From NCBI GenBank assembly GCA_017307165.1, contig JAFKGK010000001.1, positions 248,001 through 312,000 on the forward strand: a DNA stretch of 64,000 nt, in the 5' to 3' direction. This document shows, piece by piece, positions 1 to 64,000 of the stretch. The notes under the pieces are model-generated. The model was not told the DNA's origin, did no database searches, and saw only the letters and a program-made list of their open reading frames with translations. The first letter of the stretch is position 1, and each line of letters starts with the position of its first letter. Source of the DNA: Candidatus Melainabacteria bacterium (GTDB taxonomy: Bacteria; Cyanobacteriota; Vampirovibrionia; Obscuribacterales; Obscuribacteraceae). The position numbers and the translations under genes were made by a program.

Positions 1-1058
1 TTGATGCCGTATATGGCCATATTGGGGTTTTCTTTAAGGCGGCGTCTGCAATATGCTCCAGCAACGCGACCTTCGCCAAAAGGCAGATACATGCGCACAA
101 GCACGCCTTGGCTGGCTGTTTTTTGCGCGTGCTGCAGCTGCGCAAGCCTGGTGCCATTGATCAAGGTCTTTTGATAGCGCTTGCGTGGCACGCCATGCAA
201 GTATTGAGTCTCAAACTGCTTTGTAGATATATTGTTGGGCAATACCACTTGTTGCAAAAACTTGTCTATGCATCCAGTGTCATGGCTTGCTACTTCTACA
301 TACGTGCCTCGCTCGAGCAATTTTGCTGAGAGCTTGATCAATTGCTCCTTCATCAGGGCCTTGTCGGTGAGCGCAATATCTGCTGGTTCGTTGTATATGC
401 CTAGCACCAGCCTGGTGCGCATGCGTTCGTCAAAACGTTTGATATCGGATTCGGTACGAAACATCCTTGTTTGCAGGACAGTGCCAAAATTGCGATATCC
501 GCCCTCGATCAAGGCAAAATAGGTCTCTAGATGAAAATCCGTCCAGCGATGGTCTTCGGCTTCGAGTGTGACATTGACATTGCGAGCGCTGGCAAAATCG
601 ACGATGCTCTCGATCCTATTGAAGGCCTTGTCTAATTCGGCGCCTCGGTATTGACCGGCTTCTGGTGCGCGAGTGCAAAACATAGAAGGTTTAAAAGAAA
701 CTGTCGGTTGCTTGCGTACTTCTTTGACTGGAAGGGGATTGCGCGAGATCAGATCGATTAGACGCTTGTATTGATCGACGGAGGCATCGCAATCAGCGTC
801 GTTATGTGCGTCCTCGCCCAGGATGTCCAGAGTGGAAGAAAATTGTTCTTCGCGGAAGAGCTTTTGTGCCAGCTCCAGCGCGTCTTGGGCTGTCTCGCCA
901 GCAAGGTAGGGTTTGGCAAGAAAGAGTACGAGCGGGATCGGTATGGTGTCAAAGATAGAATGCAATTTGCTTTGTCTGGTTTGCTTGTATTGAGTATTAG
1001 GCTCGAGATTGGTTTGGGATTGACTTGCGACCGGACGTGTTGGTGTCTGTGTGCCCAT
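1..1058 (-). CDS. Proline dehydrogenase (partial, runs off left edge)
   Basis: FAD-dependent enzyme that oxidises proline to pyrroline-5-carboxylate, the first step of proline breakdown. I translated the open frame from the ATG at 1056-1058 to the window edge: 352 codons with no stop. The C-terminal half shows PRODH family features: a barrel strand with VTLEAEDHRW, a GTVLQTRMFRT segment, VEVASHD, and near the edge VRMYLPFGE followed by YCRRRLKENPN, the conserved substrate/FAD-binding end of PRODH. A Shine-Dalgarno-like AAGGAA lies 7 bases before the ATG. The length fits a monofunctional PRODH rather than the start of a large PutA, but the missing 3' end leaves fusion to a P5C dehydrogenase domain open. 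A shorter ORF in another frame at 758-1090 is a shadow. Confidence 0.85.
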   Translation of the reverse strand, partial: MGTQTPTRPVASQSQTNLEPNTQYKQTRQSKLHSIFDTIPIPLVLFLAKPYLAGETAQDALELAQKLFREEQFSSTLDILGEDAHNDADCDASVDQYKRLIDLISRNPLPVKEVRKQPTVSFKPSMFCTRAPEAGQYRGAELDKAFNRIESIVDFASARNVNVTLEAEDHRWTDFHLETYFALIEGGYRNFGTVLQTRMFRTESDIKRFDERMRTRLVLGIYNEPADIALTDKALMKEQLIKLSAKLLERGTYVEVASHDTGCIDKFLQQVVLPNNISTKQFETQYLHGVPRKRYQKTLINGTRLAQLQHAQKTASQGVLVRMYLPFGEGRVAGAYCRRRLKENPNMAIYGI

Positions 1059-1101
1059 TGCGCATTCCTTAGGTAAAAGCTACTTGCCAAGACTGCAAAT
1101 G

Positions 1102-1107
1102 ATTATA
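1102..1107 (-). promoter_or_regulatory. -10 element upstream of proline dehydrogenase
   Basis: Perfect TATAAT on the minus strand, about 43 bases before the proline dehydrogenase ATG. No good -35 is visible at 16-18 bases. It lies in the only gap between this gene and the upstream exported-protein gene, so the dehydrogenase probably has its own promoter. Confidence 0.4.
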
Positions 1108-1165
1108 GTAGCAAGTCTATAAATAGCTACTGCATAAGCGCTCTCCCGGTTTAATTGTTTATTAT

Positions 1166-2641
1166 TCAGTCGACGTCCCAGTCTTCGGGGCGAGCCGGTC
1201 TAGAGGGCACGCGGGCTCGTCCGTCGTCCATTTGCCTGGATGGCGCTCGTTGTGATCTATCATCTCCATCTAGATATTGGCTTTGCCCTTGTCCATCTCC
1301 CAAGCCGCCGGACAGAACTGATACTAGATCGGTCTTGCGTCCTGCATCTTTGAGCAATTCGCTGAGAGAGCCGGGAATGCGACTGACTGCCACAACCTGG
1401 CTGGATTGGCCGTTGACCACAGCCTTAAAAAATGTCGCACGATAAGATTGAGCCGATAGATTGAGTAATTCGACTCGGCCTCCTGAGGTATAGCGCACTG
1501 AATGTTCCAGCGGCGAGGTTTTTTCGTTTTTAAATTTGCCGGAAAGCGATTTGGCCGCATTGCCCAGGACCAGATCGTCGAGAGTTTTGTCGCTAGCGAT
1601 AGGTACGATCGCCACTACAACATCGGCTTTGCCTGTGCGTCCTTTGGAGCCTGCAAAAATCTGTATGTCTTGCATTGAACGAGGTCGATAGGATGCCCAT
1701 ACCCAGCCTGGATCCTTGAGATCTGTCGCCTGGGGCATACTATAGGATTTTTCGAAGAGATAAAAATCGTCCCCCAGGCCTGGGCGATCACTAGACTTAG
1801 CAAATTGAGCCAGTTTGTCTTCAGTAGCTGCCGCTTGATTAGCAGGGTGTGCTTGCGGTTTTTCGGGCGGGCCGAAGCCGGGCAGACTTTTAGCGACTGC
1901 GGACATTGGTTTTTCGGGTATTTTGGGAGGAGGAGGGGCCGCCTGTACCGGTGCCGATGCAGGATTGTTGATGGCACCGCGGGCGCTGGTTGGACTGGTT
2001 TTTTTTGAGAGAAATGGACCTGCGAGTTTGCGGGCTTGGGCTGATTTGGCTTCGGCAAGACGCTTGCGACCAAGCACCATATTTAGTTGCGATCTGGCAT
2101 CGTCCTCGGACATGGCCGCACTGTCGATGCGAGTAATTAGCAGGGTCTCCGCTTCGGCTCTGTCGCCTCGCCCGATCTTGGCGACGATCTTGCATTCGAC
2201 TAGAGGCCATGACTCGCGGTCGAGAGGCAGCTCAAATGCTCGCTTTGAGTGGGCTTCTGTATTTATTTGCTCCTTGCCGCCGATGCTATCAAAGCTCGTC
2301 TGCCAGCGCGCGATCGAGAGTATACCTTCGGCGATGACGCGAAACTGTGCTTGCAACTGGATCGGCTCACCGACAAGATTGGTGCTCGACTTGTTTTCCA
2401 GGGTCATGCAGATCGAAGGATGGTAGCCTAAAGCATCATGCGACCAGTAGGTAACAAAAGCCGGCACTATGATGCGGGAGGGCCTATTGGAAATATTGCT
2501 GGAACTGTTGCGTCCGCCTGCATCAAGGTCATCGTCCGCTCCGCCATAGCCATCTTGGGCGCAGCACACGGGGGTCCAGGTCACAAAAGACAGGGAGGCT
2601 AAAAGGCAGGCAGTAATTGATCTGATCATTTTGGGAGGCAT
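1166..2641 (-). CDS. Hypothetical exported protein
   Basis: Function not recognised. The 491-residue product begins with a signal peptide (basic MIRS, hydrophobic ACLLASLSFVTW, small residues before CCAQ) and is probably periplasmic or surface-exposed. Residues about 190-280 are rich in Ala, Pro and Lys, with a proline run near APPPPKIPEKP, which looks like a flexible linker. The last ~60 residues are charged and low in complexity (many Arg, Asp, Pro). The middle (about 290-430) looks folded. Its ATG lies 3 bases after the stop of the DNA glycosylase gene, so the two are probably co-transcribed. A second ATG four codons later (MIRSIT) would give a more typical signal peptide. Confidence 0.6.
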   Translation of the reverse strand: MPPKMIRSITACLLASLSFVTWTPVCCAQDGYGGADDDLDAGGRNSSSNISNRPSRIIVPAFVTYWSHDALGYHPSICMTLENKSSTNLVGEPIQLQAQFRVIAEGILSIARWQTSFDSIGGKEQINTEAHSKRAFELPLDRESWPLVECKIVAKIGRGDRAEAETLLITRIDSAAMSEDDARSQLNMVLGRKRLAEAKSAQARKLAGPFLSKKTSPTSARGAINNPASAPVQAAPPPPKIPEKPMSAVAKSLPGFGPPEKPQAHPANQAAATEDKLAQFAKSSDRPGLGDDFYLFEKSYSMPQATDLKDPGWVWASYRPRSMQDIQIFAGSKGRTGKADVVVAIVPIASDKTLDDLVLGNAAKSLSGKFKNEKTSPLEHSVRYTSGGRVELLNLSAQSYRATFFKAVVNGQSSQVVAVSRIPGSLSELLKDAGRKTDLVSVLSGGLGDGQGQSQYLDGDDRSQRAPSRQMDDGRARVPSRPARPEDWDVD

Positions 2642-2644
2642 TGC

Positions 2645-3301
2645 CTAGTATTTTACTTTAATTTGCTCGAGAGCTCTCCACATATACCATGAAGCGATGC
2701 TGCGATAAGGCCTCCACTTTTCGGCTAGTTTGCATAGCTCTTTTTCACTCGGCATCTTGCCATAGGTGACCTCATACCCCTTGCGCACGCCATAATCCGA
2801 GTAAGGCAATATGTCCAGTCTGCCTAACCTAAATATCAGCAACATGTGCACAGTCCATGCTCCGATCCCCCTTACCCTGGTCAGGATCTCTATGATTTTC
2901 TCATCATCCATTTCTTGCAGATCCTCGACCGAGGGGATCTCGCCATCAAGCTGCTTTTGGGCCAGGTCTTTAATAGCAAGTGCTTTATTTCTAGAAAGAC
3001 CGCAGGTGCGCAAAAAATCTATGTCGACTGCCAATACTTCGTCGGCATGGGCAAATCCCAGTCCTGTGCGATCACGCTTTGGATCCCTGTCTGCAAATGC
3101 TTTCAAAGCTTTGAGCATGATGGCCTGAGCGGCTTTGCCTGTTATCTGCTGATGCAAGATCGAGCGAGCGAGAGCCTGGTAGCTATCCTGTAGAGGATCG
3201 ATGTCGAGTTTGAATGGCCCGACGTTCTCCATCAATCTCTTTAGCTTTTTATCGCGAGATAGATGGTCGATTATGGCTTTATGATCAATGGCATCTTGCA
3301 A
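2645..3301 (-). CDS. DNA-3-methyladenine glycosylase, AlkA type (HhH-GPD)
   Basis: Base-excision repair enzyme that removes alkylated purines from DNA. The 218-residue protein has the HhH-GPD fold: an N-terminal helical part with SILHQQITGKAA (residues 47-58), the helix-hairpin-helix motif RVRGIGAWT (142-150), and the catalytic aspartate at Asp169 in PYSDYGVRKG. It is close in size to short AlkA proteins that lack the N-terminal beta domain of E. coli AlkA. The frame opens with TTG; an upstream TAG precludes an earlier start and no in-frame ATG lies nearby. It sits 30 bases after the LRR gene and 3 bases before the exported-protein gene, in one minus-strand block. Confidence 0.85.
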   Translation of the reverse strand: MQDAIDHKAIIDHLSRDKKLKRLMENVGPFKLDIDPLQDSYQALARSILHQQITGKAAQAIMLKALKAFADRDPKRDRTGLGFAHADEVLAVDIDFLRTCGLSRNKALAIKDLAQKQLDGEIPSVEDLQEMDDEKIIEILTRVRGIGAWTVHMLLIFRLGRLDILPYSDYGVRKGYEVTYGKMPSEKELCKLAEKWRPYRSIASWYMWRALEQIKVKY

Positions 3302-3331
3302 GGCTTGGCACCATATGTAGTGCTACTAGTG

Positions 3332-4651
3332 CTATTGTCTTTCGAGGTGCGGCCATGCTTTGCGATTGGCAAATGTCGCCGAGCTCTTTTGTGTTAGGTT
3401 GGTCAGGGTCTTGCCGGTTGCTTTGCGGTAAGCGCGCGGTGCAATCAAGTCTAGAGCTGCAAAACCCAGATCCTTGGGCATGTTTTTAGGATCAGCGAGG
3501 ATCTCTTTATATAGCTGTTCGCCATTGGCTACGGCACAGCAACGTGCAGCAAAAAACCAGTCCTGGCTAAATTGCTGGTTGCCATCGATGGCATTTTTTT
3601 GTTGCGATGGCACAAATGCATCTTTGCCGATCTCGGCAGCAAAAACCTCGCCATCGAGTTGATACAGCATCTGTGCGAGCATTTCTTGGAAGGCTACTAT
3701 ATTGCGCGGATGTCCCTCGCTTAAAAACGCTATGGCAGGTTCGATGACGGCATCGTCATTGCCTTCTTCGTCCCAATTGAGCAGATCGATGACATCCCAA
3801 AAATCCTGTTCGGTCATGGGGGGGGTGTCGCCAGCCTGATCTAATAACTGGAGTTCTTCGCGAGGGAGATCTAAAGAAAGGTCCACTAGATCGGCCAGGG
3901 TAAATTCGGGACGCTTTGGGGAGCTGCGCTTCCACTTTATGCGTACGGACGGCAGTTGTTGCCTAAGCCGGGCTATACCTGCCTCTGTGACTGAGGTGTT
4001 AAAGAGGTAGAGCCTGAGTAGATTTTGAAGGCCCTGGAGTTGCAATATGCCTTCATCGGTGACCTTGGTGCCCGATAGGCCTAACAATTTTAGTTCGCTC
4101 AGACCGACCAGATGCTCGAGGCCCAGATCGTCGATATCGGTACCATTGAGCCAGAGTTCTTTTAGATCTTGCATGGTCGACAAGTGCGCCAGGCCATCCG
4201 ATGAAATTGCCGTGGCAGTGAGGCCGAGGGATTCTATCTGGTCGAGCCGAGAGACAAAGCCCAGAGCTGCGTCTGTTATAGGGGTATATGCCAATTCAAC
4301 GACTTTGAGAGTATTGAAGTGTCCTATGTGCGTCAGACCCAAATCGGCTATCTGTGTCCGGCTGAGATCCAATACCGAAAAGGTATCAGCGGGGAGGTTT
4401 TCTAGAGCCGCTAGAGAACTGGCGGCGCTGGAGCTGACCTTGAGTCTGTATTTGCGCTCTTCAAATTTTTCGAGGACCACATCCCCACAGGCATCTTCGA
4501 TCCACTCCCAGTGGATCGGTTGGTTTTGGGGATTGACTATCAATCCCTGAGCGGTACTCAAGAGCTCCCAGGTATTGGGCTGCTCCCGCGGGGCGCAATA
4601 AATGCCGCCCATAGAAAATGCTTGTGGAAATCTTAGTAGTCGCTCAGCCAT
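3332..4651 (-). CDS. Leucine-rich-repeat protein with C-terminal DUF4240-like domain
   Basis: 439 residues. Residues about 85-245 form six or seven leucine-rich repeats of the short bacterial type with a consensus like L-x-L-x-x-T-x-I-x-D-x-G-L-x-x-L, for example VLDLSRTQIADLGL and LWLNGTDIDDLGL; these usually bind proteins. After a linker, residues about 278-430 (MTEQDFWDVIDLLNW, then FAALDLIAPRAYRKATGK) resemble DUF4240, a domain of unknown function. The ~75 N-terminal residues are not recognised. There is no signal peptide, so the protein is likely cytoplasmic. It is the first gene of a minus-strand block. A perfect -10 hexamer lies only 8 bases before the ATG and no Shine-Dalgarno is visible. 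Confidence 0.7.
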   Translation of the reverse strand: MAERLLRFPQAFSMGGIYCAPREQPNTWELLSTAQGLIVNPQNQPIHWEWIEDACGDVVLEKFEERKYRLKVSSSAASSLAALENLPADTFSVLDLSRTQIADLGLTHIGHFNTLKVVELAYTPITDAALGFVSRLDQIESLGLTATAISSDGLAHLSTMQDLKELWLNGTDIDDLGLEHLVGLSELKLLGLSGTKVTDEGILQLQGLQNLLRLYLFNTSVTEAGIARLRQQLPSVRIKWKRSSPKRPEFTLADLVDLSLDLPREELQLLDQAGDTPPMTEQDFWDVIDLLNWDEEGNDDAVIEPAIAFLSEGHPRNIVAFQEMLAQMLYQLDGEVFAAEIGKDAFVPSQQKNAIDGNQQFSQDWFFAARCCAVANGEQLYKEILADPKNMPKDLGFAALDLIAPRAYRKATGKTLTNLTQKSSATFANRKAWPHLERQ

Positions 4652-4659
4652 AGCAACAA

Positions 4660-4665
4660 ATTATA
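4660..4665 (-). promoter_or_regulatory. -10 element 8 bases before the LRR gene
   Basis: Perfect TATAAT on the minus strand ending 8 bases before the ATG at 4651. Transcription would start at or just before the start codon, suggesting a leaderless mRNA. The -35 region is poor. Confidence 0.4.
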
Positions 4666-4689
4666 GAATGTCTCTTGGTGTTATTCTGT

Positions 4690-4725
4690 TCTAAAGGTAG
4701 CAAAGGATCTAAAGTTAGCAAAGGA
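4690..4725 (+). repeat. Tandem 18-bp duplication containing the ribosome-binding site
   Basis: Two adjacent 18-base units, 4690-4707 and 4708-4725, differ at one position (TCTAAAGGTAGCAAAGGA and TCTAAAGTTAGCAAAGGA). Each ends in a purine-rich AAAGGA. The second is 8 bases before the ATG at 4734 and can serve as the ribosome-binding site. Confidence 0.7.
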
Positions 4726-4733
4726 AATCTTAA

Positions 4734-5195
4734 ATGGAAGAGATCGACGCACAGGGCCGCCAATTATTGATAGACCGCCCGACTCTGACTAGAGGCAGGC
4801 TGTCAGTCTATCGCGAATCTCTCTGCGATGACGATTGGTTTCCAAGGCTCAATGTCACCCTAAAAAAATCAGGGTCTGACGCCGTGCTCTGGCAATGGAC
4901 CACGCATACACTACCCGTGGACACCGAAGAGCCACCGCCCTATGGCGAAGATATCCTGCTTGAAAAGTATTTTGAACTCGATGAGCCAGTCAAGTCTCCA
5001 CGTGGCCTCGAAGTTGTTTTTAGCCTGGCAGAAGGTCTGACCAACAGGGGGTCGGTAGAGCAGTTTTCTGCTTCGCTGTATCTCTATCCTGCTAGTTTTG
5101 ATGACCGTGGTGTGCAAGTCGGTGTAGTTGATTTTCGTCAAGGACTACGCGCCAATTCGATGCCCATGTTTGTGAGATTCAACTTTCCGTGGTAG
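4734..5195 (+). CDS. Hypothetical cytoplasmic protein
   Basis: Not recognised. It encodes 153 residues without signal peptide or membrane segment. The sequence reads like a compact beta-rich domain (RLSVYRESLCDDDWFPRLNV, LWQWTTHTLPVD, VQVGVVDF), rich in Trp, Asp and Tyr. The ATG has the purine-rich AAAGGA of a duplicated element upstream. The last 17 bases overlap the 3' end of the convergent small membrane-protein gene. The LRR gene is divergent from it across an 82-base gap. Confidence 0.55.
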   Translation: MEEIDAQGRQLLIDRPTLTRGRLSVYRESLCDDDWFPRLNVTLKKSGSDAVLWQWTTHTLPVDTEEPPPYGEDILLEKYFELDEPVKSPRGLEVVFSLAEGLTNRGSVEQFSASLYLYPASFDDRGVQVGVVDFRQGLRANSMPMFVRFNFPW

Positions 5196-5451
5196 GTCTG
5201 GTCCTGTACCAGAGATAGGCTGGCCCCGAAAATATTATCAGGGCCACTCCGATACCACCTATGATCTTGACCATCCGCAAACTAAGAGGATCGATCGGGC
5301 CTGGGGTGTTGACAGACCATAGCCAGCCTGGAAAAACCAGTCCACCAAAGGCAAAGAAGATGCCAAAAATGAGGGGAAAGACATAGATGCCCTTTTTGTG
5401 CAGCTCTCTTTCATGCCTTTTGTCTTGTTGGGCTTGATCGTTGGCCGTCAT
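5179..5451 (-). CDS. Small membrane protein, two transmembrane segments
   Basis: 90 residues: a charged N-terminus (QQDKRHERELHKKG), a first membrane segment at about residues 29-48 (FPLIFGIFFAFGGLVFPGWL) and a second at about 63-83 (IIGGIGVALIIFSGPAYLW). Function unknown. GAGGAT lies 9 bases before the ATG and is a fair ribosome-binding site. The 3' end overlaps the convergent gene by 17 bases. Confidence 0.6.
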   Translation of the reverse strand: MTANDQAQQDKRHERELHKKGIYVFPLIFGIFFAFGGLVFPGWLWSVNTPGPIDPLSLRMVKIIGGIGVALIIFSGPAYLWYRTRPTTES

Positions 5452-5492
5452 TAGATGGGATCCTCAATGCACTAAATGTGGTGCTGAGTAAA

Positions 5493-5515
5493 AAGGGCTC
5501 GACGAGCGAGCCCTT
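5493..5515 (-). terminator. Rho-independent terminator after tRNA-Lys
   Basis: Perfect 9-bp inverted repeat (arms 5493-5501 and 5507-5515, loop of 5). Read on the minus strand it is GC-rich and followed by a T5 run. It lies about 35 bases beyond the 3' end of the tRNA gene. Confidence 0.75.
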
Positions 5516-5549
5516 GCTTAATCTGTTTAAACTACGAGATTAAAAAACT

Positions 5550-5622
5550 TGCGTCCGGTGCGACTCGAACGCACGACCAATCGGTTAAAAGCCGAGTGCT
5601 CTACCGGCTGAGCTACGGACGC
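5550..5622 (-). tRNA. tRNA-Lys (anticodon UUU)
   Basis: Cloverleaf on the minus strand: 7-bp acceptor stem GCGTCCG/CGGACGC, D-arm with AGCTCAG...GAGC, anticodon loop CTTTTAA giving UUU (Lys), and T-arm GTGCG-TTCGAGT-CGCAC. Position 5550 supplies an A discriminator. CCA is not encoded; a short T run follows directly. The base pair closing the anticodon stem at 27-43 appears as C-U, a mismatch where E. coli tRNA-Lys has G-U. The arms otherwise pair fully. Confidence 0.95.
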
Positions 5623-5689
5623 GTCAACCAACGCCAGTCATCCTATCAATGCCTTGGTCGATCCGTCAAGGCATTGTATAGATTGCAAT

Positions 5690-7153
5690 TTACTTAGATT
5701 GGTCTTGTTGTATCAAATCTCTTATCGGCAAATAGAGTTGATCGGCCAAATATTGCTGGCCCTTGGGAGTCAGGTGGGCCGAGTAGAAAAGAGCGAGCTG
5801 CTCTTTTTCACTGTATTTTTCTGCGGCTGCTTGTGCATCTATGTAAGGCAAGCCGAGCTTTTTGGCCTGATTCTCGACTAAAGCCAATTCGCCTTTGTGA
5901 TCCAAGCCCTGCTCGTAGCCCGACATGCTAGGCAGGGCCGCCAGAGTAGCGCGGCTGGGTAGGCCTAATATGACTAGTTTTGCATCATGGGCTTTAGCAA
6001 TCTGGTTCATATCGGCAAATAATGCTTCTAGCGTCTCTGACAGCAATTTGACAAATACTTTGGATGATTGAGTGATCACAGGTGCAGGCTTTGTCTCGTG
6101 TTGCAGCTTTTGGCCCGCGGCAAGCGGGTCTTTTGAGGAGCCAGGCAAGCCACCCAGTTTTTCTTGCGGTTTTTTATCATCGATGTAGTATTGAACGTTA
6201 AAGCTCGATGATTGATCTGTTTTTATCAGGCCGGACAGTTGTTTTGACACGGCCTTTTGGCATTCTGCCAGGAGTAACCCGGACGATAGGTCTTTGTGCA
6301 GTTGGCGTGCCGATTTGCCTGGATCGGTAAAATAATTGACGATCCATTTGTAGACAGGGTTGTGAAAGCCCAGCTCGGTCTCGGCTTGGCAAACCAATCC
6401 CCAGATGCGGCTGTTTTGCCTGAGCCATTCGGCCTGGCACATATATCTGCCGCGCATGGACTTGCGCCAGGACGTGACAGAGGTCTTGTCGATCACCAGG
6501 GCTTGACCTGGCAATTTGAGAGCCATTGGACGGACATTGGACAGCATCTGATCTGGTGTGGCCCAGTTTTCAAAGATGTCCCGGCCGTCGTAGCCAATGA
6601 TCACCATATCCGGTGCCCATCGCATTACTTCCGTTTTCATGAGCAGGTATTCTTGCACTGTCGAATAACCAGATACGCCAAAGTTGAGGACTTCTACAGG
6701 CCGGCCCAAAGACTTGGAAAGCTTTTTTTGCAGTATCTGGCCAAATGACTGCTCAAGCCTCACTTGTATGGATTCGACCTGGCTGTCTCCGAGCAAAGCA
6801 ATGCGATAGACGCCCCTAGGCTTGGTTATGGTGGCGTCTTTTTCGCGCATGCCCAGACGATTGAGATAAGAGCAAGCGTAGCCTTCTTTGCGCCAGGTGA
6901 CCTTTTTATTGGTCATATGGCGGGTGCCGAGGTCGGGGTCTAGCTTAAAGATTTCTTCTTCGCCAAGGCCAGCGAGATTGAGTATGCATTCGGTAGCAAA
7001 AATAAAAATTGCGCCTATCAAGACGTATGACAAGACTGTCGTAAACAAATTGCCTTGTTTTTTGCCCTGGTCAGGCCATTTACTTGCGCGTTCCGACGCA
7101 TCCAATCCCAGGGATTGGTCTGTGTCTATGGGGCGGTCTTTTAAATCCTGCAC
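5690..7153 (-). CDS. Membrane-anchored SGNH/GDSL-type hydrolase (probable polymer acyltransferase partner)
   Basis: 487 residues. One membrane segment lies at about residues 38-60, so most of the protein is probably outside the cytoplasm. The SGNH block I is IALLGDSQVE with Ser124 as nucleophile. Block II is probably LNFGVSGYST, and VIIGYDGRDI occupies the region of block III. The usual C-terminal D-x-x-H is represented by YSAHLTPKG, with His but a Ser where Asp is expected. Such proteins cooperate with MBOAT acyltransferases in acetylating polysaccharides (AlgX/AlgJ or PatB type). The MBOAT gene lies 38 bases upstream on the same strand, which supports a joint role. The start is GTG; no ATG lies close by. 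The substrate cannot be told from sequence. Confidence 0.7.
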   Translation of the reverse strand: MQDLKDRPIDTDQSLGLDASERASKWPDQGKKQGNLFTTVLSYVLIGAIFIFATECILNLAGLGEEEIFKLDPDLGTRHMTNKKVTWRKEGYACSYLNRLGMREKDATITKPRGVYRIALLGDSQVESIQVRLEQSFGQILQKKLSKSLGRPVEVLNFGVSGYSTVQEYLLMKTEVMRWAPDMVIIGYDGRDIFENWATPDQMLSNVRPMALKLPGQALVIDKTSVTSWRKSMRGRYMCQAEWLRQNSRIWGLVCQAETELGFHNPVYKWIVNYFTDPGKSARQLHKDLSSGLLLAECQKAVSKQLSGLIKTDQSSSFNVQYYIDDKKPQEKLGGLPGSSKDPLAAGQKLQHETKPAPVITQSSKVFVKLLSETLEALFADMNQIAKAHDAKLVILGLPSRATLAALPSMSGYEQGLDHKGELALVENQAKKLGLPYIDAQAAAEKYSEKEQLALFYSAHLTPKGQQYLADQLYLPIRDLIQQDQSK

Positions 7154-7191
7154 TATCTGTCTTTAAACCTCAATCCAATACTCGGACGGGA

Positions 7192-8700
7192 CTAAAATTG
7201 AAAATAAACGAATGGGACTGCTTCCATGGGCTTTGAAGCCATTACTAGAATGCAGGCGGAGGCCCAGGTAGCGATACGCAATTGGTTTTGGTAGGCACTA
7301 AATATAGTGGCTAGCCAACCCGAGTGCTCTCTCAGGTTGCTGAGAATCAGCCAAAAAATAAAATATGTCGCTCCGATTACGAGTACACCTGATTTGAGCA
7401 AGGGTTCTGCCATGGTGCAATCGAGGTTGGCAAAATTGATAAAGGATCGCCAGATCAAAGCACCACCTGCCAGGTCGGGGGCTCTAAACAAAGAATAAGT
7501 GGTGATCACAAAGATAAAGGTAAAAACTGAGCCCAGGATGACGGCGATCTTGCTTTGAGCCAGGCTATTGGTCTTGGCCCAGATCTCGTACTCACGATGG
7601 ACGATCAAGCCAAAACCCTGAGTCGCTCCGAAAAAGAGATAGTGCCAGCTGGCCCCGTGCCAAAAGCCGCATACCATCATGGTGATCATGAGATTGCGCC
7701 AGAGACCGAAGCGCCCGGAGCGGGATCCACCGAGCGGTATGTATACATAGTCTCGCAACCAGCTACCAAGAGACATGTGCCATTTGCGCCAAAACTCGGT
7801 GAGGTCTTTAGAAAAGAATGGTAGATCAAAATTTTCGGGTAGACGTATGCCCATTAAAAGAGCTGAGCCACGTCCCATATCTGTATAGCCCGAAAAATCG
7901 CAGTAAACTTGCAAGGCAAAACCAAGGGCCGCCAGCCAGGCATCTGGAGCCGAAAGCAAGTCGGTAGTGGAAAAGGGACGACTGATGATTGCAGCGATAG
8001 GATCTGCCAGAGCGGCCTTTTTAAACAGGCCCTGCATGATCAAAGAGGTGCCTTCGTAAAAGAGTGGCCTGTCTAGCTTTTGTGGAGCTCTCAATTTTGC
8101 GACAAAATCTTCGTAGCGCTTGATTGGGCCGGCAATTTGGCTGGGAAAAAAGCTTGCGAAGGCCGCAAACTCGAGAAAGCTTTGCACTGGCTTCTTGCCT
8201 TTGTATACATCGGCAAGGTAGTGCACAAACTCGAAAACAAAAAAGCTGATGCCCAGAGGCAGCATCACATTGAGGACGATTGGATCCAGATGTGTATGTC
8301 TAGCCTGATTGATCAGCGCTGTGATGTTTTCAAAGAAGAAATTGGCATACTTGTAGTAGCAAAGCGCCCCAACGTTGACGAGTAGACCGCAGATCAAATA
8401 AGCCTTGGCGATGGACCTTTGAGTATTTAGGCTTTTGGATATGCCCTTACCCAAAAACCAGTTAAATAAGGTGAATGCCAGGAGCAAAACACCGTAGGCG
8501 GGGATCCAGCTCATATAAAAAATGTAGCTGGTCGCGACCACGACAAACAGGCGTGCGCTGCCTCTGGTTTGCCAATAGGCAAGTACGGCCAGGGGCAGGA
8601 AGATCAGGTATTGAAGGCTCGAAAAAATCAAATCGCAAAACCTGGTGCAGTGTTTCAGGAGTATACAAGAGGTGGATTTGGATTGGGTGAAGCCTAGCAT
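7192..8700 (-). CDS. MBOAT family O-acyltransferase (AlgI-like)
   Basis: About 500-residue polytopic membrane protein of the membrane-bound O-acyltransferase family, which moves acyl groups across the membrane to exported polymers. Diagnostic features are the N-terminal FSSLQYLIFLPLAV, LPLGISFFVFEFVHYLADVY, DFWRKWH-like LTEFWRKWHMSLGSWLRDY, and FWHGASWHYLFFG with the family's conserved His. The start is uncertain: ATG at 8700 gives a ~23-residue N-terminal extension without a clear ribosome-binding site, while TTG at 8631 matches the usual AlgI N-terminus. It precedes the SGNH gene by 38 bases, as in alginate and peptidoglycan O-acetylation clusters. Confidence 0.88.
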   Translation of the reverse strand: MLGFTQSKSTSCILLKHCTRFCDLIFSSLQYLIFLPLAVLAYWQTRGSARLFVVVATSYIFYMSWIPAYGVLLLAFTLFNWFLGKGISKSLNTQRSIAKAYLICGLLVNVGALCYYKYANFFFENITALINQARHTHLDPIVLNVMLPLGISFFVFEFVHYLADVYKGKKPVQSFLEFAAFASFFPSQIAGPIKRYEDFVAKLRAPQKLDRPLFYEGTSLIMQGLFKKAALADPIAAIISRPFSTTDLLSAPDAWLAALGFALQVYCDFSGYTDMGRGSALLMGIRLPENFDLPFFSKDLTEFWRKWHMSLGSWLRDYVYIPLGGSRSGRFGLWRNLMITMMVCGFWHGASWHYLFFGATQGFGLIVHREYEIWAKTNSLAQSKIAVILGSVFTFIFVITTYSLFRAPDLAGGALIWRSFINFANLDCTMAEPLLKSGVLVIGATYFIFWLILSNLREHSGWLATIFSAYQNQLRIATWASACILVMASKPMEAVPFVYFQF

Positions 8701-8723
8701 TAGCAAGCATTAATTACGAGATA

Positions 8724-8753
8724 TTGACTGTATAAATGGCGGATTAGTACTAT
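8724..8753 (+). promoter_or_regulatory. Predicted sigma-70 promoter of the pyrimidine operon
   Basis: TTGACT (8724-8729) and TACTAT (8748-8753) separated by 18 bases, each one mismatch from consensus. They precede the aminotransferase gene, leaving a leader of about 90 bases that includes an inverted repeat. Confidence 0.5.
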
Positions 8754-8781
8754 GCTTTTGGCTTTCCCGGCATCCTGCGAG

Positions 8782-8813
8782 AGCTCATTTCCATTTTTTT
8801 ATTGAAATGAGCT
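8782..8813 (+). promoter_or_regulatory. Inverted repeat in the leader of the pyrimidine operon
   Basis: Perfect 9-base arms AGCTCATTT (8782-8790) and AAATGAGCT (8805-8813) around a 14-base T-rich loop. It lies between the predicted promoter and the first gene. It could be an operator for a dimeric repressor or an RNA hairpin; no T run follows it, so it is not a standard terminator. Confidence 0.45.
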
Positions 8814-8851
8814 TGTCAATTTATCTTTATTTTGCATAAGAGAGGTGCGTA

Positions 8852-10168
8852 ATGGCCAAGCTGCTCAATCGCGACGAGCTAAAGCAAAAACGCGACAAGT
8901 ACATCGTCCCTGGCGTCAAGCAGATGTACAAGGATGCTCCGCACTTTGTCCGCGGCAAAGGACAGTATCTCTATGATGAGACTGGTCGTGAATACCTCGA
9001 CATGTTTGCTGGCATCGTCACAGTCTCCGTCGGTCATTGCCACCCCAAGGTGACGCAGCGTACGCAGGAGCAGCTAAATACTCTGCAGCATACTTCTACT
9101 ATTTTTATGACCCAACCCATGGTCGACCTTGCTGAAAAGCTCGCCGAGATCGCACCTGGAGCCATCTCCAAATCTTTCATCACAAATTCGGGAACAGAAG
9201 CCAATGAGGCTGCGATCCGTTTTGCACGCCTGGCAACGGGCCGCCACGAAGTGATCGCTCTCGAGCACTCCTATCATGGCGAGTCGCATCTGGCCTCGAC
9301 TCTTACCGCCAATTACAACTGGCGTCCTAAAACCATGCCAGCAGCCGGCGTCGCTTATGCAGCCAATGCCTATTGCTATCGCTGCCCATTCAAAAAGACT
9401 CCGGATAGCTGCTCTCTAGAGTGTGCCAAGGATGTCGAAAGAGTGATACAAACCCAGACCAGTGGCCAACCTGCGGTCATGATCGCTGAGCCGATACAGG
9501 GCGTTGGTGGTGCCATTACGCCACCACAAGAATACTTTGGTGCAGTAAAAAAGATCCTCGAAAAATACGGTGCACTATTTATCGCAGACGAAGTCCAGAC
9601 TGGTGTCGGTCGCACTGGCAGGGACTGGTTTGGTATCTCTAGCTGGGGTGTTACTCCCGACCTGATCACCATGGCCAAAGGCCTGGCCAACGGCCTGCCC
9701 ATTGGTGCTTGCCTGATGACTCCCGAGATAGCCGAGCATTCGACAAAACAGCAGATCAATACTTTTGGTGGCAATCCAGTCTCGAGCGCTACTGGTCTAG
9801 CTGTATTAGAAACCATCCAAGAAGAGCGTTTGATGGAAAATGCTGATGTGCAGGGCAATTACATAATGAGTGCCCTGAAAGAAATGCAAAAGGATTTTCC
9901 CGATCTCATTGGTGACGTTCGTGGCAAAGGGCTGATGCTAGGCGTAGAATTGGCCGACAAGCACAAGACACCTCTGGTGGAGCAATGCGCCAATATAGTC
10001 GAGATGTCTAAAGACGATGGAGTGATCATCGGTAAGGGCGGTCTTTTTGGCAATACCTTGCGGATCAAGCCGCCCATGACTATCACTCGGGACAATGCCG
10101 ATACCATGCTCAAAGTACTCAAAAAATCCCTGGAAGCAACTAGCAAGAGGATGACTGCCAATGTCTAA
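8852..10168 (+). CDS. Class III PLP-dependent aminotransferase (beta-alanine/AGXT2-like)
   Basis: 438-residue fold-type I aminotransferase. PLP-binding features: NSGTEANEAAIRFAR (112-126), Asp246 in FIADEVQTGVGRTG, and the Schiff-base Lys276 in TMAKGLANG. The Cys-containing CYRCPFKKTPDSCSLEC segment (175-191) is typical of the alanine-glyoxylate aminotransferase 2 / beta-alanine aminotransferase group. As first gene of a pyrimidine-degradation operon, its likely job is to convert beta-alanine to malonate semialdehyde; another omega-amino acid is possible. GAGAGGTG stands before the ATG. It overlaps the next gene by 8 bases. Confidence 0.85.
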   Translation: MAKLLNRDELKQKRDKYIVPGVKQMYKDAPHFVRGKGQYLYDETGREYLDMFAGIVTVSVGHCHPKVTQRTQEQLNTLQHTSTIFMTQPMVDLAEKLAEIAPGAISKSFITNSGTEANEAAIRFARLATGRHEVIALEHSYHGESHLASTLTANYNWRPKTMPAAGVAYAANAYCYRCPFKKTPDSCSLECAKDVERVIQTQTSGQPAVMIAEPIQGVGGAITPPQEYFGAVKKILEKYGALFIADEVQTGVGRTGRDWFGISSWGVTPDLITMAKGLANGLPIGACLMTPEIAEHSTKQQINTFGGNPVSSATGLAVLETIQEERLMENADVQGNYIMSALKEMQKDFPDLIGDVRGKGLMLGVELADKHKTPLVEQCANIVEMSKDDGVIIGKGGLFGNTLRIKPPMTITRDNADTMLKVLKKSLEATSKRMTANV

Positions 10169-11048
10169 TATCGTACGCTGCGGTTTGATCCAGACCAAAA
10201 ACGAGGTAGTCGCCACCAAGGGTGGTACTGACTCCAAGATGCTGACCGAGATAAAAGAAAAAATGCTGGCCAAGCATCTGCAATACACCAAGCAAGCTCA
10301 TGAGAAAGGCGTCAAAATCCTTTGCTATCAAGAGATCTTTAATGGTCCGTATTTTTGTGCCGAGCAAGAGACATGCTGGTACGACACCGCAGAATCCATT
10401 CCTGATGGTCCGACCATCCAAAAGATGCAGGAGGTTGCGCGGCAATATGAGATGGTCTTGATCGTACCCATCTACGAAAAAGAGCAGACTGGCATCTACT
10501 ATAACAGCGCTGCCGTCATCGATGCCGATGGCACATATCTCGGCAAATATCGCAAAAACCATATTCCTCACGTAGCGCCCGGCTTCTGGGAAAAATTCTA
10601 TTTTCGACCAGGCAATTTGGGATATCCGGTTTTTGAAACCAGGTATGCCACCATAGGCGTCTACATCTGCTACGACAGGCATTTTCCCGAAGGTGCGCGA
10701 GCACTGGGTCTCAATGGTGCCGAAATCGTCTTTAATCCGTCTGCTACGGTCGCCGGGCTCTCCGAGTATCTATGGAAGCTCGAGCAGCCAGCACACGCTG
10801 CTGCCAACGGTTATTTTGTGGGAGCGATCAATCGCGTAGGTACGGAGGAGCCCTGGAACATAGGACACTTTTATGGCTCCAGTTATTTTTGCGATCCGCG
10901 CGGGCAGATAGTGGCTCAGGCGAGCCGCGAAGAAGAAGAATTGCTTGTAGCCGATCTGGACCTTGATCAAATAAAAGAAGTCCGCCATACATGGCAATTT
11001 TTTAGAGACCGCAGACCCGAAACCTACGAAGCTCTCGTCGAGCTCTGA
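10161..11048 (+). CDS. N-carbamoyl-beta-alanine amidohydrolase (beta-ureidopropionase, nitrilase fold)
   Basis: 295-residue carbon-nitrogen hydrolase. The catalytic triad is visible: Glu58 (YQEIFNGPYFC), Lys132 (GKYRKNHIPH) and Cys170 (VYICYDRHFPEGARAL). The HVAPGFWEKFYFRPG segment and the C-terminal RDRRPETYEAL fit beta-ureidopropionases, which hydrolyse N-carbamoyl-beta-alanine to beta-alanine, CO2 and ammonia. N-carbamoylputrescine amidases are close relatives, but the operon (PreT and PreA downstream, aminotransferase upstream) favours the pyrimidine role. Its start overlaps the aminotransferase end by 8 bases, suggesting translational coupling. Confidence 0.85.
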   Translation: MSNIVRCGLIQTKNEVVATKGGTDSKMLTEIKEKMLAKHLQYTKQAHEKGVKILCYQEIFNGPYFCAEQETCWYDTAESIPDGPTIQKMQEVARQYEMVLIVPIYEKEQTGIYYNSAAVIDADGTYLGKYRKNHIPHVAPGFWEKFYFRPGNLGYPVFETRYATIGVYICYDRHFPEGARALGLNGAEIVFNPSATVAGLSEYLWKLEQPAHAAANGYFVGAINRVGTEEPWNIGHFYGSSYFCDPRGQIVAQASREEEELLVADLDLDQIKEVRHTWQFFRDRRPETYEALVEL

Positions 11049-11087
11049 TCGCTGCGCTTAAACCAAAATCAAAATATTAGGAGCAAT

Positions 11088-12470
11088 ATGGCCGAGCATT
11101 TCAAGCCCGTCAAGTATCGTGCCTGGGAAATGTCGCTGGAGGAGAGATTTAAAGAAGTCTACCCGCCTCTGACGCAGCGGGAAGCAGAAGCCGAGGCCAA
11201 CCGCTGCCTCTACTGCTATGATGCACCGTGCATGGTGGCGTGTCCCACTCATATAGACATCCCCACTTTCATCAAAAAAATCGGCACTGGCAATGTCAAA
11301 GGATCGGCGCGCACCATCCTCGAGTCCAATCTCATGGGTGCCACCTGTGCTCGGGTCTGTCCTGTGGATGTATTGTGCGAGGGCTCTTGCGTCTTGCGCG
11401 AAGAAAAGCCCATCGCCATCGGCAGATTGCAGAGATATGCGACCGACTATGCCAATGAGAGAGAGATAAGATTTTTTGAGAAAGGCAAGCCCAATGGCAA
11501 AAAAGTTGCAGTGATTGGTGCTGGTCCGGCAGGATTGTCCTGCGCCGGAGAACTCGCCAAAACTGGTTTTGATGTCACTGTCTTTGAAAAGCGCACCTGG
11601 GCCGGTGGACTTTCTACTTATGGCATAGTGGTTTTTCGCGAGCCTGTGGAGGTCAGTCTCCGGGAGGTCAAGATGATCCAAGACCTCGGCGTACAGGTCA
11701 AATGCGGGGTCGAGATAGGCAAAGACATTGATTTTGATGAGATCATGTCTGAGTTTGACGCTGTCTTTGTCTCTATCGGTTTAGGGCGCGTGCCTCAAAT
11801 GGAGATCCCTGGCGAGGACGCCGAGGGGGTTCTGGACGGACTGGATTTTATTGAGGAGACCAAAGTAGACAGGCTCGATAAGATCGATGTGGGCCAGCGT
11901 GTCTGTATCATCGGTGCTGGCAATACGGCGATTGACTGTGCCACCATTGCTAGACGTCTAGGATCTGAACGCGTGACTATGATCTACAGGCGCTCCGAAG
12001 CCGAGATGCCTGCATACTATTTTGAATACCAGTTTGCGCTCAAAGAGGGCGTGAGCTTTATGTTTCTCACTCAGCCCATCGAAGTGATCAAAAATGCCCG
12101 AGGTCAGGTCGAAGGGCTCAAGTGCGTGCGTATGGATCTCGGTCAACCAGACGCCTCCGGCAGACGCAGCCCCGTAAGGGTGCCGGACTCCGAGTTTGTT
12201 GTGCCCTGCGATCGAGTAATCAAGGCGATCGGTCAAAATAAGCCCAAAGACTTTATGGATATTTTGGCCCCGCTTGGGGTGCAGCAAGCTAAGGGGTATA
12301 TCGCAGTCGACCCGGCCACCAATCGCACGGGCAATCAAAAAATCTATGCCGGAGGGGATTGTGTCCGCAGCTTTGGCGAGGCATCGACTGTGATGGCAGT
12401 GCAAGATGGCAAGATCGCTGCCAAAGCGATTGCAAGAGAGCTTGTCTCGATCGAGGGAGAAAACAAATAA
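11088..12470 (+). CDS. preT: NAD(P)-dependent dihydropyrimidine dehydrogenase subunit PreT
   Basis: 460 residues; the electron-input subunit of bacterial dihydropyrimidine dehydrogenase, homologous to the N-terminal half of mammalian DPD and to the GltD small subunit. N-terminal Fe-S cysteines are at 40, 43, 48, 52 and 87, 91, 97, 101. The FAD site GAGPAGLS starts at residue 144 and the NAD(P)H site GAGNTAID at 276. The C-terminal NQKIYAGGDCVRSFGEAST is the conserved second FAD contact. An AGGAGC ribosome-binding site precedes the ATG. The TAA stop shares one base with the ATG of preA, so the partner subunits are probably made in a coupled way. Confidence 0.92.
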   Translation: MAEHFKPVKYRAWEMSLEERFKEVYPPLTQREAEAEANRCLYCYDAPCMVACPTHIDIPTFIKKIGTGNVKGSARTILESNLMGATCARVCPVDVLCEGSCVLREEKPIAIGRLQRYATDYANEREIRFFEKGKPNGKKVAVIGAGPAGLSCAGELAKTGFDVTVFEKRTWAGGLSTYGIVVFREPVEVSLREVKMIQDLGVQVKCGVEIGKDIDFDEIMSEFDAVFVSIGLGRVPQMEIPGEDAEGVLDGLDFIEETKVDRLDKIDVGQRVCIIGAGNTAIDCATIARRLGSERVTMIYRRSEAEMPAYYFEYQFALKEGVSFMFLTQPIEVIKNARGQVEGLKCVRMDLGQPDASGRRSPVRVPDSEFVVPCDRVIKAIGQNKPKDFMDILAPLGVQQAKGYIAVDPATNRTGNQKIYAGGDCVRSFGEASTVMAVQDGKIAAKAIARELVSIEGENK

Positions 12471-13813
12471 TGGTCGATTTGTCGATAGACTTTGCTGGTA
12501 TCAAATCTCCCAATCCTTTCTGGTTGGCATCCGCACCGCCTACTAATAGTGGCTATCAAATACAAAAGGCCTTTGACCAGGGCTGGGGTGGGGCTGTCTG
12601 GAAGACGGTAGGCGCACCAGTCCTCAATGTCTGCAATCGTTACGGCACCATGGACTACAAGGGATCAAAGATCATTGGTCTCAATAATGTGGAGCTGATC
12701 TCGGACAGACCTATCGAGATCAATCTAAGAGAGATGCGTGAGACCAAGCGCCTCTTTCCTAACAATGCTGTAATCGCCTCGGTCATGGTGGAGTCAAAAA
12801 AAGAAGCCTGGCAGGAGATCATCAAACAGATCCAGGACACAGGTGTGGACGGATTTGAGCTCAACTTTGGTTGTCCGCACGGCATGTCTGAGCGTGGTAT
12901 GGGTTCGGCCATGGGGCAGGTACCCGAATACACATGCATGGTCACCGATTGGGTCATGGACGTAGCCGAGATACCTGTCATAGTCAAGCTCACTCCCAAT
13001 GTCACCGATATTGTGCATCCGGCCAGAGCCGCTGTAAAAGGGCGAGCAAGTGCTGTTTCCCTCATCAATACAATCAATAGCATCATGGGTGTGGATGTGG
13101 ATACATTTGAGATCCAACCCAATGTCGGCGGTAAGGGCGGCCACGGTGGCTATGCTGGACCAGCGGTCAAACCAATCGCCTTGCACCTGCTATCTGCCAT
13201 AGGGGCGGACAAGGAGTTTGCTCAGGCGGGTATTCCTATATCTGGCATGGGCGGCATCGAGACATGGCGCGATGCCGTCCAATTTATGCTCCTCGGGTCG
13301 ACATCGGTGCAAGTCTGCACGGCCGTAATGCACTGGGGCTTTCGCATAGTCGAAGATATGATCGAAGGCATGTCCAACTGGATGCAAGATAAAGGATTCG
13401 AGCGCTGCTCCGATTTTATCGGTAAGAGTCTACCTCGTATTTCCAACTTTGGTGATTTTGATTTGGGCTTTCAGTCTGTCGCTCGGATCGATCACGACAA
13501 GTGCATACAATGCAATCTGTGCTATATCGCCTGCAATGATGCAGCGCACCAGTGCATTGATCTGACCAGCATGCAACTATCCGAAAAGACCCTGCAAAAT
13601 GGCAGGCCATGGCCCGTGGTCCGTGAGGCCGATTGTGTCGGATGCGATCTGTGTTCCCGTGTTTGTCCAGTTGACGATTGTATCGAGATGGTCGAGATCG
13701 ATACAGGACGTCCTCACATAAGTTGGAATCAATTGGTGGCACAAAAACCAGAAGTTCTCGAGTGGGACAAAATGGAAGAATATCGCAAGCAGGCCAATAT
13801 AGTCATTCATTGA
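12470..13813 (+). CDS. preA: Dihydropyrimidine dehydrogenase catalytic subunit PreA
   Basis: 447 residues. The N-terminal FMN-binding TIM barrel (residues 1-320) reduces uracil or thymine to the dihydro form. The C-terminal ferredoxin part has two 4Fe-4S motifs: Cys345/348/351/355 (CIQCNLCYIAC) and Cys389/392/395/399 (CVGCDLCSRVC). Substrate-binding segments are NFGCPHGMSERGMG and KLTPNVTDI. The residue aligned with the catalytic cysteine of mammalian DPD (in ACGQ) is Met148 here (SAMGQ). I chose the ATG at 12470, which has GGGAG upstream and overlaps the preT stop; a longer frame from 12359 would extend into preT. Confidence 0.92.
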   Translation: MVDLSIDFAGIKSPNPFWLASAPPTNSGYQIQKAFDQGWGGAVWKTVGAPVLNVCNRYGTMDYKGSKIIGLNNVELISDRPIEINLREMRETKRLFPNNAVIASVMVESKKEAWQEIIKQIQDTGVDGFELNFGCPHGMSERGMGSAMGQVPEYTCMVTDWVMDVAEIPVIVKLTPNVTDIVHPARAAVKGRASAVSLINTINSIMGVDVDTFEIQPNVGGKGGHGGYAGPAVKPIALHLLSAIGADKEFAQAGIPISGMGGIETWRDAVQFMLLGSTSVQVCTAVMHWGFRIVEDMIEGMSNWMQDKGFERCSDFIGKSLPRISNFGDFDLGFQSVARIDHDKCIQCNLCYIACNDAAHQCIDLTSMQLSEKTLQNGRPWPVVREADCVGCDLCSRVCPVDDCIEMVEIDTGRPHISWNQLVAQKPEVLEWDKMEEYRKQANIVIH

Positions 13814-13852
13814 TTTGGTGATCCGGGCTAGACTAAAAGGGGTTTTATTTTG

Positions 13853-14761
13853 ATGGCTGGTTACAAACAGACGCTTGCATCGAGTATCTTTCTCGTTGCG
13901 GTGATTTTGGGCACGTCGATATCGCAAATTGCAGGCTTTATTTTTGTTGCACCACCAGTAGAGGCACAAACCTTGCAAGAGCCCAGAGCCAGCTATGACA
14001 AGCGTTTTATCGACGATCTCATCGCCAAGATGACCCTGCAAGAAAAATTAGGACAGATGAATCTCTTGTCCATAGGTTCGGATGTCACTGGCCCCGTCTT
14101 GTCCGAAGGTGTCGAGGACAAGATTGCTCGTGGTGAAGTTGGTGGCGTCTTTAATGCTTTTGGTCTACCCGCCTGCAAAAGGCTTCAGGACATAGTGATG
14201 CAAAGATCGCGTCTCAAAATCCCGCTCATTTTTGGCTATGACGTGATCCATGGCCACAAGACTATTTTTCCCATCCCGCTTGCTCTCTCTTGTTCTTTCG
14301 ATCTCGATCTCATCCAAAAGACAGCAGCTGCGGCTGCTGATGAGGCTACTGCTGATGGTATCAACTGGACATTTTCGCCTATGGTCGATATCTGCCGCGA
14401 TCCCCGCTGGGGGCGGATCATGGAAGGTGCGGGTGAAGACCCTTATCTTGGGAGTCGTATAGCCGAAGCCATGGTGCGAGGATACCAGGGCCCAGGTATG
14501 AGACCAGGCGATCTTAGCTTGCGGTATGCCAAAGACAAGCTCTTGTCTTGTGTCAAGCATTTTGCCCTCTATGGAGCTGCCGAGTCTGGTCGCGACTATA
14601 ACACTGTCGATATGAGCCGGGGGCGCATGTTCAACGAATACATGCCTCCGTACAAGGCCGCTGTGCTGGCCGGTGCTGCAACAGTTATGACTAGTTTTAA
14701 TGAGGTCGATGGAATACCTGCATCCGGCAATAAGTGGCTAATGACTGACCTCTTTTCTTAA
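13853..14761 (+). pseudogene. GH3 beta-glucosidase (BglX-like), N-terminal fragment of a disrupted gene
   Basis: 303 residues: a signal peptide (through PPVEAQT) and the first part of the GH3 TIM barrel, with LTLQEKLGQMNLL-like MTLQEKLGQMNLLSIG, FGYDVIHGHKTIFPIPL, NWTFSPMVDICRDPRWGRI and SCVKHFALYGAAESGRDY. The frame stops soon after GNKWLMTDL, before the catalytic Asp region (usually V-S-D) and all later domains. Intact BglX enzymes have about 750 residues. A degraded C-terminal piece of the same family is found at 17240-17445 on the same strand, so the gene was interrupted by the intervening DNA. The ATG at 13853 has AAAAGGGG upstream. Even if expressed, it should be inactive. Confidence 0.85.
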
Positions 14762-14877
14762 TCCCAGACCACTCACTGTAGCTCCTAATTCCCAGCCTTG
14801 GACCACTCCAGATTGTACGACCGACCGTATAGGCCGGTAGCTTAGCAGTTCAACCCATCTCTCCACAGGACAGCAAA

Positions 14878-15147
14878 ATGCCACAGAACGAATCAAAAGC
14901 TCACCAAGCCAACCGGTCCTTTTTTCAGCGCTTCTGGTGGCTTCTTTCCTTTCTGATCGGGTTCATTTCTGTTGATTTGATCATCGCTTTGGACTTCTAT
15001 ATTCACGAAATGAATCACAACAATGAGGGCTTAAATGTGTTCCTCGGATGCCTATGGATGGGCTTATTTGGTGGGTTTCCTGCTGGACTGTTGTGTGTGC
15101 TGTGCGCATGGCTGGTCAAATATTGGCGCAGCCGCAAATCAACGTAA
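14878..15147 (+). CDS. Small membrane protein in the insert
   Basis: 89 residues with a basic N-terminus and two membrane segments, about 19-39 (WWLLSFLIGFISVDLIIALDF) and 55-79 (LGCLWMGLFGGFPAGLLCVLCA), and a basic C-terminus (KYWRSRKST). No family recognised. AGGA is placed 8-9 bases before the ATG. The stop codon abuts the stop of the convergent lysozyme-like gene without any gap. The size and topology would suit an immunity protein, holin or small membrane regulator, but nothing in the sequence decides this. Confidence 0.55.
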   Translation: MPQNESKAHQANRSFFQRFWWLLSFLIGFISVDLIIALDFYIHEMNHNNEGLNVFLGCLWMGLFGGFPAGLLCVLCAWLVKYWRSRKST

Positions 15148-16467
15148 TCAAGGCAGATAGCGAAGAACGTTCTTAATATGTTCGGAAGCGCTTATTGTTT
15201 CAGCAGTGTTTGCCCAGTACTCCTTTCTTTGATCCCAGTGCTGGGCCTTCGATAGTTCGATATTTGGATGATATAACGCCTTATAAACCCGGTGCCCGTG
15301 TCCATCTGAATATGAGTAAACATCAGGGTTGTATGCGTATGCCAGTTGCGCATCAGTGGGATTCTTGATTCCGTGTTTATGCAAATCCTCCAGGAGGGTA
15401 GCTGTTTTTGCGGCTACGATCATTGCCACACAGTCTGCATCGAGTAGGGCTCTTAACTCATGGCCAGGACCTGAATAGCCCTTGGACTCAAGGAAATGGC
15501 GAAACTGTGGATAGTGATTTTCAAATTTTCTAATCCCTTCTGTCGTAATTTGCGTCATGCCTAATGTCCATCCGCCGTCCTTTCCAAGCTTTGCGGCCAC
15601 GTCTTGCTTGTGATCTTCAAATCCATAGCACTCTAGCTCATTGCGCACATAGGCTTTCATAATGCTGTTCGAAACACCACCCAGTTGAGGGAAACAGGCT
15701 TTTGCTTCCTCCCAGGCTTTCGGGTTTGCGTTGGTTGTTGCGCTCATCAAATTCGCTTCCATGCCTGCAATTGGATGTTCGCTCGTCCATGTTTTGATTG
15801 TACGCATAGCAACGTTAGCCGCTGCTATTGTCGATTCCTTTGTTATGCCTAACTGCTCCATGCTTGGAACGAGCGTCGGAGGCACCATGTAACCATCCAG
15901 AGCTTGGGCAATCTGCTGAGCCTGTGAATCGTTTTTGAGTTCCTGTGCCGGTTGCTCAAGCTTTGGTCCGTTTGGCATTACGTTCGCCGCCAGCAATACC
16001 GGCTCTGGGTGTGCGCTGCTGTCGAACAATTCAAATTTTTGTGATGCTTCCTTCTTCGCGCCTGGTCTATAGAACATGTCTGTGGCTGATTCCTCTTGCC
16101 CTAACATGTGATGCTGTTGGGTCTCGCGCCAGTTTGCTTGCAATGCTTGGTTCTTTATCACGCCGCCGCGCAAGATGGTTCCTGATGCGGCCTCAGGTTT
16201 GGCTACTTCCTTTGGTTTGTCTGCTTCGTCACTCATTGCGGTAGCTCCGGGCTTGTAGACTTTCATATACCCTTTTTCGGTATAGGCCAAGTCATCCAAT
16301 AAGTGCAAGTCGCCAAAGATGCCCATGGTATCGGTATCGGTGGAGCTTGTTGCCAGCTTTCTCATGTCAGTCATGTTCCAGGAGCTTGCCGCAATGTTGG
16401 CATAAGTGGCTACCTCGGCTTGTTCAGGGCCGCTGCTAATTCTCTCGGCTATCTCCTGGTGTGCCAT
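15148..16467 (-). CDS. Protein with C-terminal lysozyme/lytic-transglycosylase-like domain
   Basis: 439 residues with no signal peptide. Residues 1-260 are low in similarity to anything I know, with Ala/Glu/Lys-rich linkers (about 75-125). Residues about 266-385 show the layout of a soluble lytic transglycosylase fold: YVRNELECYG (candidate catalytic Glu277), GWTLGMTQITTEG (301-311, like the S-x-G-x-x-Q-I motif), and LAYAYNPDV (375-383, like the A-Y-N motif). It may cut peptidoglycan glycan strands. Lack of a signal suggests another export route or a lysis-type role. AAGGG precedes the ATG. It sits inside DNA that interrupts a GH3 gene. Confidence 0.6.
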   Translation of the reverse strand: MAHQEIAERISSGPEQAEVATYANIAASSWNMTDMRKLATSSTDTDTMGIFGDLHLLDDLAYTEKGYMKVYKPGATAMSDEADKPKEVAKPEAASGTILRGGVIKNQALQANWRETQQHHMLGQEESATDMFYRPGAKKEASQKFELFDSSAHPEPVLLAANVMPNGPKLEQPAQELKNDSQAQQIAQALDGYMVPPTLVPSMEQLGITKESTIAAANVAMRTIKTWTSEHPIAGMEANLMSATTNANPKAWEEAKACFPQLGGVSNSIMKAYVRNELECYGFEDHKQDVAAKLGKDGGWTLGMTQITTEGIRKFENHYPQFRHFLESKGYSGPGHELRALLDADCVAMIVAAKTATLLEDLHKHGIKNPTDAQLAYAYNPDVYSYSDGHGHRVYKALYHPNIELSKAQHWDQRKEYWANTAETISASEHIKNVLRYLP

Positions 16468-16669
16468 TGCTGCCCTTTAGAGCTGATAATACTTGGGAGA
16501 TCTGAACTTCTCCTGAATACTAGGCTATCTGGGTTTGTTGGCTAAGTTTTGGCAAGGAGTCTGCTTAAACTAGAGCACGGTGCTCGACCTGCATCATTAG
16601 ACTTCATCGCTTTTCTCGATGTGCTCAGCGACTTGTTTTAATTTGCCATCCTGCTCTAATTGTTTCAAG

Positions 16670-17239
16670 TCATTTATGCCATTCTAAATCCACCTTGTCC
16701 TTTATCAGGTCGATGTCTCCTTTCTTTCTCTCCTGCTGGTTTCGATACCAAATATCTTTAATGAGCTCTCGAAACTCTTTGAGGATTTCACCTATGCCGG
16801 TGAAGGAAAAGCCGCCAGGCGGACTCATCTTAGCCTTGTGAATACGGCACCGCTGATCAGGGGAGGCGTATAGATCAATCTCTTGGTAAATTTGTACTGG
16901 TGTTGAGGACACGGCTATTCCAAATGGATTGATTGCCGCTGCTGCATTGCCTGATTCCAAAACATCAAGCCACATCTCAAAGGGAAATGGCTCAGGGTAG
17001 CGCATTTCGCGTTTGCTAAAAATGTTCTTGATTAAGCCTTCGCGGTTTTTCAAATCGTTGGCCCAGCGCTCTGACCAAAGGTATGTTGCTAGACGAGAAT
17101 CGTAAATGCGCGAAATGCTTACAGCCAGTAATTCTAAATCGCCTGTTGTCCAGTCTCCATCTGTGAAGAATGAAATAGTCGATGACTCATTTTTTGCTTC
17201 TGTGGCGTCGCTGTCATCATCGTCGTCATCAACAGGCAT
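16670..17239 (-). CDS. Hypothetical acidic protein at the edge of the insert (possibly 5'-truncated)
   Basis: About 189 residues from the ATG at 17239. It starts with an acidic run (PVDDDDDDSD), then a folded-looking domain (SFFTDGDWTTGDLELLAVS, YPEPFPFEMWLDVL) and a charged helical C-terminus (IGEILKEFRELIKDIWYR). Not recognised. DNA directly upstream of the ATG is the GH3 remnant, and no ribosome-binding site is visible, so the true start and promoter may have been lost at the junction. Just past the TGA another frame (to TAA at 16597) reads NDLKQLEQDGKLKQVAEHI, which looks like coding sequence; the natural C-terminus may have been cut off by a frameshift. Confidence 0.5.
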   Translation of the reverse strand: MPVDDDDDDSDATEAKNESSTISFFTDGDWTTGDLELLAVSISRIYDSRLATYLWSERWANDLKNREGLIKNIFSKREMRYPEPFPFEMWLDVLESGNAAAAINPFGIAVSSTPVQIYQEIDLYASPDQRCRIHKAKMSPPGGFSFTGIGEILKEFRELIKDIWYRNQQERKKGDIDLIKDKVDLEWHK

Positions 17240-17445
17240 CGCGACAGGCAAACCTATAGTCCTGGTGCTCTTTAATGGCCGTCCTTTGACTCTGTCATGG
17301 GAGGATCAAAACATGGATGACATCCTCGAGACCTGGTTTAACGCATTGCTCTCGCGCCTCGAGAAGCAAAAACTGTGCAATTTGCAATCACGGCTGCCGA
17401 CCTGGCATTTTATGGCAGTGATTTAAACCTTTGTCCCAAGTAAGT
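17240..17445 (+). pseudogene. GH3 beta-glucosidase, degraded C-terminal remnant
   Basis: The plus strand reads ATGKPIVLVLFNGRPLTLSW and on to DILETWF, matching the conserved start of the BglX C-terminal domain strand (K-P-V-V-L-V-L-x-N-G-R-P-L). From 17342, two bases out of phase, it reads RIALAPREAKTVQFAITAAD then LAFYGSDLN, matching the fibronectin-III-like end of GH3 enzymes. About 150 expected residues between these blocks are absent, so there is an internal deletion with a frame change. Together with the fragment at 13853-14761 this marks one broken gene. No start codon or ribosome-binding site serves it. Confidence 0.8.
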
Positions 17446-17480
17446 AAGAGCTTAATTTTGGGGGTTGTAAAAGTTTGATA

Positions 17481-17810
17481 CTAGGCAAAATAATCTAAGA
17501 CCAGTCGGTTTGCGACTGGTCTCTGGTTTTGGAGATCGTCTGCTAGCTCGCGCGCCAGGCCCGGCCAGTCTGCGAGCTCTATGCCCTGGTAGCGCTTTGA
17601 TTTGAGGTCTGATGCCTGCTCCATCCAGCCACGCCAAAAATGGATCGCTATGATTAATTGCTCGTCGCCAGGCAGAGTCTTTTGATCATCATTGAGATAG
17701 GGATGCATGTTGGGCTCCTCGATGCCTATGTCGGCAAAAAGCCTCAATTCGTGACGGATTGCGTCGGCACGCAAACTATCGATTAATATATTTCTGAGAG
17801 GTTCTAGCAT
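17481..17810 (-). CDS. Hypothetical protein
   Basis: 109 residues from the ATG at 17810; a TTG 12 codons upstream is possible. The product is cytoplasmic, helical and rich in Leu, Asp, Arg and Trp (LIIAIHFWRGWMEQASDL, ELADWPGLARELADDL). Not recognised. It diverges from the alpha/beta hydrolase gene across only 26 bases, so their control regions must overlap. A second reading frame at 17452-17637 is a shadow. Confidence 0.5.
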   Translation of the reverse strand: MLEPLRNILIDSLRADAIRHELRLFADIGIEEPNMHPYLNDDQKTLPGDEQLIIAIHFWRGWMEQASDLKSKRYQGIELADWPGLARELADDLQNQRPVANRLVLDYFA

Positions 17811-17836
17811 AGTGTTTTGAAAGTGTTGCTGTCTTG

Positions 17837-18829
17837 ATGCACCCAAGCCAAATTTTATTGATTATAGCCTTGATTACGAGCCTTTTGCCTTTTGCGTCTT
17901 TGGAGACCGCCATGGCTGCATCGCAGGAAACACGCATAGAGGGAGTAAGCCCTCGCGACAACTTTTATCTAGTGACTAATAGACGCACCGTCGAAAAGAA
18001 GGACGGGCATATGCAGTACAACAGGCTCGGTGGAGATCTGTTTGGCAAGCAAGATGATGCTTATAGCTTTAGCGTCAGCAAGCCGGGTAGCACTGTATTG
18101 ATCGATCGAGACAGATTTTTTGCCGATCTCGAGAGTCGCGAATGCCGCGATCGTCCGCTGGTAATATTTGTGCATGGCTGCTGCGTATCCCTGGGAGAGA
18201 TGTTTAAACAGGCGCGTGGCCTCAAAAATGCATTCGAAAAACAATGCGGCCCCATCGACATGGTCTGCTATGACTGGTCTACGCCTTCGGGCAATTATCC
18301 GGCCTCTCTCTCTCGAGTCGAAGCTATGAATGCTTCGTTCAACGAATTTTTGCAGCAATTACCAGAGGGCCTCAAGTCTCACAAGGGGCGCCCCCTGATC
18401 CTCGTCACTCATTCGCTTGGCGCATATTGTCTTGTCGATAGGCGCAGTAAAGATAGTGTCATAGACCGTGACTCGATTTTCAGTGCTTGCTTTTTTTCAC
18501 GGCCTGATATTACTCAAGACCAATTTTTTGCAAGTTATCCTGCCTTCAAAAATATTGCAGGTAGGTACTTTTTACTCAAGGCGAGCAATGACCCAAATCT
18601 CAAACTTTCTGCCTTGGTGAGGAGTCGCCCCTTTGCCAGCAACCGTCAAAATCGTCGCTTGGGTCTGTTTGCTGATGATGACGCTCTTGAACGTCTCGAT
18701 CCGGAACGTTTGTCAGTGATAGACGTTAGCGAGCTCAAACTCGGTCACGTTATACCGTATGAAAAAATCGCCTCTCTTTATAAAGAGATGATAGGGATAA
18801 AATCAGGAGAAACACGCAAAATAAACTAA
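17837..18829 (+). CDS. Exported alpha/beta hydrolase (DUF900-like)
   Basis: 330 residues. The signal peptide runs to about residue 28 (LLPFASLETAMA). The core resembles the DUF900 branch of the alpha/beta hydrolase superfamily: oxyanion strand LVIFVHGCCVSLGEMF (108-123), DMVCYDWSTPSG (141-152) and nucleophile elbow THSLGAY with Ser193. LGHVIPYE near the C-terminus supplies a likely catalytic His. The substrate is unknown; an esterase or lipase acting outside the cytoplasm is probable. The gene ends 9 bases before the RND adaptor gene and may be transcribed with it. No strong ribosome-binding site is seen. Confidence 0.75.
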   Translation: MHPSQILLIIALITSLLPFASLETAMAASQETRIEGVSPRDNFYLVTNRRTVEKKDGHMQYNRLGGDLFGKQDDAYSFSVSKPGSTVLIDRDRFFADLESRECRDRPLVIFVHGCCVSLGEMFKQARGLKNAFEKQCGPIDMVCYDWSTPSGNYPASLSRVEAMNASFNEFLQQLPEGLKSHKGRPLILVTHSLGAYCLVDRRSKDSVIDRDSIFSACFFSRPDITQDQFFASYPAFKNIAGRYFLLKASNDPNLKLSALVRSRPFASNRQNRRLGLFADDDALERLDPERLSVIDVSELKLGHVIPYEKIASLYKEMIGIKSGETRKIN

Positions 18830-18838
18830 ACTATAGCA

Positions 18839-20293
18839 ATGGATCTGCAAACCGACGAGCGGCTCGAAAGAGCTCTAAAAGCCAAAGCTACAGGCACTCA
18901 AAGTGGTAAGCCCAGAGCTTTTTTACTGATCGGTACGGCCGTCACAATAGCGGCTGTTCTCTCAGGTGTTTTGCTATGGCAAACTCACAATGCAGTCAGC
19001 GCTCCGCATAAAAATACTGGTCCCGATCGTGCAGCTCTCACGGTCAAGGCCAGCGCTGTGGCAATCAGGCCAGTGCAAAAGAGTCTATTGGTTTCAGGAG
19101 GTGTCTGGGCGTGGGATCCAGTGCAAATCGGCAGTGAGATCAATGGCTTGAGAGTGACCGACATCTATGTCGACGAGGGCGCTTATGTCAAAGCTGGACA
19201 AGTGCTCGCACGTCTCAACAATAGCGTGCTGGCCGCACAGGCGGGCAGACAAAAAGCCCGTCTAGAAGGGGCGGAGGCAGCTTTGCTCAAGGCTCTGCAA
19301 CCCAATCGTCCCGAAGACCTCAGTGCTCTGGAGGCTGCTTTTGCTCAAGCCAAGGCACAGGTCGCCCAAGAAGAAGCCAGCCTCGAAAGAGCCCAGGCCA
19401 CCCTTGCCGAATCCTCAGCAAATGCCAGGCGCTATCAAGATTTGGTACGCCAGGGCGCAGTATCAGCCGAGGATTTTGATAAGAGGCTGACATTGTCTAA
19501 GGTTGCTCATGCAGAAGTCACAAATGCTCAGCAAAAAGTCAGCGCGGCCAAGTTTAACGCAGAACAAGCGCACCAGAGGCTGAGTATGGGTTTGAGCGGC
19601 GGTCGGCGTGAGGACATCGATATATCGAGATCTCAGGTGGCTGAGATCCGAGCCAACTACCAAGAATTGCTTTCTCAGCTGCGCCAGACTGAGATCAAAG
19701 CCCCTGCTGCTGGTCTCATCTCTCGCCGCATGGTGCATATTGGTGATATCGCATCCAGTACCAAGCCCATGTTCGATCTCGTGCGCGATGGGCGTATGGA
19801 ACTCAGGGCGCAAGTTCCCGAAAACGATCTGCCTTCAATAGCTGTCGGGCAGCCAGTACAAGTCCTGGCCAGCAAGGTAGACGATTTTAAAGGCAACTCC
19901 ACAGTCAAGGGGGTTGTCCGCGAGATCAGTCCAGCCATCGATCAGGATACAAGACTGGGACTGGTGCGTATCGATCTCGACTTGCCCAGAGATCGCATAG
20001 GCCTCTTGCGTCCAGGCAATTTTGTCAAAGGCGAATTAAATCTTGGACTGAGGAACGCGCCGACAGTACCGAGCCAGGCTGTGGTCTACCGGGATAATCG
20101 GGCGCTAGTCTACATCCTCGAAAAGGGCGCCGGCGCCCAGCGTAAGGTGCATATGCGCTATGTCAAGATCGGCTCGCGGTCTCGTGTCGATGGAGCCGTA
20201 GAGATACTCTCTGGTCTCAATCCGGGAGACCTTGTAGTGCAGTCCGGTGCTGGCTTTTTAAAAGAGGGAGATCTGGTGAGAGTGGTAGATTAG
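18839..20293 (+). CDS. RND efflux system periplasmic adaptor (membrane fusion protein)
   Basis: 484 residues: an N-terminal membrane anchor at about 26-48 without lipobox; the first half-lipoyl motif VDEGAYVKAGQVLARLNN; a long alpha-hairpin with coiled coil (about 125-245, many Ala, Glu and Gln); the second half-lipoyl motif IKAPAAGLISRRMVHIGD; then beta-barrel and membrane-proximal domains. It bridges the inner-membrane pump encoded directly downstream to an outer-membrane channel. The permease gene follows after 19 bases. Confidence 0.92.
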   Translation: MDLQTDERLERALKAKATGTQSGKPRAFLLIGTAVTIAAVLSGVLLWQTHNAVSAPHKNTGPDRAALTVKASAVAIRPVQKSLLVSGGVWAWDPVQIGSEINGLRVTDIYVDEGAYVKAGQVLARLNNSVLAAQAGRQKARLEGAEAALLKALQPNRPEDLSALEAAFAQAKAQVAQEEASLERAQATLAESSANARRYQDLVRQGAVSAEDFDKRLTLSKVAHAEVTNAQQKVSAAKFNAEQAHQRLSMGLSGGRREDIDISRSQVAEIRANYQELLSQLRQTEIKAPAAGLISRRMVHIGDIASSTKPMFDLVRDGRMELRAQVPENDLPSIAVGQPVQVLASKVDDFKGNSTVKGVVREISPAIDQDTRLGLVRIDLDLPRDRIGLLRPGNFVKGELNLGLRNAPTVPSQAVVYRDNRALVYILEKGAGAQRKVHMRYVKIGSRSRVDGAVEILSGLNPGDLVVQSGAGFLKEGDLVRVVD

Positions 20294-20312
20294 AGAGTGA
20301 AAGAATAGTTTA

Positions 20313-23300
20313 GTGGCTTTCAACCTTTCTACCTGGTCGATTAAGCATCCGGTACCGACTATGGTGCTCTTTCTCGTGCTGACGATCATGGGCATCATCT
20401 CTTTTGTACGCTTAGGCATCGATGAAAATCCCAATATTGACCTGCCTCTCGTTTCTGTTTCGGTTGTCCAGCTCGGTGCAGCTCCCGCTGAGCTGGAAAC
20501 GCAGGTCACTCGCAAAATAGAAGACGCCATTGCCGGTATTGGTTCGATCAAGCACATCATGTCTACCGTGACAGATGGTGCGAGCGCCACCTCCATCGAG
20601 TTTAATCTTGGTACCAATACAGATCGAGCAGTCAATGATGTGAGGGATGCCGTAGCTAAGATCAGGCAGGATCTGCCTCAGGGCATCGACGAGCCGATCG
20701 TGCAACGTATTGATTTTGTCGGTGGTCCATTCGTCACCTATACCATTTCATCCAATGTCCTGCCTGCTGCCGAACTAGCATGGGTCGTGGACAATGATGT
20801 TGCACGAGCCTTGCTTTCTGTACCTGGAGTAGGCCAGGTACAGAGGGCTGGTGGCCAGGATCGAGAGATAAGGATCAATCTGGACCCGGCCAGGCTCGAG
20901 TCAATGGGGATAACTGCCGATCTGGTCTCGGCCCAGGTTCGTCGCAGTAACATCAATCTGCCCGGTGGTCGTGGAGAGGTAGGTACGGGAGAGCAATCGA
21001 TCAGATTTCTCGGAAGTGCCAAGACAGTTGCCGATTTGGCTGCCATGGAGATCATGCTGCCCTCGGGCAAGCATGCCCGATTGGATTCTCTGGGTACAGT
21101 CGAAGATGACAGTTCAGAGGCCAGACAGCTTTGTCTCTTGGATAACGAGCCGGTGGTAGCTTTTAGCGTAGTGCGATCCATGGGCAGCAATCTAGTGGAG
21201 GTAGAAAAAGGCGTCGATCAAAAGATCAAAGAGCTCACAGCCAACCTGCCTGGTGGAGTCAAGATCGCCAAGCTCCGCTCTAATAGCCGTTATATCAAAG
21301 ACAGCTATGATGCTTCGCTCGAATCTCTTGTCGTCGGGGCACTGCTTGCGGTGGCAGTGGTCTTTATTTTTTTGCGAGACTGGCGTGCCACTCTAATATC
21401 GGCGATTGCCATACCTCTATCGGTCATCCCGACCTTTGCAGTTATGCAAGCCGCAGGCTTCACGCTCAACGGTATGTCGCTTTTGGGATTGGCACTAGTC
21501 ATCGGTATTTTGGTGGATGATGCTATCGTCGAAATAGAAAACATCGTACGGCACATCCGCATGGGCAAGGCACCATATCCTGCATCTATCGAAGCAGCAG
21601 AAGAGATCGGTCTGGCGGTTGTGGCGACCACACTGACGATAGTGGTGGTGTTTGTGCCTGTAGCCGCCATGGGCGGTATCCCGGGACAATTTTTTAAACA
21701 GTTCGGTCTCACGGTCACTGTAGCCGTCTTATTTTCTCTACTCGTTGCACGCATGATCACCCCGATGATAGCTGCTTTTTGCATGCAGGCAGAACAAAAA
21801 TCGGACAAGTCTGAACATGTCTTCGGCGGCTTTTTTATGGATCTATACCGACCGATTCTCAATCTAGCGCTGAGACACCGCTTGATCACGGTCATCGCAG
21901 CTTTTATTTTGTTTGGGGCGAGCATAGCTCTATTTAAATCGATGCCTACCAGTTTGATGGCAAATATAGACCGTGGCGAGTCATTGCTCAATGTAGAGTT
22001 GCCTCCTGGATCGGATTTAGCTGATACTGCCCGGGTGGCGGCGCAAGCCACCGAGATCATCAAGCAATGGCCCGAGGTGGTCAATGTCGTATCCTTCGTC
22101 GGCACTCCAGCCTCAGCAAAACGCAGTGGTGCTGGTAACAATGGAGACGTGACTCACGCAACCATTTATATTTCCCTCAAGCACAGGACAGAGCGCAATA
22201 AGTCGCAGGCCAAAATCGAAGATGAGATCAGACCACGCCTTGCTGCAATATCAGGTGCCCGACTGAGTTTTTCACGCTCGGCGGGGCTTTCTGGCAAGCC
22301 CTTGAGGCTGGTGCTCACAGGAGCAGATGCCAATGCCCTGGAAAAGCATGCCGAATCCATCAAGGATGAGATGAGATCTATCAAAGGATTGTATGATGTC
22401 TCCTCCACCGCTGCCATACTGCGTCCAGAGATCCTGGTAACGCCGGACTTTGAGCGTGCCAGTCGCCAGGGAGTGTCGGTGGAGAGTATCGCACGCACTG
22501 CCTTGATCGCTACTCTGGGCGACAATGACTCCAATCTCGCCAAGTTTAATCTGGATGATCGCCAGATCCCCATACGGGTAGAGTTAGATCCACGCTATCG
22601 CGATGATCTTAGGACTATCGAAAACCTCAAAGTGTCGGCTGATAATGGCCGACTCGTGCCACTGTCCTCGGTGGCGCAAGTCTCGTTTGGTTCTGGTCCT
22701 TTCCAGATCGACAGATTTGATCGGCAGCGACAGGTCACTCTCGAAGCCAGTCTGGATAGCCAGACTACCCTTGGCGAGGCGATCAAGGCCGTGCATGATT
22801 TGCCCGCCTTCAAATCTCTGCCACCGACCATAGTCGAGTTGCCGCTTGGTGATGCAGAGATCCAGCGCGACATTTTTAGTGGTTTTGGCACTGCCATAGG
22901 ATCAGCCGTCATGCTGATCTATGCAGTATTGGTGGTACTTTTTGGCGGCTTCCTCCATCCACTCACAATCATGATGTCATTGCCTTTAAGTCTATGTGGT
23001 GCCCTCATTGGTCTTGTCGCTTTCAACCAGTCAATAGGACTGTATGCTCTCATCGGCATTACTATGCTAATGGGGCTGGTAACCAAAAATGCCATCCTGC
23101 TCGTAGAGTACGGCCTCATGGCCAAACGCGAAAAAGGCATGCCTCAACGCGAGGCTATCATCGCTGCTGGAGAAACGCGTATGCAGCCTATCCTGATGAC
23201 GACGATCGCAATGATCGCAGGCATGCTGCCGATCGCCCTGGGCATCGGGGCAGGTTCAGAAGCCCGCGCTCCTATGGCCATCTCGGTGATCGGAGGGCTC

Positions 23301-23426
23301 ATTACTTCTACTATCTTTACTCTCGTCGTCATACCGGTTGTCTTTACTTATATCGACGATGGCCAGGAGAGACTCAAGAAGATCTTTTTTAAAAGTAAAG
23401 CGTCTATGGAGAGAAAGACAGGATGA
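20313..23426 (+). CDS. RND efflux permease (HAE1/AcrB-like)
   Basis: 1037 residues, the usual length. It has twelve membrane segments and two large periplasmic loops. TM4 carries the proton-relay aspartates in IGILVDDAIVEIENIVRH; the start is STWSIKHPVPTMV, and the family's GLVTKNAILLVEYG lies in TM10. It exports hydrophobic compounds using the proton gradient. The start codon is GTG. The fit is to hydrophobe/amphiphile exporters rather than heavy-metal pumps. No outer-membrane factor gene is adjacent, so the pump must use one encoded elsewhere. It overlaps the next gene by 4 bases (ATGA). Confidence 0.93.
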   Translation: MAFNLSTWSIKHPVPTMVLFLVLTIMGIISFVRLGIDENPNIDLPLVSVSVVQLGAAPAELETQVTRKIEDAIAGIGSIKHIMSTVTDGASATSIEFNLGTNTDRAVNDVRDAVAKIRQDLPQGIDEPIVQRIDFVGGPFVTYTISSNVLPAAELAWVVDNDVARALLSVPGVGQVQRAGGQDREIRINLDPARLESMGITADLVSAQVRRSNINLPGGRGEVGTGEQSIRFLGSAKTVADLAAMEIMLPSGKHARLDSLGTVEDDSSEARQLCLLDNEPVVAFSVVRSMGSNLVEVEKGVDQKIKELTANLPGGVKIAKLRSNSRYIKDSYDASLESLVVGALLAVAVVFIFLRDWRATLISAIAIPLSVIPTFAVMQAAGFTLNGMSLLGLALVIGILVDDAIVEIENIVRHIRMGKAPYPASIEAAEEIGLAVVATTLTIVVVFVPVAAMGGIPGQFFKQFGLTVTVAVLFSLLVARMITPMIAAFCMQAEQKSDKSEHVFGGFFMDLYRPILNLALRHRLITVIAAFILFGASIALFKSMPTSLMANIDRGESLLNVELPPGSDLADTARVAAQATEIIKQWPEVVNVVSFVGTPASAKRSGAGNNGDVTHATIYISLKHRTERNKSQAKIEDEIRPRLAAISGARLSFSRSAGLSGKPLRLVLTGADANALEKHAESIKDEMRSIKGLYDVSSTAAILRPEILVTPDFERASRQGVSVESIARTALIATLGDNDSNLAKFNLDDRQIPIRVELDPRYRDDLRTIENLKVSADNGRLVPLSSVAQVSFGSGPFQIDRFDRQRQVTLEASLDSQTTLGEAIKAVHDLPAFKSLPPTIVELPLGDAEIQRDIFSGFGTAIGSAVMLIYAVLVVLFGGFLHPLTIMMSLPLSLCGALIGLVAFNQSIGLYALIGITMLMGLVTKNAILLVEYGLMAKREKGMPQREAIIAAGETRMQPILMTTIAMIAGMLPIALGIGAGSEARAPMAISVIGGLITSTIFTLVVIPVVFTYIDDGQERLKKIFFKSKASMERKTG

Positions 23427-24145
23427 GCAAGATCAAGACCTCTATCCTGGTGTATCTAGCGCTGATGTTTGCTATCGGTCTTATCGCACCGCCGATGGGG
23501 CTGGCCAGTGGTGATAAGGGCTGGATCATCCGCCAGAAGAGTCCGTTTTTAGGAGCTAATGTCTGGTATATAACCGAAAGACACGTCAAGTCGGCTTCCA
23601 GCATCTTTACTCTGATAGTCGATCTCAAGACGTATAGAGCCATCATGTATTCGATCAAGAGTGGCAAGTACATCGAGATGTCCGTAGAAGACGCTGCCGC
23701 TAGATGCGGTGCCTTTCGACGCGCCAAGAGTTATTATTTTAAAGAGATGAAACTAAAAAAAGACGTAACAGTTGCTGGATTGAAAGGCAAGGAGTACGTG
23801 CGCGAAGGTCTCAAAAAGAAAGGCGATCGGTTTATAGCCGATCAAATCTATGAAGATAAGATTGACGTGACCGATGAGATAAAATTTCCTCCGAGAGTAG
23901 TTAATCTCTTGAGTCGCGTCACGCTGATACCGCATGAAAAGGGCTTTCCGACCAGGGCAGAACGCACTGGTTATCTTAAAGGGCGACCTCAAAATCGGTC
24001 CGAAGCTTTTGCAATGCTCGACACTCTGTATGCCAGACGCTCAGTCATACCTGATAGCGAGTTTAAGGTGCCGCGAGGCTTGACCGAGACCACCTCCGAA
24101 TTGGAACTCTTGATGAACGACGATAATGCTCTGCCGATTAATTAG
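23423..24145 (+). CDS. Hypothetical exported protein coupled to the RND pump
   Basis: 240 residues with a signal peptide (ILVYLALMFAIGLIAPPMGLA). The mature part is basic and beta-rich in its first half (WYITERHVKSASSIFTLIVD, YRAIMYSIKSGKYIEM) and could bind lipid or a small molecule; I do not recognise the family. The ATG overlaps the permease stop by 4 bases, so the two are translationally coupled and a role as an accessory to the pump is likely. Confidence 0.65.
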   Translation: MSKIKTSILVYLALMFAIGLIAPPMGLASGDKGWIIRQKSPFLGANVWYITERHVKSASSIFTLIVDLKTYRAIMYSIKSGKYIEMSVEDAAARCGAFRRAKSYYFKEMKLKKDVTVAGLKGKEYVREGLKKKGDRFIADQIYEDKIDVTDEIKFPPRVVNLLSRVTLIPHEKGFPTRAERTGYLKGRPQNRSEAFAMLDTLYARRSVIPDSEFKVPRGLTETTSELELLMNDDNALPIN

Positions 24146-24161
24146 CTGTTTTTGATCGGTC

Positions 24162-26210
24162 TTAGTTGCGCATTTTATTGATGCCATTTTCGATGGATTG
24201 CTTGATCGCCGCCAGCCATTGATTGTTTGCTTGCAAGGCTGCGATAAAATCCTGACCTTCGCTTTGACCTAGATCCTTGATGACTCCTATCTGCTGATAA
24301 GGGCCTAGCCTGGCTCGAGCTGAGCGATTGGACTTGATTGCCTGGTCGATCTGTCCGAGATCTATATCGACCATGGCGATCTTGTTGTCGGCAAGCGAGG
24401 CATTGTATGCCGCAGTCGGTTTATCTGCTATTGAAAGCCAGTGTGGCAGTGCTTTTTGATAATTTTTAAGGGCTTCTTCCTTCATCTTGCTTTGATGCAT
24501 GATGTCGGCATAGCGGCTGTAGGCGAGTGCCGCAAATCTTTTGCCCTGCTCGTCCTGAGAGATCTTGCGTTCGTCGCAGTCTTCAAAGTCTTGTATCGAT
24601 TGATAGAGCATCTGGCGGGAGTCTTCAGTAGCATGCATGCGGTAGAGCGAGTCTCCGATCGCTGCCTTGAGGCATGGATAGAGTCTGATCGCTCGATTGT
24701 CGGCATAGGCGGTCTCGATGCGCGAAAGCGAGGATGAGCGCGTAGATACCCATTGATAGTTGCCTGCAAAGTATTCGCTAAACAAGGCATCGACTTCGCA
24801 TTCGACTGTGGGGTAGGCTCCTTCTCCGTTTTCTCTCGAGCTGATCTCGTGACAGATGCGATAGATCTCTGCTGCTCGTCCAAAGAGCTGCGCCTTGAAG
24901 GCCAGATCCCCGCCCCTGATCAGATATTGCAGATTGGTATTGGGATCGTCACCTTCCAGTTCTGTAGAAAGATCGAGCCTTTCTGATTGGCCTTTAGATT
25001 TGTCTTTGTGTGCGCCTCTCTCTTTGAGGCGCATGGCCTTAGTGAGAACGGCGCCTGTTGCCGATTCGGCGGTAAGCTGAGCATTTTTGATCGTAGCGTC
25101 TGGTATGGCCAGCCGCCAATCAGGTTTGCCTGTAGCCTCAGGGAGTGACTCTTGACCGAGCATGTAGAGAAAGCCCGTAACAGAGCCTGTCAGGATAATG
25201 CCCAGAATGGCCAGGGTACAAGCAATGAGGGTATATTTTTCGGGAGTGCTCAGTCTCTGTCTTCGTGATTTGAAAATATCGAGACCTGCTCGTACTCGCG
25301 CCAGTCCGCCACGATTGTGAGCTGCGTCTATCTCGTCCAGGGCTTGTCTGACTTGCAAGGCTGTCTGAGGTCTGTCCTGAGGATCTTTTGCCAGGCATCT
25401 AAAGATCAATGCCTCCATAAATGGCGAGATCTCTGCTTCGGGATTTGCATCTCGTATGGGACGAGGCGCTTCTTTCATATGCCGATACAAGATTTCCAGC
25501 ATGTTTTCGCCTTCGATCGGCGGCTTGCCGGTAAGACACTCGTAGATCATGCAGCCAATAGCATAAATATCAGAGCGAGCATCGGTCTTTTCTCCGCGGC
25601 ATTGCTCAGGGCTCATATATAGTGGGCTTCCAAAGACTTCTCCAGTCTGGGTCAAGACTACTGCTCCCGCATCTTGCTGATTTTGCGGCAGGAGCTTGGC
25701 TATGCCAAAGTCGACTATCTTTGGTCTGTATGTATCTCCTATACGAGCCAGCATGACATTGCTGGGTTTGAGATCGCGATGCACTATACCTTTGCTGTGG
25801 GCCCATTGCAGTGCATCCAAAAGCTCTTTAAAGAGAGCGATGGTCTCTGCCTGCGGTAGCCATTGCCTGGATTTGATCTCTTCGGATAGGCTAGGACCAT
25901 CGATGAGATCCATGATTATGTATGGCCTCTCATCCTCGAGCAAGCCAAAATCTATGATACGAACGACGTTGGGATGTTCGATCTGGCTTGCTGCCTGGGC
26001 CTCTTGCTTAAATCTCTCGCGAGTGATTTTGTTATGGGCTAGATGAGGGTGCAAGACTTTGATTGCGACTTGATTGCCGAGCAATTGATGGCGAGCTGCC
26101 CAGACGATGCTCATCCCGCCCTCTCCCAATTTTTTTTGGATCAAAAAATGCCCGGCGATTGTCGCGGGCATCTCGCCGTGGCTTTGATCGAGAAAGGGCT
26201 GGGAGGGCAC
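24162..26210 (-). CDS. Membrane-anchored Ser/Thr protein kinase with extracytoplasmic helical-repeat domain
   Basis: 682 residues. The cytoplasmic Hanks-type kinase domain (about 18-293) has the Gly loop LGEGGMSIV (28-36), Lys51, HRDLKPSN (144-151), DFG (167-169), and SPLYMSPEQ in the activation loop; all key residues are present, so it should be active. A membrane segment follows at 327-351. The outer part (about 355-682) is helical with TPR-like stretches (YSRYADIMHQSKMKEEALKN). It probably senses an outside signal. GTG at 26210 or ATG at 26174 could start translation; neither has a strong ribosome-binding site. It is divergent from pyrD. Confidence 0.88.
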   Translation of the reverse strand: MPSQPFLDQSHGEMPATIAGHFLIQKKLGEGGMSIVWAARHQLLGNQVAIKVLHPHLAHNKITRERFKQEAQAASQIEHPNVVRIIDFGLLEDERPYIIMDLIDGPSLSEEIKSRQWLPQAETIALFKELLDALQWAHSKGIVHRDLKPSNVMLARIGDTYRPKIVDFGIAKLLPQNQQDAGAVVLTQTGEVFGSPLYMSPEQCRGEKTDARSDIYAIGCMIYECLTGKPPIEGENMLEILYRHMKEAPRPIRDANPEAEISPFMEALIFRCLAKDPQDRPQTALQVRQALDEIDAAHNRGGLARVRAGLDIFKSRRQRLSTPEKYTLIACTLAILGIILTGSVTGFLYMLGQESLPEATGKPDWRLAIPDATIKNAQLTAESATGAVLTKAMRLKERGAHKDKSKGQSERLDLSTELEGDDPNTNLQYLIRGGDLAFKAQLFGRAAEIYRICHEISSRENGEGAYPTVECEVDALFSEYFAGNYQWVSTRSSSLSRIETAYADNRAIRLYPCLKAAIGDSLYRMHATEDSRQMLYQSIQDFEDCDERKISQDEQGKRFAALAYSRYADIMHQSKMKEEALKNYQKALPHWLSIADKPTAAYNASLADNKIAMVDIDLGQIDQAIKSNRSARARLGPYQQIGVIKDLGQSEGQDFIAALQANNQWLAAIKQSIENGINKMRN

Positions 26211-26264
26211 GAGGGTTTTTAAGTTTCTCTTGGAGAGGGGGCTTATACATTCAGGTAAAATAAG

Positions 26265-26277
26265 CCATATTATATGG
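26265..26277. promoter_or_regulatory. 13-base palindrome between kinase and pyrD
   Basis: CCATAT-T-ATATGG, a perfect dyad around a central base, in the 97-base divergent intergenic region and 30 bases before the pyrD ATG. It could be an operator or part of an AT-rich promoter. Confidence 0.35.
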
Positions 26278-26307
26278 TCATTGCTTTGATTGCCTATTTA
26301 AAAAAAC

Positions 26308-27462
26308 ATGTTTGATGCGATACGCCCGATTTTGTTTTCTATCGATCCTGAGATCGCTCATGATCTTTCTTTGAGTATTTTGCCCGCTTGCGCCTTTGCT
26401 GCAACGCCATACAAGACTCTTGCTCTTGCCATGGCCAGTGATTTTGACGAGTCGCAATTGATCAGACTCAAAACCCGAGCCCTAGGAGGCATTTTAGATA
26501 ATCCATTGGTCCTGGCTGCTGGCCTGGATAAGAACGGACTGCATACTGCCCACTGGCATGCGCTTGGATTTGGATCAGTAGAGATCGGTAGTGTGACGGC
26601 CAGGCCAAGCAATGGCAATCCCCGACCGAGGTTGTTCCGTCTGCCTCGTGACCAGGCAGCTATCAATCGCATGGGATTGAATGGTCAGGGGGCTGCCGCC
26701 GTGAGCCAGAGACTGATAAGGCAGAGACAAAATCAGGACCTGGGCGTGCATTACGGCATCAATATCGCCAGGTCCAATCGATCCTTTGCCACAGTGGATC
26801 AAGAGATCGAGGATGTAGTCGAGGCTTTTGCGTCATTTGCAGGTGTTTCGGCTGCGTACTATGCTCTCAATATTTCATGCCCAAATACTCATGATGGTCT
26901 CAAATTTGAGATAGACAAAACGGACTCTACACTGAGCGCCCTTGCACCTGTCCGGCAAACCCTGCAAAAACCCCTTTATATCAAGATCTCCAATGATGCT
27001 GCCACAGATTTTGTCGATGACCTCCTGGTCTTGCTGGATCGACACGAGGTTACAGGCTTGATCGTCGGCAATACCTCGACCAGGCGTAATAACGGGGAAA
27101 GGCCTCTGGAGACCTCGCCGGCCAGAATCGCAGAGATCGGAGCAGGCGGTCTGTCAGGGCGACCATTATTTGGGAGGATGATGGCCTTGCTGTCGCATCT
27201 GGACGCGCGCAAACCCAGCCAGTTGCAACTCATCGCCTGTGGTGGCATCGATAGTGCCGATCGCGTACTCCAAGCACTTTTAGCAGGGGCTGACGCGACC
27301 CAACTATATACTGCCATGGCTTACAAAGGGCCTTTGCTGCCAGTCGATATATCAGCCGATTTGCTTCAACGGTTGCGCAGAGCTGGCCTGAGCATCCAGG
27401 AAATCCAGGCAAATCGTCATACTGCTAGCTTACGACGTTCACTCGGCTTGGGTGAGCCCTAG
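26308..27462 (+). CDS. pyrD: Dihydroorotate dehydrogenase (quinone), class 2
   Basis: 384 residues. It oxidises dihydroorotate to orotate in pyrimidine synthesis and passes electrons to membrane quinone. Class 2 features: an N-terminal helical membrane-associating extension (DAIRPILFSIDPEIAHDLSL), FMN-binding AAGLDKNG, GSVTARPSNGNPRPRLFRL, INRMGLNGQG, the NISCPNT segment with Ser as catalytic base in class 2, and GLIVGNTS. Its 3' end overlaps the convergent AI-2E transporter gene by 24 bases. Confidence 0.95.
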   Translation: MFDAIRPILFSIDPEIAHDLSLSILPACAFAATPYKTLALAMASDFDESQLIRLKTRALGGILDNPLVLAAGLDKNGLHTAHWHALGFGSVEIGSVTARPSNGNPRPRLFRLPRDQAAINRMGLNGQGAAAVSQRLIRQRQNQDLGVHYGINIARSNRSFATVDQEIEDVVEAFASFAGVSAAYYALNISCPNTHDGLKFEIDKTDSTLSALAPVRQTLQKPLYIKISNDAATDFVDDLLVLLDRHEVTGLIVGNTSTRRNNGERPLETSPARIAEIGAGGLSGRPLFGRMMALLSHLDARKPSQLQLIACGGIDSADRVLQALLAGADATQLYTAMAYKGPLLPVDISADLLQRLRRAGLSIQEIQANRHTASLRRSLGLGEP

Positions 27463-28482
27463 CCCCTCGTTTAGGGGTTTGTAGTAAAACTCTTCTAAAA
27501 AGAAGATCGTCAAGGTTGCCGTTGGCACTGCTATCAATGCGCCTTCTACACCTAAAAGAGTGCCGCCGATTACGACTGCAAACAGCACGACCAGAGGGTC
27601 CAGATCGACTTGCTTGCCCAGAAGATTGGGAACGATAAAATTGCTTTCGATCCATTGCTCTATGGCAAAAAGTCCCAGCACGGCAAAACCCATCCACATA
27701 GCTTGCTTAAAACCGATCACGGTTGCAAGGCTCAAAGTGATAAATGAGCCGATAAAGGGCACCAGATTGAGCAGGCCGGAGATCACGCCCAGTACAAGGG
27801 CCGATTCGACTCCGATGGCGCAGAGACCGGCTGCTATGATGCTTCCTACGCATAAGCTGACGAGCAACTGGCCGCGTACATAGCCCCCGAGACGTTGAAT
27901 CAATGGAGCTATGAGGCTCTGTGCCCTTGGTCTGGCCTTGTGTGGCAGCCATTTGATCAGAGCAGGCATGAGGGTGGGGCCTTCGATGGTGAAATAGGCG
28001 GCGAGAAACAGGATGAAAATGCCGTTGATCAAGAGAGTCAATAAATTGCCGGTAAATTTTAAAGCATTGATCGCCATGCTTTTGCTGGCTCCCATCAACT
28101 CTTCGGGCATTGATTTGAGACTGGAAATGTCGATTATGGGTTCGAGAAGGCCTGAGAGATTGTTGGTCTTGGCTGTTAGCCAGTGGATAATGTCTGGCAT
28201 GCTCCCAATCAAGTCGCGCGATTGTTTGGCCAGTATCGGCCATAGACTCCAGACGACGCCTGCATATACGACCAGGGCAATGAGATAAATGAGGATCACT
28301 GTGGCAAACCTTGGGATACCTTTGCTCTGAGCGCGATCCGCTATGGGAGCCATGGCAGCACCGAGTGTGATGGCCATGATCAGGCAAATCAAAAACTTTT
28401 GGAGCTCTACAAAGGCTTTGGCGGTTGCTATGGCCAGCAAGACCATGCCGATTGCGTAGAGTATCTTTTTTTTGTCGCTCAA
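27439..28482 (-). CDS. AI-2E family transporter (PerM/TqsA-like permease)
   Basis: About 347 residues with seven or eight membrane segments. The family's features are the N-terminal FLICLIMAITLGAAMAPIAD, the central amphipathic region, and the C-terminal GLLNLVPFIGSFI and LVVLFAVVIGGTLLGVEGALIAVP. Family members include exporters of autoinducer-2 and Na+/H+ antiporter-like proteins; the substrate here is unknown. I place the start at the TTG (28480-28482), which overlaps the TGA of the upstream gene as TTGA and has GGAG upstream; the longer frame from 28515 would intrude on that gene. Confidence 0.85.
   Translation of the reverse strand: MSDKKKILYAIGMVLLAIATAKAFVELQKFLICLIMAITLGAAMAPIADRAQSKGIPRFATVILIYLIALVVYAGVVWSLWPILAKQSRDLIGSMPDIIHWLTAKTNNLSGLLEPIIDISSLKSMPEELMGASKSMAINALKFTGNLLTLLINGIFILFLAAYFTIEGPTLMPALIKWLPHKARPRAQSLIAPLIQRLGGYVRGQLLVSLCVGSIIAAGLCAIGVESALVLGVISGLLNLVPFIGSFITLSLATVIGFKQAMWMGFAVLGLFAIEQWIESNFIVPNLLGKQVDLDPLVVLFAVVIGGTLLGVEGALIAVPTATLTIFFLEEFYYKPLNEGLGLTQAE
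27463..27479 (+). terminator. Weak hairpin at the pyrD 3' end
   Basis: CCCCT-cgttt-AGGGG right after the pyrD stop, followed by TTT. It lies inside the last codons of the convergent transporter gene. Short stem, so only a tentative terminator. Confidence 0.3.
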
Positions 28483-30533
28483 GACGCTTGATCTCCTGCA
28501 AAAGTAATGCGACAACTCTTGATTTGAGCGTCTTCATTTAGTCTGAGATCCCAGCTCTCGGCCTCGCTAAACACAAAAGCTCGCAGGTAGCCAGGCTCAT
28601 AAATGACTTTGTCTGCTTGTATACGTTCTGGTTTGATGGTGAGAGTGCGCATCAAGCGATGCTCGTGACCATAGAGATCAAGCAAAAGTTCCGGTGCTTG
28701 TTGGGTGGTTTTTATGCTGCTATCGGTCAAGGCTATCTCGATTTTGGTATTGAGCCGACTCTTGAGTAACGCAGGCATCGTGACATTTTTTACCTTAGTT
28801 TTGTACTCGGCTCCATTTAGGTCTGAGCAAGCAGCATCGTCAGTGCACAATTTGCGTAATAGTGTATCGTGACCAGATCCATCGGTGCCTTGTTCGATTG
28901 GAGCATACACTAGATATTTGTGAGAGTCGCGCAACAGGAGATCGTGAGCCGCTTGAGACATCCTCTCCGGCAGACCATTGGGCTTTTCTTCTAGTACCAC
29001 TAGATCCGGGGGGAATGGCCGGCCGAGTCGATAAATAAAGTAGTCGCGCAAATAGACGCTGCGACCTAGCAAGCCAGCACCTTTGTAATCTTGAGGCAAA
29101 TTTGTGATCATGATTGCTTGCTTGTGCGAGCTGCTCAGCTCTAGCATATCGGCAAACTGGGTCTTTGCCGCGCGCATCATGCCTCCGGCTGTAGCAAACG
29201 GCATGGCATCGATTTGATACCAGATGGCATGCACCGCAAATATGACGATGGGCAAGAATGCCACCATATGCAACCATGCTCGATTGGCTTTGTTGGATGC
29301 AGCAATATGCCACAGGCTCCAGATCATTTGCGCTTGAGCCATAGCGACAAAGGCAGAGGAGAGAAAAAACAGTCTTGATCCTACTAGATTGGGATAGATG
29401 TGCCAGATCTGAAAGGCAGGCACCAGAGCTAGTATCGCTAGCGCTAGATTGGCTGCAACGAGATACGCATAACGACTGATCAGGGTTTTATTTTTATCGA
29501 CCAATAAGAGGGTCGATGACATAAAGACAACAAAGGGAATGGCAAATAAAGTCATCCCTATCGGCAACATCTGTTTGATTGGCAAATATTCTTGAGATAT
29601 TGGAGCAAGAATGTGCATAAGGCTCTCGCGATCCAAAAATATCTTGAGACTCTTGAGTGTATGGAGTCCTAAAGGGCTATTGTCGTAGCCGCCTATGGCA
29701 GTGCCGAGCAAGGCCGTGCGCACGATGGCAAATGCGATCAGTACGCCCAGGTAAGGCCAAATGGCGACAATAGACGATTTTATTTGCGAGATAAGCCGAC
29801 CCTTTGGGGATTGTTGCAGTGGCGTCTTGCAAATCTCATCAAATAAGGCGTAGGCAAAGATAGCGGCAGGCAGTGATATTGCGATCTCTTTGCTGGCCAG
29901 TGCCAGGGCAAAAGCAATGAGCGACCAGACGGAGAGTCGCCTGACTCCTGTTAGCCGATATCTGAGAAACAAAAAGAGGCTGCCGACATAAAACAATGTT
30001 GCAATTAGATCGACTCTACCTATTATCCAGGAGACGGACTCTGCATGCAGTGGATAGACGCAAAACAGCAAGCCTGCCCAGATCGCAGGTACTGCGCCAG
30101 CCCGATTGCCCATGCGTCCTGTGGCTTCTAGAGTGGTCAGTGATACGAGTATGGCACACAGGGCGTAGAGAATGAGGTTGGTAAGATGATAGCCCCAGCT
30201 ATTGAGGTGATAGATCAGAAAATCAATCAAAATGCTCAAGGAGACTATGGGCCGATAGCTCTTCATCAGATCCGATCCTCCCCAATTGCCTGTCAGGCAT
30301 TGGATCAGAGTGGATGGATCGCCGTGCATTGCTCGATTGCAGTAATCGATATGCAGGTAGTCGTCAAGCAAAAAATCCGCTCCCAGACTTGACTTGCCAA
30401 TCCAGATCACTGTCGCGACGATCAAGGCGCAGCCAAGCGCCATCTGCGTCTTGGTGCCGCTAAAATCGAGACGGGCAGGCTCTATCTGTTGTGATTGCTT
30501 GAGGTCGTGCTGCATCTGTTTAATTGCCCTCAC
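28479..30533 (-). CDS. Polytopic membrane protein, GT-C glycosyltransferase-like (paralogue 1)
   Basis: 684 residues with about ten to twelve membrane segments up to residue ~460, then a soluble C-terminal domain of about 220 residues. The first outside loop has FLLDDYLHIDY, with an Asp pair placed like the catalytic acidic motif of GT-C glycosyltransferases, followed by SYRPIV. Later comes YPLHAESVSWIIGRVDL, also seen in TMTC/PMT-like proteins. It probably moves a sugar from a lipid carrier onto a protein or glycan. The start is GTG overlapping the TGA of paralogue 2 (GTGA). The AI-2E gene is coupled downstream. Confidence 0.65.
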   Translation of the reverse strand: MRAIKQMQHDLKQSQQIEPARLDFSGTKTQMALGCALIVATVIWIGKSSLGADFLLDDYLHIDYCNRAMHGDPSTLIQCLTGNWGGSDLMKSYRPIVSLSILIDFLIYHLNSWGYHLTNLILYALCAILVSLTTLEATGRMGNRAGAVPAIWAGLLFCVYPLHAESVSWIIGRVDLIATLFYVGSLFLFLRYRLTGVRRLSVWSLIAFALALASKEIAISLPAAIFAYALFDEICKTPLQQSPKGRLISQIKSSIVAIWPYLGVLIAFAIVRTALLGTAIGGYDNSPLGLHTLKSLKIFLDRESLMHILAPISQEYLPIKQMLPIGMTLFAIPFVVFMSSTLLLVDKNKTLISRYAYLVAANLALAILALVPAFQIWHIYPNLVGSRLFFLSSAFVAMAQAQMIWSLWHIAASNKANRAWLHMVAFLPIVIFAVHAIWYQIDAMPFATAGGMMRAAKTQFADMLELSSSHKQAIMITNLPQDYKGAGLLGRSVYLRDYFIYRLGRPFPPDLVVLEEKPNGLPERMSQAAHDLLLRDSHKYLVYAPIEQGTDGSGHDTLLRKLCTDDAACSDLNGAEYKTKVKNVTMPALLKSRLNTKIEIALTDSSIKTTQQAPELLLDLYGHEHRLMRTLTIKPERIQADKVIYEPGYLRAFVFSEAESWDLRLNEDAQIKSCRITFAGDQAS

Positions 30534-32881
30534 ATCTGAAAATTGAGAGGGTCGGTAAAATATCCAATGATGTGGCCATCCTTATCGAGTGCAGCCAATC
30601 TCAGTTGATAAAATCCACTATCTCCTAGACCCGAAAACGATAATGGTATATCTCGACCTTTGATACCATCTATAGTGCCGCTCAGCTTTGCCTGCTCGCT
30701 AGGAGTCGCGGCGCGTAGCGAGCCGGTGTAGTGTTCGAACCAACTATTGGGACGCGAATACTCGTACATGACTGAATGCACCCCTGGCACATTTGTAGCA
30801 TCAAAATCAAAACAGGGATTGATGTCTTTGGATGTCGGTCTGGCGATGCCATCGCCGTGCAATTTGAGGCCCTTGCCTGCTACGAGCTGTTTGGGGCGCT
30901 GATTTGCGAGCTTAGCCAAAGCAATTTGGGATATGTGCAAGCTGGTCGGGTCATCGTGATTGAGGGAGATCTCCAGCCGATCGGGATTGCCTGCCAATAG
31001 CCAGGCTTTGTGCTCGCTCATATGCAAGGCCTCAGTACCGGTGATCGTAAATCCATCAATGCCTTTATTTTTGCTCTTGCTGTCGCTAAAGACTGCTCTG
31101 ATAACTGTCTTATTGGCGCCGCCAGAGATATTTTTGCTATCGATCTTTAGATAATCCCAGTCGAGAGGATTGATGCCGCCGGGGATATCGATCGTGATCC
31201 TGTGATCCTTATCCAGTCTGAATTGCCCAGTGGTTAGGGACTTTTGATCCTGGACGTGATCGTCAGGTTTAGCTCGATATGGGGACAGGGACAAAGACTT
31301 GCGGTCCCAGCTAAAGATATGGTTGTCCTTATCGGCCAGCGTAGCAGCAAACCTGGTCCTGTCTATCAGATCGGCATCGCCGTAGGTAGCAGGCTCGAAG
31401 GTAATTATCCTATCTATGTCCTTGCCACCTAGGTCTATATGCTTGCTCAAAGGCGGCGTAAAAAGCACTGACATCGTTGCTGCATTGTAGAGCATGTGCG
31501 AACCCTTGTAGCTCTGAGGCAGATTGATTATTGCCACGCGATCGTTCGGTCCGATCTTATCTAATTCCGATTCGACAGCTTTTTTAAATGTTTCGACTTC
31601 TTTCATGGCCTTGATCCAGGGCAAGTTGGTCGCAACTGTGACCTGCACCAATAGGAGTATCAGCCACCCGGTCAGGCCATAACGAGCGAGTTTGACGGCT
31701 CTAGACATACCGAGCATTAAAGTAGCCGGTTGTTTGAGAGTATTAGAAAATTGCAGGCCGACTCCGAGAGAAAAGAGTGCGGCGATAGCTGCACATAAAG
31801 GCGCAGTGGAAAAATATAAGAAGCGACTGCCCTGGAGGTTAGGTGTGAGGTCAAAAACCTGATAAATAGGGAGAAGGGTCAATAAAAACCATCCAGCCAA
31901 GAGCCCCATTATTTTTAGATTGGATTTGCGATCTTGGTCCCTGATCTGTGCCAGGACAAAAATCGCCAGGCCGATGAGATAAAGAGTCTTGAGATATTTG
32001 GCGGGTCGGCTGTTAGCACCAAAGATGTCTATATTGAAAGGCAAAAATATCCTGGCTATGGATGGCAGATCTGTCCAACGATGCAAGATGGATTGTGAGA
32101 GACCTTCGCCGATGGAGCCTTGATAGCCACCGGTCATGGTGCCGAGCACGATCGTTCTAAAACCGAGATAGCCCAGCAGGATAGCAATATAAGGCAGGGT
32201 TTTTGTAAAGCAATCTTTGATGAGGCCGAGGCCCCGTCTGCCGGGAGTGAGGATAGTAGTGAGCACTATCAGTGGTGGCAAAACAATGGCCATTTCCTTG
32301 GACATCAATGCCAGTACAAATAGTAATAGAGAAAGGGGCGAGATCGTGGCCCTGTTATGATCGGATCGCAAGTAGAGAGAATAGCTGGCAAGAAAAAAGA
32401 ATAGACATTGGCTGTCCACTCTGGAGATGATCCAGGATGCTACTTCGCAATGCATGGGCCAGGCGGCAAACACGGCGCAAGTGACGATGGCAAAGCAAAA
32501 ATTGTTTTTGCCGATGATGCGACGGCTTGCTAAGTGCATGCAGAGCCCGAGCAAAAAGCTATTGGCCGTTTGCAATAAGATATTTGTCAGGTGAAAAGGA
32601 AAGGGAGAGGCGCTGCCTGCCAGATAATCAAGCAAAAGACCACAGGTGATCAGCGGGCGATAAAAGCAAGTGCCTTGCGTCTGCATCCAATTGCCCCAGA
32701 AATTTTCCAGGATGCTTGACATGTGGCCGTTTAAGGCTTGGTGGAGGTAGGCGATGTGGACAAAATCATCGGCTAGAAAATAGCCTTTGAGAGAGCGTGC
32801 GAAGCAAATTGCGTTTAAAATCAAAGCAATAGCGGCCATCAGGCCGATCTTAATGCCATTACTAGAATAAACTTGCTTCAT
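30530..32881 (-). CDS. Polytopic membrane protein, GT-C glycosyltransferase-like (paralogue 2)
   Basis: 783 residues: about ten or eleven membrane segments to residue ~430, then a large soluble domain of beta character (about 440-783), probably periplasmic. It shares landmarks with the downstream gene: FLADDFVHIAYLH in loop 1, CFYRPLI, and WPMHCEVASWIISRVDS. The N-terminal DD motif supports a GT-C fold. The C-terminal domain is unlike that of paralogue 1 in length and may choose a different acceptor. First gene of a three-gene operon. A perfect TATAAT lies 7 bases before the ATG and no ribosome-binding site is present. Confidence 0.65.
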   Translation of the reverse strand: MKQVYSSNGIKIGLMAAIALILNAICFARSLKGYFLADDFVHIAYLHQALNGHMSSILENFWGNWMQTQGTCFYRPLITCGLLLDYLAGSASPFPFHLTNILLQTANSFLLGLCMHLASRRIIGKNNFCFAIVTCAVFAAWPMHCEVASWIISRVDSQCLFFFLASYSLYLRSDHNRATISPLSLLLFVLALMSKEMAIVLPPLIVLTTILTPGRRGLGLIKDCFTKTLPYIAILLGYLGFRTIVLGTMTGGYQGSIGEGLSQSILHRWTDLPSIARIFLPFNIDIFGANSRPAKYLKTLYLIGLAIFVLAQIRDQDRKSNLKIMGLLAGWFLLTLLPIYQVFDLTPNLQGSRFLYFSTAPLCAAIAALFSLGVGLQFSNTLKQPATLMLGMSRAVKLARYGLTGWLILLLVQVTVATNLPWIKAMKEVETFKKAVESELDKIGPNDRVAIINLPQSYKGSHMLYNAATMSVLFTPPLSKHIDLGGKDIDRIITFEPATYGDADLIDRTRFAATLADKDNHIFSWDRKSLSLSPYRAKPDDHVQDQKSLTTGQFRLDKDHRITIDIPGGINPLDWDYLKIDSKNISGGANKTVIRAVFSDSKSKNKGIDGFTITGTEALHMSEHKAWLLAGNPDRLEISLNHDDPTSLHISQIALAKLANQRPKQLVAGKGLKLHGDGIARPTSKDINPCFDFDATNVPGVHSVMYEYSRPNSWFEHYTGSLRAATPSEQAKLSGTIDGIKGRDIPLSFSGLGDSGFYQLRLAALDKDGHIIGYFTDPLNFQM

Positions 32882-32888
32882 CGCTAGT

Positions 32889-32916
32889 ATTATAGTATCC
32901 GGCGATTATCTGGAAA
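32889..32916 (-). promoter_or_regulatory. Promoter of the GT-C operon (leaderless type)
   Basis: On the minus strand TTTCCA (32911-32916) and perfect TATAAT (32889-32894) are 16 bases apart. Only 7 bases separate the -10 from the ATG at 32881, so the transcript would start at about the start codon. Confidence 0.5.
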
Positions 32917-32926
32917 TCATTGGTAT

Positions 32927-34369
32927 ATGAGCCCTACACAAACTCCCAAGATCAACGAGGAAGAAAACCATAAATTGTCCTTTCCCCAGGGCTTTTTGTG
33001 GGGATGCGCGACTTCGCATTTTCAGATCGAAGGATTTCCGGACGAGATCCAAAACCGTCTGTCCGATTGGGCTAACTGGACCAATGATAAGAGTCGTATC
33101 GCAGATCAAACCAGTGCTGACGAAGCATGCCAGTTTTATCAGAGGCATCTGGACGATCTAGCTCTCATCGAGGAGCTTGGCCTCAAGGCTTTTCGCATAT
33201 CTTTTAACTGGCCTGCCTTGATGATGGGCCAAAAAGGCCAGCTTGCCGATCGTCTAGACGAAAATGCCGTGAGGTATTACAAACAATTTTTGGCTGGTTT
33301 AAAAAGGCTGGACGTCAAGGTCTTTGCTACGCTATTTCACTTTACCCTGCCTGACTGGCTCAGCAAGGATGGTGGATGGCTGTCGGACGAATGCCCGAGG
33401 CAGTTTGCTCGTTTTGCCGAATTGGTCGCCCGCGAGTTTGGCAATGATGTCGATTTTTGGTTGACGATCAATGAGCCTCTGGCCTATGCCTACCAGGGCT
33501 ATGTCAATGGAGCCTGGCCGCCTGGTATCAAAAATGATTATCTGAGCGCCTTTAAATCTATCCAGGGCCAGCTCAAGGGGCACGCAGTGGCTTGCAAAGC
33601 CATCAAAAGCGTGCTGCCTGAGGCAAAGGTCAGCTATACGATCCATTGGCGCCCTTTTGAGCCCAAAAATAGATTCAACCCATTTGACCACTTTGTGGTT
33701 TATCTCCGCAATTCTGTGTTCAACCATCTTTTTCCTGCAGCTGTGCGCACTGGACGCCTCCAATTTCCCTTCCCTCTCAATCTGATTGGCGAGGTCAAAA
33801 AATTGGAGGGAAAAATCGATGATCTCTCCGATAGCTGTGATTTTTTGGCCATCAACTATTACACCCGTGAAATCTCTACCTACAACCTCGCAGCACCGGC
33901 CAATATCTTTGGCGAGAGGGCTCTAAACACGTCGCTAACCTGTAATGACATGGGCTGGGAGGTATTTCCAGACGGACTCTACGACGTCCTGGTCAAAGAG
34001 AGCGCCGTTTATCAGCGCGGTCTGGACGGAAGGCACCTACCGGTCTATATAACCGAAAACGGATATGCGTCCACGCACGCTGCTGACCTCGGGCCTGGAG
34101 ACTGGTCTCTCAACGATAATCAGAGAGTGGACTATCTACGTTTGCATCTGGAGGCCCTATATCGCGCGATCAAAGCAGGTATCGATGTCCGGGGCTATTT
34201 ATATTGGTCTTTGCTCGACAATTTTGAGTGGGCCGAAGGGCTGGCTGCCAGGTTTGGCCTGGTGCGTATTGTTTACCCGACCCAAGAACGCAAGGCCCGA
34301 GCCAGTGCACATGAGTTTGCCAAAATCGCTCGGAGCAATGAGCTTGTCTTTGAGGCCCCGGATGGTTGA
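32927..34369 (+). CDS. GH1 family glycoside hydrolase (beta-glucosidase-like)
   Basis: 480 residues forming a single TIM barrel. The acid/base Glu183 is in LTINEPLAY and the nucleophile Glu377 in VYITENGYA. The N-terminus FPQGFLWGCATSHFQIEG is the family's aglycone-side start, and WSLLDNFEWAEG is the conserved Trp/Glu sugar-binding end. No signal peptide, so it is cytoplasmic. It hydrolyses beta-linked glucose or galactose from small sugars or glycosides; the exact substrate is open. Its end overlaps the next gene by 8 bases. It may replace the lost GH3 activity in part, but they work in different compartments. Confidence 0.9.
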   Translation: MSPTQTPKINEEENHKLSFPQGFLWGCATSHFQIEGFPDEIQNRLSDWANWTNDKSRIADQTSADEACQFYQRHLDDLALIEELGLKAFRISFNWPALMMGQKGQLADRLDENAVRYYKQFLAGLKRLDVKVFATLFHFTLPDWLSKDGGWLSDECPRQFARFAELVAREFGNDVDFWLTINEPLAYAYQGYVNGAWPPGIKNDYLSAFKSIQGQLKGHAVACKAIKSVLPEAKVSYTIHWRPFEPKNRFNPFDHFVVYLRNSVFNHLFPAAVRTGRLQFPFPLNLIGEVKKLEGKIDDLSDSCDFLAINYYTREISTYNLAAPANIFGERALNTSLTCNDMGWEVFPDGLYDVLVKESAVYQRGLDGRHLPVYITENGYASTHAADLGPGDWSLNDNQRVDYLRLHLEALYRAIKAGIDVRGYLYWSLLDNFEWAEGLAARFGLVRIVYPTQERKARASAHEFAKIARSNELVFEAPDG

Positions 34370-36245
34370 GCGCCTTTTATCCAGGCTATTGTCTCCAGGT
34401 CTTTGTTTGATCCTGGCTGTGGCGACTTGGCTTGTGCCCTGTGATATCCAGGCGGTTTTTGCTGCACCAGCTCATAGCGCGCAAATGCCTGGCTTGACTG
34501 ACAGAGGCAAGGGGCTGCACGTAGTGGCTAGTATGGACTCGGATGCTCAGTCCATATCCCCGGGGCAAAAGTTTAAACTCGACTTTAGATTGGATATGGA
34601 TAAGCATTGGCACACCTATTACAAGGATAGCGGCGAGGCTGGCCTACCTACAAAGATCGAGCTTGACCTGCCTCATGGTTTTAGCGCCGGAGAGATCATT
34701 TGGCCAAAGCCTACCAAGTTTGAAGATGGCGGCGTAGTGACATATGGATATCAGGGTACCGTGACCCTACCCATCGAGGTAGCAGCGCCAGCCAAGTTTG
34801 ACGATGACCTGCTCAAGCTCGGTTATGCGGAGGTCAAGGCAAAGGTTAGCTGGCTGGTCTGCAGTAGCGAATGTGTGCCCGGTAAAGCCGAAATGAAGAT
34901 AGCCTTGCCATTGAGCGACAAGCAACCATACAGCCTGGCAGATGCAAAATTTGCCGATACTGCAGGTGGTACCATATGGTCGTCCATGGGTATGGCACTC
35001 ATCGGCGGTCTCATTCTCAATTTTATGCCTTGCGTGCTACCTGTAATTGCAATCAAGGTAATGAGCTTTTTAGAAGAAGCCGAGTCAGCGCCAGGGCGCG
35101 TGCGCATGCAAGGTCTCGCTTTTACTGCTGGCATACTTTCATCATTTGCTGTATTGGCTCTGCTAGTCATTCTGTTAAAGGCTGGCGGGGCGAGCGTCGG
35201 CTGGGGCTTTCAGTTTCAACAACCACTCTTTGTCATGTTTATGGCCGTGCTTATCCTAGTCATGTCCATGTCATTCTTTGGCCTCTTTTATTTTAATCCT
35301 GGTGCCATGGGTGGTGGCAAGCTCGACGAGCTCGCCGAAAAAGAAGGCTTTAGCGGATCGTTTTTTAAGGGTGTGCTGGCGACTGTCCTATCTACCCCTT
35401 GTACTGCACCTTTTCTCGGTACCGCCCTCGGCTTTGCCTTTGCGGCCTCCCCTGTAGAGATTGCCGCTATCTTTATTGCTGCGGGGCTCGGTATGTCCTC
35501 TCCGTATATCCTTTTGATGATCAATCCTCAGTGGCTAAAATATTTGCCTCGTCCGGGTCTCTGGATGGACAAATTGAAACAGGGACTTGGTTTTGTGCTG
35601 CTTGCCACGGTCATCTGGTTGGTAAATGGTGTGCTCAGCTCTCAAACTGGTGGAGCTTTTGCTCTCAACTTTAGTTACTTTCTTGCGGTCGTCGCTTTTT
35701 GCGTTTGGCTTGTAGCCAATTTTACCGACCTCAATTCGACTGGAGAGCGCAGGATAAAGGTCTATGGTCTGGCAGCTTTGATACTGGGTTTATCAGGTTG
35801 GTTGCTCTTGTCCGATCACTTGTCTGATAGCCTTGATAGCAAAGAGAGTCAGATAGATGTAGAGACAAAAAAACTGGATAGACAAAAGGATGGCTATCTG
35901 CCTTTTTCTACCACTGCTCTTGAAGATAGCCTGAACCAGGGCAAGACCTGTTTTGTCGATTTTACGGCAGACTGGTGTCAGACTTGTAAGGCTAACGAAA
36001 AATTGGTTTTGTCGACCGACACGGTAAAGCACAAGTTGCAAGCTGATGGTATCGTCAGTTACAAGGCCGATTGGACTAAACAAGATCCTGAGATTACAGC
36101 TCTGCTCCAAAAGTTTGGTCGGGCCGGTGTCCCTCTGTATGTCATATTTCCTGGCAAGGCACCGGACAAGCCAATTGTTTTGCCCGAAATCATCACCGTC
36201 GATCTGGTCGTCAAAAAGCTAGATGAGGCTCGCAATTTGCAATAG
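34362..36245 (+). CDS. DsbD-like thiol:disulfide interchange protein
   Basis: 627 residues that carry reducing power from cytoplasmic thioredoxin across the membrane. Order: signal peptide (GLCLILAVATWLV); N-terminal periplasmic DsbD-alpha-like domain with VCSSECVPGKAE; eight-helix CcdA-like core with the cysteine pair in LNFMPCVLPVIAIK and STPCTAPFLGTALG; C-terminal thioredoxin domain with ADWCQTCKANEK (C-x-x-C). All expected cysteines appear present. I take the ATG at 34362, overlapping the GH1 stop; the frame is open far upstream but only as GH1 shadow. It converges on the peroxiredoxin gene with a 27-base overlap. Confidence 0.88.
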   Translation: MVERLLSRLLSPGLCLILAVATWLVPCDIQAVFAAPAHSAQMPGLTDRGKGLHVVASMDSDAQSISPGQKFKLDFRLDMDKHWHTYYKDSGEAGLPTKIELDLPHGFSAGEIIWPKPTKFEDGGVVTYGYQGTVTLPIEVAAPAKFDDDLLKLGYAEVKAKVSWLVCSSECVPGKAEMKIALPLSDKQPYSLADAKFADTAGGTIWSSMGMALIGGLILNFMPCVLPVIAIKVMSFLEEAESAPGRVRMQGLAFTAGILSSFAVLALLVILLKAGGASVGWGFQFQQPLFVMFMAVLILVMSMSFFGLFYFNPGAMGGGKLDELAEKEGFSGSFFKGVLATVLSTPCTAPFLGTALGFAFAASPVEIAAIFIAAGLGMSSPYILLMINPQWLKYLPRPGLWMDKLKQGLGFVLLATVIWLVNGVLSSQTGGAFALNFSYFLAVVAFCVWLVANFTDLNSTGERRIKVYGLAALILGLSGWLLLSDHLSDSLDSKESQIDVETKKLDRQKDGYLPFSTTALEDSLNQGKTCFVDFTADWCQTCKANEKLVLSTDTVKHKLQADGIVSYKADWTKQDPEITALLQKFGRAGVPLYVIFPGKAPDKPIVLPEIITVDLVVKKLDEARNLQ

Positions 36246-36695
36246 GGCCTGCATGTCTGGCATGCCTTGATGCACATGCTGGACGATTCGCTCCGCATCG
36301 ATGAGATAAAGCACGCGACTAGCCGTTGCTTTGCCATTAGCCATGACGCCATATTTGCGACCGATATTGCCACCGGTATCGGCAATGAGAATCTGCTGAA
36401 GACCGTTTTTTGCAGCAAAGCGACGGTGACTATCGATGCTATCGCATGAAACGCCTATGATCTGCCACCCGGCTCCGGCAAATTCCTTGATTTGTGCAGA
36501 AAAATCGCACATTTCGCGGGTGCATCCTGGGGTTGAGTCTTTTGGATAAAATGCCAGTATGATTTTTTTGCCCACCAGTTCTGGGCCAGACAGGGCGAGT
36601 TCGACTTGACGATCACCGATCAGTGCCTGACCGACAAAGTCTGGTGCTATATCGCCAGTTTGTAGCAGCCGGCTCTCATCCAGAGGAGAGACCAA
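36219..36695 (-). CDS. Thiol peroxidase, PrxQ/BCP subfamily
   Basis: 158 residues, thioredoxin fold. It reduces hydrogen and organic peroxides. The peroxidatic Cys58 is in FYPKDSTPGCTREMC and the resolving Cys63 is five residues later, the PrxQ arrangement. IIGVSCDSIDSHRRFAAKN is the conserved next segment. Its gene starts 2 bases after the stop of the Roadblock-domain gene and converges on the DsbD-like gene. Confidence 0.92.
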   Translation of the reverse strand: MVSPLDESRLLQTGDIAPDFVGQALIGDRQVELALSGPELVGKKIILAFYPKDSTPGCTREMCDFSAQIKEFAGAGWQIIGVSCDSIDSHRRFAAKNGLQQILIADTGGNIGRKYGVMANGKATASRVLYLIDAERIVQHVHQGMPDMQALLQIASLI

Positions 36696-36697
36696 GG

Positions 36698-39508
36698 TCA
36701 GCCACCGTGGACGGTATTGTGAATGATGTCGAGCAGCCCATCTATTTTATCTAGATGAGTTTCTTCGACAAAAACGGCAAGTATGCCTACTTCGACGTCA
36801 GTCAAGACGGTTGTCTTGTGGCGAGGGGAAGCCTGTGGGCCGAGGTCTGTCAGAAGGACCATCTGTCTCAGCTTGCCGATTTCTAGTTTTTTGGTTGCAA
36901 GGTTGGAAGTGGATAATAGCGCTGTCGAGAGCGCGCCGAGCATATCCTTATCGTAATTGCCTGCAACTGTCGAAGAGATGACCAATCCATCATGTCCCAC
37001 GATCAAGCTGCCAGAGACACCTTCGTAGGTATCTATAGTGGTGAGGATATTTTTGATACCTTCGCCGCGGCTGGCGCTGATGATCTTGGCTGTGGAAAGA
37101 TTGGCGCCGATCTTTTTGGTTTCGCCGGCCTTGATGATGTTTTCGACTGCTTGCACGTCCAGGAGCAATTTGCCGATGGTTTTCATCGAGCCGACTGTTT
37201 CGCCGCTTGTCTTAGGAGCAGCAGCTGATCGAGAAGACAGGCGGCCAAACTCTTTGACCTCTTTGTATTTGGGTTTTTTGGGCCCATCTTCTTTATCTTT
37301 GTCTGTTTCGGCTTTACTCAGATGCTCGGCTTCTTGGATCGTCATGGCCGGCATTTCGCCAGTTGCACGTGGAGAGTCTGATGTCTTTACATCATCGGAA
37401 TTCTTGAGCTTTTTGAGAGTTTCAGGAGTGACTTCTAATTGATTTTGTTCGGTCAGCTCGCCAAAGACCTTATCGAGATCCTCTCCGAGTGATTCGGTAA
37501 ATAGGCTGCCCGAATCCTCCGCTTCTTCTAATTCCTGTGCTTCGTCGACACCTTTTACTTTCTTGAGGGTCTCGGGAGTGACATCAAATTGATCTTGTTC
37601 GGTAAGATCGCTAAAGACCTTATCTAGGTCTTCGCCGAGTGACTCGGTGAACAGGCTGCCCGATTCTTCTATTTCTGGTTCTAGTTCTAGTTCTGGTTCT
37701 AATTCTAGTTCTGGCGCCTTATCAAGTTTTGCTTTTTCGTTTTCTTCTTCTTCGGAGCTCTTAAACTTTTTAAGAGTTTCGGGAGTGACTTCTAGTTGAT
37801 CTTGCTCAGTGAGGTCGCTAAAGACCTTATCGAGATCTTCACCAAGAGACTCTGTAAACAGGCTGCCTGACTCTTCTTGATTTTCTTCGTCCTGTTCTTC
37901 TTGTTGCTGTTCTTCTTGTATTGGCGCTTGTACTGGCTGAACTTGCTCTGGTGTTTCCTGTTGATGTTCTTGTGGAGCGACAACATTGTCTTGATCTTGA
38001 CTTTTGTCTTGCACCACATCCGGTGCGGCTACAGTATCCAGTCTATCGCTGATGCTCGAATGCCCAGATATATTTGACTGTGTTTCGGTTGATTCGTCTT
38101 TAAAGACAAAGTCGAGAATAATCTCTACTGGTGGAGTAAGCGGCTGAGCCGGTTCTTCGATTTTGCCGTCGTCGAGTCTGTCCAGCAGGGACTTTAGACT
38201 ATCATCAGGACCAGTGGCTGGCGGTGGAGTCTGTAAAGCATCGGGACTTGCAGCCGAAAGCGATTGCAATTTTGTGAAGGTGCTCGTGTTGCGGCGCTTC
38301 ATAGCGGCAAGACGATTAGCAGTAGCGCTAGGCTTGATCGCTTGCTGATCATCGTTGATCGGATGGATTGAAGCAGGATCTACAGGGGGGGCTTCGGCTG
38401 CTCGAGATTGCGAAGTGGCTTGAAACTTTGGTGCCTCTGCAGCTGGAGGCTGTGGCTCAATGATAGGCTCTGGTGCAGGTTCAAAAACTGGCTGTAGCTC
38501 AATTACCGGCTCCGGTGCAGGCTCAAAAACAGGCTCAGACTCTACAAGTTGAGGAGCCGGATCTGGTGTCGGCTCAAATACGAGCTCGGGAGCGGGAGCG
38601 GGGATAGGTTCGGAGCTTGGTTCCGAAGAAAGATCTTGGACTGGCTGCTCAGGAGCCGTAAACATCTCTGGCAACTCTGTCTCGGCTGCGGGGGCAAGAT
38701 CAGGAGCATCGACCTGGGAATCGAGAGCGGCTGCAAGCGAAAAACCGCCCAGATCGCCAGAGTCTTGGACGGGTGGAGTATTGTCGCGGTTGCCAAAGGC
38801 AAAAGTCTCTGTCTCTTTTGGAGCTTGGGCTGGCTCTTCCATGCGATCAAGCAGGCCGGCTAGGCCTCCAGAGCCTGTATCGGAGCGGTTTTCGGAAATG
38901 CTTTTGGGAGTTTCGCGTATTTGAGGCCGCAGCTCTTGGCCTGGTTCTGTCAGGCTGATTGCCTTTAGATTGGTCATAGTCGAGCGCAAGGAGCGGCCTT
39001 CTGCTTGCTGATCTGCATGGGCAGCGGCTTTTTCCCATTTTGCCTGCGTTTCTGGATCGACCTTTGCATGCTTAAGGCGATCGAGTTGAGCTTCGGCTAC
39101 ACGAGTATCGGCAAAGCTGCTCATTTTTTCGGCCTGAAGAATATTTGCTGCCGAAATCAGGCCTAAAATGTTGACAACGCCTAGCTGTACTCCATTGAAA
39201 TGCAGAAGGGCATTTTGCTGGATGAACACCATTTGATCGGCGGTTGCATTGCCTACTATCGCGAGAGCACCGATCAGTGCAAAGACTGATAATGATCCGC
39301 CAACGATCTGCAGTAAGGGGCAGCCTCTAAACTGTGTGAAGGCAAAGAGCAAAGGTACGAGTAACTGCCCGGCAATAATAGGCAGCACCGGAAGATCAAA
39401 GTTGGTGCTGGAATTGAAGGGGTTTAACTTGAGGAAACTCAAGCAGAAGGCTCCGATAAATAAAATCAGAAAACCTGCTGCACTTTTGCGAAATCTCAGC
39501 CTGTACAT
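36698..39508 (-). CDS. Large membrane protein with Pro/Glu-rich linkers, three internal repeats and C-terminal Roadblock/LC7 domain
   Basis: 936 residues. The N-terminus has four membrane segments within about residues 8-130. Then follows a long low-complexity part with Pro/Glu repeats of the type EPAPEPV (about 290-370). Three ~40-residue repeats begin SGSLFTESLGEDLDKVF and contain TPETLKK, at about residues 544-585, 614-653 and 664-704. The end (about 800-932) resembles Roadblock/LC7 (GSLIVGHDGLVISSTV, RQMVLLTDLG, VGILAVFVEET). In bacteria LC7 proteins partner with small Ras-like GTPases (MglA type); none is encoded next to it. A scaffold at the membrane is plausible; the function is unknown. 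Confidence 0.7.
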   Translation of the reverse strand: MYRLRFRKSAAGFLILFIGAFCLSFLKLNPFNSSTNFDLPVLPIIAGQLLVPLLFAFTQFRGCPLLQIVGGSLSVFALIGALAIVGNATADQMVFIQQNALLHFNGVQLGVVNILGLISAANILQAEKMSSFADTRVAEAQLDRLKHAKVDPETQAKWEKAAAHADQQAEGRSLRSTMTNLKAISLTEPGQELRPQIRETPKSISENRSDTGSGGLAGLLDRMEEPAQAPKETETFAFGNRDNTPPVQDSGDLGGFSLAAALDSQVDAPDLAPAAETELPEMFTAPEQPVQDLSSEPSSEPIPAPAPELVFEPTPDPAPQLVESEPVFEPAPEPVIELQPVFEPAPEPIIEPQPPAAEAPKFQATSQSRAAEAPPVDPASIHPINDDQQAIKPSATANRLAAMKRRNTSTFTKLQSLSAASPDALQTPPPATGPDDSLKSLLDRLDDGKIEEPAQPLTPPVEIILDFVFKDESTETQSNISGHSSISDRLDTVAAPDVVQDKSQDQDNVVAPQEHQQETPEQVQPVQAPIQEEQQQEEQDEENQEESGSLFTESLGEDLDKVFSDLTEQDQLEVTPETLKKFKSSEEEENEKAKLDKAPELELEPELELEPEIEESGSLFTESLGEDLDKVFSDLTEQDQFDVTPETLKKVKGVDEAQELEEAEDSGSLFTESLGEDLDKVFGELTEQNQLEVTPETLKKLKNSDDVKTSDSPRATGEMPAMTIQEAEHLSKAETDKDKEDGPKKPKYKEVKEFGRLSSRSAAAPKTSGETVGSMKTIGKLLLDVQAVENIIKAGETKKIGANLSTAKIISASRGEGIKNILTTIDTYEGVSGSLIVGHDGLVISSTVAGNYDKDMLGALSTALLSTSNLATKKLEIGKLRQMVLLTDLGPQASPRHKTTVLTDVEVGILAVFVEETHLDKIDGLLDIIHNTVHGG
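37397..37876 (-). repeat. Three imperfect ~120-bp in-frame repeats
   Basis: Units at about 37397-37516, 37551-37668 and 37754-37876 encode near-identical 40-residue segments (SGSLFTESLGEDLDKVF ... TPETLKK). Between the second and third lies a short tandem array of six-base units (about 37671-37717) coding Glu-Leu/Glu-Pro. The protein-level identity is higher than that of the flanks, so the units are maintained or recent. Confidence 0.85.
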
Positions 39509-39631
39509 GTATTGTGGCCAAATACCTTTCGTGATCGCTGTTAGCTAAGGGCTTTATACCCCGGTCAAAAATAAATTATAAAAGCAGCACCCCCAAGTCT
39601 AGCTTAAAAGGCCGAGAAATAGAAAATTTGC

Positions 39632-42220
39632 CTATGCTCTGAAGGTCGCTTTCAGTTTATCGGACAAATCTTTACGTATTGACTGGATGGAGCTTTCAAC
39701 CTGATCGTTGGTGAGAGTCTCAGCCGGATTTTGAAAGGTCATTCGATATGTCAAGCTGAGACGGTCGCTCTTAAAGACACTGACCAGATCGGCGGTTTTC
39801 AGATGCGGGCCTCCGGCCTTTATGATTACTGCGCAGACTGCTTGATGCTCTGTTTCCTGGTTTTCAAAATCGCAAGTGAGATCTCGCAAAACCTCCGGAG
39901 TGTTCGGGATCTCTTTAAACTTGCCTGGCTTTCTTTCCAACTCCAGTTTGGCAAGATCCAATTCAAATACCCAGGCATTGTCACGCAGTCCAACCTGATC
40001 TTTATATCTCGGGTGGACTTCGCCGACATAACCCAAAGTTATGTTTTCGTCTAGATGGTCGTAAGGTGAAGGATCTTGTCTTTGTATATCTGATTGAGAT
40101 ATTGCTTTGTCCAGTTTTTTGGGTTTGGCAGGACGGTTGAGAGTGACAAGCGCGGCTCGGTGAGGATGCAACCAGGGATAAAGGTCGGAGACCCTGCGAA
40201 AAGCGATCTTGGCAAGATTGATATCGTTATGTTCGAGCAGATTTTCAACGAGACCCTTGGTCAGATAATAATCAGGTTTGAGAGGAGCCTCCAGACCACG
40301 TGATTTTTCGCCTGTCACAGCAGCCGCTATCAATTGTCTTTCTCTCGATCCGGTATGGCCTTTGAGATTGCCTTGTGCCTGGCTTGCTGCCTGTTGTGAC
40401 GATGCACTCGGCACTCGCTCATAAACACGCCCGGCTTCAAACATCCAGACGTCCTTCCGCCCACGGTCCTGGTTATAGGCAACTGCTTTGAGCAGGCCAG
40501 GAATGAGAGATTGACGTAATAGCTGGTGATCCTTTGATAGTGGGTTTAAAACGCTGACGACTCGATCGTGATCTATGCCAGGCTCATTTTCAGGGACCAG
40601 ACTCGAGAGCCAGGCTTCGCTCAAGCCACTGGAGGTGAGCGTTTTTTTGACCCTGGACACGAAAGTGTCAGCGGCTTCGGCAGGCATGCTGGCCGATGGC
40701 ATGATCGCTGCGATTTTGTCGTAACCGTTCAGGCGGCAGATTTCTTCGATTAGATCGATTTCGCGAGTTATATCGCTCTGCCTAAAGCTAGGTATCGAGA
40801 CTCGCAGCGTCGCTTGGCCAGATTGTTGACCCAGGTCTTGCACGCCAAATCCCAGGGGGGTGAGCAAAGCCTCAATCTTTTGAGAGTCGAGCGAAATGCC
40901 CAGTATGCGATCGATTTGCTTTAGTCTCAAATCGACTGTTTTCGATTGCGCTTTATTGTCTCCTGCTTGTTGCAAGTCGCCAATTGCTAGTTGTGCATCA
41001 TCACCAGCGCAGTGTTTTGCGATCAAATAGCATGCTCTTTCGCTAGCAATAGCTGTCTGGACCCTATCCACCCCTCTTTCAAAACGCAAGCTGGCATCCG
41101 AAGAAAGCCCCAAAAGTCGCGAACCTTTTCTAACGGTGGCCTGGTCGAAAGCAGCAGCCTCGAGCACTATGGAGCTTGATTGTTGGCTGATCTCAGAATC
41201 TTTGCTGCCCATGATGCCAGCGATACCGACCGCAGTGTCACCATCTGCTATCACCAATACTTCTGGCGTCAAGGATCTTTCTTTTCCGTCCAGAGTTGTG
41301 ATCTTTTCTCCTTCACGGGCAAAGCGAGCCGTGAGAGTATTTCCAGTTATCTTTTCCAGATCGTAAGCATGCAGCGGCTGACCAAGTTCGTGCATGACAT
41401 AGTTGGTGATGTCGACTACATTGTTGACTGTGCGTAGACCCATCGCCTCTAGACGCTTGGCGATATAGGCAGGACTTTTGCCGATCTTGATGCCATTGAT
41501 GGTCCGCAAGCTAAAATACGGGCATTCGTCGGCTTGGGATTGTGCTTTTATCTGGCCGGTCAGATTTTGATCAAGAGCTTTGCCAAACTCATCCAAACCA
41601 TGCGTTTGAGTCTTGAGTTTGCGATTAAAGAGTGCGGCGACTTCTCTAGCTAGACCAGCCACACATAGCGCATCGCCTCTGTTGGAACGTGGCTCCACGT
41701 GCAGGATGTAGTCGTTTTTGAGATCGAGTATGTCTCGGATATCGGTGCCGAGCGGTCTATCTCCGGTAAGGTCGTTGAGGATGTAGATGCCCTCACCCGT
41801 GGTGTCATCCGTGGCTATGCCCAATTCGGCTGCCGAGCAGAGCATGCCATTGGATTTGACACCGCGGATGGTGGAGATTTTGATTTCGAGCTTGGAGCCA
41901 TCGTGACGATTGACTACGCAAGCGCCATCGAGCGCGACGGCTATACGATGCCCGACTTCGATATTGGCGGCGCCGCACACGATCTCCAATGGCTCTGCGC
42001 CCGGTGCTACGCGAGTCTTTGTCAATCTTATCTTGGATGCATTGGGGTGAGGGTTTATTTCTAAGATCTCGCCGAGGACTAGAGGCCCGGTGATCTCTGC
42101 ACCGACTGGGGTGACCTCTTCGACTTCAAATGCTCCCATGGTGAGCTTTTCGGCTACTTGTGCTGCCGAAAGGCCTTCTAAATCAACAAATTCCGACAAC
42201 CAGTCGAATGAAAGCTTCAT
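39632..42220 (-). CDS. pheT: Phenylalanyl-tRNA synthetase beta subunit
   Basis: 862 residues, a little longer than the usual ~800. The domains are in normal order: start MKLSFDWLSEFVDL; EMAP/tRNA-binding domain (VLGEILEINPHPNASKIRL); B3/B4 editing region (GQPLHAYDLEKI); B5; core; and C-terminal FDX-ACB anticodon-binding domain (FKEIPNTPEVLRDLTCDF). Together with PheS it charges tRNA-Phe. It follows pheS after 15 bases with a GGAGC site in the gap. The extra length seems to lie in the region after the core (about 640-740), where a Gln/Ser/Pro-rich stretch occurs. Confidence 0.97.
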   Translation of the reverse strand: MKLSFDWLSEFVDLEGLSAAQVAEKLTMGAFEVEEVTPVGAEITGPLVLGEILEINPHPNASKIRLTKTRVAPGAEPLEIVCGAANIEVGHRIAVALDGACVVNRHDGSKLEIKISTIRGVKSNGMLCSAAELGIATDDTTGEGIYILNDLTGDRPLGTDIRDILDLKNDYILHVEPRSNRGDALCVAGLAREVAALFNRKLKTQTHGLDEFGKALDQNLTGQIKAQSQADECPYFSLRTINGIKIGKSPAYIAKRLEAMGLRTVNNVVDITNYVMHELGQPLHAYDLEKITGNTLTARFAREGEKITTLDGKERSLTPEVLVIADGDTAVGIAGIMGSKDSEISQQSSSIVLEAAAFDQATVRKGSRLLGLSSDASLRFERGVDRVQTAIASERACYLIAKHCAGDDAQLAIGDLQQAGDNKAQSKTVDLRLKQIDRILGISLDSQKIEALLTPLGFGVQDLGQQSGQATLRVSIPSFRQSDITREIDLIEEICRLNGYDKIAAIMPSASMPAEAADTFVSRVKKTLTSSGLSEAWLSSLVPENEPGIDHDRVVSVLNPLSKDHQLLRQSLIPGLLKAVAYNQDRGRKDVWMFEAGRVYERVPSASSQQAASQAQGNLKGHTGSRERQLIAAAVTGEKSRGLEAPLKPDYYLTKGLVENLLEHNDINLAKIAFRRVSDLYPWLHPHRAALVTLNRPAKPKKLDKAISQSDIQRQDPSPYDHLDENITLGYVGEVHPRYKDQVGLRDNAWVFELDLAKLELERKPGKFKEIPNTPEVLRDLTCDFENQETEHQAVCAVIIKAGGPHLKTADLVSVFKSDRLSLTYRMTFQNPAETLTNDQVESSIQSIRKDLSDKLKATFRA

Positions 42221-42235
42221 GTTTGCTCCTAAAAA

Positions 42236-43297
42236 TTAGAATTGCTCGAGAAATCTCAAATCATTGGTATAAAAATGCCTGATGTCGTTGATGTCGTATT
42301 TGAGCATCGCCAATCTCTCCAGGCCCATGCCAAAAGCAAATCCAGAGTAGATTTCAGGATCTATGCCGGCTTCTTTCAGGACATTCGGGTCGACCATGCC
42401 GCAGCCCAGTAATTCGAGCCAGCCGCGGTTACCGCAAGTGCGGCAGCCTTTGCCCTGGCAAAACGGGCACTGGGAGTCGAGTTCGGCAGACGGTTCGGTA
42501 AAGGGGAAAAAATCAGGACGGAAACGGATATTGAGATCCTTTTTGAAAAGGGCCTTGATAAAGGCTTGCAGAGTGCCTTTCAATTGACCGAATGTCACGT
42601 CTTTGTCGATCAGCAATCCCTCTACCTGGTGAAATAATGGATATTTGCGAGCATTGACCTCTTCGTTTCGATAGACACGACCTGGAGCAATCACGCGAAT
42701 TGGCGGTTTGGTTTTTTCCATTACCCTTACTTGCACAGTGGATGTCTGTGAACGAAGGAGCACGTGCGGTCCAAGATTGGTATAAAAAGTGTCTTGCTCG
42801 TCCCGGGCCGGGTGATTGGCCGGTGTGTTGAGCGAGTCAAAGTTATAATAGTCTGTCTCGATCTCCGGACCATCGACTGTGCTGAAGCCCATCGAATAAA
42901 AAATGGAGATGATCTCTTGTCTGATCTGGCTGAGAGGATGCTCATGTCCTAGAGGCACTCGCCTGCCTGGGGCAGTCACGTCGATGGATTCGCTTGATAG
43001 TTTTGCACTCAAGTGTGCTTCGTAGAGGACTGCTTTGCTCTCTTCGAGTCGGTCTTCGATTTTTTTCTTTTGCTCGTTGACTAGGGCGCCGATCCTCGGT
43101 TTGTCTTCTTTGGGCACGGTGCGCAATAGCTGCATGATTTGAGTAAATGCGCCTTTGCTGCCGAGATAGGCTACACGGCAAGCCTCTAGTGCATCGAGAT
43201 CGTTAGCTTGCTCGATGGCTGTTAAAGCTTTTGTGGTTATCTTTTCAAGCCTCTGATCGATGCTTTCATTGAGGCTTTCTTCGGGCATTTCTGACAT
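42236..43297 (-). CDS. pheS: Phenylalanyl-tRNA synthetase alpha subunit
   Basis: 353 residues, normal length. N-terminal coiled coil (about 1-95), then the class II catalytic core: motif 1 region (GPEIETDYYNFDSLNTPANHP), motif 2 (RVYRNEEVNARKYPLFHQVE) and motif 3 (GMGLERLAML). A Cys cluster CPFCQGKGCRTCGNRGW resembles a zinc site found in some bacterial PheS proteins. Diverges from the nudix gene across a 164-base region. Confidence 0.97.
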   Translation of the reverse strand: MSEMPEESLNESIDQRLEKITTKALTAIEQANDLDALEACRVAYLGSKGAFTQIMQLLRTVPKEDKPRIGALVNEQKKKIEDRLEESKAVLYEAHLSAKLSSESIDVTAPGRRVPLGHEHPLSQIRQEIISIFYSMGFSTVDGPEIETDYYNFDSLNTPANHPARDEQDTFYTNLGPHVLLRSQTSTVQVRVMEKTKPPIRVIAPGRVYRNEEVNARKYPLFHQVEGLLIDKDVTFGQLKGTLQAFIKALFKKDLNIRFRPDFFPFTEPSAELDSQCPFCQGKGCRTCGNRGWLELLGCGMVDPNVLKEAGIDPEIYSGFAFGMGLERLAMLKYDINDIRHFYTNDLRFLEQF

Positions 43298-43374
43298 GTC
43301 TTAGCTCTCTATTTGGTCGATTTGTTTAACTTAGCAAAATATCGTCGATTTGACCTGCAAAAAGCTTGTGCTTG

Positions 43375-43387
43375 TTGCGATTCGCAA
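43375..43387. promoter_or_regulatory. 13-base palindrome between pheS and nudix gene
   Basis: TTGCGA-T-TCGCAA, a perfect dyad around one base, in the divergent intergenic region. It may be an operator. A TTGACA hexamer on the minus strand lies nearby (about 43397-43402), but no matching -10 is clear. Confidence 0.3.
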
Positions 43388-43461
43388 TTTAAAAACAATG
43401 TCAAGCGATTAGAATAAAATTCACTAGATCAGAGAAGGCTATCTAGAACCAGGGAGGCAAA

Positions 43462-43938
43462 ATGGCAAGACTAAGGCACAAAAAGCACCAGCATGCCCCG
43501 AGCATTCCCACCACTCGCATATCAGTCATAGTCGTGGTTGACGGCAAGATCTTGCTAGTCAAGCATCAAAAAGGTCCCAGACAATACTGGGTATTGCCTG
43601 GAGGACGTCTCGAATACGGTGAGACATTTCAAGAGTGCGCAGTGCGCGAGATGCTCGAAGAAACCAATTTGCATGTCGAAGTGCAGGATTTTGTCTTTTT
43701 ATCCGAAGCCATTGCCCCCGATCGTTCGCGGCATATCGTCAATATCTATGTCACAGCCAAGGTCCTGAGCGGCGAGTTAAAACTAGGCGACGAGCCAGTG
43801 CTTGCCGGAGTCGAGTACAAATCTCTCGATGAGATCGATCAACTTACTCTATTTCCTCCCATAGGCAAGACAGTGATCGAGTCGCTGCCCACTGCCACCA
43901 AAGGCAGCATGCGATTTTTAGGCAATCTCTGGGAGTGA
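43462..43938 (+). CDS. Nudix hydrolase
   Basis: 158 residues. Nudix box GGRLEYGETFQECAVREMLE and on to ETNL (48-70) has all catalytic glutamates; the Gly near the box end is Asn. It hydrolyses a nucleoside diphosphate linked to some group X; which one cannot be told. The basic N-terminus (MARLRHKKHQHA) is unusual and may bind nucleic acid. A GGGAGG site stands 6 bases before the ATG. It converges on obg with a 10-base gap. Confidence 0.88.
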   Translation: MARLRHKKHQHAPSIPTTRISVIVVVDGKILLVKHQKGPRQYWVLPGGRLEYGETFQECAVREMLEETNLHVEVQDFVFLSEAIAPDRSRHIVNIYVTAKVLSGELKLGDEPVLAGVEYKSLDEIDQLTLFPPIGKTVIESLPTATKGSMRFLGNLWE

Positions 43939-43948
43939 TCTGCTAGCT

Positions 43949-45313
43949 TTAGGTCATGTCTTCGCCAAAGGTAAACATCACTCCGCCTACTACTACTTCT
44001 TGGCCGAGCTCGATACCTCGAGAGATAAGGTCGTCTATTACGCCGAGATTGCGCAATCTTTGAAAAAGCGCGAAGAGTGACTCGGGGTCTTTTATATCGG
44101 TGACTTGCACCCAGCGGTCGGGGCGATCGCCCTCGACGTAGAAAACGTCTTTTTTGCGATAGATTTCGTAGGTCGATTCACCGTGATAGTAGGCAGCTTC
44201 GTCTTTTTCTAGTGGCACATCTGGTGCCTCTGCCTCGAGCGCCTTGATTTGGCTGATGGCATGACCGCATGTGGAGATCAGCTCCTCTAGATTGACACGT
44301 GATCCGGCGGATATAACGTAGACGATCTCAGGCAATTTGATGCGCTTATTTTTTTCCGCTAGATCAAAGATATCCTGGCCATTGATAAAGGCCAGCACAT
44401 CTTGTTTGATCTGTTGTGCCTCTTGGGGATCTATTAATTCGCTTTTGTTGAGGGCGATCACCGTCGGCAAATTGGCAAATAGATCGCTGTATAGCCTTAG
44501 CTCCCGAGCTATGGTGACTAGATCGTCGTGCAAAGTCTCTGATGTGATATCGGCCATATGGATGAGCAATCTGGTGCGCTCCAGGTGTTGCAAAAACTTG
44601 TGCCCCAGGCCGATGCCCTCGCTTGCTCCCTCGATCAGCCCAGGCACATCGGCTAAAACAAAACCATCTCCGTTCTGGAGCTTGACTACGCCAAGATTGG
44701 GCTCTAGAGTCGAAAAAGGATAATCGGCTATCTTTGGACGTGCTCTTGTCACCGCGGCTAGCAGTGTTGATTTGCCTGCATTAGGCAGGCCTACGATGCC
44801 CACATCCGCTAGCAACTTGAGAGTCAACTGCAGTGTACGTTGAATGCCCGGTTGACCCGGCTCGCAATAATGTGGTGCTCTTTTGGTGGCAGTAGCCAAC
44901 TCTGTGTTGCCTTTGCCGCCAATGCCGCCTTCGGCGATGAGTACTTTTTGACCATCTTGGGTCAGGTCGGCAACTATCTTTTGTGTGGAAAGATCGCGAA
45001 TGCAAGTACCTATCGGTACCTTGATGATCAAATCTTTGCCTGCCTTGCCGTGGCGATTTTTGCTGCCGCCTTTGTCTCCGTGGTCGGCTTCGAATGTACG
45101 GTTGAATCTAAAATCGACCAGAGTGTTGAGGTCCTTAGTGGCAAGAAAGTAAACGCTGCCGCCTCTGCCGCCATTTCCGCCCGCTGGTCCACCCATCGGC
45201 TCGTACTTTTCGCGGCGCCAATTGACGGTGCCATGGCCACCATCTCCTGATCTGACTTCTATTTCTACTTGATCGATAAACTGAGACACTTTTGTATATC
45301 CTGGATAATCCAT
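43949..45313 (-). CDS. obg: GTPase Obg (CgtA)
   Basis: 454 residues; essential GTPase of 50S ribosome assembly and stress control. Glycine-rich Obg fold (GDGGHG, GGNGGRGG, up to about 165), G domain with P-loop GLPNAGKST (175-183), DVPGLIEGASEG, and NKSE; C-terminal OCT domain (about 360-430). The start is about ten residues longer than many Obg proteins (MDYPGYTKVS before QFIDQVEIEV), but no later ATG fits. AAGGGA lies upstream. Confidence 0.97.
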   Translation of the reverse strand: MDYPGYTKVSQFIDQVEIEVRSGDGGHGTVNWRREKYEPMGGPAGGNGGRGGSVYFLATKDLNTLVDFRFNRTFEADHGDKGGSKNRHGKAGKDLIIKVPIGTCIRDLSTQKIVADLTQDGQKVLIAEGGIGGKGNTELATATKRAPHYCEPGQPGIQRTLQLTLKLLADVGIVGLPNAGKSTLLAAVTRARPKIADYPFSTLEPNLGVVKLQNGDGFVLADVPGLIEGASEGIGLGHKFLQHLERTRLLIHMADITSETLHDDLVTIARELRLYSDLFANLPTVIALNKSELIDPQEAQQIKQDVLAFINGQDIFDLAEKNKRIKLPEIVYVISAGSRVNLEELISTCGHAISQIKALEAEAPDVPLEKDEAAYYHGESTYEIYRKKDVFYVEGDRPDRWVQVTDIKDPESLFALFQRLRNLGVIDDLISRGIELGQEVVVGGVMFTFGEDMT

Positions 45314-45443
45314 TTGATTATCCCTTAAATCAAAACGGTAATTATCTTAGATTTTATATATACTTGACCTCAAATCTGTTTGGATTACCTCTGGTTCGTG
45401 GCATCAACAATTTGGGCCAGGACATTCACAAAGGAGTACACCC

Positions 45444-45668
45444 TTGGAAGAGAGAATCACCATTCACGAAAAAGCACGTGGAGAGACCATTAACGTCTAC
45501 ATCGGCGAATATCGTGGCACCAAGTATCTGCACATCCGTGAGTGGTACGTAGACAAAAACCAAGAAGAGCAACCCACCAAAAAAGGCGTCGCACTGCCTA
45601 TCGACAAGATCGAAGCTCTCAAAGAAGCAATCGATAGACTGGTACCCCAGGCCGAAAAAGCCGAATAA
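45444..45668 (+). CDS. PC4/YdbC-like ssDNA-binding protein
   Basis: 74 residues, starting at TTG with a strong AAGGAG seven bases upstream. The pattern ITIHEKARGETINVYIGEYR, then LHIREWYVD, KKGVALPIDKIEALKEAID matches the transcriptional coactivator PC4 domain, a small beta-sheet-plus-helix dimer that binds single-stranded DNA. In bacteria such proteins (for example YdbC) are thought to act in transcription or repair. It is followed by the M23 peptidase gene after 22 bases and is divergent from obg. Confidence 0.8.
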   Translation: MEERITIHEKARGETINVYIGEYRGTKYLHIREWYVDKNQEEQPTKKGVALPIDKIEALKEAIDRLVPQAEKAE

Positions 45669-45690
45669 ACACAGAGTGCAAGCTTAGACA

Positions 45691-46617
45691 ATGTCCTATA
45701 AATCTCTGCCGGCAACCTTCGCCGCTCTGCTCCTGGCTCAGTGCCTGGGCCTTGTCCATCTTGGGTCTGATAATATCTGCCCTGTGCAAGCAGCCTTTGC
45801 TGCCGATTCGGCAGGGGACGCAAATGCAATCAGACTATCCACTACTCGGATAAAGCAGGGTGAGGTTTTTCAACTTGCCGTCGATGCCGATGCACTGGGA
45901 TTGACCAACGACTCTGATGTGCCACCACCGGTGGAGTTTCTTGGTCAAAGTTACAAGTTGTTCGTGGTGCCGGATCATGCTTCGGGCAAAAAGGTTTTTC
46001 AGGCGCTCATAGGTGTGCCGGTCGTCGAAAAGGCAGGTGCTCGCACTGTTACGGTCGGTTCTCTCAGTCGTCAGCTAAGCGTGATACCTGCTGGGTATCC
46101 CGTTCAGAGATTGACGCTTCCTCCTTCCAAAAACAATTTCAACATGGCTTTCGGCGAAGAAGAAGCTATGAATAAAGCCAAAGGGACAGTCTCCGAAGAA
46201 AGGTTGTGGCAGGGTAATTTTTCTCACCCATCCAAGGCCAGGCAGTCATCAGGATTTGGCATCAGGCGGATCGTAAACGGCAAGTTGCTGGATGATTATT
46301 TTCATTCTGGTTTAGACTACGCAGGTTTTACCGGCAGTCCGATTACTGCATGCGCACCGGGCAAGGTAATACTCGCCAAAACGGGCGTATTTAAATTGCA
46401 TGGCAATACAGTCGCAATAGATCACGGGCAGGGCGTCGTCTCCATCTACATCCACATGCAAAAAATAGAGGTCAAACTCGGCGATCGAGTATCTCAGGGC
46501 CAAAAGATAGGTACAATCGGGCAGACCGGTAGGGCTAATGGACCTCACCTGCATTTCAGCATCTATTGCAACAAGACAGCGTGCAATCCCAATCAATGGT
46601 ACAAAGCAGCGTTTTAA
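45691..46617 (+). CDS. Exported M23 (LytM-type) metallopeptidase
   Basis: 308 residues. Signal peptide (FAALLLAQCLGLVHL... AAFAAD), an N-terminal beta domain (about 45-140, IRLSTTRIKQGEVFQLAVD), then the M23 domain. The zinc ligands H205 and D209 are in FHSGLDYAG and H288 in GPHLHF, with H255 in SIYIHM as the remaining active-site His; all are present, so it should be active on peptidoglycan cross-bridges. A Cys pair in the last 25 residues (YCNKTACNPNQW) may form a disulfide. Ends just before a bidirectional terminator shared with sepF. Confidence 0.9.
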   Translation: MSYKSLPATFAALLLAQCLGLVHLGSDNICPVQAAFAADSAGDANAIRLSTTRIKQGEVFQLAVDADALGLTNDSDVPPPVEFLGQSYKLFVVPDHASGKKVFQALIGVPVVEKAGARTVTVGSLSRQLSVIPAGYPVQRLTLPPSKNNFNMAFGEEEAMNKAKGTVSEERLWQGNFSHPSKARQSSGFGIRRIVNGKLLDDYFHSGLDYAGFTGSPITACAPGKVILAKTGVFKLHGNTVAIDHGQGVVSIYIHMQKIEVKLGDRVSQGQKIGTIGQTGRANGPHLHFSIYCNKTACNPNQWYKAAF

Positions 46618-46620
46618 AAT

Positions 46621-46648
46621 AAAAAGGGTCGGCGAGCCGACCCTTTTT
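46621..46648. terminator. Bidirectional terminator between M23 peptidase and sepF
   Basis: Perfect 12-bp stem (46621-46632 with 46637-46648), loop CGAG, A-run on one side and T-run on the other. It serves both convergent genes. Confidence 0.85.
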
Positions 46649-46668
46649 TAATTGCCTTAAACCCGAGA

Positions 46669-47187
46669 TTAGAGAGTCTGGGGTTTGTTCCAGAATGCTT
46701 CTTTGACCATCTTGGACGAGGCCGACTCGGCGTTGATAGTGACCGACGAAGGGGCAAAGAGAAATACTCCGTCGCCGATTCTTTGTTGGTGACCATCGAT
46801 AGCCCAGCAGGCGCCCGACAAAAAGTCGACTACGCGTTGTGAGTTTTCGTTGTCGAGCATATGGAGATTGAGAAGGACCGACTTGCGGTTTCTCAAGTGC
46901 TCAACTATGTCGATTGATTCCTCAAACTGGCGCGGCTCGATAACGAGCACTTCGGATACGGGCTGAGCATTTGGGTGCTCGAGCACTTTAGCACCATGAT
47001 TGGTGGTGACCGTCGCCTGGTGTCTGACGCTTTTGACCGGTTCTTGTACTACCGGATCGAGTGCCAACTGTCCATTTGTAGCGTACACGTCATCGGAAGT
47101 CTCGAAGAGATCTTCGAAGTCTTCCCGCTCGTAGTTATCTGCGGGGCCAAACCAGAAACTTTTGAACTTTTGTACGATGCTGCTCAC
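46669..47187 (-). CDS. sepF: Cell division protein SepF
   Basis: 172 residues. SepF anchors FtsZ to the membrane in Gram-positives and Cyanobacteria, in place of FtsA/ZipA. The N-terminal amphipathic membrane-binding helix is likely SSIVQKFKSFWFG. An acidic linker follows, then the conserved domain with VLVIEPRQFEESIDIVEHLR, RKSVLLNLHMLD, VVDFLSGACWAIDG and GDGVFLFAPSSVTI. The start is GTG with a strong GGAGGAAAG site. It follows yggS after 100 bases, a widely kept order. Confidence 0.95.
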   Translation of the reverse strand: MSSIVQKFKSFWFGPADNYEREDFEDLFETSDDVYATNGQLALDPVVQEPVKSVRHQATVTTNHGAKVLEHPNAQPVSEVLVIEPRQFEESIDIVEHLRNRKSVLLNLHMLDNENSQRVVDFLSGACWAIDGHQQRIGDGVFLFAPSSVTINAESASSKMVKEAFWNKPQTL

Positions 47188-47287
47188 TACTTTCCTCCTT
47201 ACCCTTCGGTCGCGCCTTGCGTAATAAAAACTGAAACCCTATTTCCTAAATCCAACAAACAACGTGAGAGAAAAACTTTTGTGTGGC

Positions 47288-47977
47288 TCAATTGCCAAAT
47301 ATCGCTCGACCTAGTCGTATCATCGTCGAGCCTTGCTCGACGGCTTGACGCCAGTCGTCGCTCATGCCCATCGAGAGTTGAGCTAGAGGCAGGTCGTATC
47401 GAGCCGAGAGTCGATCGCGCAAAGCCTTGAGCCCGGCAAAGCATTTTTGCGCAGTCGATCGGTCTGCATCGAAGGGGGTGATGGTCATCAGGCCTTCGAG
47501 TTTGAGATTGGTGAGACTCATGAGAGAGGGCATCTCTCTTTCTAGTTGATCGGCGGTAAAACCACCCTTAGCGTCATCAGCCTCTATCTTAACCTGCAAC
47601 AAAATAGATTGCTCGATACCGCGTTCTTTGGCAACACGATCTATATCGGCTGCCAGGCGCAGTGAATCAACTGAATGAATGAGTGAAAATCGGCCGACCA
47701 CTTGTTTGACCTTATTGGTCTGCAAGTGACCGATAAAATGCCAATGACTATTTTGCTCTATCTGCGGTGGCATGACTTCGCGTTTTTTGAGGGCAGCTTG
47801 TACGCGACTCTCGCCAAAGTGATTGACACCACATGCGAAGGCATCACCAATCTGATCAATGGTGGCGTTTTTGGTGACAGCGATCAGCTGTACAGCGCCA
47901 TAATTACTCAGATTTTCTCTCACTTTGGCGATGTTTACAGCCACTGCGGAGTTTCCTTGCGGGGGGAGGGGCGACAT
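47288..47977 (-). CDS. PLP homeostasis protein YggS/PipY
   Basis: 229 residues, alanine-racemase-like barrel without known catalysis, involved in pyridoxal phosphate balance. PLP Lys36 is in LIAVTKNATIDQI; NHFGESRVQ, WHFIGHLQTNKVK and LSMGMSDDWRQAVEQGSTMI are the family blocks. Close neighbour of sepF, as in Cyanobacteria and Firmicutes. A short ORF overlaps the start. No clear ribosome-binding site precedes the ATG. Confidence 0.95.
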   Translation of the reverse strand: MSPLPPQGNSAVAVNIAKVRENLSNYGAVQLIAVTKNATIDQIGDAFACGVNHFGESRVQAALKKREVMPPQIEQNSHWHFIGHLQTNKVKQVVGRFSLIHSVDSLRLAADIDRVAKERGIEQSILLQVKIEADDAKGGFTADQLEREMPSLMSLTNLKLEGLMTITPFDADRSTAQKCFAGLKALRDRLSARYDLPLAQLSMGMSDDWRQAVEQGSTMIRLGRAIFGN

Positions 47978-48060
47978 GTGTCTTTTGCCATTATCAGTCG
48001 GCGGATTTGTTGGTCGGTGGCATCAAATGTGATGTCACCTTCGACGCCTACTATTAACAC
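47935..48060 (-). CDS. Possible 41-residue leader ORF overlapping yggS
   Basis: GTG-initiated frame reading MLIVGVEGDITFDATDQQIR and ending inside yggS in a different frame. Its first 28 codons look like real coding sequence by composition. TTGACA lies about 27 bases upstream on the same strand. No ribosome-binding site is visible. It may be a small protein translated ahead of yggS or the trace of an older upstream gene; it does not resemble PipX. Confidence 0.3.
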   Translation of the reverse strand: MLIVGVEGDITFDATDQQIRRLIMAKDTCRPSPRKETPQWL

Positions 48061-48252
48061 TCGGATAGTATATGTTTGTCAAGGCTCCAGAGAAAATTTA
48101 TCTTAGCCACGGTGCCCATGTGGTGGCTTGCCAGTGGGTTGAAAGTATATGTGCGAGTGATAAACAGTGACGCATTGTTGCTGTTTAACTTGACTGGAAT
48201 TGTTGCTTATCGGGCATACCGAGCAAAATATCCGACGTAAGACTAATATTTT

Positions 48253-49107
48253 TTAGTCTTGTATTTTGTTTGCTGCAAAAGTCACCGCAGATAGTGCTAC
48301 CACCGCCGCTGTCTCTGCGCGGAGGATGTTGTCTCCTAAACGAGCAAGTTTGGCTCCTTTATCGATAAAAGAGCTAGACTCTACATCGGTGATACCACCT
48401 TCGGGGCCAAGAAATATATGCAATCGGTTTTGCTCAGCGGGTTGATGGTTGTAAAGTAGTGAGGCCATATCCGGTGCATTGGCTCTCTCATGCAGCAAAA
48501 TCATCAGACCGCGATCGCTGCCGGCGTCATCTAGGGCTTGTTGCCAGGTATTTGCCTGGTGGATGATGGGCAGTCTGACACGGCGGGATTGTTCGGCGGC
48601 CTCGCGACAAATGGCAGACCACCGATCGATTCTCTTTTGATAATTTTCCGCTTTGTATTGCGATCTTTCGTATTGAGTGGGCACAATTTCGTCAACACCG
48701 AGCTCTGTTAATTTTTCGAGAGCCATTTCAAATCTTGCTGGTTTGATCAATGGCATGTAGATGCGGCTAACAAATCTGGCTGGATTTGCGCTTTCCTCTT
48801 GAAAATGCTCTAGCAGCTCGAAAGCAATGCTTGTCGACTTGCATCTTGAAGACATGTTGGGAGATAGCCTGGCCGTCCACATCCGGCCGTCTCCTGGTAA
48901 TAGCACTAGTTGAGCTCTGGGTGGTTCCTGGTCATTTGGGGCAGCTTTTAGACGGAGCACTTTTTCGATTTGATGCTTGAGCTCTGCATTGTCAATCGAG
49001 ATTGAATCATTCTCAACTTGGTCGATCGGCCAATCGATAAAAAAGCGAGGAAGTCTATGGTCGGGCGCGTCCGCCTCGTCCTGGATAATTATCTGATCGC
49101 TTGACAT
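48253..49107 (-). CDS. rsmE: 16S rRNA (uracil-1498-N3)-methyltransferase RsmE
   Basis: 284 residues. SPOUT methyltransferase with a trefoil knot. Signature parts: LPRFFID N-terminal PUA-like domain, SRIYMPLIKPARFEMALEKL, TELGVDEIVPTQYERSQY, ICREAAEQSRRVRLP, and the knot IFLGPEGGITDVE. I chose the ATG at 49107, which has AAGGAAGC six bases upstream and gives family length; the frame open to 49416 would add 100 residues that run into the accD leader. The final codons and stop sit in a 7-bp inverted repeat (48239-48260). Confidence 0.95.
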   Translation of the reverse strand: MSSDQIIIQDEADAPDHRLPRFFIDWPIDQVENDSISIDNAELKHQIEKVLRLKAAPNDQEPPRAQLVLLPGDGRMWTARLSPNMSSRCKSTSIAFELLEHFQEESANPARFVSRIYMPLIKPARFEMALEKLTELGVDEIVPTQYERSQYKAENYQKRIDRWSAICREAAEQSRRVRLPIIHQANTWQQALDDAGSDRGLMILLHERANAPDMASLLYNHQPAEQNRLHIFLGPEGGITDVESSSFIDKGAKLARLGDNILRAETAAVVALSAVTFAANKIQD

Positions 49108-49163
49108 GCTGCTTCCTTTGCGCAATGTATTGAAAGGCGTTAAGCTAAAAAGCCCTATCTGCC

Positions 49164-49182
49164 TGCATTGCAGTGTATAATG
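49164..49182 (+). promoter_or_regulatory. -10 element and small dyad upstream of accD
   Basis: Perfect TATAAT at 49177-49182, about 50 bases before the accD ATG, with no good -35. A dyad CTGC-ATT-GCAG (49164-49174) lies just before it, where a regulator of fatty-acid synthesis could bind. Confidence 0.4.
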
Positions 49183-49233
49183 CCCTGCTCGGAGTGGGCA
49201 ATATCCAAGTTCAATATAGGATTTTTGATCTTC

Positions 49234-50130
49234 ATGGACCTCAAAGAATGGTTTGCTAATCGAAAGAACCGCAAAGAAAACAAAGAAGTGGCCAAGCAAC
49301 CGATGCCTGACGAAGAGTATTGCGCTCTCTGGACCCAGTGCTTTCAGTGCCGCGAATACTTGTACACTCGCGATCTGCGTCAAAATCAATTGGTCTGTCC
49401 TAAGTGTCACTATCATTTTCGCTGCGGTGCACTGGATCGCATCGAATACACCGCTGATGCTGGCAGCTTTAAAGAGATCGATGCCGAGATGCAGTCATCG
49501 GATCCCCTCAATTTTATTGATACCGAAGCCTATCCGCGCCGGCAAGAAGAAGCCAGTCGTAAATCTGGCCTCAAAGAGGCCGTCATCACAGGTGTCTGCA
49601 CGATTGGGGGCAATCCTTGTGCCATTGGATGCATGGATTTTGGTCACTTTGGTGGATCTATGGGCTCGGTCGTCGGCGAAAAAGTCACGCGCATTACAGA
49701 ATACGCCAAGCAAAACCATCTGCCTTTGATCATCGTCTCCAGCTCTGGCGGTGCGCGCATGCAAGAAGGCATCCTGAGTTTGATGCAGTTAGCCAAGACC
49801 AGCTCTGCTCTCAAAGACTTTAGTGAGGCCGGCGGGCTGTACATATCTCTCTTGAGCGAGCCGACATTTGGTGGTGTCACTGCCAGCTTTGCCATGCTTG
49901 GTGATGTGATCATCGCTGAACCTGGCGCACGCATCGGTTTTGCTGGGCGTCGAGTGATCGAGCAGACTATCAGACAAAAGTTGCCTTCTGATTTTCAAAC
50001 TGCCGAATACTTGCTTAAACATGGGCAGGTAGATATGGTCGTGGACAGAGGCCAGTTAAAGGATCGTCTGGCCAGTCTCATCGCATTTCATGCCAGAGCC
50101 AGGACTAGATCCAGAGCGCAAGCAGTTTAA
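49234..50130 (+). CDS. accD: Acetyl-CoA carboxylase carboxyltransferase beta subunit
   Basis: 298 residues. With AccA it transfers CO2 from biotin to acetyl-CoA, the first step of fatty-acid synthesis. The zinc ribbon has Cys36/Cys39/Cys55/Cys58 (CFQC and CPKC). Then comes the crotonase-like core: DFGHFGGSMGSVVGEKV, SSSGGARMQEG, SEPTFGGVTASFAMLGD and IGFAGRRVIEQTI. I use the ATG at 49234 (MDLKEWF), matching the family start; an upstream ATG at 49168 adds unrelated residues. Gene accA follows after 50 bases. Confidence 0.97.
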   Translation: MDLKEWFANRKNRKENKEVAKQPMPDEEYCALWTQCFQCREYLYTRDLRQNQLVCPKCHYHFRCGALDRIEYTADAGSFKEIDAEMQSSDPLNFIDTEAYPRRQEEASRKSGLKEAVITGVCTIGGNPCAIGCMDFGHFGGSMGSVVGEKVTRITEYAKQNHLPLIIVSSSGGARMQEGILSLMQLAKTSSALKDFSEAGGLYISLLSEPTFGGVTASFAMLGDVIIAEPGARIGFAGRRVIEQTIRQKLPSDFQTAEYLLKHGQVDMVVDRGQLKDRLASLIAFHARARTRSRAQAV

Positions 50131-50180
50131 GTCCTAATGCAAGACATTACATAGATAGAAAAATTTGGAGTAGAGCCAAG

Positions 50181-51158
50181 ATGGCAACCGGAGAAAAAAA
50201 ACCGATCCCTCTCGAGTTTGAGCAACCGCTAGCGGTGCTTGCCCAACAGATCGAAGCGCTCGAAGTACAGCTCAACGATAATCCGGAGCTCGAAGGCGAT
50301 CTGGAGAGGATGCAGGAGCAATATAGGTCGCTCAAAAGATCCTTATATACAAATCTGCGCCCTATCGATCATCTAGCGATTGCCAGGCATCAACAGAGGC
50401 CGTACACACGAGATTATCTGGGGCATTGGGATCCAAATTGGATCGAGATGCATGGTGATCGCAAAGGTATGGACGATGCTGCCATGGTATGCGGTCTGGT
50501 ACAGATGGATGACCTGCAAGTGATAGTAATTGGCACTCAGAAGGGCCGGGCCATCAAAGAAAAGCAGCAGTGCAATTTTGGAATGCCCCAACCCGAAGGT
50601 TACAGAAAGGCCCTCCGCTTGATCAAGCATGCCGAAAAATTTGGTCTGCCCATCGTTACTTTGATCGATACTCCTGGTGCCTATCCTGGTCTTTCGGCAG
50701 AAGAGCACAATCAAGCCCAGGCCATTGCAGAAAATCTCTTTGAATTGTCAGCCGTGACAGTACCAGTGGTGGCCGCTGTAACTGGAGAAGGTGGCTCGGG
50801 CGGTGCTCTGGCTATCGGTGTTGCTAATCGCATCATCATGCTCGAGCATTCAGTCTATTCTGTCATTTCTCCCGAAGGTTGTGCCTCCATTCTCTGGCGC
50901 TCCAACGATAAGGTATCCGATGCCTGCCAGGCCATGAAGATGACGGCTCGCGAAATCCTCAATCTAGGTGTCATCGATGAAGTGGTAGAAGAGCCCCTTG
51001 GCGGTGCGCACCATGACTATGCAGGCGCTGCCGCAAATCTCAAGCAAGCTCTGGTCAAGCATCTCAAAGAGCTCGAGGATCTTGGGCAAAAACAAGGCCG
51101 AGACGCGATCAGGCGGGACAGACAAAACAAGTTCCGTTTATTTGGAGCACATGGCTAG
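50181..51158 (+). CDS. accA: Acetyl-CoA carboxylase carboxyltransferase alpha subunit
   Basis: 325 residues. N-terminal helical part (LEFEQPLAVLAQQIEALE), then the core with YTRDYLGHWDPNWIEMHGDR, FGMPQPEGYRKALRL, DTPGAYPGLSAEEHNQAQ, GEGGSGGALAIGVANRI and SVISPEGCASILWR. A GGAG site lies before the ATG. The accD-accA pair is contiguous, so the two carboxyltransferase subunits are probably made in step. Confidence 0.97.
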   Translation: MATGEKKPIPLEFEQPLAVLAQQIEALEVQLNDNPELEGDLERMQEQYRSLKRSLYTNLRPIDHLAIARHQQRPYTRDYLGHWDPNWIEMHGDRKGMDDAAMVCGLVQMDDLQVIVIGTQKGRAIKEKQQCNFGMPQPEGYRKALRLIKHAEKFGLPIVTLIDTPGAYPGLSAEEHNQAQAIAENLFELSAVTVPVVAAVTGEGGSGGALAIGVANRIIMLEHSVYSVISPEGCASILWRSNDKVSDACQAMKMTAREILNLGVIDEVVEEPLGGAHHDYAGAAANLKQALVKHLKELEDLGQKQGRDAIRRDRQNKFRLFGAHG

Positions 51159-51182
51159 GTCGGCTTAAAGGAAGCTTCCAAA

Positions 51183-52913
51183 TTAGAGGTCCTTGTTTTT
51201 GAGACCCTTCTTGGCTTTTTTGAGCAGTTCTTTGGCTTGACTCGATTGAGGAGTCTTGCTCGGGATCAACTTGAGCGTGTCAATAGCCTCTTGGTATTTT
51301 TTGTCTTTCATGTAGATTTTGCTGAGAGACAAGACCGTGACATAGTATTTTTCGCTTAGAGGCGAGGTCAATTTGCCTTGCGCCTTCATAGCCTTCATGA
51401 CACTGACGGCTTGAGCGAGTTTGCCTGCTTTGATCAGGCTTTCGGGATCGTCTTTGGCAGCGTCCTTGTCGCCGGCATCGGCGGCCTTGTTGTCCATGTG
51501 GAGCATCGAAGCCATTTTGCCGTAGTTCATTGCAAAGGCTACAGCTGCTCCTAGCAATAAAACTGTGACTACTACAGGCAAGATGCGAATGGAGCCGAGC
51601 AATGCCTTGGCGGCGCCCCCTCCTCCGCGACCAGCCGCAAAGCTGCTGTGGTTGAGGCTCTGATGCTGCGCCTGATAGTCGGATTGTCTTTGAGCTTCTC
51701 TAAAGGCTGCGACCTGATCTGCATAGTTGCTTGCAGGCTGTGGCTCACGATTGTGAATATCGTCGAAGGCTTGAGCCGCCATATCTTTTGCAATTGCCTT
51801 TGGTGGCAAAATATCGCGGGTTTCTCGCTGTGCCTTTTGAAACTGTTCGTCTTGACCGGCCTGAACGGCCTGTGCCAGAGGTCCGGGCGCAACATCGCGA
51901 GGGTCTTGCCTGATAGCCTGAGTCTGAGTCGAGGTGAGGCTGGCGAGCAGATCCTGACTGGGCTCTTTCATGCAATCTTCGAGAGCCTTGGAGAGGTCCT
52001 CCATTGTTTGAAAACGATCATTAGGATTTTTGAGAAGGGTGCGAGCGACGATTGAGACTAGCTCGTCTGGGAAGACCAGGTCCGGCCTGATCTCATTGAT
52101 AGGAGGAGCTGGATCGCTAAGATGCATGGCCATGACTCTGACGAGTTCTTCGTGATGAAATGGTACTTCGCCGGTGAGAGTCTCATAAAATACGATGCCG
52201 AGCGAATAAATATCGCTGCGATGATCGACCTTGGAAGATGTGCACTGCTCAGGGCTCATATAAGTCGGTGAGCCGCAGACTGTGCCGGTCCTGGTGATCT
52301 TGGCCTGATCCGATTCGTCTTGCACAAGGCGAGCAATGCCAAAGTCGACGACTATGGGAAAGTTTTTTTGGCCGCCGCGTTCGACCAAGACAATATTTTC
52401 GGGTTTGATATCTCTGTGGACAACCCCTTGCCTGTGGGCTTCGGCGAGAGCCTGACAGACCTGGATAAAGATCGGTACGGCTTCGGTTGCTGGGATATGG
52501 TTGACCTCGGCGATCACATCGGATAGAGGTGTGCCGTTGAGCAAGTCCATTGCAATGTAGGGGCGGCCTCCCCCCTGTGGAATGACGCCAAAATCATAGA
52601 TGGTGATGATGTTGGGATGATTTAGCCGCGACGAAGCCTTGGCTTCCTGCTTAAATCTCTTGATAAATTCGTCGTCGGAGACCAGATAGTCATGCAATAC
52701 CTTGACGGCAACTTCGCGACCGATAAGCTCTTGCACCGCCCTGTAAACGGTACCGGCAGATCCCTGCCCAATCACCGATTGGATTTTGTAGCGGCCTTCG
52801 ATCACCATGCCCAAGAGTGGGTCATCGCCGACGGTGACCATCGATGATCCATCACGGGGGCAGATATCTTGGTCGCCTGCAGTCTGAAAATTGCAGATCA
52901 GGCAGAGTTTCAT
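51183..52913 (-). CDS. Ser/Thr protein kinase with N-terminal zinc-ribbon-like motif and C-terminal membrane anchor
   Basis: 576 residues. The first ~25 residues (CLICNFQTAGDQDICPRDG; Cys4, Cys7, Cys18) resemble a zinc ribbon with one ligand changed to Asp. The kinase domain (about 41-315) is complete: GQGSAGTVY loop, Lys71, HRDIKPEN (166-173), DFG (190-192), SPTYMSPEQ. A Gln/Ala-rich linker (330-430) leads to one membrane segment (443-463) and a C-terminal ~110-residue part with a TPR-like end (YQEAIDTLKLIPSKTPQ), probably outside the cytoplasm. It is convergent with accA (24-base gap). Confidence 0.87.
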   Translation of the reverse strand: MKLCLICNFQTAGDQDICPRDGSSMVTVGDDPLLGMVIEGRYKIQSVIGQGSAGTVYRAVQELIGREVAVKVLHDYLVSDDEFIKRFKQEAKASSRLNHPNIITIYDFGVIPQGGGRPYIAMDLLNGTPLSDVIAEVNHIPATEAVPIFIQVCQALAEAHRQGVVHRDIKPENIVLVERGGQKNFPIVVDFGIARLVQDESDQAKITRTGTVCGSPTYMSPEQCTSSKVDHRSDIYSLGIVFYETLTGEVPFHHEELVRVMAMHLSDPAPPINEIRPDLVFPDELVSIVARTLLKNPNDRFQTMEDLSKALEDCMKEPSQDLLASLTSTQTQAIRQDPRDVAPGPLAQAVQAGQDEQFQKAQRETRDILPPKAIAKDMAAQAFDDIHNREPQPASNYADQVAAFREAQRQSDYQAQHQSLNHSSFAAGRGGGGAAKALLGSIRILPVVVTVLLLGAAVAFAMNYGKMASMLHMDNKAADAGDKDAAKDDPESLIKAGKLAQAVSVMKAMKAQGKLTSPLSEKYYVTVLSLSKIYMKDKKYQEAIDTLKLIPSKTPQSSQAKELLKKAKKGLKNKDL

Positions 52914-53054
52914 AGGAAAATTAGCTTACGCCAGAGCTTTCTAGTAAGGGATATGTGTTTGCGGACGAGAGGACAATAAAAGACCGATTGAACTTATCTT
53001 ATCTTTTAATTACCACGGCAGAAGACTGCCAAACCAATTTAAAGATTATAAAAG

Positions 53055-53076
53055 CTGCTTTTGGCTAGCCAAGCAG
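53055..53076. promoter_or_regulatory. Dyad upstream of MFS transporter
   Basis: CTGCTT (53055-53060) and AAGCAG (53071-53076) flank a centre that itself contains the palindrome TTGGCTAGCCAA (53061-53072). It lies 37 bases before the GTG start of the transporter gene and could be a repressor site. Confidence 0.4.
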
Positions 53077-53113
53077 GCAAAATTTAAGAGGCGTTTTTTG
53101 ATTTGGAGGCGAT

Positions 53114-54322
53114 GTGAGCGAGAAGAAGGTTAAAGTTGAAGGCAAGCGACAGCTCTTTCTAATCTTTTTGACCGTCTTTATCGATTTGCTCGGGTTTGGG
53201 TTGATAATCCCAATTCTTCCGAGTTTCGCTCAAGAATTTCATGCATCCGAAGAAATGGTGGGCTGGGTGATTGCTAGCTATTCGGCGATGCAATTTCTTT
53301 TTACACCTTTCTGGGGCCGGCTTTCCGATCGCATTGGTCGCCGCCCGGTCTTGCTCGTCTCGCTCTTCGCTTCTTTTATCGGCTACATGCTCTGGGGCTT
53401 TTCGACATCTTTGACGATGCTCTTTATCGCCAGAATGATCGCTGGTTTTGGCAATGCCAATATTGCAGTCGCACAAGCCTATATCACCGATATCACTACC
53501 GAAGAAAACCGCGCTCGTGGCATGGGACTTGTAGGAGCAGCATTTGGCCTAGGTTTTGTGCTTGGACCTGCCATCGGCGGGGCTGTCTATCTTTATTCGC
53601 ACGACCTGCACCTTGCAGGTTTTGTCGCCGCGGCCTTTAGTTTGATCGATTTGATCTTGACCTTTTTTATGTTGCCGGAACCCCTGGAGCGGGGCACTTT
53701 TGGCAAAGATAGATATGGCGCTGGACTGGGTTTTTATCTCAATGCACTTACCAATCCAAAACTGCGCGTCAGTTACTTGATATTTTTTCTTTCTACCTTT
53801 GCCTTCGCCAACATGGAGGCGACCCTTATGCTGCTTACACCCAAGCTGTTTCACTGGGGTCCGAAAGAAAACACCATGTTGTTCCTCTACATTGGATTTT
53901 TGATAGTGCTTGTGCAGGGTGGCATGATCAGGCAGTTGACCAAAAAATATTCAGAAAGAGATCTGATCACCATAGGATCTTTGATGATTGCCGTCGGGCT
54001 GGTGCTTACCCCTCTGACCGCTCAATTGTGGGTACTTTTGATCGCGCTTGGATTATTGTCCTTTGGTTCGGGCATCAACAATCCATGCAACCAGAGTCTG
54101 CTATCTAAATTGGCTCCGGATGAAACTGCCGGTGGTGTCCTCGGTCTCGGTCAATCATTGGCTACTCTCGGTCGTATCCTCGGCCCAATCATTGGTTGCA
54201 CGCTCTTTAATCGAGTGGGTATGGTCGCACCCTATCTGGTGGGAGCGGCTGTCATGGTCCTGGTCATCGCTTTGTCGATGGCTTTGCCGAGGCTCAAACC
54301 TGGAACTTCCATGGCTCACTAG
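53114..54322 (+). CDS. MFS transporter (TetA/DHA1-like drug exporter type)
   Basis: 402 residues, twelve predicted membrane segments. The loop 2-3 motif is GRLSDRIGRRPVLL, and motif C-like GLGFVLGPAIGG in TM5 is typical of antiporters. It likely exports a small organic compound for proton. The start is GTG, with GGAGG upstream at a good distance. No regulator gene is adjacent; a dyad symmetric site lies in the leader. Confidence 0.88.
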   Translation: MSEKKVKVEGKRQLFLIFLTVFIDLLGFGLIIPILPSFAQEFHASEEMVGWVIASYSAMQFLFTPFWGRLSDRIGRRPVLLVSLFASFIGYMLWGFSTSLTMLFIARMIAGFGNANIAVAQAYITDITTEENRARGMGLVGAAFGLGFVLGPAIGGAVYLYSHDLHLAGFVAAAFSLIDLILTFFMLPEPLERGTFGKDRYGAGLGFYLNALTNPKLRVSYLIFFLSTFAFANMEATLMLLTPKLFHWGPKENTMLFLYIGFLIVLVQGGMIRQLTKKYSERDLITIGSLMIAVGLVLTPLTAQLWVLLIALGLLSFGSGINNPCNQSLLSKLAPDETAGGVLGLGQSLATLGRILGPIIGCTLFNRVGMVAPYLVGAAVMVLVIALSMALPRLKPGTSMAH

Positions 54323-54476
54323 AGTCTAAATTTCCGATAATCATGTTATAGTTTTTATAAATAGCTATTCTAAGCATTTCGTCTAGATACCAGATCGCGT
54401 GTCACCTGCGAGTATTTCATCCTCCCAAATAGCGCTGTCATCAGGTTTCTGTCCTTATTTCAATCGGTGTACGCAT

Positions 54477-54692
54477 ATGTCAGTTCAAAAGAAACAAACC
54501 AAGATCAATGGTGCTAAGCGCCAGCATGACAACATCTCCAAGCCACTCGACAATTGTGGTCTTGACGCCAGTCTTCAGTCAGGTGCATCCATCGCTCTAG
54601 GCGATGTCCAAAAGCGTTATAAAGAGGAGATGATGCGCTATCGCATGCAAAACAATCGTTCTGCACACGGGGACGATCTGCAAGCCGCCTGA
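54477..54692 (+). CDS. Small hypothetical protein
   Basis: 71 residues from ATG at 54477 (MSVQKKQTKINGAK). The product is polar and basic with a helical C-terminal half (IALGDVQKRYKEEMMRYRMQ) and no membrane segment. Not recognised. An in-frame GTG at 54399 would add 26 residues. No ribosome-binding site stands out. A terminator follows, which supports a real transcription unit. Confidence 0.4.
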   Translation: MSVQKKQTKINGAKRQHDNISKPLDNCGLDASLQSGASIALGDVQKRYKEEMMRYRMQNNRSAHGDDLQAA

Positions 54693-54716
54693 CCTACAAC
54701 AAAATGCTAATTTTTG

Positions 54717-54757
54717 ACCACGCTTAGCGCCTTTGCCCGCGCAGGCGTGGTTTTATT
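54717..54757 (+). terminator. Terminator after small ORF
   Basis: Arms ACCACGC (54717-54723) and GCGTGGT (54745-54751) enclose a 21-base loop, followed by TTTTATT. A plausible rho-independent terminator for the plus strand. Confidence 0.5.
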
Positions 54758-54837
54758 ATAAGCATCAGGCCTAAGCAAACTAAGCAGATAAGCACCGATA
54801 TTAGTGGCGCGAGCTCATTTTAAAGGGGCGGCATATT

Positions 54838-56340
54838 GTGACAGTCCAATCTCTCTACAGTCCTGAAGGTCGTGCTAATCAAGCCGGACGCAAGAGCATA
54901 CCCGACTGTGTGGATCAGATCAGGCGCTTTTGGTTGACTCCCGAAGTAGAAGAAATGCTGCGAGATCACGCCATCAAGGTGTATATCGCTCATGTACGAA
55001 TGCTTGGCAAATGCGGCATCTTGCCTGAGGCGACAGCACAGTTGCTGGAGCAAAATCTCGTGCGGGTGATGAGCGAATGTCAGGACAAGCTCTGTCTTTT
55101 GACCCCACAAGATGCTGACATCCATCAGTCGATCATGCGTGCGATGCGTGATGCAGTAGGGGAGACTGCGCAAGCCCTGGAGATTGCCAGGTCCGAGAAC
55201 GACCATAATGTGACTAATCTAAGATTGTTCCTGAGAGAAGCATGCATCGATCTGTTTGGTACCTTATTGCAGTTGCGGCATGCAATACTCGAATTGGCAG
55301 CACGAGATATCGATGCTCCGATGCCTGGTTACACGCATATGCAGCCCGCGACGCCGATTTTGCTCTCGCATTTTTGGCTGGCCAACGAGGGGCGCTTTGC
55401 GCGTGACCTGGACAGGCTTATCGATTTATTCAAACGTCTCAATCTTTCCCCTATGGGCGCTTGTGCCCTTTCGGGCACGCCTCAGCCTATCGATCGCGAC
55501 TTTGTCGCACAACAGTTATCTTTTGATGGAGTCATCGAAAACAGTCTCGATGCTGTATCCGATCGAGACTTTGTCGTCGAGTTTGGCAGCTTTGCTGCTC
55601 TTGTAGGAGTACATATCTCACAGTTGGCATCAGAATTGCTTTTGTGGACCACGCAGGAGTTTTCCTTTGTCAGGTTGCCCAAAGAATTGACTTACAAAAG
55701 TCAAAACATGCCCCACAAGCGCAATCCCGAGCTGCTGGAGATCATGCGATCAAGAGCGAGTACCTTTTCGGGGCGTTTGAGCGAGTTTCTCGGCGATCTC
55801 AAAGGCCTTCCGGTGTCACTGACCGGCGATCTGCGAGAGCCTTTACCTGGGCTCTTGGACGTTGTCCAAAATTTGCGCTTTGTCATCGGTCTCGCGATTC
55901 GTCTTTTGCCTGCATTTAAGTTTGATCTCAATCAGATGAGAGAGCAAGCAACTGCAGACCTCACTAATTCGAGCGCTGCCGTCACCTATCTCATAGATCA
56001 CGGCATGACTAGCGACCTGGCAAGAGAGGTCGTGCAAAATCTAGGGGATTATTGCAAAAAGAGGCACAAGCAATTGATCGATCTGACGCTCTCTGAGTGG
56101 CAGCAGTTTGCGCCGATATTTGGAGATGATATTTATAGCCTCTTAAACATTGAAACTTCTCTCGAGTCTTTTACGTCCTTCGGCGGGACTGCCACAGAAA
56201 GAGTTATAGAGGCCCACGGTAGGGCTCGTGAGAGATTTGTAGCAGATATGGAGCGTGTGCCTGAACTGGCTAGGGCCTCCATAGATGTGCTAAAGGCCGA
56301 GCTGATTTTGTCTGAGATCGAGAAAAGGGAGATATATTGA
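54838..56340 (+). CDS. Argininosuccinate-lyase-like protein (fumarase/aspartase superfamily), divergent
   Basis: 500 residues, somewhat longer than ArgH (~460). The superfamily fold is clear: ARSENDHNVTNLRLF (117-131, where ArgH has G-R-S-R-N-D), PGYTHMQPATPI (163-174, catalytic His167) and the mobile loop KSQNMPHKRNPE (287-298). The loop's usual G-S-S-x-M-P-x-K is changed to K-S-Q-N-M-P; the catalytic Ser288 position is kept. The R-to-E change in the first block should alter substrate binding. So it is a lyase that makes fumarate or a related product, but perhaps not ArgH. Its TGA shares a base with the next ATG, tying it to a nucleotidyltransferase gene. The start is GTG with AAAGGGG upstream. 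Confidence 0.75.
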   Translation: MTVQSLYSPEGRANQAGRKSIPDCVDQIRRFWLTPEVEEMLRDHAIKVYIAHVRMLGKCGILPEATAQLLEQNLVRVMSECQDKLCLLTPQDADIHQSIMRAMRDAVGETAQALEIARSENDHNVTNLRLFLREACIDLFGTLLQLRHAILELAARDIDAPMPGYTHMQPATPILLSHFWLANEGRFARDLDRLIDLFKRLNLSPMGACALSGTPQPIDRDFVAQQLSFDGVIENSLDAVSDRDFVVEFGSFAALVGVHISQLASELLLWTTQEFSFVRLPKELTYKSQNMPHKRNPELLEIMRSRASTFSGRLSEFLGDLKGLPVSLTGDLREPLPGLLDVVQNLRFVIGLAIRLLPAFKFDLNQMREQATADLTNSSAAVTYLIDHGMTSDLAREVVQNLGDYCKKRHKQLIDLTLSEWQQFAPIFGDDIYSLLNIETSLESFTSFGGTATERVIEAHGRARERFVADMERVPELARASIDVLKAELILSEIEKREIY

Positions 56341-57413
56341 TGAGAGCAATGGTATTAGCAGCAGGTGTCGGGTCTCGCCTCGATCCTCTGACGAGTTTGC
56401 TGCCCAAACCGATCGTGCCCGTCGCCAATATACCTGTTATGGGACATATACTTGGGCTTCTGGCACGCAATGGTTTTACCGATGCCGTCGCCAATCTCCA
56501 CTATCTGCCCGAAAAGCTAGAAGAATATTTTAACGGCAATAAGGCTAATAGCTATGGTGTCAATGTTGAGTTGAGACGCGAATTAGAACTCTCTGGCGAC
56601 GCTGGTGGTGTCCGTTATTGTCGCGATTTTCTCGAAGGCGATACCTTTGTTGTGCTCATGGGTGATCTTTTGAGCGATGTGGATCTAAAGGAAATCATAG
56701 CCGCCCACAAAGCAAAAAGAGCAATAGCCACCATTGCTTTAAAGAAGGTCGAAGACGTCACTCAGTTTGGCGTAGCTGTTCTGGACGAGCAGGGGTTCAT
56801 CAAGGGCTTTCAAGAAAAACCCAGTCCCCAAGAAGCAAAGTCTGACCTCGCCTCGACCGGTATCTATGTTTTAGAGCCCGAGGTCTTTAAGCACATGCCT
56901 GAGACCGGTACATACTTTTTTGGGCGTCAGTTGTTCCCTCACCTTATCAAACTAGGCCTACCGGTGCTTGGTCATCAGGTCGGCTGTTATTGGTCGGATG
57001 TCGGTACTCTAGAACAATACTGCAACGCAAATTTTGACGTGTTGACTGGTGTACTCGAATGCGATATGCCAGACTACGTTTTGACCCAAGATGCTCAAGG
57101 CCGCAGACTTTACATGGGCGAAGATGCCAAAGTCAGCCCAACAGCGCGGATCGAAGGCAATGCCATCATCGGTCACAATACCACCGTGGGCGATGGCGCC
57201 GTCTTGGCCGGCAATGTGGTGATTGGTCGCAATAGCCAGATTGGCGACAATGCAACTTTGATAAATACCATTGTCTGGAAAAATAGCGTTGTCGAAAATG
57301 GCGCCACTTTATGCGGTGCTATCCAGGCTGAGGACACTCTGACTCAAGTGCCCAATATCTGCGATGAAAGCTTGCTGGCCGCCTATCTGCCTTCGCGCAA
57401 CCTGCTGGTTTAA
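56340..57413 (+). CDS. NDP-sugar pyrophosphorylase-like nucleotidyltransferase
   Basis: 357 residues. N-terminal Rossmann-like nucleotidyltransferase with the signature VLAAGVGSRLDPLT (residues 5-18), LPKPIVPVANIPVM and VLMGDLLSDVDL (metal-binding Asp). C-terminal left-handed beta-helix of hexapeptide repeats (about 262-330, IGHNTTVGDGAVLAGNVVIG). It resembles mannose-1-phosphate guanylyltransferase or glucose-1-phosphate nucleotidyltransferase; the sugar is not decided. Translation is coupled to the upstream lyase gene (TGATG). Confidence 0.85.
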   Translation: MRAMVLAAGVGSRLDPLTSLLPKPIVPVANIPVMGHILGLLARNGFTDAVANLHYLPEKLEEYFNGNKANSYGVNVELRRELELSGDAGGVRYCRDFLEGDTFVVLMGDLLSDVDLKEIIAAHKAKRAIATIALKKVEDVTQFGVAVLDEQGFIKGFQEKPSPQEAKSDLASTGIYVLEPEVFKHMPETGTYFFGRQLFPHLIKLGLPVLGHQVGCYWSDVGTLEQYCNANFDVLTGVLECDMPDYVLTQDAQGRRLYMGEDAKVSPTARIEGNAIIGHNTTVGDGAVLAGNVVIGRNSQIGDNATLINTIVWKNSVVENGATLCGAIQAEDTLTQVPNICDESLLAAYLPSRNLLV

Positions 57414-57429
57414 AAAATTGTGGTAAAAA

Positions 57430-57462
57430 AAAGAGAGACTGCCAAACAGCAGTCTCTTTTTT
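57430..57462. terminator. Bidirectional terminator
   Basis: Perfect 9-bp stem (57434-57442 with 57449-57457) with loop CAAACA, extended by A and T runs on both sides. It serves the plus-strand nucleotidyltransferase gene and the minus-strand small gene at 57482. Confidence 0.85.
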
Positions 57463-57481
57463 GCTTGCGTAATTAGCTTGG

Positions 57482-57748
57482 CTAGACTACTGCTATCTGG
57501 GAGCGGTCTTTTTCTAGGCCGTCTTGATTGCCTCTTTGAGCGGCTTTCCATATTTCCATCCATAACCAGTAATGAAATGGATTGAGTTTTTCGATGTCGT
57601 TGCCTTCTACAGGTTCGAGCAGAGCGAGCCATGACTGAGAATTGGGAAATTTCTTTGCAAGGCTGTAGCAATCTGCCATCCAGAGAACCTGGTCAGTGGT
57701 TTGTTCTGTGACCATGATTTTTCCAATCTCCATAATGGGTTTACTCAC
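57482..57748 (-). CDS. Small hypothetical protein
   Basis: 88 residues from a GTG; an ATG five codons later (MEIGKIMV) is also possible. The protein is acidic, soluble, with many Trp (LVLWMADCYSLAKKF-like helix and YWLWMEIWKAAQRG). Not recognised. It ends at a shared terminator and lies 84 bases after the HIT gene. Confidence 0.5.
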   Translation of the reverse strand: MSKPIMEIGKIMVTEQTTDQVLWMADCYSLAKKFPNSQSWLALLEPVEGNDIEKLNPFHYWLWMEIWKAAQRGNQDGLEKDRSQIAVV

Positions 57749-57832
57749 CGTATCTGCTTACGTATTTGTTTATTACCCATTTGGCTTGATTGCCAAACCG
57801 CCTGCACATGTTGCTAAACAACAAAATCGGCT

Positions 57833-58183
57833 CTAGCCCGGCGGCCACTGCATCTGGCGCCCACCTAGGATGTGTATATGCACATGGCCTACTGATTGCC
57901 CGCCATCAGCTCCGGTGTTGACCACGACTCTAAACCCATTGCCAAGCCCTTTTTTGTGGGCGATCTGGGCTGCTTTTACAAACAAGTGCCCCATCAGCAT
58001 TTGATCATCGACCTTGGCGATGTCGTCAAAATGGCGTCGCGGTATGACCAGGGTGTGTATGGGCGCCTTGGGATCGATGTCATCGATGGCAAAATAGTTC
58101 TCGTCGCTATCAACATATGGTACTTGCATGCGACCGTCGGCCATTTTGCAAAACAAGCAATCCAGAGACTTATCTTCTGGCAT
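57833..58183 (-). CDS. HIT family nucleotide hydrolase (HINT-like)
   Basis: 116 residues. The histidine triad is HVHIHIL near the C-terminus, with NTGADGGQSVGH before it. The N-terminal CLFCKMADG Cys pair and a later His are probably zinc ligands, as in HINT proteins. It hydrolyses nucleoside phosphoramidates or similar. AGGAG precedes the ATG. Confidence 0.93.
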   Translation of the reverse strand: MPEDKSLDCLFCKMADGRMQVPYVDSDENYFAIDDIDPKAPIHTLVIPRRHFDDIAKVDDQMLMGHLFVKAAQIAHKKGLGNGFRVVVNTGADGGQSVGHVHIHILGGRQMQWPPG

Positions 58184-58319
58184 TAGTTTGACTCCTATAT
58201 AGACTTTAAAATTTAGCTCTAATTTCTAACAGTAGCGGCTAAGTTTGATCGGGGCGTGGCAGATTACTTTAGAATCTCGTTTATTCTATTGTCTCTAACT
58301 ATGGACTCAGGGAGCTCTA

Positions 58320-60005
58320 ATGACCAGCGATCAGAATATCTTGCCAAGGTTTTTGCAACTGCAAAAGTCCTTGATATCCAATCTTAGATTGAAGGACGTT
58401 CTTGATCAGTCACTTATTTTGCTGACAGAGATGTCTGCTGGGGCCAAGGTCGCGATATATTTTGCCGACCATCAAAGCAACCTGTTCAGGTTGATGGCGG
58501 CCAAGGGATATTCCGAAGGCACGCTTAACGACGCCAAGCTAATTCCATATAGCACCGAGAGCCTGCTCAAGTATCTCTACCAAAAAAAGATAGTGATCAC
58601 TGCCACAGATCATAAGCAGGCTCCAGCTCTGTCAAGCACGATCATGCAAAAAGAAGGCTCCCAAGGCCAGATTGCCATACCTCTGGTATCTGCCGGCAAT
58701 ATGATCGGTGCCTGCCTGATGGATGTCAACAATGCCAATGTCCTGTCTTTTGCAGAGTTTTTGAGAGAAATGGCCGATGTTTGTGCGGTGGCTATTTCCA
58801 ATGCTGTCGCTTACGGTCGTAGCGAATATGAGAGAGAAAGGCTCAATATGCTTTACAAGAGCACTTGTGCGCTCAATCAAAGCTCGCTAGAGATCAATCA
58901 GGTCTTGCAGATCGCGGCTGATACTGCTCTTGTTTTAGGCAATACGCCTAGTTGCGCCGTCCTCTTGCTAGAGCCAGATGCTGACGAGTTTCAGTTGGCA
59001 GCCTTCAAAGGATTGGATGGCGAGAGCCTCAAAGAATTTAACATGTCCGCGCGCAAATCGATTGCTGGCAGCTGTCTAAGGTCCGGCATGACCGAGACCT
59101 ATGGCGATGGCTCGCGTGAACCTTTCGGTATGCCGAGAGCCATGGGGGGCCGTATCTTTGCCTCCTGCGTTGCTTTTCCGCTTATTTGGCAAGATCGCAA
59201 AATTGGCGTGCTCGAGGTATTTTCTACCGAAGAAAAATCCTTTCAAAAAGAAAATATCGAGCTTTTGGAGTCTCTAGCTTCTCAGGTGGCGGCTTCGCTC
59301 AATACTGCTCTAGCTCATGAGACCGTGGCTTCTCAGACGATCAACGATGCGCATACTGGCCTTGCTAATCGCGTTTATTTTCAGCACGCGCTTTCCAAGG
59401 AGGTCGATCGCTGTCTGAGGCACAGTCACGATCTTTCTATCCTCATGGTTGATATCGATCATCTAAGCCAGATCAACGAAATGCTAGGCCAAGCCCGAGG
59501 AGATGAGGCGATCAAGCATGTCGCAGCCATCATCAAAGAGACATTGCGCGAAATTGATATACCGGCTCGATATGGCGGCGAGGAGTTTGCTGTGCTTTTG
59601 CCTGAGACAAATCGCAACAATGCTTATGAGGTAGCGCAGAGACTGAGAGAAAAGATCAAAGCCAAACCAGCTCCTGGAATAGGCTTGATCACTGTCTCTA
59701 TTGGTATCGCTGCCTGCCCTGCCAATCACGACACGGCAGACAAGACCCTCGAAGAAGCTGAAAAGGCGCTCAATATAGCCAAATATAAGGGACGTGACCG
59801 GGTAGTCTCGGCTGACCCCGAAAAATTTACCGATCCGGACTCGATCAGTTGGGATCGCTTAGCTGCCGATGCCCGACTGGCAGTTATCGCCGAGCGCCAG
59901 AACCGCATGCAGAGCCGTCTTACTGCTGCTCCAGAGTATGCTACTTGGATGGCTAAACCAGCCACCCTGACAGCCAAGAAAAAATCTGCACCCGTAGACT
60001 TTTAA
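58320..60005 (+). CDS. Diguanylate cyclase with two GAF domains
   Basis: 561 residues. GAF 1 (about 20-165) and GAF 2 (about 185-335) are followed by GGDEF (about 345-500). The active site is RYGGEEFAVLLPE (GGEEF, functional), with VDIDHLSQINEMLG and VSIGIAACP. An I-site R-x-x-D before the GGEEF is not obvious. The last 60 residues are a basic tail. No membrane segment, so it is a cytoplasmic sensor that makes cyclic di-GMP when the GAF domains bind a ligand. A GGGAG site precedes the ATG. Confidence 0.9.
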   Translation: MTSDQNILPRFLQLQKSLISNLRLKDVLDQSLILLTEMSAGAKVAIYFADHQSNLFRLMAAKGYSEGTLNDAKLIPYSTESLLKYLYQKKIVITATDHKQAPALSSTIMQKEGSQGQIAIPLVSAGNMIGACLMDVNNANVLSFAEFLREMADVCAVAISNAVAYGRSEYERERLNMLYKSTCALNQSSLEINQVLQIAADTALVLGNTPSCAVLLLEPDADEFQLAAFKGLDGESLKEFNMSARKSIAGSCLRSGMTETYGDGSREPFGMPRAMGGRIFASCVAFPLIWQDRKIGVLEVFSTEEKSFQKENIELLESLASQVAASLNTALAHETVASQTINDAHTGLANRVYFQHALSKEVDRCLRHSHDLSILMVDIDHLSQINEMLGQARGDEAIKHVAAIIKETLREIDIPARYGGEEFAVLLPETNRNNAYEVAQRLREKIKAKPAPGIGLITVSIGIAACPANHDTADKTLEEAEKALNIAKYKGRDRVVSADPEKFTDPDSISWDRLAADARLAVIAERQNRMQSRLTAAPEYATWMAKPATLTAKKKSAPVDF

Positions 60006-60192
60006 TTTCTCTCTCTCAAAACCTTAAGAAAATTAGCAAGACCCAGGATGCAAGACCGATTGGTCTATACACTTTTACTTGTCAGAGCCGGATATACAGG
60101 CGCTCGCCAAATGAGCTGCGTTAGGTGGATCCTGCGACTCTGACTTTATAGACCTAAATACTAATTGCATTAAGCAATAGGAGGATTGAGCA

Positions 60193-60504
60193 TTGGCTAC
60201 TGCATCTGCAAACAAACTTCAATTGAAACCTTTGGCTGATCGTGTTGTTCTCAAGAAAGTTGACGCCGAAGAAAAAACCGCAGGTGGCATCGTTCTTCCC
60301 GATACTGCTAAAGAAAAGCCGCAACAAGGCGAAGTACTCGCAGTCGGTCCTGGTCGCGTCGATGAAAAGGGCAACCGTGCCGCCCTCGAAGTCAAAGTAG
60401 GCGACAAGGTGCTTTTCGCTAAGTATTCCGGTACCGAGATCAAGATCGATGGCGTCGAATACCTGATCATCGAAGAAAAGCATATTCTCGCTGTAGTTGG
60501 CTAA
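60193..60504 (+). CDS. groES: Co-chaperonin GroES
   Basis: 103 residues, starting at TTG with a strong AGGAGG upstream. Lid of the GroEL chamber: [20 protein letters not shown], mobile loop [18 protein letters not shown], and the C-terminal [12 protein letters not shown] looked for a CIRCE element in the 187-base upstream gap and found none. Confidence 0.97.
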
Positions 60505-60509
60505 TTTAA

Positions 60510-62186
<1,677 letters not shown>

Positions 62187-62230
62187 GACTGACCACAGTT
62201 TTAGGACTTGACCCGGCTTAAAGCCTGGAA

Positions 62231-62282
62231 AATTTTAAGGCCGGTAGAAGGAACGAAACGTTTCTCTACCGGCCTTAAAATT
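62231..62282 (+). terminator. Strong hairpin terminator after groEL
   Basis: A 17-bp perfect stem (62231-62247 with 62266-62282), followed by TTATTGTTTTTT. The loop contains a palindrome GAAACGTTTC. Confidence 0.8.
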
Positions 62283-62305
62283 ATTGTTTTTTGTGCAAAA
62301 CAAAA

Positions 62306-62327
62306 GGCGAGAGCCGTAGCTCTCGCC
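62306..62327. terminator. Second hairpin downstream of groEL
   Basis: Perfect 9-bp GC-rich stem (62306-62314 with 62319-62327), loop CGTA, with flanking CAAAA and CCTTGTTT. Possibly a backup terminator. Confidence 0.5.
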
Positions 62328-62541
62328 CCTTGTTTGTCATTGCAAAAAAAATAGAATCGTTTAGGATGCTATCTAACTTGCAATGTTCCTGGCTACAGCT
62401 ATCCAAACGGGGTTTATGCGATTGGATTGCTGTCTCTCTGTCACTTGCTTGCTTTACTATCCTATGATTTCATCTCTGCCTTTGCGACTAGATTTTCCAA
62501 TACTTTTTTGCAGGCTAACCTATAAAAATGATGTCAAGGTA
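62328..62541. other. Non-coding gap between groEL terminators and the next gene
   Basis: Apart from the two hairpins to its left and the -10 to its right I see no gene. An in-frame ATG at 62383 opens a frame continuous with the downstream gene, but the added ~57 residues do not look like protein and would hide a good signal peptide. Confidence 0.4.
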
Positions 62542-62547
62542 TATACT
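62542..62547 (+). promoter_or_regulatory. -10 element 6 bases before the exported-protein gene
   Basis: TATACT, one mismatch from consensus, ending 6 bases before the ATG at 62554. No ribosome-binding site lies between. A leaderless transcript is possible. Confidence 0.35.
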
Positions 62548-62553
62548 TGTTTT

Positions 62554-63330
62554 ATGGATCAATCAAAAAAATTGTCTCTAGCGCTTGTGTTCTGCTTGTT
62601 TTGCACAATTTGTGCGCCGTTTGCATTTGCTATATCTGACAAACTATTTGATAGTCCCATGTTCGATTCGGATAAGTCGGATCTTTTTAATCAGATCAAG
62701 CGCGGCAGCTTATTTGATAATGGAGCAAAAGAAAGGTCAGAGACTGCAGCACAAAAGACGCAGCAGGCAGCAGATCGAGCTGCCAGAGAAAGCCGGATCA
62801 AAGAGTTTAAACGTGAAGGTGACGATAGGCTGTATAGCCAGATGAAGACCGTGGGCAACTGGATCGACAACTGGATCATGTACAACCATAGGTTTCCAGA
62901 GCAGGGTGACGAGCAAGCCAATGCTACCAATCAACTCAATATGCTCGTGCCTAATAATCCCTACCAGGTCGGCAATCTGTCAGTGGTTGCCGGCGCTGAT
63001 GTCAATGAGACCCTGGCTGAGACCAATGAGTATGCCGCACCACAGCCGGTGGCAGGCGAGACTTGGTCTGGCAATGCTCGAGTGAGGCTCGAACTCGACT
63101 GGAGTTTGAGTGTTGGCGAAATCGAAGAGTTTAGTAAGGAGCCGCCCCTTACCTGGCAAGCACCGCCGGGCACCATTACGGTTGCATGCAACAATCAATA
63201 TCTCTTTGTTGTTTGGGGTGCTGGAGCTGACGGCAAGCCTATCCGCGACCCTCTAACCAACCGTGTGCGAATGGTGATCGCCAACTACCAAAACTGGACC
63301 ACGCAACCCATGGACGCGCAAGCGAATTAA
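62554..63330 (+). CDS. Hypothetical exported protein
   Basis: 258 residues. Signal peptide LSLALVFCLFCTICAPFAFA. The first mature part is polar and helical (DKSDLFNQIKRGSLF, RAARESRIKEFKREGDDR). The second half contains WIDNWIMYNHRFPEQGDEQ and beta-type segments ending QYLFVVWGAGADGKPI. The layout of a short helix followed by a periplasmic domain recalls type II secretion pseudopilins, but there is no pilin-type leader, so I leave the function open. The start at 62554 is preferred for its signal peptide. Confidence 0.6.
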   Translation: MDQSKKLSLALVFCLFCTICAPFAFAISDKLFDSPMFDSDKSDLFNQIKRGSLFDNGAKERSETAAQKTQQAADRAARESRIKEFKREGDDRLYSQMKTVGNWIDNWIMYNHRFPEQGDEQANATNQLNMLVPNNPYQVGNLSVVAGADVNETLAETNEYAAPQPVAGETWSGNARVRLELDWSLSVGEIEEFSKEPPLTWQAPPGTITVACNNQYLFVVWGAGADGKPIRDPLTNRVRMVIANYQNWTTQPMDAQAN

Positions 63331-63364
63331 AAAAATTCGCGCAATCTAATTAGAAAAATTAGAT
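63322..63364. terminator. Two AT-rich hairpins after the exported-protein gene
   Basis: Hairpin 1: GCGAATT (63322-63328) with AATTCGC (63334-63340), including the TAA stop. Hairpin 2: ATCTAATT (63344-63351) with AATTAGAT (63357-63364). They may end transcription on either strand. Confidence 0.4.
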
Positions 63365-63386
63365 ATATATATATATATATATATAT
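63363..63386. repeat. (AT)12 dinucleotide repeat
   Basis: Twelve AT units directly after the stop codon of the minus-strand oxidoreductase gene; the last T belongs to the stop codon on the complementary strand. Prone to slippage. Confidence 0.95.
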
Positions 63387-64000
63387 CAGCTCGAAAAGCC
63401 TATACCGAGCCTGTCTAGCATAAACAAGACCAAATTAGGTTTGTGCCCTGCATCTACCTTGCGCAAAGAGCTAGTTACAATTTTTATGGCCAGAGAGCGC
63501 AATGGCTCTGGAGGATAGGGCATTGGCTTTTTTTTGGCCAGATCGAGATCCAATAGCTCAGATTTGGCATCGAGAGCCATGTGCGCCAGGATCTTGCCTG
63601 CCACTCTCGTACTGCCAATGCCGTGACCAGTATAGCCGAGAGCATATAGCAACCGACCGTCCAATTGATGACCAAAAAACGGTGTCAGTCGGGTGGTGCT
63701 TGCTATTGGGCCGCCCCAGGCATAATCAAAGGTCGTTTGTATTTGGGGAAAATGGCGATCGAAGCTCTCTTGTAGCTCTCGATAATGCCGCATCGAATGA
63801 TCGAAGGCAGCATCTACTCGATTGCCATAGTATGACGCGTCGCTTGTGCCCCACAGTATCCGGTCGTCCTTTAAAAGGCGGTAGTAATTAAAGAAGGTCC
63901 TACCATCCATGATGCCTTCTTTATTTTGCCATCCGAGCTGTTTTTTTTGCTCAGGGAGCAGAGGCTGCGAGACGATGATGTAGTCGTATAAAGGGACGAA
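63386..64000 (-). CDS. FAD-dependent oxidoreductase, DAO family (partial, runs off right edge)
   Basis: C-terminal ~205 residues of a D-amino-acid-oxidase-like flavoenzyme; the frame is open to the window edge. It starts within FVPLYDYIIVSQPL and includes YYRLLKDDRILWGTSDAS, WGGPIASTTRLTPFFG and the C-terminal FAD contact LLYALGYTGHGIGSTRVAGK. The best resemblance is to gamma-glutamylputrescine oxidase/glycine oxidase relatives. The N-terminal GxGxxG part is missing from the window. An ATG at 63910 is internal and not the real start. Confidence 0.82.
   Translation of the reverse strand, partial: FVPLYDYIIVSQPLLPEQKKQLGWQNKEGIMDGRTFFNYYRLLKDDRILWGTSDASYYGNRVDAAFDHSMRHYRELQESFDRHFPQIQTTFDYAWGGPIASTTRLTPFFGHQLDGRLLYALGYTGHGIGSTRVAGKILAHMALDAKSELLDLDLAKKKPMPYPPEPLRSLAIKIVTSSLRKVDAGHKPNLVLFMLDRLGIGFSS

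Follow-up and report, generated by a model that had tools for sequence, protein, structure and literature searches.

A young-looking BglX-type GH3 pseudogene filled by a candidate modular effector cassette

We analysed a 64,000-nucleotide stretch (the window) of a Candidatus Melainabacteria genome (4.6 Mb, 35 contigs, 92% complete) and found in it a BglX-type GH3 gene that is broken in three places and survives as three collinear pieces on one strand. To the joint reading, namely that this is a recently inactivated BglX-type GH3 pseudogene holding a modular effector cassette acquired by illegitimate joining, we assign a probability of roughly 0.66. That the GH3 gene is an ordinary, young-looking pseudogene with an unusual filling is confirmed by the comparisons below; the filling matters more than the break.

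The N-terminal fragment is a 303-residue open reading frame (ORF; 13850..14761, plus strand), identified by profiles and by comparison with relatives; it matches Pfam PF00933 over profile positions 1-237 of 316 (E 4e-51) and the NCBIfam BglX model PRK15098 (positions 29-274 of 765) and is 62-74% identical to relatives from the same bacterial family, and in named records several of its closest GH3 matches carry the label uncultured cyanobacterium or Candidatus Obscuribacterales. The original prediction had placed the end of this part at about 14750, which the codon comparison refines to about 14754. On the same strand, a remnant of the GH3 C-terminal domain (TGKPIVLVLFNGRPL...ILETWF; 17244..17339, frame 17232) matches PF01915 (positions 109-143, E 4.9e-4) and shows 74-90% identity with intact relatives, with tblastn E-values as low as 1e-17, and an Fn3-like remnant (IALAPREAKTVQFAITAADLAFYGSDLNL; 17345..17431, plus strand) follows in a different frame (17231) and matches PF14310 (positions 28-52, E 3.7e-4). 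The short length of the two C-terminal pieces explains their modest Pfam E-values (about 4e-4); tblastn locates both of them, in order, within intact GH3 genes of relatives. The proposal that GH3 resumes near 17240 and closes with an out-of-frame FnIII-like end is thus borne out, the interval 17240-17445 giving profile matches when searched for C-terminal GH3 homology, and alignment to intact relatives (750-831 residues) shows pieces that agree with them in strand, order and spacing, with parts missing. Compared with a BglX-type GH3 beta-glucosidase (PRK15098; PF00933, PF01915, PF14310), the window gene keeps ordered remnants of the N-terminal, the C-terminal and the Fn3-like domain, but it lacks about 420 residues, the nucleophile motif among them, is interrupted by 2.49 kb and lies in two frames.

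A foreign segment (14755..17243, edges within a few bases by codon comparison with relatives) stands in place of about 260 GH3 codons; its length, about 2.49 kb, agrees with the 2.5 kb of unrelated genes first described. We infer an insertion because the GH3 pieces bracket this foreign DNA in order. The segment encodes an 89-residue small membrane protein (14878..15147, plus strand), a putative immunity partner whose relatives lie beside homologues of the next gene; a 439-residue, mosaic, effector-like protein (15148..16467, minus strand) in direct tail-to-tail contact with the membrane gene; and a 189-residue orphan ORF (16670..17239, minus strand) whose ATG (17237-17239) falls at the right GH3 junction, where its 5' end may have been cut, and for which we found no relatives in 49 other genomes of the family or in plasmids. 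Like the original prediction, we found no transposase, integrase, terminal inverted repeats or target duplication at the GH3 break, and the edges carry just short, chance-like repeats. This lack of transposon hallmarks makes illegitimate joining of DNA the likeliest route, one of two origins that had been put forward; the other, a much-eroded element, is better replaced by a more precise description, in which the segment holds an open, modular, effector-like gene with a recurring 3' partner. Two other candidates were rejected: an ACAGGC pair (17233 and 17244) as a transposon hallmark, being six bases long and absent from the left edge, and a phage or plasmid origin, the 439-residue protein being unmatched in phages and plasmids and neither of its modules occurring in viral contigs.

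The site itself is variable. On the left lies a PreA-like gene (DHO_dh plus 4Fe-4S; 12359..13813, plus strand, likely true start about 12458; PF01180 E 2e-31, PF14697 E 2e-18) that is conserved across the family, and on the right a conserved alpha/beta-hydrolase-like gene (17834..18829, plus strand; PF05990 E 1.4e-4). Six genomes of one genus keep the order of these two genes and of those beginning at 18839 and 20313 (both plus strand; the last of the six is cut by the contig end), and in them the PreA-like and hydrolase genes are nearly adjacent, with neither GH3 nor insert; in the window they are 4.0 kb apart, separated by the GH3 N-terminal part, the insert, the GH3 C-terminal pieces and a small ORF. 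The original prediction had called for an intact gene at this spot in a close relative as proof, and we found none: no intact GH3 occurs at the site among the family genomes examined, and syntenic relatives carry no GH3 between the same neighbors. A GH3 gene between the PreA-like and hydrolase genes is specific to the lineage of the window genome. The small ORF (109 residues; 17484..17810, minus strand) is also lineage-specific at this site; it has weak relatives (37-40% identity) in two genomes only (G010 and G009), in unrelated surroundings. More broadly, the interval from the PreA-like gene to the hydrolase or its downstream gene varies across the family, with different lineage-specific genes in it (window 13813-17834; loci L134, L203 and L136).

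The 439-residue protein is a mosaic of two modules. Its N module (15973..16467, minus strand; profile A3/A6), with a conserved core at about 15949-16254 that closes in W...SATD...KFELFD, is 87% identical to its counterpart in genome G004, 64% to that in G009 and 36-40% to those in G013, whereas the C module (15151..15789, minus strand) is 69-72% identical to G013 and 29% to G004. At the genus level, the N module reaches 87% to genus g5 and the C module 72% to g14, the opposite pairings giving 29% and 36%; as a yardstick, the conserved neighboring genes that start at 8852 to 12359 (plus strand) reach 77-85% identity with G004 and 71-79% with G013. DNA alignments place the switch in similarity between about 15876 and 16015, matching the mosaic seen in the protein.

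By motif, the C module resembles a lytic transglycosylase: a conserved Glu at module residue 51, GxxQ and YN occur in the order known for family-1 lytic transglycosylases. This order is shared with the SLT domain (PF01464), but the spacing of the motifs differs. An hhalign comparison with SLT domains from this bacterial family put the three motifs in register at a non-significant E of 0.14, and Pfam, PDB and fold searches did not support a transglycosylase: PDB sequence searches returned nothing or only designed helical proteins at the top, and a single-sequence fold model of the module (pLDDT 54) had no usable match.

The pairing of the 439-residue protein with a small membrane gene recurs, in homologous form, at five loci in four other genera; the two genes are convergent with overlapping 3' ends in G013 (twice), G004 and G009, and run in the same direction in G001. 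In 10 of the 13 other scanned members that have the window-type C module, the 3' end is overlapped by a small ORF predicted to form one or two membrane helices; in the remaining three (L230, L235 and L236) no small membrane ORF was seen in the scan of the 3' side. Across 12 loci, C-module identity tracks the identity of the membrane partner (Mantel p 0.0025), and N-module identity showed no correlation with it in the same test. In a second G004 copy (L228; G004:C169:36032-36478, minus strand), only the last residues of the C module survive and stops interrupt the N module, but the adjoining small membrane ORF is intact. Both the co-variation of the partner and the pattern at L228 would be expected of an effector paired with an immunity gene.

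By profile search, 16 of 50 family genomes have the N module, against none of the 385 others in a phylum sample (which may itself include family members); the module is unmatched in Pfam, PHROGs and NCBIfam. It stays constant on exchangeable C-termini, of which many are of the window type, three carry HExxH, one is DUF6883 and others are unassigned. The DUF6883 protein (L229:1501-2718, plus strand; domain above the cut-off) has a co-directional DUF4926 gene 9 bp downstream; the window's 439-residue protein carries neither of these two domains, and we found no literature on DUF6883. The proteins with the C-terminal HExxH-type motif (L216, L221 and L223) are possible metallopeptidases, their Pfam matches being sub-threshold only. 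One genome, G064, has four N-module copies (L224, L231, L235 and L236). Two of these, L224 and L235, have about 610 bp of N-module DNA in common (at 87%) but differ in their C modules.

Polymorphic toxins exchange C-terminal domains while the remainder is kept (Zhang et al. 2012, PMC3482391), and the proteins described here resemble such systems (PMC3482391) in having a constant N module, exchangeable C-termini, a small gene by the C-terminal end and a degraded copy that retains its partner; they differ in that the window N module lies outside the Pfam leader families, the partner is mostly convergent and toxicity is putative. Our best reading of the insert is a polymorphic effector-immunity cassette. 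The leader-like N module, common to many proteins of the family, would serve in export; the C module would cut peptidoglycan, with a presumed enzymatic activity and toxicity; and the tail-to-tail small membrane protein would protect the producer as its putative immunity protein. Partner genes that are convergent rather than co-directional are unusual for effector-immunity pairs.

A possible though clearly less probable account keeps the GH3 pseudogene as we describe it but makes the 439-residue protein an enzyme of cell-wall remodelling, helped or regulated by the membrane protein, both of them gained at a variable site through the ordinary turnover of genes. Such turnover is in keeping with the other lineage-specific genes that occupy the corresponding PreA-hydrolase interval in G004, G063 and G022. 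For a housekeeping enzyme, however, it would be unusual to find the N module on unrelated C-termini and modules exchanged, or a partner that co-varies with the C module and is retained where, as at L228, the C module has been lost, and we prefer the effector-immunity cassette. Whether the cassette belongs to an undescribed polymorphic effector family of one Obscuribacterales family, with a new N-terminal leader module, diverse C-terminal domains and convergent 3'-overlapping immunity genes, that spreads by insertion and in one such insertion destroyed a glycosidase here, we judge to be about an even bet. Literature searches turned up no publication about antibacterial effectors in this Obscuribacterales group. 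The N module, found only in one bacterial family and on exchangeable C modules, is a searchable marker, and expressing the C module either alone or together with its partner would be a simple test of whether these uncultured bacteria fight their neighbors in this way.

The GH3 gene has lost more than was first supposed. At the 2.49-kb break, 259-265 residues are missing relative to nine of ten intact relatives and 277 relative to the other. Between the two C-terminal pieces, about 133 residues (400 bp) are deleted with a frameshift: the gap between the matches of these pieces is 405-408 bp in most relatives versus 5 bp in the window, and the frame changes because about 400 bp (3n+1) were lost. 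About 27 residues are missing from the C-terminal end, for a total loss of about 420; the original prediction was right that the nucleophile is gone, but its estimate of roughly 300 lost residues was too small. GH3 homology stops about 12-15 residues ahead of the (S/T)DYTA motif of the relatives, whose Asp is the GH3 nucleophile, such that no complete catalytic barrel with this residue is present.

Of 82 near-invariant GH3 positions only two are changed, including one right at the junction, which indicates that the break is young relative to the divergence of the compared genera. The branch of the GH3 fragment is long (rank 3 of 93 in a rate test, which is not decisive) and could reflect an older relaxation. 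An open frame of 303 codons with its near-invariant residues intact is also what a functional short GH3 protein under selection would look like, but this ORF stops inside the catalytic barrel, before the nucleophile, no close family relative is cut at the same point, and a recent break accounts equally well for the intact residues; we regard a functional short protein as quite improbable. In the pseudogene reading that we prefer, a BglX-type GH3 gene, lineage-specific at the PreA-hydrolase site, would recently have been inactivated: about 260 codons from its middle, the nucleophile among them, would have given way to the foreign 2.49-kb segment, and its C-terminal part would have lost about 133 and about 27 codons in two additional deletions. 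On this reading, the segment would have arrived later than the GH3 gene and in a single event.

A chimeric join in a metagenome assembly comes to mind for what is apparently a draft assembly of an uncultured organism, but we consider it very improbable, given that both edges of the insert rejoin the same gene in order, the extra internal deletions fall outside the insert, and an intact GH3 copy occurs nowhere else in the assembly. The genome has no other GH3 of the same type, so that this is not a misjoined second copy. Close GH3 relatives (E below 1e-100) occur in 17 other genomes of the family, at other positions wherever the flanks were read. Elsewhere in the window, a 682-residue gene (24162-26210) has relatives of 29-44% identity over partial length that lie near the intact GH3 gene in several genomes of the family (for example, at L126, L204 and L207).

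Follow-up and report, generated by a model that had tools for sequence, protein, structure and literature searches.

What is a block of about 2.5 kb doing in the middle of a glycosidase gene of an uncultured bacterium? The 64,000-nucleotide stretch of DNA analysed here (the window) comes from an assembly of 4.6 Mb in 35 contigs, with a genome completeness of 92%. Its nearest named relatives are the MAGs 'Cyanobacteria bacterium REEB67' and 'Candidatus Obscuribacterales bacterium D4_Bin_12', and the host is therefore a non-photosynthetic relative of cyanobacteria. An initial annotation, made from the letters alone, had seen an insert at this position that carries a lysozyme-like protein, a small membrane protein on the facing strand and an acidic protein, and had offered several readings: a peptidoglycan-targeting effector with a membrane partner acting either as immunity protein or as holin, or the cargo of a mobile element.

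That the block is an insert is borne out by its flanks, which are pieces of one GH3 glycosidase gene (Table 1). The N-terminal remnant corresponds to residues 13-269 of an intact relative of 750 residues, with similarity stopping at position 14755, while the C-terminal remnants correspond to residues 528-564 and 694-723 of that relative and have suffered an extra internal deletion and a frame change. Given GH3 pieces on both sides, the block has replaced the middle part of a gene that is now dead. Relatives carry open GH3 frames, mostly of 730-850 codons; the intact GH3 genes of four of them sit in neighbourhoods different from the window's, and an ancestral empty site was not seen there. Between positions 14400 and 17700 we found no transposase, no integrase and no matching long or terminal repeats at the insert ends, and on these grounds rejected a transposable element with bounding repeats. 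The idea of mobile-element cargo therefore stands only in part: the GH3 insertion and the C-terminal swaps described below speak for mobility by recombination, whereas carriage by a mobile element is unproven.

Table 1. Features of the inserted block and its flanks (window positions; residue numbers refer to the encoded protein).
Feature	Position	Strand	Basis and remarks
N-terminal GH3 (beta-glucosidase-like) remnant, cut at cassette start	13850..14755	+	Pfam Glyco_hydro_3 E=4e-51; alignment to intact relative
89-aa membrane protein (tm2), predicted immunity protein	14878..15147	+	two predicted TM segments, residues 22-40 and 62-80; RBS AGGAC; homologues
439-aa modular toxin gene (lyz), whole ORF	15148..16467	-	ORF; homologues; no signal peptide; RBS AAAGGG
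Lysozyme/SLT-like C-terminal toxin domain, residues 228-439 (predicted)	15148..15786	-	motifs; profile-profile link to SLT via sister subfamily
Shared N-terminal domain, residues 78-152; candidate trafficking/targeting	16012..16236	-	alignment A3; 34 matches
Prefix, residues 1-77	16237..16467	-	conserved with L021; status uncertain, M78 an alternative start
Acidic ORF, 189 aa, orphan	16670..17239	-	start abuts GH3 remnant; extendable to TTG at 17251
GH3 C-terminal remnants, same gene	17244..17431	+	tblastn of intact GH3 proteins; Glyco_hydro_3_C E=9e-4

The largest frame encodes, as first described, a 439-residue protein with neither a signal peptide nor an N-terminal transmembrane (TM) segment (the maximum 12-residue hydropathy over its first 45 residues is 0.66). 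Two starts may both be in use: the ATG at 16467, which has a good ribosome-binding site upstream, and M78, which lies at the border of the N-terminal domain (N-domain), is preceded by GGAG and is where the protein starts in many relatives. Because of this alternative start, the status of residues 1-77 is uncertain. Codon statistics favour their translation (0.26 bits per codon in frame), and in comparison with the REEB67 homologue (locus L021; homologous loci are numbered with the prefix L) third-position changes outnumber first- and second-position ones, yet many replacements have occurred.

Of 50 genomes from the same family, 24 encode relatives of the protein, one to five each, and partial relatives match either residues ~62-155 alone or residues ~228-438 alone. 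Among 53 genomes of the order, 18 contain the N-domain (alignment A3), with 34 matches in all; it carries the motif V-I-x-N..Q-A-x-W-R-E-T-Q-Q..H-M-L-G-Q-[DE]-E-S-A-T-D..K-F-E-L-F-D and in many toxins sits at the very N-terminus or close to it. Across Obscuribacterales MAGs it is joined to at least seven different C-terminal types, all of which, except for DUF6883 (L057; Pfam E=1.3e-6), were labelled by eye and have no significant Pfam match. By these labels they are lysozyme-like, zinc-metallopeptidase-like of two kinds (with HEGFHATHQF in L032, L102 and L103, with HExxH in L062 and L094), ART-like (L050), REase-like (L054, L100), papain-like (L099) and NlpC/P60-like (L097); the C-termini of L095 and L096 bear no type label. 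DNA identity between the window and L021 is 78-91% over codons 1-150 and mostly 54-71% beyond, a break near codon 150 that marks a C-terminal swap at the domain border. Identities of the N- and C-terminal parts are discordant in several locus pairs; L036 and L041, for example, share 22% in the N-domain as against 81% in the C-terminal domain (C-domain) and 71% in the partner protein. The 439-residue frame, then, encodes a modular protein, probably a toxin, in which a common N-domain precedes a lysozyme/SLT-like C-domain. Of the trafficking domain that had been suspected at the N-terminus, what stands is a common, separable domain found on many toxins, for which trafficking is a candidate role.

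Is the C-domain really lysozyme-like? The layout noted initially is present, with E277, G303-M-T-Q306 and A-Y-A-Y-N380, so that the predicted catalytic order reads Glu277, G303-x-x-Q306, Y-N380 and a C-terminal S-x-H-x-x-N-V. Aligning 22 homologous C-domains, we find Y281, G303 and Q306 invariant and N276, E277, Y377 and D382 conserved in at least 90%; the Glu is replaced in three paralogues (L031, L033, L034). The context is also SLT-like, with L-L-D-P-x... ahead of A-Y-x-Y-N and S-x-H-x-x-N-V-L towards the C-terminus. When the window's subfamily was compared with an SLT profile of 35 sequences (HHalign), the score of 16.2 was not significant against a shuffled maximum of 16.15; in this alignment, itself not significant, E, G and Q fall on the SLT catalytic Glu and on the G..Q of GLMQ. 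A sister subfamily (L056, L059, L101), linked to the window's family at E=2e-39, scores 33.2 against SLT, whereas 100 shuffles reached at most 18.9 and 71 unrelated ORFs at most 22.7. The toxin itself has no significant match in Pfam (including SLT), NCBIfam, PHROG, PADLOC or PDB sequences. Structure prediction relied on an alignment two sequences deep and gave an unusable full-length model (pLDDT 39.9) and a weak model of the C-domain (pTM 0.67, pLDDT 61.7); a Foldseek search with the latter returned no significant match in PDB or BFVD; of the 50 PDB matches listed, MltC has a TM-score (0.31, E=4.4) well above all others.

The putative SLT-like assignment thus rests on the motifs and on the profile match of the sister subfamily. 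With the GH23/SLT lytic transglycosylases (Slt70, MltC, MltE) the domain shares the motif order E, G-x-x-Q, L-L-D-P-x..., A-Y-x-Y-N, and its C-terminal motif resembles their Y-V-K-N-V-L. Unlike them, it is missed by the Pfam SLT model, has a longer E-to-Q spacing, lacks a signal peptide and is coupled to a 2-TM partner. On balance, the C-domain probably hydrolyses peptidoglycan.

The partner is a two-TM protein on the facing strand, as had been noted, with the two genes running tail-to-tail and their stop codons abutting at 15147/15148. Codon statistics provide no support for tm2, which we accept as a gene because it is conserved: close homologues adjoin lysozyme-toxin genes (L023, L024) or a toxin remnant (L042), and a further homologue with an internal stop lies at a contig edge. 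No Pfam, NCBIfam or PADLOC family covers it. Its predicted topology is N-in/C-in; in each of the 14 partners examined, the termini carry a net positive charge and the loop is net negative (acidic), which by the positive-inside rule would place the loop in the periplasm.

How regular is this pairing? Of 21 toxin-type lysozyme homologues, 20 are followed at the 3' end by a small ORF with at least two hydrophobic segments, called as TM from hydropathy alone; such an ORF was seen at 11 of 197 other gene ends at the same loci (Fisher p ~1e-20, relatedness of loci not corrected for). Note that related loci are not independent, and that Fisher p-values here and below consequently overstate the evidence. 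The catalytic Glu is intact at all 20 paired loci (the window, L023-L029, L035-L039, L041, L043, L055, L056 and L058-L060); 17 of the partners are tail-to-tail with abutting or overlapping ends and three are co-directional (L029, L055, L060, all without the N-domain). The single exception, L101, is an N-domain lysozyme that has no TM partner and is faced by a transposase-like ORF. Outside this count are the paralogues L044-L052, which lack the N-domain, as well as L053 and the three Glu-less paralogues. Most of L044-L052 face a convergent protein with two or three TM segments; L048 and L053 have no facing TM protein, and L031, L033 and L034 no convincing TM partner.

The persistence of a convergent TM protein beside paralogues without the N-domain would also suit an enzyme of housekeeping or developmental peptidoglycan remodelling that works with a membrane regulator and has no part in conflict. 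However, patchy occurrence, in fewer than half of the family's genomes, is typical of conflict systems, as are C-terminal swapping, the variety of toxins on one N-domain, the gene remnants and the broken insertion site, and we consider a housekeeping role unlikely.

If the small protein were an immunity protein, it should follow the domain that it neutralizes. At the 14 loci that have all three parts, distances between partners correlate with those between C-domains (Mantel r=0.82, p=2e-4), also when the N-domain is controlled for (partial r 0.79), whereas the partial correlation between partner and N-domain distances given the C-domain is 0.10. Partner divergence tracks the C-domain and not the N-domain, which is the signature of cognate immunity. 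Together with the conserved pairing and the type-matched partners of other N-domain toxins (see below), it gives good support to the proposed peptidoglycan-targeting effector with a membrane immunity protein.

The holin alternative fares less well. In pairs of endolysin and class II holin, a lysozyme without a signal peptide stands beside a 2-TM N-in/C-in protein, and the window's two genes could on this model be a phage-type lysis cassette that lyses its own cell, for instance to release other cargo. Yet the genes are transcribed tail-to-tail, not together as a lysozyme and its holin would be; the partner co-diverges with the catalytic domain, as a holin need not; and the equivalents that accompany other toxin types on the same N-domain are soluble or secreted. 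Furthermore, no phage genes were recognised near the cassette, and phages, plasmids and viral contigs yielded no relatives of the toxin (50,697 phage records and a pattern scan of IMG/VR were without a match). A lysis cassette is therefore highly improbable, and it was on gene orientation and co-divergence that we discarded the holin/endolysin pair.

The acidic ORF, present as described, finds no support as a member of the unit. None of 50 genomes of the family contains a homologue, Pfam, NCBIfam and PADLOC give no significant match, and we left it out as a third member. Since it also starts at the GH3 junction and has no clear ribosome-binding site ahead of its start, it may have been truncated or be unrelated to the pair. 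Of the gene trio expected to recur in other genomes, it is the duo of toxin and 2-TM protein that does so.

What of the partners of the other C-domain types? Where the N-domain precedes a lysozyme-like, HEGFH or NlpC/P60-like domain, the partner has TM segments or begins like a signal peptide, and these exported partners are convergent in 18 of 18 cases. N-domain toxins with the remaining C-domains have soluble partners, co-directional in 8 of 8, although here we chose the partner manually, taking the neighbouring ORF that runs in the same direction. The split is significant when loci, which are related, are counted singly (Fisher p=6e-7) and remains so by unrelated toxin type (3 versus ~6, p ~0.01, by hand). 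As far as types can be assigned from sequence, TM or signal-peptide partners appear to go with envelope-acting toxins and soluble ones with the others.

The arrangement is strikingly that of the colicins of E. coli. The immunity genes of colicins M and B have a promoter of their own and are encoded on the opposite strand (PMC8469651), and ionophoric colicins likewise have theirs on the opposite strand, the immunity gene otherwise being downstream in the operon (PMC9517006); convergence for exported and co-direction for soluble partners is what we see here. Colicins and S-pyocins, especially colicin M and the ionophoric colicins, also combine an N-terminal targeting part with a C-terminal toxin and have no signal peptide. 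On the other hand, we found no sequence similarity to them, the window's N-domain is short (~75 aa), the phylum is different, colicin M cleaves lipid II whereas the window's toxin is lysozyme-like, and no receptor, TonB box or lysis gene was identified for the latter. Agreement with a colicin-type bacteriocin is confined to gene orientation and the missing signal peptide. We advance tentatively, and at somewhat less than an even chance, the idea of an Obscuribacterales class of colicin-like bacteriocins that has its own N-terminal delivery domain, is unrelated to proteobacterial colicins and would have reached the colicin layout independently, with membrane or periplasmic immunity convergent to envelope-acting toxins and soluble immunity co-directional with toxins that act in the cytosol.

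How, then, might the cassette work? We are fairly confident that it encodes a modular antibacterial toxin, closest in kind to a bacteriocin, with the N-domain as carrier, a peptidoglycan-cutting C-domain and the 2-TM protein as cognate immunity, and that it has spread by recombination. Made without a signal peptide, the toxin would exit the producer cell, with the N-domain as a common carrier for export, entry or both; it would then get to the periplasm of a related cell, where the C-domain would cut peptidoglycan. In the producer, the 2-TM protein would span the inner membrane, exposing its acidic loop to the periplasm, and would block the toxin there. Being on the opposite strand, its gene would be expressed independently of the toxin. 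C-domain and partner would move by recombination as a toxin-plus-immunity cassette beneath different N-domains, the window's unit now residing inside a dead GH3 gene.

Two delivery routes are conceivable: free, colicin-like and receptor-mediated, or by a so far unrecognised secretion system. A phage-type sheath and VirB4 were not found in the window's genome (92% complete, as noted), nor the T6SS sheath protein VipB in the 50 family genomes, in a search that covered only some systems, a linked system not being essential to polymorphic toxins. WXG100 proteins occur only in the window's genome, on a possibly foreign contig, and are absent from toxin-bearing relatives. None of these systems, consequently, accounts for delivery. 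Nor did Pfam and NCBIfam detect a known N-terminal trafficking module (WXG/LXG, RHS, FilH, PAAR) on the toxin.

The shortness of the N-domain and its location at the very start of many toxins or close to it, comparable to that of MIX/WHIX/LXG-type marker domains, together with the one to five copies per genome, would nonetheless suit an effector of an unrecognised contact-dependent system for which the N-domain is the signal. Against this stand the missing VirB4 and sheaths just mentioned, the absence of WXG100 from the toxin-bearing relatives and the colicin-like orientation, which favours free bacteriocins by analogy only. We regard contact-dependent delivery as a serious possibility, if a little short of an even bet. 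This rival competes with the delivery half of our proposal; the toxin-immunity part is unchanged by it.

Alternatively, the enzyme could be secreted to break down prey or competing cells, in the manner of Vampirovibrio- or Bdellovibrio-like predators, and predation is indeed reported for the related Vampirovibrio chlorellavorus (PMC4451040). But the toxin has no signal peptide, and the co-divergence of partner and toxin implies specificity of self versus non-self among close relatives, making predation or competition of this kind very unlikely. A toxin aimed at related cells, from which the producer is protected by its partner, remains our preferred reading.

Polymorphic toxin systems (Zhang et al. 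2012, PMC3482391) offer the other obvious comparison. They share with the present family a constant N-terminal part, an interchangeable C-terminal toxin, an adjacent cognate immunity gene and remnants; they differ in that the window's N-domain is not in Pfam, NCBIfam or PHROGs and is no known trafficking domain, and in that immunity genes for envelope-acting toxins are here mostly tail-to-tail. By description, bacteriocin 41 of Enterococcus faecalis is also similar: as summarised in PMC5821083, it degrades peptidoglycan, and its immunity protein lies in the membrane with two or four TM helices. It is, however, an endopeptidase from a Gram-positive producer.

In a sample of 386 genomes from across the phylum, the window's own genome was the sole match, and the toxin family therefore looks restricted to one bacterial family. 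None of the papers found on toxins or secretion systems in Obscuribacter or Melainabacteria describes such a system in title or abstract. No catalogue family covers the toxin, and phages and plasmids gave no match; we place the cassette among the polymorphic toxins and bacteriocins, where toxin and partner form part of a mix-and-match family not described before. It reveals an arsenal of interbacterial toxins in an uncultured and little-studied group for which the papers searched report none, and with it several toxin and immunity families that the catalogues lack. If general, convergent immunity for envelope toxins would be an aid to recognising bacteriocins and to guessing their site of action from sequence, and the common N-domain provides a handle for finding the delivery route.

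Besides the cassette that carries the toxin and 2-TM genes, the GH3 glycosidase pseudogene of the window has a second internal deletion, corresponding to residues 565-693 of its relative. A 121-aa ORF, which has good coding statistics and for which a Pfam search returned no match, separates the GH3 remnant from an alpha/beta hydrolase gene.

Three paralogues of the lysozyme domain (L031, L033 and L034) have Asn (GN/NN) in place of the catalytic Glu and no convincing TM partner; they are possibly inactive derivatives. Seven others (L044-L047, L049, L051, L052) are closely alike, kept within one genus and devoid of the N-domain, with a facing protein of 2-3 TM segments in most cases, and look domesticated. 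At L101, a lysozyme toxin that has the N-domain and lacks a TM partner is faced, across a 35-bp gap, by a 999-aa ORF resembling, by eye, a Tn3-type transposase. A J-domain-like gene adjoins the 2-TM partner at two unrelated loci, L025 and L056; in L056 the partner has 91 aa and the J-domain-like gene lies on its downstream side.

In 1 of 50 family genomes, the window's own, a Ser/Thr-kinase-like gene and an AceK-like gene adjoin a cluster of four WXG100-like ORFs in tandem; possibly the contig is a contaminant, or the cluster a genuine ESX-like system.

Locations of the features discussed
Feature	Locus	Position	Strand
GH3 remnants with the second deletion	window	17244-17431	
121-aa ORF	window	17481-17846	-
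Lysozyme toxin	L101	3975-5135 and downstream	-
J-domain-like gene	L025	10316-11056	-
WXG100-like cluster	L168	G000:C16:91702-93195	
Metallopeptidase-like pair	L094	5763-6065, 7183-8010	-

The N-domain also occurs in a tandem pair of metallopeptidase-like ORFs at L094, a toxin remnant in which one member is broken. Seven loci (L050, L054, L062, L095, L096, L099, L100) share, between N-domain and toxin, a middle region of ~200 aa that is absent from Pfam and bears the motif GIGxGLNxAKExxK...NPEGSTEGG, a candidate pre-toxin or translocation domain for toxins acting in the cytosol.
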